Below are positions 1 to 34,400 of a stretch of DNA of 34,400 nucleotides, one piece after another. Made by a program: the position numbers and the translations under genes. The notes below the pieces were generated by a model. That model saw only the letters and a list, made by a program, of their open reading frames with translations, was not told the origin of the DNA and did not search any database. The DNA is from Defluviitaleaceae bacterium (lineage in GTDB: Bacteria; Bacillota; Clostridia; Lachnospirales; WRAX01). The stretch is taken from the NCBI GenBank assembly GCA_009780485.1, contig WQZZ01000011.1:1-34400 (forward strand). Reading direction: 5' to 3'. Position 1 is the stretch's first letter. Each line of letters begins with the position of its first letter.

Positions 1-842
1 TCCCATGACTTATGTTCGTAGGAGACACGCTGGCGGGTGCGTTCAAAATTAGGGTCTGGGAAGGGTATGGCGGACAGCAACGCCTTCGTGTAGGGGTGCA
101 TGGGTTTGTTGTAGATATGCTCTGCCGTACCCATTTCCACAATTTTGCCTTGGTGCATAACACCAATACGCTTGGAAAAATATTTAACCACCGACAAATT
201 GTGTGCAATGAACAAAATTGTCAAGCCCATTTCCGACTTGAGGTCGTTTAATAGGTTAAGCACCTGTGCTTGAATACTTACATCAAGTGCAGACACTGGC
301 TCATCAGCTATTATCATCTTGGGTTTTAACACGATTGCACGGGCGATGCCTATTCGTTGTCTTTGTCCGCCAGAAAATTCATGTGGATAACGGTTGGCGT
401 GTTCTTTTGTAAGTCCAACGATGTCCAAGGCTTCGTAAACCTTTTTAAGGATTTCATCATTGCTACTGTAAAGTTTGTTGATTTTCATGCCATCGCCTAT
501 TATGTCCTTTACGGTCATTCTGGGATTTAAGGATGAGATGGGGTCTTGGAAAATCATCTGCATACCAGATGTTACCATTTGACGCACTTCTCTATTCCGC
601 TTGCCAGAAATAATTTTGCCGTCAAAAACAACTTCGCCGTCTGTAGGTTCATATAAGCCGATAATCGTTCTGCCTGTGGTGGTTTTACCACAACCAGACT
701 CGCCAACCAAACCAAAGGTTTCCCCGCGTTCGATTTCAAAGGTCAAATCATCTACGGCTTTCAAAACCTTGGCATTTTTGCCTTTGCCTAGGGCAAAGTG
801 ACGGCTAAGGTTTTTAACTTCCAACATATTGCTATTTTCCAT
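1..842 (-). CDS. oppF: Oligopeptide ABC transporter ATP-binding protein OppF-like (C-terminus beyond left edge)
   Basis: Reading the - strand from ATG at 842 gives MENSNMLEVKNLSRHFALGKG...GLVGESGCGKTTTGR (Walker A)...FSGGQRQRIGIARAI (signature)...MIIADEPVSALDVS (Walker B). No stop before base 1. The ATG overlaps the oppD stop (ATGGAAAATAG). Confidence 0.95.
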   Translation of the reverse strand, partial: MENSNMLEVKNLSRHFALGKGKNAKVLKAVDDLTFEIERGETFGLVGESGCGKTTTGRTIIGLYEPTDGEVVFDGKIISGKRNREVRQMVTSGMQMIFQDPISSLNPRMTVKDIIGDGMKINKLYSSNDEILKKVYEALDIVGLTKEHANRYPHEFSGGQRQRIGIARAIVLKPKMIIADEPVSALDVSIQAQVLNLLNDLKSEMGLTILFIAHNLSVVKYFSKRIGVMHQGKIVEMGTAEHIYNKPMHPYTKALLSAIPFPDPNFERTRQRVSYEHKSW

Positions 843-1887
843 TGCCGTATGCCCCCTTTGCTTTCTGCCGTTCAAGACGTTTTTTCAGCACATCTGGCAT
901 TTCTACTTTCGGGGCATCTGGGTGCAAAAGCCATGTGGCAGCATAGTGGGTATCGCTGATTTTGAACATAGGTGGCTCTACCCGATTATCAATGTTTAGG
1001 GCAAATTTGTTTCTGGCAGCAAAGGCATCGCCAACAGGCGGGTGTAGCATATTTGGCGGAGTACCTGGTATGCTAAGCAGTTTTTCATCCTGCTCCGTTT
1101 CCATATCAGGCATAGCTGCCAGTAAATTCCAAGTATATGGATGCTGTGGATTGTAGAAAACCTCATCAACATTGCCAATTTCTACAATTTTGCCAGCATA
1201 CATAACTGCCATGCGGTTGGCAATACCTGCAACAACACCCATGTCATGGGTTATAAAGATTACAGACAAATTCCGCTCTTTTTGCAAATCCCTGATAAGC
1301 TCCAAAATTTGGGATTGGACACTAACATCCAATGCTGTTGTTGGCTCATCACAAATCAAAAGCTCTGGGTCGCCTGCCAAGGCACAAGCAATAACAATCC
1401 TTTGACGCATACCACCCGAAAATTGGAAGGGGTATTGGTTATAACGTTTTTCAGGCTCAGGAATAGCAACCGCTTTCATCAGCTCCATGGCTTTTGCGGG
1501 TGCGTCCTTCCTGCTAATTTTCCCTGACAAAACCAAAGATTCAGTAATTTGTTTACCGATTTTCATTACGGGATTAAGGGCAGACAAGGGGTCTTGGAAA
1601 ACCATAGCCATACGAGAACCCCGTATCTCAGAAAACTGCTTTTGTTTGATTTTCGTCAAGTCCATGTCACTGTAACTGATTTGACCTTGGCTAATGGTAG
1701 CATTTTGTTGCAAAATACCCATAATCGCCTTAGATGTTACGGACTTGCCAGAGCCAGATTCGCCAACAATTGCCAGCGTTTCGCCCCTTGCCAAATCAAA
1801 ACTAACATCCCGCACAGCCTTGACGGTGCCAGTAAATGTCTTAAATTCCACACTTAGATTTTTAACTTGCAGTATATTATCACTCAT
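832..1887 (-). CDS. oppD: Oligopeptide ABC transporter ATP-binding protein OppD-like
   Basis: GESGSGKSVTSKAIMG Walker A, FSGGMRQRIVIACAL signature, LLICDEPTTALDVS Walker B. Start set at ATG 1887 (MSDNILQVKN) preceded by AGGAGGG; the ORF track extends to 1944. Confidence 0.95.
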   Translation of the reverse strand: MSDNILQVKNLSVEFKTFTGTVKAVRDVSFDLARGETLAIVGESGSGKSVTSKAIMGILQQNATISQGQISYSDMDLTKIKQKQFSEIRGSRMAMVFQDPLSALNPVMKIGKQITESLVLSGKISRKDAPAKAMELMKAVAIPEPEKRYNQYPFQFSGGMRQRIVIACALAGDPELLICDEPTTALDVSVQSQILELIRDLQKERNLSVIFITHDMGVVAGIANRMAVMYAGKIVEIGNVDEVFYNPQHPYTWNLLAAMPDMETEQDEKLLSIPGTPPNMLHPPVGDAFAARNKFALNIDNRVEPPMFKISDTHYAATWLLHPDAPKVEMPDVLKKRLERQKAKGAYGNGK

Positions 1888-1900
1888 ATCATCCCTCCTT

Positions 1901-3064
1901 CTAATGCCCACGCAATGTGGGGTCAAAGGCATCACGCAGTCCATTTGACATCATTTGAAACGACAGCATCAAAATAGATATTACCAGTGCTGGGAAAAAC
2001 ACTGCGTGGGGGTTTGTAAGCAACATTTCTTGTCCTTGGGACAACAACACGCCCACAGACGGCTCTGGTGCTTGTATACCCAAACCTAGATAGGAGAGGA
2101 ATGCCTCTGTCATCATAAATGTAGGTATTGCCACTGCAACCTGCGTAATAGTCGGACCAATTGCGTTGGGCAAGATATAACGGAAAATCAACCTCTTATC
2201 GCTTGCACCCATAACCCGTGCCGCCATTACATATTCTTGACCCTTATAACGGTAGAACTGGGCGCGCATCATCTGAGCCATGCCAATCCACCCAGAGAAG
2301 GTGAGGGCGATTATTAAGCTCCACATAGTTGTACCCAATCGAGTAGCTATAATTATTACCATAATTAGCGTGGGTACGGCGTTGAAGACTTCCATGATGT
2401 AAAGCATTATCATATCGGTTTTCTTGCCATAATATGCCGCAACTGCACCAAAAACAACACCTATGGTAAGGTTGATAAGCACAGCAATTGCTGCCATTGT
2501 CAAAGAAACCCTTGCCCCTCGCCATAGTCTTGTCCATAAGTCACGTCCAAGCATATCCGAGCCGAACCAGAAATATACATCTTCTGCCCCCACATTTGCA
2601 TAGGCATCAATACGTATTTCTGCCATTGGTACGGTTCTAGCACCTGCGGTCTGGTAAAATGTCCGCACGGTTTCGATATACACACTCTCCCAGTTAGGCA
2701 TATTGGCAACTTGCACCGTCACCACAGACGTTCCGTCAAAAATACCAAAATTCTCAAGAATTGGTATACGTGGTGGCAGTCTGTCCCATTGAACATTTTG
2801 CTCACGGAAATGGAAGTCGCCCATCATTGGTCCAAAAATCGCCATGATGATAATGAAAAGCAACATAAAAATAGAAACCATAGAAGCCTTGTTTTTAGAA
2901 AAACGTATCATAGCATCTTTGAAAAAGCCCACTGGCGGGTCTTCTGGTACTGTGTCTGACAAAACTTCACCTTTTTCTTGAAACTGAAAGTCATCTTCGG
3001 TAAAGGTATAATTTTTTAACAATTCCACATTGTCAACGGGAATAGAATTAGCTTCGTGCCGCAC
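1901..3064 (-). CDS. oppC: Oligopeptide ABC transporter permease OppC-like
   Basis: Multi-TM permease with the EYVMAARVMGASDKRLIFRYILPN (EAA loop) motif. SD AGGAGG placed 8 nt before GTG 3064; ORF track start is 3073. Confidence 0.92.
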   Translation of the reverse strand: MRHEANSIPVDNVELLKNYTFTEDDFQFQEKGEVLSDTVPEDPPVGFFKDAMIRFSKNKASMVSIFMLLFIIIMAIFGPMMGDFHFREQNVQWDRLPPRIPILENFGIFDGTSVVTVQVANMPNWESVYIETVRTFYQTAGARTVPMAEIRIDAYANVGAEDVYFWFGSDMLGRDLWTRLWRGARVSLTMAAIAVLINLTIGVVFGAVAAYYGKKTDMIMLYIMEVFNAVPTLIMVIIIATRLGTTMWSLIIALTFSGWIGMAQMMRAQFYRYKGQEYVMAARVMGASDKRLIFRYILPNAIGPTITQVAVAIPTFMMTEAFLSYLGLGIQAPEPSVGVLLSQGQEMLLTNPHAVFFPALVISILMLSFQMMSNGLRDAFDPTLRGH

Positions 3065-4010
3065 TTCTTCCACCTCCTATAACAATTCTCGGGTCTACAA
3101 TGCTGTAACTTAGGTCGATTAACAGACGGGCAACCAGTGCTATAAAGGTGTACATTACTGTGGTTGCCATTATCAGTGGATAATCATGGCTTAAAAGGGC
3201 GTTTATCATTATCCTGCCCATGCCAGGTATTGCAAAAATTTCCTCCACCACAACCGAACCACTCAAAATAGTCACAAATATACCCACAAGCATACCCATA
3301 ATGGGAATTAGAGAATTTCGCAGGGCGTGCCGAAAAACGGCTTGGTGGGTTCGCAGACCCTTGGTTTTTGCTAGTAGCATATAGTCGGAATTTAGGGTTT
3401 CTATAAGTTCTCCCCTTAAAAACCTTGTTATAAAGGCAATGCCACCGAAAGACAAGGCGAGGATTGGTAATATCATAGAATGAAGCCTATCCCAATCCCA
3501 GTTTTGGGATGTGGAGAATATCATTGGGAACAACCCCAGCCTAAATGCCAAGAAATACTGCATCAGCGACGCAAGCACGAAGCTCGGCACTGATATAAAC
3601 ACAACCACCAAAGCTGAAACTGCATGGTCGGGAATTCTATTTCGCTTTAATGCAGCAAGCGACCCCAAGAAAAAGCCGAGGGGGACAATTATGAAATTGG
3701 ATAATAAGTTAAGCACAATGGTTATAGGAAATCTTTCTGTTAGAATATCGGTAATGTCACGGCTTGGTTGCACAATCAAAGAAATTCCGAAGTCAAAGGT
3801 TACAATGCTACGCAAAAAGTGACCAAATTGTACAATCAGCGGCTGGTCTAAATGGAAACGACGCTCCATTGCAAGCCTAACCTCTGGTCTTATTGCGGGG
3901 TTCTCGAATGGACCGCCAGGCACAGAGTTTATCAAAAAGAATGTAAAAAGCGACACCAAAAACAACGCAATAAACATAAATAAAACACGTTGAAGTACGT
4001 ATTTAAGCAA
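3048..4010 (-). CDS. oppB: Oligopeptide ABC transporter permease OppB-like
   Basis: LLKYVLQRVLFMFIALFLVSLFTFFLINSVPGGPF N-terminus and DYMLLAKTKGLRTHQAVFRHALRNSLIP EAA loop. Probable TTG start at 4010 behind AGGTGA. Confidence 0.92.
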   Translation of the reverse strand: MLKYVLQRVLFMFIALFLVSLFTFFLINSVPGGPFENPAIRPEVRLAMERRFHLDQPLIVQFGHFLRSIVTFDFGISLIVQPSRDITDILTERFPITIVLNLLSNFIIVPLGFFLGSLAALKRNRIPDHAVSALVVVFISVPSFVLASLMQYFLAFRLGLFPMIFSTSQNWDWDRLHSMILPILALSFGGIAFITRFLRGELIETLNSDYMLLAKTKGLRTHQAVFRHALRNSLIPIMGMLVGIFVTILSGSVVVEEIFAIPGMGRIMINALLSHDYPLIMATTVMYTFIALVARLLIDLSYSIVDPRIVIGGGRSAARS

Positions 4011-4032
4011 AACTTTCACCTGCCTTATATTA

Positions 4033-4067
4033 CAAAGGTTGGGGACAATTAACGCCCCCAACCTTTG
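4033..4067 (-). promoter_or_regulatory. Intercistronic stem-loop between oppA and oppB
   Basis: Perfect 12-bp inverted repeat CAAAGGTTGGGG / CCCCAACCTTTG (4033-4044 and 4056-4067). No T-tract after the stem on the - strand. Confidence 0.7.
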
Positions 4068-4094
4068 CTATTTGCTTGTTAATTAGTTAGGGTT

Positions 4095-5990
4095 CTATGG
4101 GTTTACAACGATACTTCTTTCCACATTAGGCTCGATGAAGGATTGATGTACGGCATGACCTACTGGGAACAAGAACTCGTCAAGTAGTAAATGCACTCTG
4201 TCAGAATAAATTACAGCAGTGTTGTTTTGGTAAATCGGCACCCAAGGCATATAGTCGAGGATAATGGCTTCCATTCTTGCCAAGGCATCAATTCTACCAT
4301 CGTCGTCAAACACCAAGTCGCCTTGAGCGGCACGGGTTTGAAGTTCCATAAACTCTGGGCTGTTCATTTGGTGAAGTCTAGGAAGTTGGTCGTATCTCCA
4401 AATGTTAAAAGTTGCCCAAGCGTTCCAAGAATTTTGACCTTCCGTACCCCAACCAGAGTCATGTAGACCTGCCTGCATTCTTTCATAAGATGCGGTAACT
4501 GGCATAGAAGTCAAAACAAGCTCAAATCTATCAGCACCGAAAAGACCTTCAAATTCTTCTTTCAAGAACTCGCTGGCAAGACGTTGCTCCAAAGCACCTT
4601 CAAAGTATTGAAGCTCCATTTGCACAGGTACAGAGCCGTTTCTTTCCCAAGCGAGGTTAAACAATTCCAAAGCACGTTCTGGGTCGAAGCTGTAGTTCGC
4701 ACCTTGGTTTGCCATGCCCTGTGGCGTATCTCTAAATCTTACTGGGTTGTTAGCCAAATCGCCTACCCATGCACGGCTGGAAGCGATGTAGTTTGCAGGG
4801 ATAAACACTTGGAAAATGTCATGTGCTATTGTAACCCTGTCGGTTGCGTAAAACAGTGCATGTCTGAAATCTCTATCCCTTAGGATTGGGTTGGTTTCAG
4901 AAGCGGAGTTGATGTGGAAGCCCCATACAACAGGACCTTCTACACGGACGGTACGTGGGTCTTCCCTAAATTGTGGGAAGGTGGTGCTGGTAAGAGCCAT
5001 TACATCTAATTCACCAGCAAGGAACATTTGCATTACCGTTCCAGGGTCTGGCACCACAAGCTCTTCGATAACATCCCATGTAAACATATGTGCCAATGGG
5101 TGGTCATGGTTTCTCTCGAAAACCCTGTATTGGTCTCTTGCCCAGTCAACCATAATCCAGCGACCGCTTTGTGCAAGGTCTGCAAGTTCCAAGCCGTAGG
5201 TGTTGATGGTTCTATCAGCATTAAAAGCAGCTTCGTACATTTCTGGGTCAACCGCTGCAAGGGCAGCCATAGAAGCGAAAGTTTGAAGTACATCAATCTC
5301 TCTGGTTGGAGTTGCTAGGGTGAAGCGTAGGGTGTAATCGTCAAGAACCTCGATACCCACATCATCCCAAGTTGCTGGGTTGTCAGTAGCTGGAAGAACA
5401 TCAGGAGACCAGTTAGGTTCGCCAGAAGCGGTAATTTCAAGATAATCTTCCATGTTTAGACCTAGGAAGTACGCCCTTGCACCAACAACATTAAACACGT
5501 TGAAGAAAGCACTTGCACCTGGGCTTGCAAGGGTTGGGTTAAGAAGCATTCTCCAAGAATATTCATAAGTATGGGCATTAATTGGTGTGCCATTGGAAAA
5601 CGCTAAGTCTTCACGTAATGTGATTGTCCATACCGTCATGTCATCATTATGCACTGGCAAATCTGCTGCAAAACCCGGGAACCATCGTATATGGTTAGTT
5701 TCTGTGCAGTACAGAAGATAGAAGAAGCTACCTTGGGTGTAAGTCAGTGCCACACGCACAGGGTCAAATGTGTGGTTGTGTGGTGCAAGGGATGGGATGG
5801 AAGCACCAGTCCTCCTGTAAACAACCAGACCTTCTGCTACTGGCTGCTCTGCTTGTTGACCTTGTTGCTGTTCGCCACCGTCAACCACTGGGGGCGTTGG
5901 GTCTGGGTCGTTGTTTCCTCCACATGCGGCAAGCAAACCAAGGGTAAGTGCCGAACCAGCAATTACAAATGCTTTTTTCCAAAACTTCAT
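4095..5990 (-). CDS. oppA: Peptide ABC transporter substrate-binding lipoprotein (OppA family)
   Basis: Lipoprotein signal MKFWKKAFVIAGSALTLGLLAACGG followed by an SBP family 5 body (DDMTVWTITLREDLAFSNGTPINAHTYEYSWRMLLNP); adjacent to oppBCDF. Confidence 0.93.
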   Translation of the reverse strand: MKFWKKAFVIAGSALTLGLLAACGGNNDPDPTPPVVDGGEQQQGQQAEQPVAEGLVVYRRTGASIPSLAPHNHTFDPVRVALTYTQGSFFYLLYCTETNHIRWFPGFAADLPVHNDDMTVWTITLREDLAFSNGTPINAHTYEYSWRMLLNPTLASPGASAFFNVFNVVGARAYFLGLNMEDYLEITASGEPNWSPDVLPATDNPATWDDVGIEVLDDYTLRFTLATPTREIDVLQTFASMAALAAVDPEMYEAAFNADRTINTYGLELADLAQSGRWIMVDWARDQYRVFERNHDHPLAHMFTWDVIEELVVPDPGTVMQMFLAGELDVMALTSTTFPQFREDPRTVRVEGPVVWGFHINSASETNPILRDRDFRHALFYATDRVTIAHDIFQVFIPANYIASSRAWVGDLANNPVRFRDTPQGMANQGANYSFDPERALELFNLAWERNGSVPVQMELQYFEGALEQRLASEFLKEEFEGLFGADRFELVLTSMPVTASYERMQAGLHDSGWGTEGQNSWNAWATFNIWRYDQLPRLHQMNSPEFMELQTRAAQGDLVFDDDGRIDALARMEAIILDYMPWVPIYQNNTAVIYSDRVHLLLDEFLFPVGHAVHQSFIEPNVERSIVVNP

Positions 5991-6034
5991 GGTAAAACCT
6001 CCATTTCAAATTTTTCTTTTTATATTTCACAGAC

Positions 6035-6063
6035 TTGCTATTGGAGCAGGGCTGTGTTATAAT
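6035..6063 (+). promoter_or_regulatory. Putative sigma-A promoter for the 6100..6510 gene
   Basis: TTGCTA - 17 nt - TATAAT (6058-6063), followed by GGAGGT before ATG 6100. Confidence 0.6.
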
Positions 6064-6099
6064 TCCAAAAAGCAGTCAGATTTTGGAGGTTCCAGTCAA

Positions 6100-6510
6100 A
6101 TGCTAAAAAGCTTTTTAACCAGACACGCCAAGACCATAATACTTTTTGTGATTATCATGATTTATGGAGCGGTACACTTTACATTAAGCGAAAGTCATCC
6201 CCTTCATACTTTGTCCAACATTTGCTTTAATGTTGGCTCTCTTAGTCTAGCATACGCACTTATCTTAGAATTGTTAAATCGAAATTATTTTAAGATGTTT
6301 GCATATCCTGTTTACTACTTCATAGAGTCCCGTAAGGTGTCCATAAGGCGTAAGCGGGGTGTTGAAAGCCAATCGCCCTTATCTCCCTACGATTATGAAC
6401 AGCAGGGCTTGCGAAAGCGGAAGAATATTATATTCTATGTAATTGGCGGAATTTTTATCATCTTGTCTATAATTTTTGCCCTTCTCTTTCAACCCTACTT
6501 AGCCACATGA
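6100..6510 (+). CDS. Small integral membrane protein, function unknown
   Basis: ATG 6100 behind GGAGGT; several hydrophobic segments (KTIILFVIIMIYGAVHF, IIFYVIGGIFIILSIIFALLF). The ORF track start 5911 overlaps oppA antisense and is not favoured. Confidence 0.7.
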   Translation: MLKSFLTRHAKTIILFVIIMIYGAVHFTLSESHPLHTLSNICFNVGSLSLAYALILELLNRNYFKMFAYPVYYFIESRKVSIRRKRGVESQSPLSPYDYEQQGLRKRKNIIFYVIGGIFIILSIIFALLFQPYLAT

Positions 6511-6754
6511 TAACACGCCAATCTAGGTGTGTCAAGCACATAAAAGTTGTGTTGTCCTCGTTTGTGTGACTGGGCGTCAGTATTTTGAAATATTTCTGTA
6601 ACATTATGTCGATTAAAAGTCCATAACGCCAGCCACCTATATCTAGATGGAATATAAGGCGAATTTAACAAAGATTTAATATTTAGAAGACGTATTTTGG
6701 CGATATAATCAACCTATTTTGCTAAAATTTACCAAATCGTAAGACGCATAATCT

Positions 6755-6863
6755 ATAATGGTAGGGGCGGGCATTGCCCGCCCTAATTATGTAGACGATA
6801 CAGTTCAGCACAAAAAACAGTGCAAACAGAAATGGGGCGTGCAATGCACGCCCCTACCATTAT
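6755..6863. repeat. MITE-like inverted-repeat element with nested palindromes
   Basis: 30-bp terminal arms (6755-6784 ATAATGGTAGGGGCGGGCATTGCCCGCCCT; reverse complement of 6834-6863 is ATAATGGTAGGGGCGTGCATTGCACGCCCC) match at 27/30. Each arm holds a perfect 9+1+9 palindrome. Confidence 0.8.
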
Positions 6864-6868
6864 TAAAA

Positions 6869-7669
6869 TCAAGATACATATTTCCTCATATTCTTCAAAG
6901 CGTTTTTTTCAAGTCGGCTTACTTGTGCTTGGCTAATGCCAATTTCATCAGCCACCTCCATTTGGGTCTTGCCCTCAAAAAAACGCAGACTGATGATATG
7001 CCGTTCTCGCTCGCCAAGTCGTTTCATGGCTTCGGACAAAGAGATGTTTTCCAGCCACATAATATCTGTATCCTTTTCGTCTTTTAACTGGTCCATAACA
7101 AAAAGGGCGTCCGTGCCGTCGTTGTAAACGGGCTCAAACAAAGACACTGGCTCTTGGATGGCATCTAAAGCAAAAACAACGTCTTTGCGGTCAATTCCCA
7201 GTTCTGTAGCGATTTCTTCCACAGTAGGCTCTTTGCTATTCAAATTTATTAGTCTCTCTTTTGCCTGCAAAGCCTTGTAGGCGATGTCCCGCAAACTGCG
7301 ACTTACCCTAATGGAATTGTTGTCCCGCAAATATCGCCTAATTTCACCAATAATCATAGGAACAGCATATGTGGAAAATTTAACCCCATGGCTGGTGTCG
7401 AAGTTGTCGATGGCTTTAATTAACCCGATACAGCCAACTTGGAAAATATCGTCAATGTTTTCGCCACGGTTGTTAAACCGTTGGATAACACTTAAAACAA
7501 GGCGAAGGTTGCCGTATATATATTCACTTCTGGCGTGCTTGCAGCCCTGTAAAATCTTCGCAAAAAGAGCATCCTTTTCTGCCTGTTTCAACATGGGAAG
7601 CTTGGCAGTGTTGACACCACAAATTTCAACCTTGGTGCGTTGTGTACCGTTCATGCACATTTCGCCCAC
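6869..7669 (-). CDS. sigG: RNA polymerase sporulation sigma factor SigG
   Basis: KVEICGVNTAKLPML N-terminus typical of SigG; region 2 (IDDIFQVGCIGLIKAIDNFDTSHGVKFSTYAVPMIIGEIRRYLRDN); region 4 (QMEVADEIGISQAQVSRLEKNALKNM). Start could be GTG 7669, ATG 7660 or ATG 7654. Confidence 0.93.
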   Translation of the reverse strand: MGEMCMNGTQRTKVEICGVNTAKLPMLKQAEKDALFAKILQGCKHARSEYIYGNLRLVLSVIQRFNNRGENIDDIFQVGCIGLIKAIDNFDTSHGVKFSTYAVPMIIGEIRRYLRDNNSIRVSRSLRDIAYKALQAKERLINLNSKEPTVEEIATELGIDRKDVVFALDAIQEPVSLFEPVYNDGTDALFVMDQLKDEKDTDIMWLENISLSEAMKRLGERERHIISLRFFEGKTQMEVADEIGISQAQVSRLEKNALKNMRKYVS

Positions 7670-7774
7670 TCTCTATATAAAGTCTAAAGTTTTTCTAAAG
7701 TTATAGAGATATTTTTTCCAAGGCAAGCCAGTTTATACCAGCAAAATCTTCCAATTCTTTCTTAAATTTTTCAA

Positions 7775-7804
7775 TAAAAAACCTGTGACAGATTGCCACA
7801 GGTG
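7775..7804 (-). terminator. Rho-independent terminator downstream of the 7813..8259 gene
   Basis: - strand ACCTGTG-GCAATCTGT-CACAGGT followed by TTTTTATTG. Confidence 0.75.
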
Positions 7805-7812
7805 CAGTTTTA

Positions 7813-8259
7813 TTAGGGTTTTTTCTTTTCTTTTGCTTCTTTTCTTTTTGCCTTTTTCGCCTCTTTTACCTCAAACTGGCTCTTAGCCCCTTTAACAGAG
7901 GCGATGTAAATACCAGCCAGCTCCACCTGATAAGTCTTTTTAGGTTCTAAAAAGTTGTAGTTTGCTTTGTCGCACATAAGGGTGACAATTTGCTTTTCTA
8001 CCTTTGCCATAACAAAGTACATTTTAGTTACCTTGGCAGTTTTTGGTAAATTTTCCATAATAACTTTTGGTAGATTTACATTGTCGGCTTTGTCATGTTT
8101 TTTGTCGATAACAAATATTTTGGCTGACACCTTGTTTTTGCTTACCGCTTCTTGCTGGGCAGAATATCGCTTGGTTGCCCAACGATTTAGAAAATAAAAT
8201 CCAGCCCCTAGCACTACCACGATACCAAAAACAATTATAACAATATCTAAAGCTCCCAC
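7813..8259 (-). CDS. Short membrane-anchored protein of unknown function
   Basis: 148 aa; single N-terminal TM (ALDIVIIVFGIVVVLGAGFYFL) and Lys-rich tail (KKAKRKEAKEKKKP); lies between ftsZ and sigG. Confidence 0.75.
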   Translation of the reverse strand: MGALDIVIIVFGIVVVLGAGFYFLNRWATKRYSAQQEAVSKNKVSAKIFVIDKKHDKADNVNLPKVIMENLPKTAKVTKMYFVMAKVEKQIVTLMCDKANYNFLEPKKTYQVELAGIYIASVKGAKSQFEVKEAKKAKRKEAKEKKKP

Positions 8260-8273
8260 TTAAACAATCTCCT

Positions 8274-9398
8274 TTATTTTCTATCTCTTTGCACAAAAAT
8301 TGGCAGTTTAATTTGCCCGTTGCTTTCGCTGTCACTCCTATCAGATGCAGAAACGGGAGCGGATGCAGAATTTACAGGATCTGAAACCTCTGGCTTAATT
8401 TGCGGTACACGAACAGCACCAGAAGGCTCCTCAAATGCGGTTGCAACTACGGTTATAATAACTTGGTCTTTCAAATCTTCGTTTATTGATGTACCGTAGA
8501 TGATGTTGTCGTCTGCTACACCAGTGCTTTCTTGTATAAAGCTTGCCGCCGCTGTAACTTCGTGCAATCCAAGGTCGGCAGCCCCTGTAATATTAAGCAA
8601 AATAGAACCTGCACCTTGGATGGACGTTTCCAACATAGGGCTGTTGATAGCATTTTCTGCCGCAATCATAGCACGGTTTTTGCCACTGGCAGAACCAATG
8701 CCAATATAACCCAGACCTTTGTTTTGCATGATGGTCTTAACATCGGCAAAGTCCAGGTTAATATCACCAGGATGGGAAATTAGGGTAGAAATACCCTGCA
8801 CGCTCTGGGTCAGCACCTCGTCAGCCTTTTTTAGGGCATCCTTAAAGGTTACGGATTCGTCCAAAACCTCCATTAAACGCTCGTTAGGAATGGTTAAAAG
8901 GGTGTCTACGTGCTGACGCAATTCCTCAATGCCCTCATTGGCGTTAGACATGCGTTTTTTGCCCTCAAAAGCAAAGGGTTTTGTGACGATACCCACAGTT
9001 AAAATCCCCAAATCCTTAGCAAGTCCTGCAATTATCGGGGCAGCACCTGTACCTGTGCCACCACCCATGCCACAGGTCACAAATAACATATTGGAGTCCC
9101 CAATGGCTTTTAGGATTTGGTCACGACTTTCCTCGGCAGCTTTTGCACCTACCATAGGTACTCCACCCGCTCCAAGACCAGCGGTTAGCTTTTCACCCAG
9201 CTGTATACGAATTGAAGCCTTGGAGCGGTGCAAGGCTTGTGCGTCGGTGTTAACGGCAATAAAATCAATACCTTCCACACCATCTTCTATCATCCTATCA
9301 ACAGCATTGTTGCCACCACCACCAACGCCAATAACACGTATTTTAGCTTTCTGACCAAAAGCAGCCATATCAATGACGTCCTTATCAATATTTACCAT
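8274..9398 (-). CDS. ftsZ: Cell division protein FtsZ
   Basis: GVGGGGNNAVDRM, GGGTGTGAAP tubulin signature, and a conserved C-terminal peptide-like end (IKLPIFVQRDRK). Start ATG 9398 (MVNIDKD) behind GGGGAGG. Confidence 0.98.
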   Translation of the reverse strand: MVNIDKDVIDMAAFGQKAKIRVIGVGGGGNNAVDRMIEDGVEGIDFIAVNTDAQALHRSKASIRIQLGEKLTAGLGAGGVPMVGAKAAEESRDQILKAIGDSNMLFVTCGMGGGTGTGAAPIIAGLAKDLGILTVGIVTKPFAFEGKKRMSNANEGIEELRQHVDTLLTIPNERLMEVLDESVTFKDALKKADEVLTQSVQGISTLISHPGDINLDFADVKTIMQNKGLGYIGIGSASGKNRAMIAAENAINSPMLETSIQGAGSILLNITGAADLGLHEVTAAASFIQESTGVADDNIIYGTSINEDLKDQVIITVVATAFEEPSGAVRVPQIKPEVSDPVNSASAPVSASDRSDSESNGQIKLPIFVQRDRK

Positions 9399-9485
9399 TG
9401 TGGTTTCCTCCCCTTTGAAGGCGTTCCAACCAACCAAGAAAATCAGTAGGTACGTCCTTGAAATTTGTCTAAAGTATTATATCTA

Positions 9486-10205
9486 TTATCTTTGAGTGAA
9501 ATGCAAACGTGGGTGACTTGGATTTGAAATATTCAAAAAGCCCCTGTCCACGGGCGTGCTTTCTAAAATTCCGATTATGTAGCGGGTTTTGCGTTCCGCC
9601 TGATACAAACCACCAAATTCAATTTCAAAATTATCTTTGTGGATGATGATTTCACGTGGGTCTTGAAATTCCATTAAATTTGGAACAAAATCGTATATAG
9701 CAAAAATGCTTGTCAAATGTAGCATTTCAGCCAAGGATTCCGCTTCCAGATACCGCCCAGCCATGAAACTTTCCACGGTCATGCCTACAACCTTAGGAAG
9801 CTCTGGTTTTGGTAATGACACCGTTTCTAACACCATCCCAGTAGGGTCAACCAGCACATATCCACCAACAATCAAGCGGACATTTACAGCAGGTTGTCGC
9901 TCCACCACGCCAATCACCACACGGCGGGGAAATTGTCGCTCTACGCTAGCGGTTTGCACATAGGGCATCGCTTCTATCCAACCAGCGACACGGCTTGCGT
10001 TGAAAGCAAAGATGTTAGTCCCTACACTTAACTCGGTATGGATGTTTCTGGTAATTTCCAGCCCTGTCACAATTTGGTTGCCTTCAATATAAATTTGGTC
10101 AACCCTAAACAGGGGTGATAAAAGTACCCCCAACGCCGCTAAAATCAACACTGCCACGGTGGCGATAAATCTAAAAGAAAGTCTTTTCTTTACCTTTCTT
10201 TCCAT
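9486..10205 (-). CDS. ftsQ: Cell division protein FtsQ/DivIB
   Basis: N-terminal basic region plus one TM, POTRA-like LFRVDQIYIEGNQIVTGLEITRNI, position directly upstream of ftsZ. Confidence 0.85.
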   Translation of the reverse strand: MERKVKKRLSFRFIATVAVLILAALGVLLSPLFRVDQIYIEGNQIVTGLEITRNIHTELSVGTNIFAFNASRVAGWIEAMPYVQTASVERQFPRRVVIGVVERQPAVNVRLIVGGYVLVDPTGMVLETVSLPKPELPKVVGMTVESFMAGRYLEAESLAEMLHLTSIFAIYDFVPNLMEFQDPREIIIHKDNFEIEFGGLYQAERKTRYIIGILESTPVDRGFLNISNPSHPRLHFTQR

Positions 10206-10232
10206 GTTCCACCCCTAAATATACTACATAAT

Positions 10233-11390
10233 TTATTTCTTGTCAAGGTTTTTCCAAGCATTTTCTACGGCTTTTGCAACAACTTTTGCCACACGTTTGT
10301 CAAGAGAAGATGGGATGATATATTCTGCCGTCAATTCGTTATCTTCCACAAGGCTTGAAATTGCGTAAGCGGCGGCGATGTTCATTTCTTGGGTGATATC
10401 CTTGGCACGTGCGTCCAATGCCCCACGGAAAATCCCAGGAAAAGCCGCAACATTGTTAATTTGGTTAGGGAAGTCAGAACGCCCTGTGGCAACCACAGCC
10501 GCACCAGCGGATTTAGCAATATCTGGCATAATTTCTGGCGTGGGATTGGCACAAGCAAAAATTATAGGGTCTTTTGCCATGGATTTTACCATGTCAGCAT
10601 TTAGGATGCCTGGGGCAGACACGCCAATAAACACGTCCATGCCAACCATGCCCTCTGCAAGCCCACCAACCACATTTCTCTTATTGGTTTTTTGTGCCAA
10701 GGCATTTAGTCGGTCGCTGGAATAGTCACCATCCCTAGTGATAAGCCCACGGGAGTTGGTGATGGTAATGTCTTCAAAACCATCTGCAAAAAGAAGTTCG
10801 GCAATGGCACAACCAGCCGCACCAGCCCCAGAAATGAGGATTTTAGCAGTTTTCTTATCCTTGCCTGTAAAACGTAATGCACCAATTAGCCCAGCCAGCG
10901 TTACCACTGCCGTACCATGTTGGTCGTCATGGAAAATCGGAATGTCGCATAATTCTTTTAACCTTGCCTCGATTTCAAAACAACGGGGTGCAGCTATGTC
11001 CTCAAGGTTAATTCCTCCAAAAGAACCCGCCAAAAGCGCCACCGTACGGGCAATTTCCTCGCTGTCTTTGCTTCTGATGCACAAAGGTATTGCGTCCACG
11101 TCACCAAAAGCCTTGAAGAGTGCCGCTTTGCCTTCCATTACAGGCATGGCGGCTTCTGGTCCAATGTCCCCCAGACCTAGCACCGCCGTGCCGTCTGTAA
11201 CCACCGCAACCGTGTTCCAGCGACGGGTTAAATCAAAACTCCGCTCTGGATTTTTCTCAATTTCAAGGCATGGTTCTGCTACCCCTGGCGTGTAGGCGAT
11301 TGCCAACTCCTCTGGTGTAGACACCCCCGAACGCACTGCAATCTCAATCTTACCCGCCCATTTTTCGTGCATTTCCATTGCTTTACTCAT
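10233..11390 (-). CDS. NAD(P)-dependent malic enzyme (oxaloacetate-decarboxylating)
   Basis: YTPGVAEPCLEI, VTDGTAVLGLGDIGPEAAMPVMEGKAALFKAF, IFHDDQHGTAVV, ISGAGAAGCAIAELL. Confidence 0.95.
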   Translation of the reverse strand: MSKAMEMHEKWAGKIEIAVRSGVSTPEELAIAYTPGVAEPCLEIEKNPERSFDLTRRWNTVAVVTDGTAVLGLGDIGPEAAMPVMEGKAALFKAFGDVDAIPLCIRSKDSEEIARTVALLAGSFGGINLEDIAAPRCFEIEARLKELCDIPIFHDDQHGTAVVTLAGLIGALRFTGKDKKTAKILISGAGAAGCAIAELLFADGFEDITITNSRGLITRDGDYSSDRLNALAQKTNKRNVVGGLAEGMVGMDVFIGVSAPGILNADMVKSMAKDPIIFACANPTPEIMPDIAKSAGAAVVATGRSDFPNQINNVAAFPGIFRGALDARAKDITQEMNIAAAYAISSLVEDNELTAEYIIPSSLDKRVAKVVAKAVENAWKNLDKK

Positions 11391-11433
11391 ATTATCCCCC
11401 GTCCATTAAAGCTTTTATCTATGTATTTAATCA

Positions 11434-11462
11434 ATTATAACCTAACCCACCGTTGCTGGCAA
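11434..11462 (-). promoter_or_regulatory. Putative sigma-A promoter of the malic enzyme gene
   Basis: - strand TTGCCA - 17 nt - TATAAT. Confidence 0.65.
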
Positions 11463-11504
11463 GCGAAAATTATACAAACTTATATGAAATGCACCCCAAT
11501 TCAA

Positions 11505-12566
11505 TTAGTAATTAATGGTTTTTACATGAAAAGGAGCGAATTTAATTCCACTGCCCACATCCTCGAAAGCTATGTTATCGCATCTGATATGTAAATGAAA
11601 CTTTGGTGGACCACTTTTACGAAAACGCACTTGGTCTCTTGGTAGTGAGTTTGCAGGTATTTTGAAAATATGGATTTTACTATTTATTGGGTCTATTAGT
11701 AACAGCCACCAGTCCTCGTCAAGAAGCTCCACGGGTGGGTCGATGTTGTAAGTGTGACGATAATCTACCCTGTTAGCATATCGGGTTTTACCTGTGATAC
11801 TTACTCCGTTTTGTCTGCAAATTTCTATGGCTTGTGTTCTGCTTATTGTTTTGTTGTTGCCAACCACATTTGAGGTTGGTCGATAAACTGGACGATAGCT
11901 TGTGATTGGCGGGGGTGGTGTATCTTTTTGGGTTACTATAATCTTAAAATCATTTACAACTTCATCAAAATCAAAACCTGTAAATTTTTTAGAAAAATGG
12001 TTTCTAAGTAAATCAACAACTAGCTCAGATGTAATTTCTTGTTTTATTATAGCAATATTTTTGATGGATTGTGATTTTTGGTAGACGAATTCTTTAATGG
12101 TATCATAACTGAAGGTAGTTTTACTAAACATCTCCACAAACTTAACGCCATCAGAAACATCTTTGTCAAAAGATATTTCTGACCTATCTTGCTCATTGTC
12201 GGGTTTGGCGAAATCACAGGCGTAGACGTAAATTTTGTCACAAATCAAAACACCGATGTTATTGCCTGTCAATTTCATGTAACTGAACAATTGTTCTTCT
12301 GCACCCCTATCAAAAGGTGTGTTGTGGCGTTTTAATTCCACGACAAACAAATCCGTGCCACCACTTTTTATGATGATGTCAGCGGTGGCTCGGTCAGTAG
12401 AGCCAACTCGTAAGGTTCTTTGTCTGTCAATTTCCCCAGCCAAACTGCTGTAACCAAAAATTTCTGCAAAAATCTTCTCCCAAATGCCCTGTACCACAGC
12501 TTCCGTGGCATGAAGGTTCTTGTTATGCTGTTCTACAATCACATTCCATTTTTCTGCCGATGTCAT
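11505..12566 (-). CDS. Orphan PD-(D/E)XK nuclease-like protein with an HSDR_N-type N-terminus
   Basis: RATADIIIKSGGTDLFVVELKRHNTPFDRGAEEQLFSYM resembles the D-x(n)-ExK core of type I restriction R-subunit N-terminal domains. The C-terminal ~130 aa were not recognised. No helicase motor in this protein and no hsdM/hsdS nearby. Confidence 0.7.
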   Translation of the reverse strand: MTSAEKWNVIVEQHNKNLHATEAVVQGIWEKIFAEIFGYSSLAGEIDRQRTLRVGSTDRATADIIIKSGGTDLFVVELKRHNTPFDRGAEEQLFSYMKLTGNNIGVLICDKIYVYACDFAKPDNEQDRSEISFDKDVSDGVKFVEMFSKTTFSYDTIKEFVYQKSQSIKNIAIIKQEITSELVVDLLRNHFSKKFTGFDFDEVVNDFKIIVTQKDTPPPPITSYRPVYRPTSNVVGNNKTISRTQAIEICRQNGVSITGKTRYANRVDYRHTYNIDPPVELLDEDWWLLLIDPINSKIHIFKIPANSLPRDQVRFRKSGPPKFHLHIRCDNIAFEDVGSGIKFAPFHVKTINY

Positions 12567-12575
12567 GTGCCACCC

Positions 12576-14267
12576 CTATTTCTTAATATCCATCTTAACC
12601 TTCTCGATTTTCAATCGTCTGCCTTTCATCTTCAGTCCTGTAAGCTTTGAAATGATAATATCCGCCATATCCTTAGGTACTTCCACAAAAGAGTAACTTT
12701 CAAAAATCTCAATACTACGGATGGCTTTGCCTGGCATACCAGTTTCCCCAGCGATAGCACCTACGATATTACCCGCAAGAATTCTATCCTTCTTGCCCAC
12801 ATTAAGCATTAATCGCACACGTGGACCACGGGTGTTGACAAAAGTGCCGCCTTGGCTACCCGTCTTGGTTTTCTGACGGCTTCTCCAAATTCGCCCTTCC
12901 TCTTTTTTGATGCTGTCCTCGCCACCTGCGACATATTCCACATCGGAAGTATAAAGCATTTTCAAAAGCCCAGCGGCAACGTCCTCGACAGGGATGCCTT
13001 TTTCCATAAGGCTTGACACAATGCCCTTGTGCTTCTCCAACAAACCTTTTTCGATAGTTTGCTCAATGTCAATGGCAATGCGACCAGCACGGGCTTGCTC
13101 AACTTCTGCAAGGGTAGGTATTGGGGCAAGTTCTAATTTTTGCTTGGTAAACCGTTCCAAATCACGCAAGTTGGCAAATTCTTTATTGCCTGTGATAAGG
13201 GTTAGGGATGTACCAGAACGCCCTGCACGCCCAGTCCGTCCAATACGATGGACATAAAATTCCATATCCTGTGGCAAGTCAAAATTTATAACATATTCCA
13301 CATTATCAATATCAAGCCCACGTGCGGCAACGTCTGTGGCTATAAGTATATCAATTCTGCCCTTCTTAAAGCTTTCCATAACGGCATTTCGTGCAAACTG
13401 TTTCATATCACCATGAAGGGTTTCGGCAAAATACCCACGGTTGCGAAGTTTTTCAGAAAGTTCTTCCACCATTTTTTTGGTATTACAAAAAATCATGCTT
13501 CGCTTGGGGTTGTAGTAGTCGATGAGACGGCAAAGCACCTCCAACTTTGTTCCACGGGGAATGTCATACAAAAATTGCTTAATATTAGGCAAGACAAGCT
13601 CTTTCCGCACCACCTTGATGATAAGTGGGTCGGTTTGGTAGTTTTTAGTAATAGCCATAATCTCTGGGGACATGGTTGCAGAGAAAAGCAGGGTCTGACG
13701 CTGCTCTGGCACTTCTTTCAGCACTGTTTCAATGTCCTCCCTAAAGCCCATATTTAGCATCTCGTCCGCTTCGTCCAAAATAATCATTTGTAAATTGGCA
13801 AGTTTTAAGGTGCGACGACGCATATGGTCCATAATCCGCCCTGGTGTGCCAATGACTACCTCACAACCCCGTTTTAAGGCGTTTATCTGCAATTCAATGC
13901 TCTGTCCGCCATACACGCAAACAATGCCCACGCCCTGCTTGTATTTGGCAAAGTTACGCATTTGGGCGGCAACCTGTTGTGCAAGCTCACGTGTAGGACA
14001 CATTATAAGCACTTGTGTTTTACCACGTAAATCTGGGTTAATTTTTTCAATGGCTGGTATGCCAAATGCGGCGGTTTTGCCTGTTCCTGTCTGGGAATGT
14101 CCAATAACATCCCGCCCACTAAGAACGGCAGGGATGCCCTTTTCCTGTATATGGCTGGGAGTGGTAAAACCCATATCAGCCACTGCCCGCATAATTTCGT
14201 CCGATATGTTAAGGTCTGCAAATGTGACTTCTTCTGTGTTTTCTAAAAGACTTTTTTCTTCTGTCAT
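12576..14267 (-). CDS. DEAD-box ATP-dependent RNA helicase with DbpA-type RNA-binding C-terminus
   Basis: SQTGTGKTAAFGIPAIE, PTRELAQQ, TPGRIMDHM, ILDEADEMLNMGF, LFSATM, ATDVAARGLDI, HRIGRTGRAGRSG; C-terminal GNIVGAIAGETGMPGKAIRSIEIFESYSFVEVPKDMADIII. Confidence 0.96.
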   Translation of the reverse strand: MTEEKSLLENTEEVTFADLNISDEIMRAVADMGFTTPSHIQEKGIPAVLSGRDVIGHSQTGTGKTAAFGIPAIEKINPDLRGKTQVLIMCPTRELAQQVAAQMRNFAKYKQGVGIVCVYGGQSIELQINALKRGCEVVIGTPGRIMDHMRRRTLKLANLQMIILDEADEMLNMGFREDIETVLKEVPEQRQTLLFSATMSPEIMAITKNYQTDPLIIKVVRKELVLPNIKQFLYDIPRGTKLEVLCRLIDYYNPKRSMIFCNTKKMVEELSEKLRNRGYFAETLHGDMKQFARNAVMESFKKGRIDILIATDVAARGLDIDNVEYVINFDLPQDMEFYVHRIGRTGRAGRSGTSLTLITGNKEFANLRDLERFTKQKLELAPIPTLAEVEQARAGRIAIDIEQTIEKGLLEKHKGIVSSLMEKGIPVEDVAAGLLKMLYTSDVEYVAGGEDSIKKEEGRIWRSRQKTKTGSQGGTFVNTRGPRVRLMLNVGKKDRILAGNIVGAIAGETGMPGKAIRSIEIFESYSFVEVPKDMADIIISKLTGLKMKGRRLKIEKVKMDIKK

Positions 14268-14365
14268 GTTGTTTCCTCTTCTCATAATTTACTTTTGCCC
14301 AATTATATCACAAAACAACTTGATTGGCAATAAAATAATCAAGAGTGATTTTAAGGAGCGTATTT

Positions 14366-14806
14366 ATGAAAAAAAGATACGGCGGTTATGCCAGCGATTT
14401 TGGCGGCAAACCCTTTGTTGTGGACATTGAAAAAGCAACCACAACCAACGACAGTTTCCGCACAGCCCTTTGGACTGGCACCCATCTACAACTAACGGTA
14501 ATGAGTATTCAACCTGGGGATGATGTTGGGTTGGAAGTTCATCCCGATGTAGACCAAATGTTGTGTTTACAGCAGGGTAGGGGACTTGCCCAAATGGGCA
14601 AAACCAAGGATGACCTTTCATTTCTTCAACCCGTCTTTGAAAATTCTGCTGTTTTTGTACCAGCTGGCACTTGGCATAATATACTAAACACAGGTAAAGT
14701 GCCTATGAAATTGTACTCTTTCTACGCACCACCAAACCATCCCGCAGGCACGGTTCACCAAACAAAAGAGGTTGCCGAAAAAGAAGAAGGTCATGGAGTT
14801 CACTAG
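14366..14806 (+). CDS. Cupin-domain protein
   Basis: ATG 14366 behind AAGGAG; QPGDDVGLEVHPDVDQMLCLQQGRG...VFVPAGTWHNILNTGKVPMKLYSFYAPPNHPAGTVH. Confidence 0.9.
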   Translation: MKKRYGGYASDFGGKPFVVDIEKATTTNDSFRTALWTGTHLQLTVMSIQPGDDVGLEVHPDVDQMLCLQQGRGLAQMGKTKDDLSFLQPVFENSAVFVPAGTWHNILNTGKVPMKLYSFYAPPNHPAGTVHQTKEVAEKEEGHGVH

Positions 14807-14810
14807 ACCC

Positions 14811-14839
14811 TTGAAACATTGGGGTTTTTGTGGTATGAT
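14811..14839 (+). promoter_or_regulatory. Sigma-A promoter of the 14894 gene
   Basis: TTGAAA (14811-14816) - 17 nt - TATGAT (14834-14839). Confidence 0.7.
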
Positions 14840-14871
14840 TGCAAGTGTTCGATTTGCAATCATACCACAAA
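14827..14871. promoter_or_regulatory. 18-bp perfect inverted repeat covering the -10 and predicted transcription start
   Basis: TTTGTGGTATGATTGCAA (14827-14844), 9-nt spacer GTGTTCGAT, TTGCAATCATACCACAAA (14854-14871). Confidence 0.85.
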
Positions 14872-14893
14872 TAATTTAATAGGAGAAAAAGAT

Positions 14894-15436
14894 ATGAATC
14901 TAACGGAAATTAAATCGCAAGTAGAGCAGGTTTTTAAGGAAACAATCGAAGCTGGCGAGCTTGAGCATGGCGATATCATTGTGCTGGGTTGCTCCAGTAG
15001 CGAAATTTTAGGAGAGCATATAGGCAAAGCAGGGAGTTCCGAAGTGGGACAAGCTGTAATTTCTGCCGTTATGGATATTACAAGCAGGCTAAATCTGCAC
15101 ATTGCCGTTCAATGTTGCGAGCATCTCAACCGTGCTTTGGTGGTGACAAAATCCTGTGCCGTTGTCTATAATCTTGAAGTTGTGCGGGTATGCCCAACGC
15201 CATCCGCTGGTGGGTCATGTGCGTCCGTGGCTTACGAAATGTTACCAAATGCTGTGGTGGTAGAACATATTAAGGCCCACGCAGCCGTTGACATTGGTGA
15301 CACCCATATAGGTATGCACGTGAAGTTTGTGCAAGTGCCTTTTCGTCCGACTATCAAAAGGGTCGGACAAGCCCATGTGACTGCTCTAACTTCCCGCCCG
15401 AAGCTAATTGGTGGCACACGAGCAAAGTATGATTAA
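14894..15436 (+). CDS. TIGR01440/UPF0340 (YwlG-like) family protein
   Basis: ATG 14894 after AGGAGAAA; DIIVLGCSSSEILGEHIGKAGSSEVGQAV...QCCEHLNRALV...PSAGGSCASVAYE...AAVDIGDTHIGMHVKFVQVP. Confidence 0.88.
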   Translation: MNLTEIKSQVEQVFKETIEAGELEHGDIIVLGCSSSEILGEHIGKAGSSEVGQAVISAVMDITSRLNLHIAVQCCEHLNRALVVTKSCAVVYNLEVVRVCPTPSAGGSCASVAYEMLPNAVVVEHIKAHAAVDIGDTHIGMHVKFVQVPFRPTIKRVGQAHVTALTSRPKLIGGTRAKYD

Positions 15437-15481
15437 ATATGGCATCTTTCTTTGGTGTTGTACGTTATTGTCTGTGCAATT

Positions 15482-15507
15482 GGGACGACCAATGGTCGCC
15501 CCTACCG
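15482..15507. repeat. Dispersed short palindromic repeat, copy 2
   Basis: GGGACGACCAATGGTCGCCCCTACCG; shares CGCCCCTACC with the right arm of the 6755-6863 element and is near-palindromic with one extra A. Lies between convergent genes. Confidence 0.65.
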
Positions 15508-15523
15508 TGTTATTCAAAATGGG

Positions 15524-15946
15524 TTAGTTGGATAGGTTGTCTGGTCCAAAACCGTGGGGCAGTAATTCTGATAGGGTAAAAATGCGGTAATTTTGCGGGC
15601 TTTGAGCAATGATTATCTGGAAGCTTGGGGGGCAAAATTCCATTAGAACTTGGCGACACACTCCACATGGGAAACAGTCTTCTGCTGGTTGATTGTTGAC
15701 TGCACCGCCCACGACTGCAATGGCTGTAAAGTTGCGTACACCTTTTGACACAGCAACGGAAACAGCGGTGCGTTCGGCACAAATCCCTGGGGTAAATGCG
15801 GCGTTTTCGATGTTGCAACCTGCGTGGATGTCCCCCTTACCATCCAGCAAGGCGGCACCAACGGCAAAGTTGGAATAAGGCACATAAGCCATTTTGCGAG
15901 CTTGCATTGCAGTTTCAATTAAACTTTCAATAGTTTGATTATTCAT
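15524..15946 (-). CDS. cdd: Cytidine deaminase
   Basis: YVPYSNFAVGAALL, GCNIENAAFTPGICAERTAV, PCGVCRQVLMEF; start ATG 15946. Confidence 0.95.
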   Translation of the reverse strand: MNNQTIESLIETAMQARKMAYVPYSNFAVGAALLDGKGDIHAGCNIENAAFTPGICAERTAVSVAVSKGVRNFTAIAVVGGAVNNQPAEDCFPCGVCRQVLMEFCPPSFQIIIAQSPQNYRIFTLSELLPHGFGPDNLSN

Positions 15947-16004
15947 GTCTTTGTCCTTTCTGCGATGTTTTTTCATAATTATACCATAAAAATCAAAAAA
16001 GTAT

Positions 16005-16032
16005 ATGACATTTTTACGACTTGGTGTATAAT
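16005..16032 (+). promoter_or_regulatory. Putative promoter of minCDE
   Basis: ATGACA - 16 nt - TATAAT (16027-16032). Confidence 0.5.
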
Positions 16033-16064
16033 AGAAGATACGCTAATACTAAAGAGGTAGTTTA

Positions 16065-16724
16065 ATGAAAAAGAATAACGCAGTTATATTTAAGGGCGGA
16101 AAAAGTGGTATTATTGTTTTGTTGGATGAAGAGGCAAGTTTTGAGGATATTTCTGTGGTGCTACGTGATAAGGTTCGTAGTGCCAGTGGGTTTTTTTCTG
16201 GTTCTTCCACATCTCTTGCGTTTAAGGGCAAAGAGCTTAACGAGGATGAGATTGTGTCTTTACTAAAAATCATTGATGAGGAAACGGATTTGTCACTGAC
16301 ATTTGTGGAGGATTTGACAGGTCCTGTGGTGGCTAATATTAGTCCCGAAAAAACCACCGCCCCAAAACCCGCAACTGATACATATTTTCACAAACACAGC
16401 CTGCGTAATGGTCAGACGATTATCCAAAACGGCTCGGTGGTGGTGCTTGGAGATGTGAACCATGGGGCAGAAGTTGTCGCCACTGGCAATGTACTAATTT
16501 TTGGGGCTTTGCGTGGCATGGTTCACGCTGGAAGTGGCGGGGATGAAGACGCTTTTATTTGTGCCATGGACTTTCAACCAACCCAAATAATGCGTATTGC
16601 TAGTGAAAAGGTGCAATTTCCTGGGGAGGGCTGGTCGGACAGCACCATTGACCCTGGCTTCGCTTTTATAAAAGACGGAAGTATACACGTAAAATTTATA
16701 GCTGACAATTTGGAGGACAAATAG
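16065..16724 (+). CDS. minC: Septum site-determining protein MinC
   Basis: C-terminal beta-helix motif RNGQTIIQNGSVVVLGDVNHGAEVVATGNVLIFGALRGMVHAG; directly followed by minD and minE. Confidence 0.93.
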   Translation: MKKNNAVIFKGGKSGIIVLLDEEASFEDISVVLRDKVRSASGFFSGSSTSLAFKGKELNEDEIVSLLKIIDEETDLSLTFVEDLTGPVVANISPEKTTAPKPATDTYFHKHSLRNGQTIIQNGSVVVLGDVNHGAEVVATGNVLIFGALRGMVHAGSGGDEDAFICAMDFQPTQIMRIASEKVQFPGEGWSDSTIDPGFAFIKDGSIHVKFIADNLEDK

Positions 16725-17525
16725 ATGGGTGAAATTATTGTTGTAACAAGCGGAAAGGGTGGCGTTGGCAAAACCACAACCACTGCAAATATTGGTACGG
16801 GGCTTGCAGCCATGGGCAAAAGCGTTGTTTTGATTGATATGGACATTGGCTTGCGAAATTTAGACGTAATTTTGGGCTTGGAGCGACATATTGTATATGA
16901 TTTGGTGCAAGTTGTGGAGGGTCGTTGCCGTGTTAAGCAAGCTCTTGTAAAAGACAAACGCCACGACAACCTATATTTGCTACCTGCCCCGCAAACCAGA
17001 GACAAAGATGCGGTGACACCAGAACAGATGCTAAAACTTTGCTCATCCTTGGTGGACGATTATGATTACATACTTATAGACTGCCCAGCGGGGATAGAAC
17101 AGGGCTTTCGCAATGCCACAATCGCCGCAAACAAGGCAATTATCGTGGCGACCCCTGAAGTCAACAGCGTCAGGGATGCAGACAGAGTTGTAGGTCTTTT
17201 GGAATCCGTAAATTTTGAAGAAATTCGATTGGTGTTAAACCGTGTGCGTCCTGATATGGTACGTCGCAAGGAAATGATGGATATGGATGCAGTTACCAAT
17301 GTGCTGGCGATTGATGTACTGGGGATTGTCCCTGACGACGAACACATAATTGCCGCTGGCAATAAAGGTGAACCAGCAGTTAGTGACCCTGCGTCTCCAG
17401 CGGGCTTGGCGTATGCCAACATTGCCCAGCGTATTTTGGACATTAATGTGCCGATGTTGGAAATTGTAGAGAAAAAGTTGACTTTTGGTGAAAAACTTAA
17501 AGAATTGTTTCGCAAGGGGAGGTAA
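16725..17525 (+). CDS. minD: Septum site-determining ATPase MinD
   Basis: MGEIIVVTSGKGGVGKTTTTANIGTGLA deviant Walker A; IDMDIGLRNLDVILGLERHIVYDLV; C-terminal amphipathic LTFGEKLKELFRKGR. Confidence 0.98.
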   Translation: MGEIIVVTSGKGGVGKTTTTANIGTGLAAMGKSVVLIDMDIGLRNLDVILGLERHIVYDLVQVVEGRCRVKQALVKDKRHDNLYLLPAPQTRDKDAVTPEQMLKLCSSLVDDYDYILIDCPAGIEQGFRNATIAANKAIIVATPEVNSVRDADRVVGLLESVNFEEIRLVLNRVRPDMVRRKEMMDMDAVTNVLAIDVLGIVPDDEHIIAAGNKGEPAVSDPASPAGLAYANIAQRILDINVPMLEIVEKKLTFGEKLKELFRKGR

Positions 17526-17530
17526 ATCTT

Positions 17531-17821
17531 ATGTTTAATTTAGATAAATCTCCAATTGCAGGCTCTGGGGACATTGCGAAAAATCGCCTTGATAATATAA
17601 TCATGCAGGACCGCATGGAACGGTCGCCACAAGTTTTAGAGCATATCAAATCCGAAATAATTGCCGTTATGGAAAATTATCTGGAGTTTGATGAAAGTCA
17701 GATAGAAATAGACCTGTGGATGCCTAGTGGAAAGGTTGCGGGTGAAGCCCCCACCTTAACTACGTCATTTCCCATCAAGGCTTGGAAGCGGAGATATGAG
17801 GATGGTCAAGAGGGTGAATAG
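17531..17821 (+). CDS. minE: Cell division topological specificity factor MinE
   Basis: AKNRLDNIIMQDR...ILEHIKSEIIAVMENYLEFDESQIEIDL-like core, in the minCDE context. Confidence 0.88.
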   Translation: MFNLDKSPIAGSGDIAKNRLDNIIMQDRMERSPQVLEHIKSEIIAVMENYLEFDESQIEIDLWMPSGKVAGEAPTLTTSFPIKAWKRRYEDGQEGE

Positions 17822-17834
17822 CACATATGAATTA

Positions 17835-17868
17835 AGCGGTAGAGCTGACAGTGTCTGGCTATACCGCT
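17835..17868 (+). terminator. Possible terminator after minE
   Basis: AGCGGTA ... TACCGCT stem followed by ATTTTATT. Confidence 0.5.
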
Positions 17869-17880
17869 ATTTTATTAATC

Positions 17881-17907
17881 AAAAAGCCCGCCTAACTTTG
17901 GCGGACT
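17881..17907 (-). terminator. Rho-independent terminator of the XRE gene
   Basis: - strand GTCCGCC-AAAGTTA-GGCGGGC followed by TTTTTGATT; overlaps the stop codon. Confidence 0.75.
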
Positions 17908-18259
17908 AGTCGCTGTCTTTTGCTATTTTGTTTATGTAGGATATGACTTCTATTTGGCTGTCATCACTTAGTTTATTAAAAGCCCGTAGGACAAGACTTT
18001 CGAGTTCATTAGCTGATAGTGTTTCGTTTTCGTCTGTAGCTATCATTTCACCTTTGCCTAAAAGTAGCCAACGTAAATCGATGCCATTAACATCCGCTAT
18101 CCCGCAAAGGGAGATGACAGCACTAAAAGGGAGGTTTCGCTTTCCCTTCTCTGCTTCACTTAAAGAACCCGAAGGAAGCCCAATCATAGCTGCAAAATCC
18201 ATTTGTTTATAGGAAAGATGACCCCTTAACTTAGCTACACGTTCGCCAAAATTATCCAA
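17906..18259 (-). CDS. XRE-family HTH transcriptional regulator
   Basis: VAKLRGHLSYKQMDFAAMIGLPSGSLSEAEKGKRNLPFSAVISLCGIADVNGIDLRWLLLGKGEM; divergent to 18383. Confidence 0.9.
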   Translation of the reverse strand: MDNFGERVAKLRGHLSYKQMDFAAMIGLPSGSLSEAEKGKRNLPFSAVISLCGIADVNGIDLRWLLLGKGEMIATDENETLSANELESLVLRAFNKLSDDSQIEVISYINKIAKDSD

Positions 18260-18277
18260 AAAATAACCCCCTACAAA

Positions 18278-18303
18278 TTTATTTTACAAATTTGTAAAAT
18301 AAA
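18278..18303. promoter_or_regulatory. 26-bp perfect palindrome, probable operator
   Basis: TTTATTTTACAAA|TTTGTAAAATAAA in the divergent XRE/TM2 intergenic region. Confidence 0.8.
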
Positions 18304-18305
18304 GC

Positions 18306-18334
18306 TTGACAACTTACAAATATGAAGTTATAAT
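18306..18334 (+). promoter_or_regulatory. Perfect consensus sigma-A promoter
   Basis: TTGACA (18306-18311) - 17 nt - TATAAT (18329-18334). Confidence 0.9.
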
Positions 18335-18382
18335 ATATAAAAATCACTAAATTCCATTAAAAGAATACGAGGAGGAGACTTT

Positions 18383-18793
18383 ATGAAAAACAACGGTCTT
18401 GAAATCTGGGTAATGTCCAAACAAAAGCATTTCCCGAAAGAGAAAATGATGCTATTGAAAGAGCAACTGGACAAAGTACCAGTGGACAAAGTAGGCATGG
18501 TTACTGGCTCTGTTGAACTCAAAGACCCCAACAACATATTATTGATGTCCATATTCCTTGGTGGTTTTGGCGTAGACAGATTTATGTTAGGTGACACAGG
18601 TCTTGGTGTCGCAAAGCTACTTTTGGGCTGGGTAACTTTCGGTATTTGGTGGGTCGTTGATATATTTCTAACCCCTAAAAAAGCAAGGGAGGTAAATTAC
18701 AATACTATAATGCAAATGATTAGCGGTTATACCAACACCAAACAAGAAGAAACATCACCAGATGAAACGGAAGCTGAAAATCGCTTGCAGTAG
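18383..18793 (+). CDS. TM2-domain membrane protein
   Basis: [56 protein letters not shown]. Confidence 0.9.
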
Positions 18794-19573
18794 TTATTCG
18801 GCGGGTTTTGAACGGATTTTGCTGATGACGATTAATCCGATACATACAACAAACACTAAAATGCTAATAAATTGTGATGTTGACATAGCGAAAACCTGCC
18901 CACGGGCGGCATCACCACGGAAAAACTCTAGTATAAAGCGACCTATTGCGTAGGTTATACCGTAAAACGCCACAATGTGCAGATGGTGACGAGGTTTCAT
19001 TGTCCACGTCCAAATGGCGGCAAATATTACTAGGTTCATGGCGGTTTCATATAATTGCACAGGGATTAGGCGAATGTCATTAGGGGCTGAAACAGAGTTG
19101 GCGAAGTAAACTCCCAGCGTTTCATGGGGCATACCATGACAACATCCCGCAAAAAAGCAACCCACCCGCATAATTGCATGGGCAAGGGGCAAAACAGGAA
19201 CAAGCACCGTTAAAATGGTCGGCACATCTTTTTTGAGATATTTGGCGTATAAAGGCATTGCCCCCATAACGCCAAAAAGTCCGCCGTAAAACACCATGCC
19301 ACCAAAAGTACGTTGTAAAAATGGCAAGGGATATTCACTAAATAAATGACGGTTTTCCCAAGCTGATGGGATTTGTGTCAAAGCAAACACAAAAACACCA
19401 CCAACCAGCAAGCCTGCACCTAAAATAACCACGCCCATTAATAAACCAGTAAAATCTATGCCATGTTTTTTGGCCCTAGGTGTGACAACGCCAGCCGCCA
19501 CAAAAAGGGCGATGATGCCCATGATTTGGTACATATGAAACTCTCTGCCTAAGATTTCAAAGGATGGGAACAT
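18794..19573 (-). CDS. Prolipoprotein diacylglyceryl transferase (Lgt) family protein, variant motif
   Basis: Polytopic protein with FYGGLFG, AIMRVGCFFAGCCHG, LIPVQLYETAMN, RFILEFFRGD, which are Lgt-family landmarks but with Cys-rich replacement of the usual R-x-GNF-x-N motif. Confidence 0.8.
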   Translation of the reverse strand: MFPSFEILGREFHMYQIMGIIALFVAAGVVTPRAKKHGIDFTGLLMGVVILGAGLLVGGVFVFALTQIPSAWENRHLFSEYPLPFLQRTFGGMVFYGGLFGVMGAMPLYAKYLKKDVPTILTVLVPVLPLAHAIMRVGCFFAGCCHGMPHETLGVYFANSVSAPNDIRLIPVQLYETAMNLVIFAAIWTWTMKPRHHLHIVAFYGITYAIGRFILEFFRGDAARGQVFAMSTSQFISILVFVVCIGLIVISKIRSKPAE

Positions 19574-19576
19574 ATT

Positions 19577-19906
19577 CTACAAACCCAATTCCCAAAGAAC
19601 ATCGTCCCAAATCTCAATCCAAAATGGTGAGTTTACGCAGGCAGTACAAGCCACAATTGTACCGATGGAGAAAAGAATACCTACGATAGACAGGATTAGC
19701 CCTGCGGTAAGTTTGCCACCACGAAAACCCTGCCCCATAGCGACAAAAGCAAGAATAAGCCCTATAATACCAAAAAGAAAACCACCCAAGAAAAAGCTGG
19801 TTAAAAACCCGATAATACCCAAAACGAGGGCGGCGGTTGCAAGACCGTCACCTGGTTGTTTTACGGGTTGCGGAAAAGTTGGTGGTTGTTCAGGAAATTG
19901 ACTCAT
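19577..19906 (-). CDS. DUF4190-like small membrane protein (array copy A)
   Basis: MSQFPEQPPTFPQP...PGDGLATAALVLGIIGFLTS...GFRGGKLTAGLILSIVGIL. Confidence 0.8.
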   Translation of the reverse strand: MSQFPEQPPTFPQPVKQPGDGLATAALVLGIIGFLTSFFLGGFLFGIIGLILAFVAMGQGFRGGKLTAGLILSIVGILFSIGTIVACTACVNSPFWIEIWDDVLWELGL

Positions 19907-19956
19907 ATCTATTCCTCCTAAATTTTAACTATTAAATTCTGATTAAAATCAAGCAA

Positions 19957-19975
19957 GGGTGGAGTTTACCCACCC
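19957..19975 (-). terminator. GC-rich hairpin after array copy B (attenuator or weak terminator)
   Basis: - strand GGGTGGG-TAAAC-TCCACCC region, 7 bp with one G-U; no clean T-tract. Confidence 0.4.
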
Positions 19976-19995
19976 CCGCAAAACAAAAACTACGA

Positions 19996-20292
19996 CTACC
20001 AAGCCGCCAATGAAGCACAGCCGATACACGCAACACAAGCCACAATACCAAGACCCCAAAGACCCACACTAATAAGTGAGCAAATGAAGCCGATTTGTGC
20101 TTTGTTACCTGTGTAACCAGCGTCCAAAGCTTGCTTTCTGAAAATGAAAGAAGCGATTCCCCAAAGAGGGCTAAGAACAAGGGCAAGAATACCGAAAACA
20201 AGGGCTAAAGTTGCCTTGTCGTCCCCTGGTGGTGGACCAGCACCAAATGGAGGGGGTGTTGTTTGGTTTTGTTGGTCTGGAAATTGACTCAT
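19996..20292 (-). CDS. DUF4190-like small membrane protein (array copy B)
   Basis: MSQFPDQQNQTTPPPFGAGPPPGDDKATLALVFGILALVLS...GYTGNKAQIGFICSLISVGL. Confidence 0.78.
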   Translation of the reverse strand: MSQFPDQQNQTTPPPFGAGPPPGDDKATLALVFGILALVLSPLWGIASFIFRKQALDAGYTGNKAQIGFICSLISVGLWGLGIVACVACIGCASLAAW

Positions 20293-20325
20293 AACAAACC
20301 TCCTAAGATTTATGTAATTTTTGGA

Positions 20326-20637
20326 TTACCAAGTATCTAAAATTTCTATGCACATCACACAGCCAAAACAAGCGAAAAGTGGCAGGACGATAAGCGTCCA
20401 AATAGTCAAACCTACGGCAGAGCAGACATAAGCGGCAGTCAACTTTCCGCCTTCAAAACCTTCCTTTTTGGCTTGGCTTGCGAAAATTAGACCAAGTATG
20501 CCAAAAATCGGACCTATAAAGATGCTCAAAATACCCATTACCATTGCGAGGGTCGCTTTTCCATCTCCTGGTGGTGGACCATGACCATAAGGTGGCGGGG
20601 TGTACCCCGAGCTTGGTTGTTGCGGAAATTGGCTCAT
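20326..20637 (-). CDS. DUF4190-like small membrane protein (array copy C)
   Basis: MSQFPQQPSSGYTPPPYGHGPPPGDGKATLAMVMGILSIFIG...GFEGGKLTAAYVCSAVGL. Confidence 0.78.
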   Translation of the reverse strand: MSQFPQQPSSGYTPPPYGHGPPPGDGKATLAMVMGILSIFIGPIFGILGLIFASQAKKEGFEGGKLTAAYVCSAVGLTIWTLIVLPLFACFGCVMCIEILDTW

Positions 20638-20693
20638 AATCTTTTCTCCTTGATTAATTATTATATTTTAATATTTATGTAATAATTTAGATT

Positions 20694-21035
20694 TTACCAC
20701 GCAAATGGCATTGCACATAGCGGGGCAAAAGCACAAAGGAAGCAAGCTGTCCAAAAAGTTAAGCCAAGGGATGCACCGATGATGGAGCAAACCAAGCCAG
20801 CAGTGTTTTTGCCACCTACAAAGCCGTCGTTTTTGGCACTGATAGCCAAAAAGATGCCTACGCCACCAATAACGACCTCTAAATACGGAATAAGCCAGTT
20901 AATCCAGTATACAGCAAGGCATACGATGCCCAAAACAAGGGCGGCGGTCGCCTTTCCGTCACCAGGTTGTATAGGCGGTCTGCTATAGTGGGGTGGCGGG
21001 GTGTATGGGGGTGGTTGTTGGGGATATTGGCTCAT
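20694..21035 (-). CDS. DUF4190-like small membrane protein (array copy D)
   Basis: MSQYPQQPPPYTPPPHYSRPPIQPGDGKATAALVLGIVCLAVY...GFVGGKNTAGLVCSIIGASL. Confidence 0.78.
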   Translation of the reverse strand: MSQYPQQPPPYTPPPHYSRPPIQPGDGKATAALVLGIVCLAVYWINWLIPYLEVVIGGVGIFLAISAKNDGFVGGKNTAGLVCSIIGASLGLTFWTACFLCAFAPLCAMPFAW

Positions 21036-21113
21036 AATTGCACCTCCTGCTAAATACTTGATAAATTATAGCACAATTTGTGACAAAATACAATAGCTAT
21101 TTTGAAATTGTCT

Positions 21114-21656
21114 TTATATGGAAATTCCGCTTTTGACTATGGCGTGGCGTAGTACCTTGCCCGCAGCCACAACCAGCCCAATTTGTATTATCGAAGATAT
21201 TATAAAGGGCGAAACAGTCACGGTTAAAGCATGGGCAAGGGTTGTATTTTGGTAAATGGCGAAAAATACGCCACCAATAAACAGCATAAACCCCGTGGCG
21301 ACGGTAATTACAACCGCCCAAACAAGAGGGTTGTTCTTTCGTCCCGCAAGCCCTGCCGCAAGGGAAAGGAGTGGGAAAGCTAGTATAAAGCCACCTGTTG
21401 GTCCGAACAGTACACCCAGACCACCCATAAATTGGGCAAAAACAGGTACACCTACTGCTCCAACTAGGATGTATATTAAAACGGTCACAAGACCCTTTTT
21501 CCAACCTAAAATCAGACCTGTGAGGGCAATGGCAAAAGTTTGCAGGGTAAACGGCACGCCCCCTGCTAAAGGAACGCTAATCTGGGCGCAGACGGCTATT
21601 ACAGCAACAAAAAGACCGACTTGCACCATGTCCCGCACAAAATTTTTTCTACCCAT
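21114..21656 (-). CDS. bioY: Biotin transporter S component BioY
   Basis: AQISVPLAGGVPFTLQTFAIALTGLILGWKKGLVTVLIYILVGAVGVPVFAQFMGGLGVLFGPTGGFILAFP. Confidence 0.93.
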   Translation of the reverse strand: MGRKNFVRDMVQVGLFVAVIAVCAQISVPLAGGVPFTLQTFAIALTGLILGWKKGLVTVLIYILVGAVGVPVFAQFMGGLGVLFGPTGGFILAFPLLSLAAGLAGRKNNPLVWAVVITVATGFMLFIGGVFFAIYQNTTLAHALTVTVSPFIISSIIQIGLVVAAGKVLRHAIVKSGISI

Positions 21657-22209
21657 TTTTTAGATGCCCCCTAATACCATATACGAGAATTACTAAAGAA
21701 AGTATGCTACCTGTGACAATTAAAAAATAAAAATCAAAAGGGGTGTCTGCCAAAAACAGCCCCAAACCCAGCCAAATCCAGCATAAGACTACGCTAAAAA
21801 GATTGTATTTTAAGCCGTATTGTCCCTCGGTTGGCGGACGTTTCTTTGCCATAAAAATATGTATGGTGACAATTACGCCGATTGTTGGAACTAATAGTTG
21901 CACCCAAAACAGAGGAATTAAAGTAATGGAAAATAGCATACCCGCCCACATGAAGGCACAAGTACGCAATTTGTACGCTGTGGGCATACCTCGCTTGTTG
22001 TAATAGTTATCAAGATAAGGTCCGAGGAATTTACTTCGTAAAAGCCACGCTTGCATTTTTGGGTTTACACGAGCAAAAAGCATAGATGCTAGTATGAGAA
22101 AGGGCGTTGTTGGCAAGCCTGGTATAAACCTGTTCACAACGCCCACTATCACACATAACATCCCTAAAACATTAAACAAAACCTTCTTAAAGGGACTGAC
22201 TTTATTCAA
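21649..22209 (-). CDS. DUF454 (YbaN-like) membrane protein
   Basis: GMLCVIVGVVNRFIPGLPTTPFLILASMLFARVNPKMQAWLLRSKFLGPYL; overlaps the bioY start by 8 bp. Confidence 0.85.
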   Translation of the reverse strand: MNKVSPFKKVLFNVLGMLCVIVGVVNRFIPGLPTTPFLILASMLFARVNPKMQAWLLRSKFLGPYLDNYYNKRGMPTAYKLRTCAFMWAGMLFSITLIPLFWVQLLVPTIGVIVTIHIFMAKKRPPTEGQYGLKYNLFSVVLCWIWLGLGLFLADTPFDFYFLIVTGSILSLVILVYGIRGHLKNG

Positions 22210-22222
22210 TTTTTACCAACCT

Positions 22223-22654
22223 TTACTTTACAGACTGCTTGAACATCCAAACGTGTTTTTCAAGCGTGGTAATTGTACCGATAAACAAGTCAGCAGTGGC
22301 TTCGTCGCCTTCTTCTTGTGCGATGCCAACACCTTTCTTTAGCTCCTCTGCCAAGAAAGTGTAATCCTTTATAAGGGTTTCAAAGATAGCCTTTGGAGCT
22401 ACTTCATTGCCGTCTTCTTTGATTTCTGAAAGGTTAAGATATTCTTTCATAGTAGCAACAGGCGTGCCGCCGATTGCAAGTAGACGCTCGGCAAATTCGT
22501 CAAAAAGCTCGGTCATTTCGTCATACAACTCCTCGTATTTTGCGTGAAGCGGTAAAAACAAAGGACCTTCTACAAACCAATGAAAGCGATGTAATTTAAT
22601 ATACATCACCATCAAATCAGAAATGCGTACATTCATAAAGTTTTTCAAAGCCAT
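22223..22654 (-). CDS. Dps/ferritin-like protein
   Basis: LNVRISDLMVMYIKLHRFHWFVEGPLFLPLHAKYEELYDEMTELFDEFAERLLAIGG (Dps ferroxidase-type motif). ATG 22654 lies 9 nt after AGAGAGG. Confidence 0.88.
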   Translation of the reverse strand: MALKNFMNVRISDLMVMYIKLHRFHWFVEGPLFLPLHAKYEELYDEMTELFDEFAERLLAIGGTPVATMKEYLNLSEIKEDGNEVAPKAIFETLIKDYTFLAEELKKGVGIAQEEGDEATADLFIGTITTLEKHVWMFKQSVK

Positions 22655-22741
22655 TGGAAACATCCTCTCTTGATTAAAATTTTGTTGCTACTTACATTAT
22701 ACAACAAATCTTTTTGAATTGAAAGGGTTAAATTAAATTTT

Positions 22742-22783
22742 TTTACAAATTCCTTGACAAACTTTGTAAACATGATATATATT
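22742..22783 (+). promoter_or_regulatory. Promoter plus inverted repeat upstream of comFC-like gene
   Basis: TTGACA (22754-22759) - 18 nt - TATATT (22778-22783); TTTACAAA (22742-22749) and TTTGTAAA (22763-22770) flank and overlap the promoter. Confidence 0.6.
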
Positions 22784-22853
22784 ATATTTGTGCAATTGAA
22801 AACGAAGGTCGATTTAGAGCTACAATAAATGGTTGATAGAAAAACGAGGTCAA

Positions 22854-23525
22854 ATGATTATGAAAGAGTTTTTGCTAACAAAATCAAATGGTAGACGTCT
22901 TTTGGAAATAGCATACGCAACTTTATATCCAAACAAATGTCTTTTCTGTCGTCGAGTTTTGGATAATAAACAAAGTTTTTCCTGCACGAACTGCCAGATA
23001 GCACCAGCAAACGATGACCACCACGCCAAAAGTATCGACCAACTACATATACCATATGCCTATGAAGATGAGGTTCGGAACGTGGTTTACCGATTTAAGT
23101 ACGGAGGTGCGAAATCCCTTGCAAAGCCGATGGCGGTTGCCATTTATAGCTGCTTCCCCGACATAATTGGGGATTTTTTAGTGCCAGTGCCTCTTTATGT
23201 TGGTCGCCAAAAGCAAAGGGGATTTAACCAAGCCGCAGAGCTAGCAATGGAGCTTAGCAAGCTAACAAAAATCCCTGCCGTGGACGGTTTGCAACGTCTG
23301 CGAGACACAGTAAAGCAACTTAACCTAAGCCGTGAACAACGCATGGAAAATTTGTCGGGTGCAATTGCCCTAAAGTCTGGGTTTTGCGTGGAAGGCAAAC
23401 GCATAGTTTTGGTTGACGACATTTTTACTACTGGGGCAACCGCAGGGGAATGTGCCAACGCCCTGAAGACTGCAAGTGCCACTCATGTGGATTTAACCGC
23501 ATTTGCAAAGGTACAATCTGTTTAA
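22854..23525 (+). CDS. comFC: ComFC-like phosphoribosyltransferase
   Basis: CLFCRRVLDN zinc-finger-like N-terminus, YRFKYGG, VPVPLYVGRQKQRGFNQAAELA, RIVLVDDIFTTGATAGECANAL PRPP-binding loop. Confidence 0.92.
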   Translation: MIMKEFLLTKSNGRRLLEIAYATLYPNKCLFCRRVLDNKQSFSCTNCQIAPANDDHHAKSIDQLHIPYAYEDEVRNVVYRFKYGGAKSLAKPMAVAIYSCFPDIIGDFLVPVPLYVGRQKQRGFNQAAELAMELSKLTKIPAVDGLQRLRDTVKQLNLSREQRMENLSGAIALKSGFCVEGKRIVLVDDIFTTGATAGECANALKTASATHVDLTAFAKVQSV

Positions 23526-23551
23526 CTGTATTACATAGGATATACCTGACC

Positions 23552-23580
23552 TTGACACGGCTCCCCCTTTGTGATAGAAT
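23552..23580 (+). promoter_or_regulatory. Promoter of the MATE gene
   Basis: TTGACA - 17 nt - TAGAAT (23575-23580). Confidence 0.65.
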
Positions 23581-23606
23581 GGGCTATTGCAGAGGAGGAG
23601 TTTATT

Positions 23607-24965
23607 TTGAGCAAAACCAAATACGACCTAACACAAGGACCCATATTCAAAAAACTGTTAAAACTTAGTTTGCCCATTATGGCAACCAGCCTTTTCCAAT
23701 CGGCTTATGATATGACAAATATGTTTTGGCTTTCTCGCCTTGGTGAGGAGTATTTGGCATCTGCTGGGCTTGCCAATCAGTTTATATGGCTGTCCTTTTC
23801 GCTAATAATGCTGTGTCGCATTGGTGCAGAAATCGGCGTTAGCCAAAACATGGGCAAAGGCGAGCCAGAAACCGCAAAGGCGTTTGCCCAGAATGGTTTT
23901 ATGTTGGCACTTATATCGGGTGCTTTGTTTTCTGTGTTTTTGATAACCTTGCGTGTACCTTTGCTGTCGCTTTTGAATATCGAAAACCCCTACCTGGCGG
24001 AGCAGGCTGCCCTTTTTCTTGGCGTTTCCGCCCTTGCACTGCCCCTAACCTTTGGGCATTTTGTTATAACGGGTATTTTTAGCGGTTTTGGCAATACCCG
24101 TGTACCATTTATTATAAATTCCGTGGCGTTGTCCCTTAACATTGGGCTTGCTCCTGTGTTTATTTTTGTGTTGGATATGGGCATGGTTGGTGCTGCTGTA
24201 AGCATTATTGTTTCCAATGCCTTTAATATATCTGCTAAAATTTGGGCAATGACAAAATACAAGGACCGCCCGTTTAAGGATTTCAAGCCCTTTGGCAAAA
24301 TCGTTAGCGGAAAAATTGGGCAAATATCTCGCTGGGGTGTGCCTGTTGCCCTAGAAAATTTGCTGTTTAACTTCTCGTTTATGTTAATGACCTTTGTGAT
24401 TGTTAGTTTTGGTGATTTTGCCGTGTCTGGACACCAAGTGGGCATGAGGGTGGAAAGTTTGTCGTTCATGGTGGGCGGTGGATTTGCTTCTGCAATAACC
24501 GCTTTTATCGGGCAAAACTTTGGAGCAAAAAAATGGGGGCGTGTCCGCAGAACGGTGCGGGTTGCTTACATTTTTATGGGTGCTTACGGATTGATAATTG
24601 CTTGCATACTCTTTTTCGGAGCGGAAGCCTTTGTGTCCCTGTTTTTGGAATATCCCGAAAGCATACAAATCGCCGCCAACTATCTCCGTATACTTGCCCC
24701 TGCCCAAATCCTGTTTTGCATAGAAGGTGTCGCTGCTGGCTCTTTTAGAGGACGTGGGCTGACTATGAAACCTACCATCGCAAGTGTGTCAAGTAATGTC
24801 ATTCGTATAATTTTGGTTTTCGCCCTTGCCGCAACCGCCCTTGGTATTGATGGGGTGTGGGTTGCAATCGCCATCGCTATGACGGTAAGAAGTGTTTGGC
24901 TTTTGGTTTGGCATTTTATCAACATGAAAAAGCTTCCGAAAGAAGATGAGGTTATGGATGTATGA
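23607..24965 (+). CDS. MATE-family efflux transporter
   Basis: DLTQGPIFKKLLKLSLPIMATSLFQSAYDMTNMFWLSRLGEEYLASAGLANQF. TTG start 23607 preferred (GAGGAGG upstream, and the 23571 ATG lies inside the promoter). Confidence 0.93.
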   Translation: MSKTKYDLTQGPIFKKLLKLSLPIMATSLFQSAYDMTNMFWLSRLGEEYLASAGLANQFIWLSFSLIMLCRIGAEIGVSQNMGKGEPETAKAFAQNGFMLALISGALFSVFLITLRVPLLSLLNIENPYLAEQAALFLGVSALALPLTFGHFVITGIFSGFGNTRVPFIINSVALSLNIGLAPVFIFVLDMGMVGAAVSIIVSNAFNISAKIWAMTKYKDRPFKDFKPFGKIVSGKIGQISRWGVPVALENLLFNFSFMLMTFVIVSFGDFAVSGHQVGMRVESLSFMVGGGFASAITAFIGQNFGAKKWGRVRRTVRVAYIFMGAYGLIIACILFFGAEAFVSLFLEYPESIQIAANYLRILAPAQILFCIEGVAAGSFRGRGLTMKPTIASVSSNVIRIILVFALAATALGIDGVWVAIAIAMTVRSVWLLVWHFINMKKLPKEDEVMDV

Positions 24966-25047
24966 ATAGATTGAAGTACACATTGACAGACAAAAGTAGT
25001 AAACTAAGAGGGCAAATTGTCACAAAGGGCAAAAAATATTCACACAA

Positions 25048-25739
25048 GTGATTGAGCGGGATAAGATTACACAAAATGACATAACGGCAGAGCAAAAATA
25101 CCACGAAATTCGTATTCATAACGCCTATGCAACGGTCGCTATGAAAAATAGTGAATTAACATTAGAGCAAGTGTTTGATATAGTTGATGGCGAGTATACA
25201 GGGCTTGCAAGAAACGAAATACTTGCGGTTAAAAATGCTTACGAAGCCTACAGGCAGTTATTTTATCACCATTTCATAAACCGCATAAGCGTGGACCCAT
25301 ACAGCATCCCTCAAATGCAAAATGTCCACCGTGCGTTTATGGCAGGCTTGTCAAAAGAAGCGGGATTTTTTCGCTCCGATATTTCCGCCGAAAAAATGCA
25401 GCGAAGCGTGGGCGATTTGATAGAATGGGTAAAAGATTCGAAAGAACCTATGCTTATCAAAGCCTGTGCGTTTCATTACGAATTTATCTCCATTAGCCCT
25501 TTTAGTGAAGGCAGTGAGTATATTGCAAGAATGTGGCAGATGCTTCTGGTTCATCAGAAAAAGGTGATTACGTGTATTTTCGTGTGCCTGTACTGAATGT
25601 CTTGCGCAAGCGCCGACAAGAATATTATGATATTTTGGCTATTGCTGATAAGGCTGTTGGTTGTACAATTTTTATTGAGTTTATGCTACAAGTAATATTG
25701 GATGCTGTAACGGAATTTGAAAAAGGTTCTTCCCTTTAG
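25048..25739 (+). pseudogene. Decayed Fic/DOC-family gene, frameshifted
   Basis: 25048..25596 encodes a Fic-like body with SPFSEGSEYIAR in place of HxFx(D/E)GNGRxxR. The C-terminal part (YFRVPVLNVLRKRRQEYYDILAIADKAVGCTIFIEFMLQVILDAV) continues in another frame, 25533..25739. Confidence 0.78.
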
Positions 25740-25819
25740 AAACAAAGTAGGGATGGTAAATGCTTGAAAATATGTAACCATATGTAGACAAAAAGCACAA
25801 TGCGGAAGTCGGCATACCA

Positions 25820-26569
25820 TTAATTTCTTCTAAACTGCTTCTTTGGGCGTACAGGCACAAACACACAAATAGCCTTCTTAGGACAGTGATTTATGCAACG
25901 ATAGCACAAGGCACAATTTCCAAGGGGTTTCGCCTTGTTTGCACTTATTGCAAAATTGTTTACAGGGCAGACCCTCGCACACAAGCCACATCCATTGCAA
26001 TCCCTACCAACCCATACGTTGCGACGAAATGCCCGCTCTACAAACGGCCACATTGCACCCTGCAAAAGCCCAGAAGCCCGTGACACCAAGTTGAAGCCCC
26101 TTAAACGAACCTTGCCACACCTAATGTCTTTACAGGCTCTGCTCATCTTCTTCTGTGCATTTGCCAGATATTTTTTGGTTTGTTTTTTGGTTGCAAGTGG
26201 AGTTATGGGAAAGTTGCTGATATTATTGGGCATAGGAAAATGCTCTGCGTAAATAGGGTGGGCATGATTTTTTGGCAGCAAGTCCATAAATGCCCTTGCC
26301 CCATCTCCAGAAAACGCCATTTGGGTGCAGAAGATTATCAATTGCTTGCCCCGCAAAGATTTTTGGTGTTTTTTCATAAAATCCCGCATGGGGCGGGGGA
26401 CACGTGAGCCATAGACGGGGTAACAAAAAGCAATTGTGTCATATCCCGCCATCAACGCCGTGAAGTCTTGATTTTCTTCGATTGAATGGCAAATCGCCCC
26501 CATCTTTTTGCTAAATAACTGGGCTATCCACTTGGAATTACCTGTACCTGAAAAATATAACATCAACAT
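25820..26569 (-). CDS. EFR1-type flavodoxin/4Fe-4S ferredoxin fusion
   Basis: LYFSGTGNSKWIAQLF flavodoxin-like start; CNGCGLCARVCP and CALCYRCINHCP 4Fe-4S motifs. Confidence 0.9.
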   Translation of the reverse strand: MLMLYFSGTGNSKWIAQLFSKKMGAICHSIEENQDFTALMAGYDTIAFCYPVYGSRVPRPMRDFMKKHQKSLRGKQLIIFCTQMAFSGDGARAFMDLLPKNHAHPIYAEHFPMPNNISNFPITPLATKKQTKKYLANAQKKMSRACKDIRCGKVRLRGFNLVSRASGLLQGAMWPFVERAFRRNVWVGRDCNGCGLCARVCPVNNFAISANKAKPLGNCALCYRCINHCPKKAICVFVPVRPKKQFRRN

Positions 26570-26579
26570 AATAAACCTC

Positions 26580-26612
26580 CAAAAAAATGGGCAGGAGCAA
26601 ATTCTCCCGCCC
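26580..26612 (-). terminator. Rho-independent terminator of floA
   Basis: - strand GGGCGGGAG-AATTTG-CTCCTGCCC followed by ATTTTTTT. Confidence 0.85.
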
Positions 26613-26620
26613 TATGTTAT

Positions 26621-27661
26621 TTAGTCATTATCTGGAATTAACTTGTCGTCCTTACCAAGATTAATCTTCACATTAGCAAGCCCTTCACGCATTTTAGTGT
26701 CAGCCAGCTTGTTTTGCATATTATACAAGTCCATAATGCCGATGTTACCTTTAGTTAAGGCTTCCGCTATGGCACGTGGTACTTGTGCCTCTGCTTCCAC
26801 AACCTTGGAACGCATTTCCTCAACTTGTGCCTTCATTTCCTGCTCTTTTGCGATTGCCGTGGCACGACGCTCCTCTGCCTTTGCTTGGGCGATGCGCTTG
26901 TCAGCCTCCGCTTGGTCAATTTGCAACTGCGCCCCGATATTTCTGCCCACATCAATATCTGCAATGTCAATGGACAGGATTTCGTATGCAGTTCCGCTGT
27001 CCAAACCTTTATTCAAAACCGTTTGGGAGATTTTGTCTGGGTTTTCCAAAACCTCTTGATGAGATTTGGCAGAGCCGATGGTGGTAACGATACCTTCACC
27101 AACACGGGCAATAATCGTGTCTTCACCAGCACCACCAACAAGCCTTGCAATATTGGCACGTACTGTAACCTTTGCCAAAGCCTTAATTTCGATACCATTT
27201 ACCGCCATAGCAGAAATCATTGGCGTTTCAATGATTTTGGGCATAACAGACATACGCACGGCTTCAAAAACATCACGACCTGCAAGGTCAATGGCGGCTG
27301 CACGCTCGAAACTAAGTTCCATATTGGCACGGTGGGCGGCTATTAGTGCATCCACCACATTGTCAACACGTCCGCCAGATAGAAGGTGGCTTTCCAGTTG
27401 GTTCTGGCTAATGGCAAGACCCGCCTTTGTCCCCTTAATTAGCGGATTAATAACACGTGCGGGGCGAACCCTACGCAAACGCATACCAACCAGCGAGAAA
27501 ATGCTGACCTTTACACCAGCGGATATGGCCGAAATCCACAGACCGACAGGTATAAAGTTAAAAAACAGGATTGCAAAAAACAATACCAGAATACCGACAA
27601 CCACCACTAGGGTTAGTGTTCCTGGTGCCATGTTGAAAAGGTCAAAGTTTAGCATTAACAT
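26621..27661 (-). CDS. floA: Flotillin-like protein FloA
   Basis: [83 protein letters not shown]. Confidence 0.95.
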
Positions 27662-27698
27662 AAATTTTTACCTCCTATGATTTTGTTTTTATGTGGTA

Positions 27699-27719
27699 GG
27701 ACGAAAGTGGTCGCCCCTA
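27699..27719. repeat. Dispersed short repeat, copy 3 (degenerate)
   Basis: GGACGAAAGTGGTCGCCCCTA versus copy 2 GGACGACCAATGGTCGCCCCTA. Confidence 0.5.
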
Positions 27720-27741
27720 AGTGAAAATACAAAATTTAAGC

Positions 27742-28176
27742 CTATGTAGTGAGACTTTCTTTCTTTTGTATTGCTATAGGGAATAACTCTTGCAGGGCGG
27801 GATATGTCAACTCATTGGGAAGGAAATCAAACAAGCGTACTTCGCCCATCTCACTATGTTCGGGCATTTCGGATAAATTATGAATAATTGCAAAATACAC
27901 TTGTCCGTTCCCTGACACATCTCTCCCATTGAAATTTCCAAAAAGCGAATAGTCGCATAGTGGTTCTATATCAAAATGGGTTGCCCCCGCTTCTTCAAAC
28001 AATTCCCGTTTTGCGGCTTCCAATGGCGTTTCGCCTTCTTCAATATGCCCGCCTTGCGTTTCCCATGTCGTTCTTTCTTTGTGTTTACTTAAAACCCATT
28101 TACCATTGTATAAAGAAATTATGTCGGCATATTTATAATTGCCCAAAGTATCAAACGGATATGATTTACATTTCAT
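27742..28176 (-). CDS. NUDIX hydrolase
   Basis: Nudix box GGHIEEGETPLEAAKRELFEEAGA. Confidence 0.93.
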   Translation of the reverse strand: MKCKSYPFDTLGNYKYADIISLYNGKWVLSKHKERTTWETQGGHIEEGETPLEAAKRELFEEAGATHFDIEPLCDYSLFGNFNGRDVSGNGQVYFAIIHNLSEMPEHSEMGEVRLFDFLPNELTYPALQELFPIAIQKKESLTT

Positions 28177-28203
28177 AAAAACCTCACCAAATATTAGATA
28201 TGG

Positions 28204-28680
28204 CTAATTTCCCGCAAGCTTCACAAACACCCTACGGTTCTGCACATCAACAACTTTAATTCGCTTGTCCACATCTATGTAGCCAGCTTCGGAAGACACT
28301 TCTATTTTTGTGCCATTAAAGTCAGCAAAACCTTGGGGGCGAAGGGCAGATGTAGTTACGCCTTCTTTACCAATGAAATATTCCAGTCCGCCAACGTCCA
28401 CCGTGTCTTCTGCCAAGGTTTCGGAAAGGATGAAACGCCCATCCAACTGACGCTTGCGTAAGAAACGCCACAACATCCACAAGCCAGGCACAGTTACCAT
28501 AACCTTGCCAAGCACAATCCAACCACCGATTGGGGATGACACCGCCACCAAAACCAGCGACACCGCAACGCCCACAAGACCGATAATTGCCAATGGTCCA
28601 AAGCCTTCAACAAAAATGTCGGCGATAGACACAATTAAGGATACAACAAACAAACCGATTGCGAAATAAAACATAAGCAA
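28204..28680 (-). CDS. NfeD-family membrane protein
   Basis: N-terminal TMs and C-terminal OB-like GKEGVTTSALRPQGFADFNGTKIEVSSEAGYIDVDKRIKVVDVQNRRVFVK. Confidence 0.9.
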   Translation of the reverse strand: MLMFYFAIGLFVVSLIVSIADIFVEGFGPLAIIGLVGVAVSLVLVAVSSPIGGWIVLGKVMVTVPGLWMLWRFLRKRQLDGRFILSETLAEDTVDVGGLEYFIGKEGVTTSALRPQGFADFNGTKIEVSSEAGYIDVDKRIKVVDVQNRRVFVKLAGN

Positions 28681-28770
28681 ACACCTCCTAAAATTATCTG
28701 CTCGTCACATTGGCTTACCTTTTATTAAAGTATACGCAAGATTTTTGATTTTGTCTGATAAAAATTAAAA

Positions 28771-29184
28771 TTATTTTTTGCGGGTGTGCATGGTTACATT
28801 GCCTGACATTTTGCCCTCTGGTTGGGCAGGTTTTGATATGGCTTTCATGGATGCCACCATGTTGTCCATTTCACGGTTTACCCTTTCTGTACATTCGTCA
28901 CAAAAATGTCCACCTGTAATTTTTTCTCCACAGTTACGGCAACTTAGCTCACCCGTGGCGGCTTCTAGGCGACCATCCCTTAGATAGCCAAGGATTTTTT
29001 TGGCTGTTGCACCTGTGGCTTCTGCCACTTCGCCAATTGTGGCTTTTGGGTTGTCTCGCAAATAATCTTGCACCACAAGAAATAACTGTTCTTCTTCTCT
29101 CTCGCAATCCGTGCAAATTGGGCTACGAATTTTTGCGAACAACTTTTTACACTTTCTACAATTTGCCATTTCCATCACAATCAC
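28771..29184 (-). CDS. YvyF-like flagellar-operon-type zinc-finger protein
   Basis: MANCRKCKKLFAKIRSPICTDCEREEEQLFLVVQDYLRDNPKATIGEVAEATGATAKKILGYLRDGRL...CRNCGEKITGGHFCDEC. Confidence 0.75.
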   Translation of the reverse strand: MIVMEMANCRKCKKLFAKIRSPICTDCEREEEQLFLVVQDYLRDNPKATIGEVAEATGATAKKILGYLRDGRLEAATGELSCRNCGEKITGGHFCDECTERVNREMDNMVASMKAISKPAQPEGKMSGNVTMHTRKK

Positions 29185-29194
29185 GCTCCTCTAA

Positions 29195-30184
29195 TTATAT
29201 TAAGCCTATAGCATTTTTTACTTTTACTAGAACCTTGTCGCCTATGTTTTTAGCTTTTTCTGCGTTGGTTTTGGCGATTTGTTGCAGGTGTTCTGGGTTT
29301 TTGATAAGTTCGTTATATTTGGCTTGGATTGGACTGGTTACATTGTCAATGACGGCTTGCGCCACCGTGGTTTTAAGATGCCCGTATTGTTTGCCCTCAA
29401 ATTCTGCAAGGCTGGCTTCTAGGGTGATACCGCAAGCCAAAGCATAAATCTCTAAAAGGCTACTGACACCCGCTTTGTTTTCGGGGTCATGACGGATTTC
29501 TGTGTCGCTATCAGTGACGGCACGCTTAAACTTTTTCATAACCACATCAGCGGGGTCTAAAATCCCTACATAATGGGCTTCTCCGTCGGATTTAGACATT
29601 TTCTTCTCGGGGTCACTTAAACGCTTTATGCGTGCGCCTGTTTTTGGGGTAAAAACCTCGGGAATAGTGAAAATGTCGCCGTAAATATTATTAAAACGTA
29701 TGGCAATGTCACGGGTTAGCTCCAAATGTTGTTTTTGGTCGTCGCCAATTGGCACTAGATGACTGCCAAACAGCAAAATATCTGCGGCTTGCAACACTGG
29801 GTAGGCGAACAGTCCTAGGTTTATATTATCTGGATTGTTTGCGGATTTATCCTTATATTGGGTCATGCGTCCCAGCTCGCCCATATAGGCAAAGCAGGAC
29901 AACAACCAACTAAGCTCCGAATGTCCGTTATAATGGGATTGGACATAGATGGTATTTTTGTCGGGGTCAAGCCCGCAAGCAATGTATAATGCCAAGGCGT
30001 TCAGTGTGTTTTTGCGTAGTTCGTCTGGGCTTTGACGCACAGTAATTGCGTGCAAGTCCACAATGCAATACAAGCAATTATAATCATCTTGTAAATCTGC
30101 CCAATTTTTAATTGCACCAAAGTAATTGCCTATATGCGGCACACCCGATGGTTGCATTCCTGAAAATATAACTTTTTTACTCAT
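29195..30184 (-). CDS. trpS: Tryptophan--tRNA ligase
   Basis: FSGMQPSGVPHIGNYFGAIKNW (HIGN), KMSKSDGEAHY (KMSKS). Confidence 0.97.
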   Translation of the reverse strand: MSKKVIFSGMQPSGVPHIGNYFGAIKNWADLQDDYNCLYCIVDLHAITVRQSPDELRKNTLNALALYIACGLDPDKNTIYVQSHYNGHSELSWLLSCFAYMGELGRMTQYKDKSANNPDNINLGLFAYPVLQAADILLFGSHLVPIGDDQKQHLELTRDIAIRFNNIYGDIFTIPEVFTPKTGARIKRLSDPEKKMSKSDGEAHYVGILDPADVVMKKFKRAVTDSDTEIRHDPENKAGVSSLLEIYALACGITLEASLAEFEGKQYGHLKTTVAQAVIDNVTSPIQAKYNELIKNPEHLQQIAKTNAEKAKNIGDKVLVKVKNAIGLI

Positions 30185-30276
30185 CTTTTCACCTTCTTAT
30201 AACACAGAAATTTAATTTTGTTTGCTTTTATATTTTTGAAGTTAAACAACTCTACCACAAATTATAACACAAAAAC

Positions 30277-31887
30277 CTAACCGTGTCTATTCCTAAATTC
30301 CATGGGCAACATACCTTCTCTCCTGCGGAAAACAGAGCGGAACACCCTCGCATCAAAGTATCCTACACGGGCGGCAACTTCTTCTTCTGATACAATTTCT
30401 TCTCCCCGCAAAATTTCCTTCGCCTTGGCTATGCGTTTGGTTTGGAGGTATTCTTTGAAAGACACACTTGTCATCTGTAAAAATGCTCTACCTAAAAACT
30501 CTCCCGTCGTGCCAAACTCTTGTGCAAGGGCGTTAATTTTCAAATCTTCAAAGAAGAATTGGTTTACACGTTCTTGTGCCAAAAGCACCATGCGCTTGCT
30601 GTTTTCATTGTTACGTGCATCTATAAATCTGCTAAACGACCAAAGGGCTTCCTGCATCATTTTGCGGGCTTCGTCTGTGGTTTTAAGTGCCAAAATATCT
30701 GCGAAGTTGAAAAACTCTCGGAAGCGTCCCTCTACATCAATGCCCAGCTCGCTGGCGTAACGACTAATGGCGATTACGATTTTCATAATAATGCGGGGTA
30801 GCAGGTTTTGGGGCAGACTTCCAGCTTTGTCTAAAGCCCTCAAAATATCTTCAAGTAGTTTGATGGAGTAGTCATACTCCCCGACAACTGCAGCAAAAAT
30901 TAGCTTATCTTCTTTGTCAGCTGGATATTTGTAGGTTATGTGATTTTCTGGCTCTACAAAGTCGATCGGGATAATGCTATTATATCCCAGCAAGTGCCTA
31001 TAACGCAAAGCCCCCTCTGCTTCTTTTGCAGAATATCGCAGGCTGGCTAAATCATCATAAAGTCGTCCCAGCCCAATTGTAGCAGATTGTTGACAACGCT
31101 CTGCAATTTCAGATTTTATGCGATGACAAAAATCTAGAAGGTCATCAAAGTTTTGTTGGCTGTGTACAATGCAGGTTATAGAATTAAAACTGCTGATAAA
31201 AGAATAACCTAGACCGTGATTTGTTAGGTGTCTATCCACAATCCAAAAGATACGGTAGATTAGTAAATGTTTTGCCCGTTCTTCTAGGTTTGCAATGGCT
31301 TCTTGGAAACGGTCTATACGAATGACAAAAACAGCAAAGGGTTGCACTAACGTCATGCCAAAATAGTTAAGAGAGCTTTCGATTTCCTCTTTTTCTAAGT
31401 TGACATCACCTGTAAGGTTTGTCAAAAAGCGATAGCGGAAAATTTCCCTATCTCTTTGATATTCCTCTGCCATAAGGGAATCTTGTGCAATACGCTCGGC
31501 GGCTTCTTCAAAAATCCCTACTATATGTCGTAATGACATCTCAAATTCCCTTGGTTTGGCGGGTTTGTAAATATAATCTGTCGCCCCGTATTCCATACTT
31601 GCACGTAAATAATCATAATCGTCATATGTGCCTGTTATCATAAGTTTGGTGGATGGTCGGCTTAAAACTACCTCACGGATAATTCGCAAAGTGGACAGGG
31701 CAAAAAAACGAATGTCCATAATTATAATATCTGGTTTGGATTTTTCTATCATGCCCCAAAACTTGTCTACGCTGGCTTCGTGCAGAACAGAAACAACCTT
31801 TACACCTCTGTCAAAACCACGTTTTATATATGCTTTATATAAATTTACCACATCAACGCTGGAATCCACTAGCATCGCTTTAACCAT
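30277..31887 (-). CDS. YesN-type response regulator with AraC HTH output
   Basis: Receiver domain (KPDIIIMDIRFFALSTLRIIREV), central ligand/GGDEF-like region, C-terminal AraC (SFKEYLQTKRIAKAKEILRGEEIVSEEEVAARVGYFDARVFRSVFRRREGMLPMEFRNR). Confidence 0.9.
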   Translation of the reverse strand: MVKAMLVDSSVDVVNLYKAYIKRGFDRGVKVVSVLHEASVDKFWGMIEKSKPDIIIMDIRFFALSTLRIIREVVLSRPSTKLMITGTYDDYDYLRASMEYGATDYIYKPAKPREFEMSLRHIVGIFEEAAERIAQDSLMAEEYQRDREIFRYRFLTNLTGDVNLEKEEIESSLNYFGMTLVQPFAVFVIRIDRFQEAIANLEERAKHLLIYRIFWIVDRHLTNHGLGYSFISSFNSITCIVHSQQNFDDLLDFCHRIKSEIAERCQQSATIGLGRLYDDLASLRYSAKEAEGALRYRHLLGYNSIIPIDFVEPENHITYKYPADKEDKLIFAAVVGEYDYSIKLLEDILRALDKAGSLPQNLLPRIIMKIVIAISRYASELGIDVEGRFREFFNFADILALKTTDEARKMMQEALWSFSRFIDARNNENSKRMVLLAQERVNQFFFEDLKINALAQEFGTTGEFLGRAFLQMTSVSFKEYLQTKRIAKAKEILRGEEIVSEEEVAARVGYFDARVFRSVFRRREGMLPMEFRNRHG

Positions 31888-31963
31888 AATACTGCCACCT
31901 CGCTACATTGATACTTTTATTATACCACTTATCGGCTAAAAGTCAAACATACTTTATAATAAA

Positions 31964-31995
31964 AGGCTTCTACCCTCTTTTCAGAGTAAGAAGCC
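31964..31995 (-). terminator. Rho-independent terminator of the GNAT gene
   Basis: - strand GGCTTCT-TACTCTGAAAAGAGGGT-AGAAGCC followed by TTTTATT. Confidence 0.75.
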
Positions 31996-32009
31996 ACGTA
32001 ACTATTATT

Positions 32010-32903
32010 TTAGTGTCTATATGTGTAATTTGCCCTATTTTTTATGCAATAAGCCGCATTTTCAACCATCAACTTGAACCCGCATGAATAATATAATTCA
32101 CTTGCATGGGTATTCAGCTTATCGACAATCAAATCAACAGTATCGGTATTATGCTTGTTTAAGGCGTATTCTAAAGTGGCATTAAGCACTGCCCATCCAT
32201 AACCTTTACCACGGGCATTTTCATCAACGCCAAATATTTCCGCCGTGGCATGATTTGGATTGTCGTAAAACTTTAATACCCCATAACCAACAAATGCACC
32301 CTTTTCATCTAAGGCACAGAAAACCTCACGGTCTTTACCTATTGCATCTATTACGCTTTCGGGCAGAATATATGCAACAGGGAAGGTGTCATTAAATATA
32401 CGGATAAATTCGCTCCTAAACCTATCCTCATACATGACCACTGTGTGCTTAATGTCTTGCGGCTTATAATCGGCTTTTTTGAGCAATAAAATATACTCGT
32501 TGTCATTGCGTTCTGCCGATAGTAATTCTGCAAGCTTGTGAAGATTTTCATTCTTCGTGTTAAAGTAGAAGTTAAACCTTACAGCTTGTGTGAACTTAGA
32601 AAAGGAATAATCAAACATTTCTTTTGCCGCTTCTTGGTTCCATTCATCTTTGAAAAACGGTCCAACGCAGTCAACCCAATTATTTTCGGGACTGATGAAG
32701 AATCCGAAAATACCAACCAAAGTATCGCCGTCAAAATATCCCAACATAAGATTATCGGGGTTGCCCATGAGAAAACTAAAATCTCCGTGTATTGAACTTT
32801 TTTCTTTTGGGCAGTACGCACAGTTATTTTCTGGCTGACTATTTCTTAAAAATGCTATTTCCACGCATTGTTGTAGATAGTTAGAGTTAATTTCTCTTAT
32901 CAT
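32010..32903 (-). CDS. GNAT-family N-acetyltransferase (tandem GNAT fold)
   Basis: Acetyl-CoA motif VDENARGKGYGWAVLNATLEYAL; C-terminal ASELYYSCGFKLM; N-terminal half GNAT-like but degenerate. Confidence 0.85.
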   Translation of the reverse strand: MIREINSNYLQQCVEIAFLRNSQPENNCAYCPKEKSSIHGDFSFLMGNPDNLMLGYFDGDTLVGIFGFFISPENNWVDCVGPFFKDEWNQEAAKEMFDYSFSKFTQAVRFNFYFNTKNENLHKLAELLSAERNDNEYILLLKKADYKPQDIKHTVVMYEDRFRSEFIRIFNDTFPVAYILPESVIDAIGKDREVFCALDEKGAFVGYGVLKFYDNPNHATAEIFGVDENARGKGYGWAVLNATLEYALNKHNTDTVDLIVDKLNTHASELYYSCGFKLMVENAAYCIKNRANYTYRH

Positions 32904-32925
32904 ATATGTTTCAACCTCTCTTAAT

Positions 32926-32952
32926 GAGGGTTGCTATTTTCTAGTAACCCTC
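32926..32952 (-). promoter_or_regulatory. Hairpin overlapping the end of a leader ORF, upstream of GNAT
   Basis: - strand GAGGGTTACTA-GAAAA-TAGCAACCCTC, 11-bp arms with one A/C mismatch. The distal arm can alternatively pair with GAGAGGTTG at the GNAT SD. Confidence 0.6.
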
Positions 32953-32996
32953 CATATTCTTTTTGCTTGATTTTTGATTTTTGCAATATTTGCCAT
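32934..32996 (-). CDS. Putative 20-aa leader peptide MANIAKIKNQAKRIWRVTRK
   Basis: ATG at 32996, TAG at 32934-32936, SD AAAGGGGGT 7 nt upstream. Below the ORF track length cutoff. Confidence 0.55.
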   Translation of the reverse strand: MANIAKIKNQAKRIWRVTRK

Positions 32997-33219
32997 TACT
33001 TTGACCCCCTTTCTTCATAGATTTATTATTTCGCCGAGGCGTTATAACCATTGTGTGGCATATCGTACATCAGATAATTATACCATGCCACTATAGCAAT
33101 GTCACGAACAATTTTCCGCATTTTTCCTATTATTAAAAAATCTTATTGATAACAGCCCGAGAATGATTTAGTGGACATGTAGGTTGGTAAGCTCTATCTT
33201 TTTGTTTTTCAAAAAGACC

Positions 33220-33248
33220 TTGATTTTTGTCAGGGTTTGTGGTATAAT
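33220..33248 (+). promoter_or_regulatory. Putative sigma-A promoter of the MCP gene
   Basis: TTGATT (33220-33225) - 17 nt - TATAAT (33243-33248). Confidence 0.7.
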
Positions 33249-33291
33249 AATCCCATTGCTGAAAAGCGTCATAGATAACGTGAAGGGAGAA

Positions 33292-34400
33292 ATGATTAAC
33301 ATGAGCAAGAAGTTGAAACAACGAATTGCAGAGCTTGAGGCGCAACTGGCGGCTTCACAAGCGGAATCTGCAACCCTAACACAGGAAACCCAGCGGATGG
33401 GCATCGAAATTGCACAGAAAAACTGGAATGTTCGTGCGGATATTAGCAAGGTTCAGGGTTCTGACAGACAAACCCTTAACAATTTTAACCAATCTCTGGA
33501 TATGATTGTTGGGATTATTGACGGTTTGCCCGTGCCAATGGGTATTTTTGACGCCGATTCTCGCATTTTGTATGGTAACAAGCGGTTTTTGTTGCAAGGT
33601 TTTCGGGTGGGTAAAACCCATTTTGAGGCGGCTCCATCGGATTGTAATAGGGAGCTTGATGACCGTATTCGTGGGGTTGTGCGTACTGGAGCAGAAGCCA
33701 ATTTTCTGTTAACCACCAAAAGCCCTGCTGGGGTAGAGCTTCTAGAAGAATTTTTTGTTATCCCTTTGAAGGATAAAGATGGTAAAATAACTGCTGCCGT
33801 TGCCATTAACACGAATGCCAGCGAGATAATGAAAAGCCAGAAGGTTGCCGCTTACCTTAAATTTGAAACAACTGATATTGTTAAAAGGTTTAACGAAGGG
33901 CTTGGAGCAGGCTTTTTGCGTTTAGATTTTGAGGTTGAACCCCATGACGAGGACACAGAGTCGTCTGCCATTGCCTTTGGTGAGATAAGCAACACCCTAA
34001 AATCAGCCATTGCCTTTATCAAAGATTATGTGGATGAAATTAACCAAATCCTTGCTGCCATTGCCGATGGTGATTTGACCAAAAGAATTACAAGAGAGTA
34101 CAAAGGCGACTTCGCTTCCATCAGAAACAGCATTAATCATATTAGTAGCAGCCTGCACAACACTATGTCGGAAATACAATCCGCTTCTGAGCAGGTTTCC
34201 AGTGGTGCATCGCAGATTGCCAGCAGTGCAACGGATTTGGCAAGTGGTTCTCAAGAACAAACTGCAAGTGTGGAAGAACTAAATGTTGCCATTGAAATAA
34301 TTGCTCAACAAACCAGCAAAAATGCCGAATCGGCTGGTATTGCCAATGAATTGTCTGGTAAAAGCGAGCAAAACGCCCAAGCTGGCAACGAAGCCATGAA
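33292..34400 (+). CDS. Methyl-accepting chemotaxis protein, soluble, PAS-containing (truncated by right edge)
   Basis: Coiled-coil start (MSKKLKQRIAELEAQLAASQAE), PAS-like IDGLPVPMGIFDADSRILYGNKRFL, HAMP-like ILAAIADGDLTKRITREYKGDFASIRNSIN, MCP start ASEQVSSGASQIASSATDLASGSQEQTASVEELN. No TM segment seen; start 33292 or 33301. Confidence 0.88.
   Translation, partial: MINMSKKLKQRIAELEAQLAASQAESATLTQETQRMGIEIAQKNWNVRADISKVQGSDRQTLNNFNQSLDMIVGIIDGLPVPMGIFDADSRILYGNKRFLLQGFRVGKTHFEAAPSDCNRELDDRIRGVVRTGAEANFLLTTKSPAGVELLEEFFVIPLKDKDGKITAAVAINTNASEIMKSQKVAAYLKFETTDIVKRFNEGLGAGFLRLDFEVEPHDEDTESSAIAFGEISNTLKSAIAFIKDYVDEINQILAAIADGDLTKRITREYKGDFASIRNSINHISSSLHNTMSEIQSASEQVSSGASQIASSATDLASGSQEQTASVEELNVAIEIIAQQTSKNAESAGIANELSGKSEQNAQAGNEAM

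Follow-up and report, generated by a model that had tools for sequence, protein, structure and literature searches.

A short leader ORF and competing RNA helices upstream of a GNAT acetyltransferase gene in a Defluviitaleaceae bacterium: a possible three-arm switch of reversed sign

The GNAT gene and its 5' leader

The DNA analysed here, referred to as the window, is a stretch of 34,400 nucleotides from a Defluviitaleaceae bacterium (contig WQZZ01000011.1). It encodes on its minus strand a GNAT-family N-acetyltransferase (Table 1), whose match to this family is confined to the C-terminal half of the protein, the first half being devoid of any Pfam family. Models of resistance enzymes all scored far below their cut-off against this protein, which reads as a generic GNAT.

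Upstream of this gene, a predicted promoter is made of TTGTTC and the -35 box GTGACA (33105-33100), a 17-nt spacer, and an extended -10 element, TGGTATAAT, with TATAAT at 33082-33077. If this near-consensus promoter is used, with a predicted start near 33069, the GNAT transcript would carry a 5' leader of about 165 nt. This leader holds the strong Shine-Dalgarno sequence (SD) and the 20-codon ORF that an earlier note on this DNA had pointed out, both of which were recovered. A short SD-led ORF thus lies directly 5' of GNAT in the same predicted transcript, and this tiny gene is probably translated. Its stop is separated by 30 nt from the GNAT ATG, which is in frame with the UAG, 10 codons apart, a point that had previously gone unnoticed. 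No arrest motif was identified in the leader peptide, and neither Rfam families (at the gathering score) nor tRNAs were matched anywhere in the window.

Table 1. Features of the GNAT locus, in window coordinates
Feature	Coordinates	Strand	Details
Predicted promoter	33077-33111	-	11/12 consensus matches, TG before the -10
Leader-ORF SD, AAAGGGGGT	33012-33004	-	duplex with the anti-SD at -14.9 kcal/mol
20-codon leader ORF, peptide MANIAKIKNQAKRIWRVTRK	32934-32996	-	ATG at 32996, stop UAG at 32936-32934
Arm 1, GAGGGTTACTA	32952-32942	-	within leader codons 15-19
Arm 2, TAGCAACCCTC	32936-32926	-	starts at the leader stop; partner is arm 1 or the GNAT SD
Arm 3, GNAT SD region, GAGAGGTTG	32920-32912	-	forms the arm 2:arm 3 helix
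GNAT-family N-acetyltransferase, 297 aa	32010-32903	-	PF00583, 2.4e-15, residues 170-276

With regard to the promoter, exactly five copies of the element TTGTTCGTGAC-N18/19-TATAAT (with ATGNTATAAT) are present in the family, spread over 4 of its 16 genomes, and the 42 other genomes of the order have none: at the predicted promoter of the window, and at L027 (1511), L036 (1506), L041 (1501), and L045 (minus strand, 1501). What lies behind it is unrelated from site to site: apart from the GNAT leader, the element precedes an ECF sigma factor gene with a DUF4349 protein encoded next, a cysE-like gene, a small ORF located ahead of a ligA-like gene, and a 381-aa ORF of unknown nature. It could represent a regulated promoter specific to this family. 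When the search is relaxed, the matches are ordinary SigA promoters. The ECF sigma factor was considered as the owner of the element and rejected, the orthologs of that sigma gene lacking it. Elsewhere in the window, four adjacent and related small proteins starting with MSQ(F/Y)P (109, 98, 103, and 113 aa; 19577-21035, minus strand) apparently reflect a local tandem expansion.

Two competing helices around the leader stop

As the earlier note had described, arm 1 lies in the last codons of the leader and arm 2 starts at its stop. Computed folding yields an arm 1:arm 2 stem spanning the UAG with an energy of -11.9 kcal/mol (z -5.3), which in the transcribed strand comprises 7 + 3 bp with an A.C mismatch, the 11-bp hairpin announced previously being found on the plus strand only. 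The alternative pairing of arm 2 with the GNAT SD, also proposed at that time, is likewise recovered as a predicted helix of 5 + 3 bp with a bulged A, at -9.6 kcal/mol (z -3.6). Since arm 2 is common to both, the two helices are mutually exclusive.

Read as plus-strand RNA, the segment 32926-32952 forms 11 pairs, including one G.U, at -15.7 kcal/mol. In this context, the palindrome could be a plus-strand terminator or insulator located upstream of the divergent chemoreceptor-like gene, in line with the stability of that stem, its T-rich tail, and its terminator-like score. However, no plus-strand gene runs into the palindrome and the tail, CATATTCTTT, is poor, and such a role is considered most improbable.

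The frequency of these features was evaluated in two ways: the leader was dinucleotide-shuffled 3000 times without altering the GNAT SD, and a sample of about 434 kb of the same genome, made of the window and 20 stretches, was examined at the 200 gene starts preceded by 90 nt or more of free DNA. The resulting figures are indicative only, because the case was picked post hoc and the gene calls are automatic: an ORF with an equally strong SD arose in 1 of the 3000 shuffles, an ORF whose stop carries such a hairpin in 8, and the two together in none, while among the 200 upstream regions 3 hold a mini-ORF with an SD at -12 kcal/mol or better, 7 a hairpin of -10.4 or better at the stop of a mini-ORF, and a single one, namely the GNAT leader, both features. 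The combination of a strongly SD-led ORF with a stop-spanning hairpin is unusual for this genome, beyond chance.

Predicted order of states

Folding was computed for the transcript by equilibrium models, not kinetics, while the ribosome footprint was blocked codon by codon. In the ribosome-free fold, the probability of helix 1:2, P(1:2), amounts to 0.995 and P(2:SD) to 0.004, the nine bases of the SD region being on average 58% unpaired. This default state is kept at five transcript lengths and at both 25 and 37 °C (P(2:SD) of 0.001-0.006, mean unpaired SD of 0.54-0.61), and co-transcriptional folding likewise favours helix 1:2. A ribosome with its P site at codons 1-10 leaves the state unchanged, with P(2:SD) of at most 0.01. 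A ribosome whose P site is at codons 12-17 covers arm 1, whereupon P(2:SD) rises to 0.91-0.998 and the openness of the SD drops to 0.11-0.26. Once the P site has moved to codon 18 or further, up to the stop, it is arm 2 that is covered, P(2:SD) is back to about 0, and the SD is open again. More precisely, openness at codons 18-20 is no higher than the default, and its peak is reached with the ribosome at the stop (0.78, or 0.75-0.88 over variants, versus 0.58 by default), in agreement with the earlier proposal that a terminating ribosome covers arm 2 and exposes the SD. The state order is preserved for footprint edges from +12 to +17 nt, with a shift of about one codon. According to these folds, GNAT should be repressed whenever a ribosome is detained in the second half of the leader, the ribosome-free transcript being on. 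Macrolide arrest at a +X+ motif would act at K6-I7-K8 of the leader; since the footprint there does not reach arm 1, such an arrest is not expected to alter the switch.

The default state of erm and cat/cmlA leaders is a masked SD, which becomes accessible once a ribosome stalls in the leader (PMC8876359, PMC5118997). The same logic, with a drug-stalled ribosome unmasking the GNAT SD, had been put forward for the present locus, whose general layout resembles that of ermC/ermB and cat/cmlA: a short SD-led leader ORF and mutually exclusive helices, one of which contains the downstream SD. However, the default fold of the present leader has an open SD, which is closed by stalls in the range of codons 12-17; openness does not exceed the default for a stall at codons 18-20, and the stop position alone clearly increases it. 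Besides, neither of the two orthologs shares the layout and no resistance model came near its cut-off for GNAT, and classical attenuation of the erm/cat type is therefore regarded as very improbable.

Distribution of the GNAT gene and conservation of the leader

Orthologs of GNAT were searched for with the protein or a profile in roughly 750 genomes, at the family, order, and class level, and by one additional peptide-pattern scan of species-representative contigs. Only two true orthologs were found among these genomes, one with 65% identity in the Defluviitaleaceae MAG contig WRAC01000002.1 (L002/L003) and the other in another family of the same order (L096). The N-terminal motif QPENNCAYCPK is common to the window protein and the L002 ortholog, and reads QNNSAYCPK in L096. 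With 3 of roughly 750 genomes carrying it, and both other genomes of the same genus lacking it, the gene is sporadic, and it appears to move, since its neighbours differ in all three genomes. Neither GNAT nor the leader gave a useful match in viral contigs, plasmids, or phages, the single plasmid match being a GNAT of 22% identity.

The conservation of the leader ORF and helices in relatives, on which the earlier note had made its own reading depend, is missing in the two orthologs available for comparison. In L002, an in-frame TAA precedes the ATG, an SD of its own, AAAAAGGTGGATATATAAATG, lies directly before the GNAT start, the fold of the upstream region is no more stable than those of shuffled sequences (z -0.37), and the small overlapping ORFs are unlike the leader of the window. 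In L096, a terminator-like hairpin 3' of the preceding gene is followed by an SD, with no leader. The L002 sequence also bears on the native start of GNAT: given that leader and gene share one frame interrupted by a single UAG, a read-through fusion was considered as the native start, and it was rejected because the in-frame TAA of L002 stands directly 5' of the same MIR start, which has its own SD.

The leader DNA has no second copy in its own genome, and nothing matching the leader peptide turned up among relatives, plasmids, phages, or the sequences of the PDB. The faint resemblance to the N-terminus of S20 that had been noticed is without support, no match being obtained in Pfam, NCBIfam, or PDB, for which 20 aa make a very short query. 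Inspection of the context of short DNA matches in relatives (L028-L035) revealed no homologous leader; one of them, the near-match AAGAATATGGAGGGTTACTATG in L032, makes the stretch of arm 1 resemble an ordinary ribosome-binding site (RBS). The leader is thus private to its lineage as far as these comparisons indicate, and its absence from the two orthologs is compatible with what may be a recent origin.

A possible reading of these data is that the leader has no selected function, a recently acquired accessory gene having been joined to a captured promoter, an RBS fragment, a chance short ORF, and coincidental hairpins. The sporadic occurrence of GNAT in different neighbourhoods, the restriction of the leader region to a single genome, and the RBS-like appearance of arm 1 are all in its favour. 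The joint occurrence of the features, seen in none of the shuffles and in no other upstream region of the sample, nevertheless speaks against it. On balance, the absence of function is viewed as unlikely, though a serious contender.

Comparison with known systems

Several characterised leaders share parts of this layout. In Salmonella mgtQ-mgtB, helices 1:2 and 3:4 compete with helix 2:3 and translation of the upstream ORF (uORF) promotes mgtB (PMC8092293). As in the window, the uORF overlaps alternative stem-loops that mask or reveal the RBS of the next gene, but the present leader is devoid of a 3:4 helix, so that a ribosome on arm 1 has the opposite effect. In the same line, erm-type leaders have four arms with the SD in the 3:4 helix, whereas the present leader has three with the SD in arm 3, and having one arm fewer than erm or mgtQ reverses the predicted sign. 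In E. coli, toiL pairs with the topAI RBS by default and its first seven residues are conserved; as toiL itself masks this RBS, a stall anywhere in it activates (PMC12121999). The toiL-topAI-yjhQ system resembles the one proposed here in relying on a sensory uORF that, when translated, alters how the downstream RBS is masked, but neither the default uORF:RBS pairing nor the conserved residues are found in the window leader.

Finally, the short ORF-11 and ORF-18 of class 1 integrons carry a canonical initiation region and lie 2-62 bp ahead of the cassette gene (45 bp in the case of ORF-18), a TAG stop being usual for ORF-11 (PMC8876359). The window likewise shows a short ORF with an initiation region upstream of a gene, and a TAG stop, but this leader is not an attI site, the downstream gene has its own SD, and two competing hairpins are present. 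As these integron ORFs boost downstream cassettes, including aac(6') acetyltransferase fusions (PMC8876359), the leader could similarly be a ribosome-loading or coupling device without sensing, which would capture ribosomes close to the start of GNAT, stabilise the mRNA, and feed reinitiation 30 nt further on, the hairpins being incidental. The leader SD is far stronger than that of GNAT in its duplex with the anti-SD (-14.9 versus -9.4 kcal/mol), the distance between stop and start is short, and the GNAT SD is largely open by default, all of which agree with such coupling. Nevertheless, it leaves unexplained both the stable stop-spanning hairpin and the second helix on the SD, and GNAT already has an SD of its own. 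Simple loading is regarded as rather unlikely.

Proposed mechanism

The reading that we tentatively prefer, as a possibility and not as an established function, is that of a translated, lineage-private uORF modulating GNAT translation through a three-arm RNA switch of reversed sign; plain ribosome loading, or the absence of any selected function, is nearly as likely. According to this preferred reading, arm 1 would pair with arm 2 and the GNAT SD would be largely open (on) as long as the leader carries no ribosome, or one that is still near its beginning. A ribosome that lingers while its P site occupies roughly codons 12-17 (K-R-I-W-R-V) would sit on arm 1, leaving arm 2 to pair with the GNAT SD (off). 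Upon arrival at the UAG, the ribosome would cover arm 2, the SD would reopen, and the terminating ribosome, 30 nt from the GNAT start, may reinitiate. Given this state order, slow elongation in the basic/Trp segment would lower GNAT output, while free-running leader translation would sustain it. The more specific version of the model, a recent reversed-sign attenuator of a single lineage in which a putative physiological signal would slow ribosomes in the basic/Trp segment (off) and timely termination would keep the gene on, is doubtful.

Should the leader have no function, it would be an ordinary lineage-specific 5' UTR. If the predicted states hold in cells, it would constitute a compact uORF switch with three arms, responding to stalling in the opposite sense to erm/cat leaders. 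The case also calls for caution, in that a leader ORF together with an SD-covering helix is insufficient to infer antibiotic induction, and the order of states must be computed. If the model is true, how many arms compete would by itself suffice to determine the sign of ribosome-sensing control.
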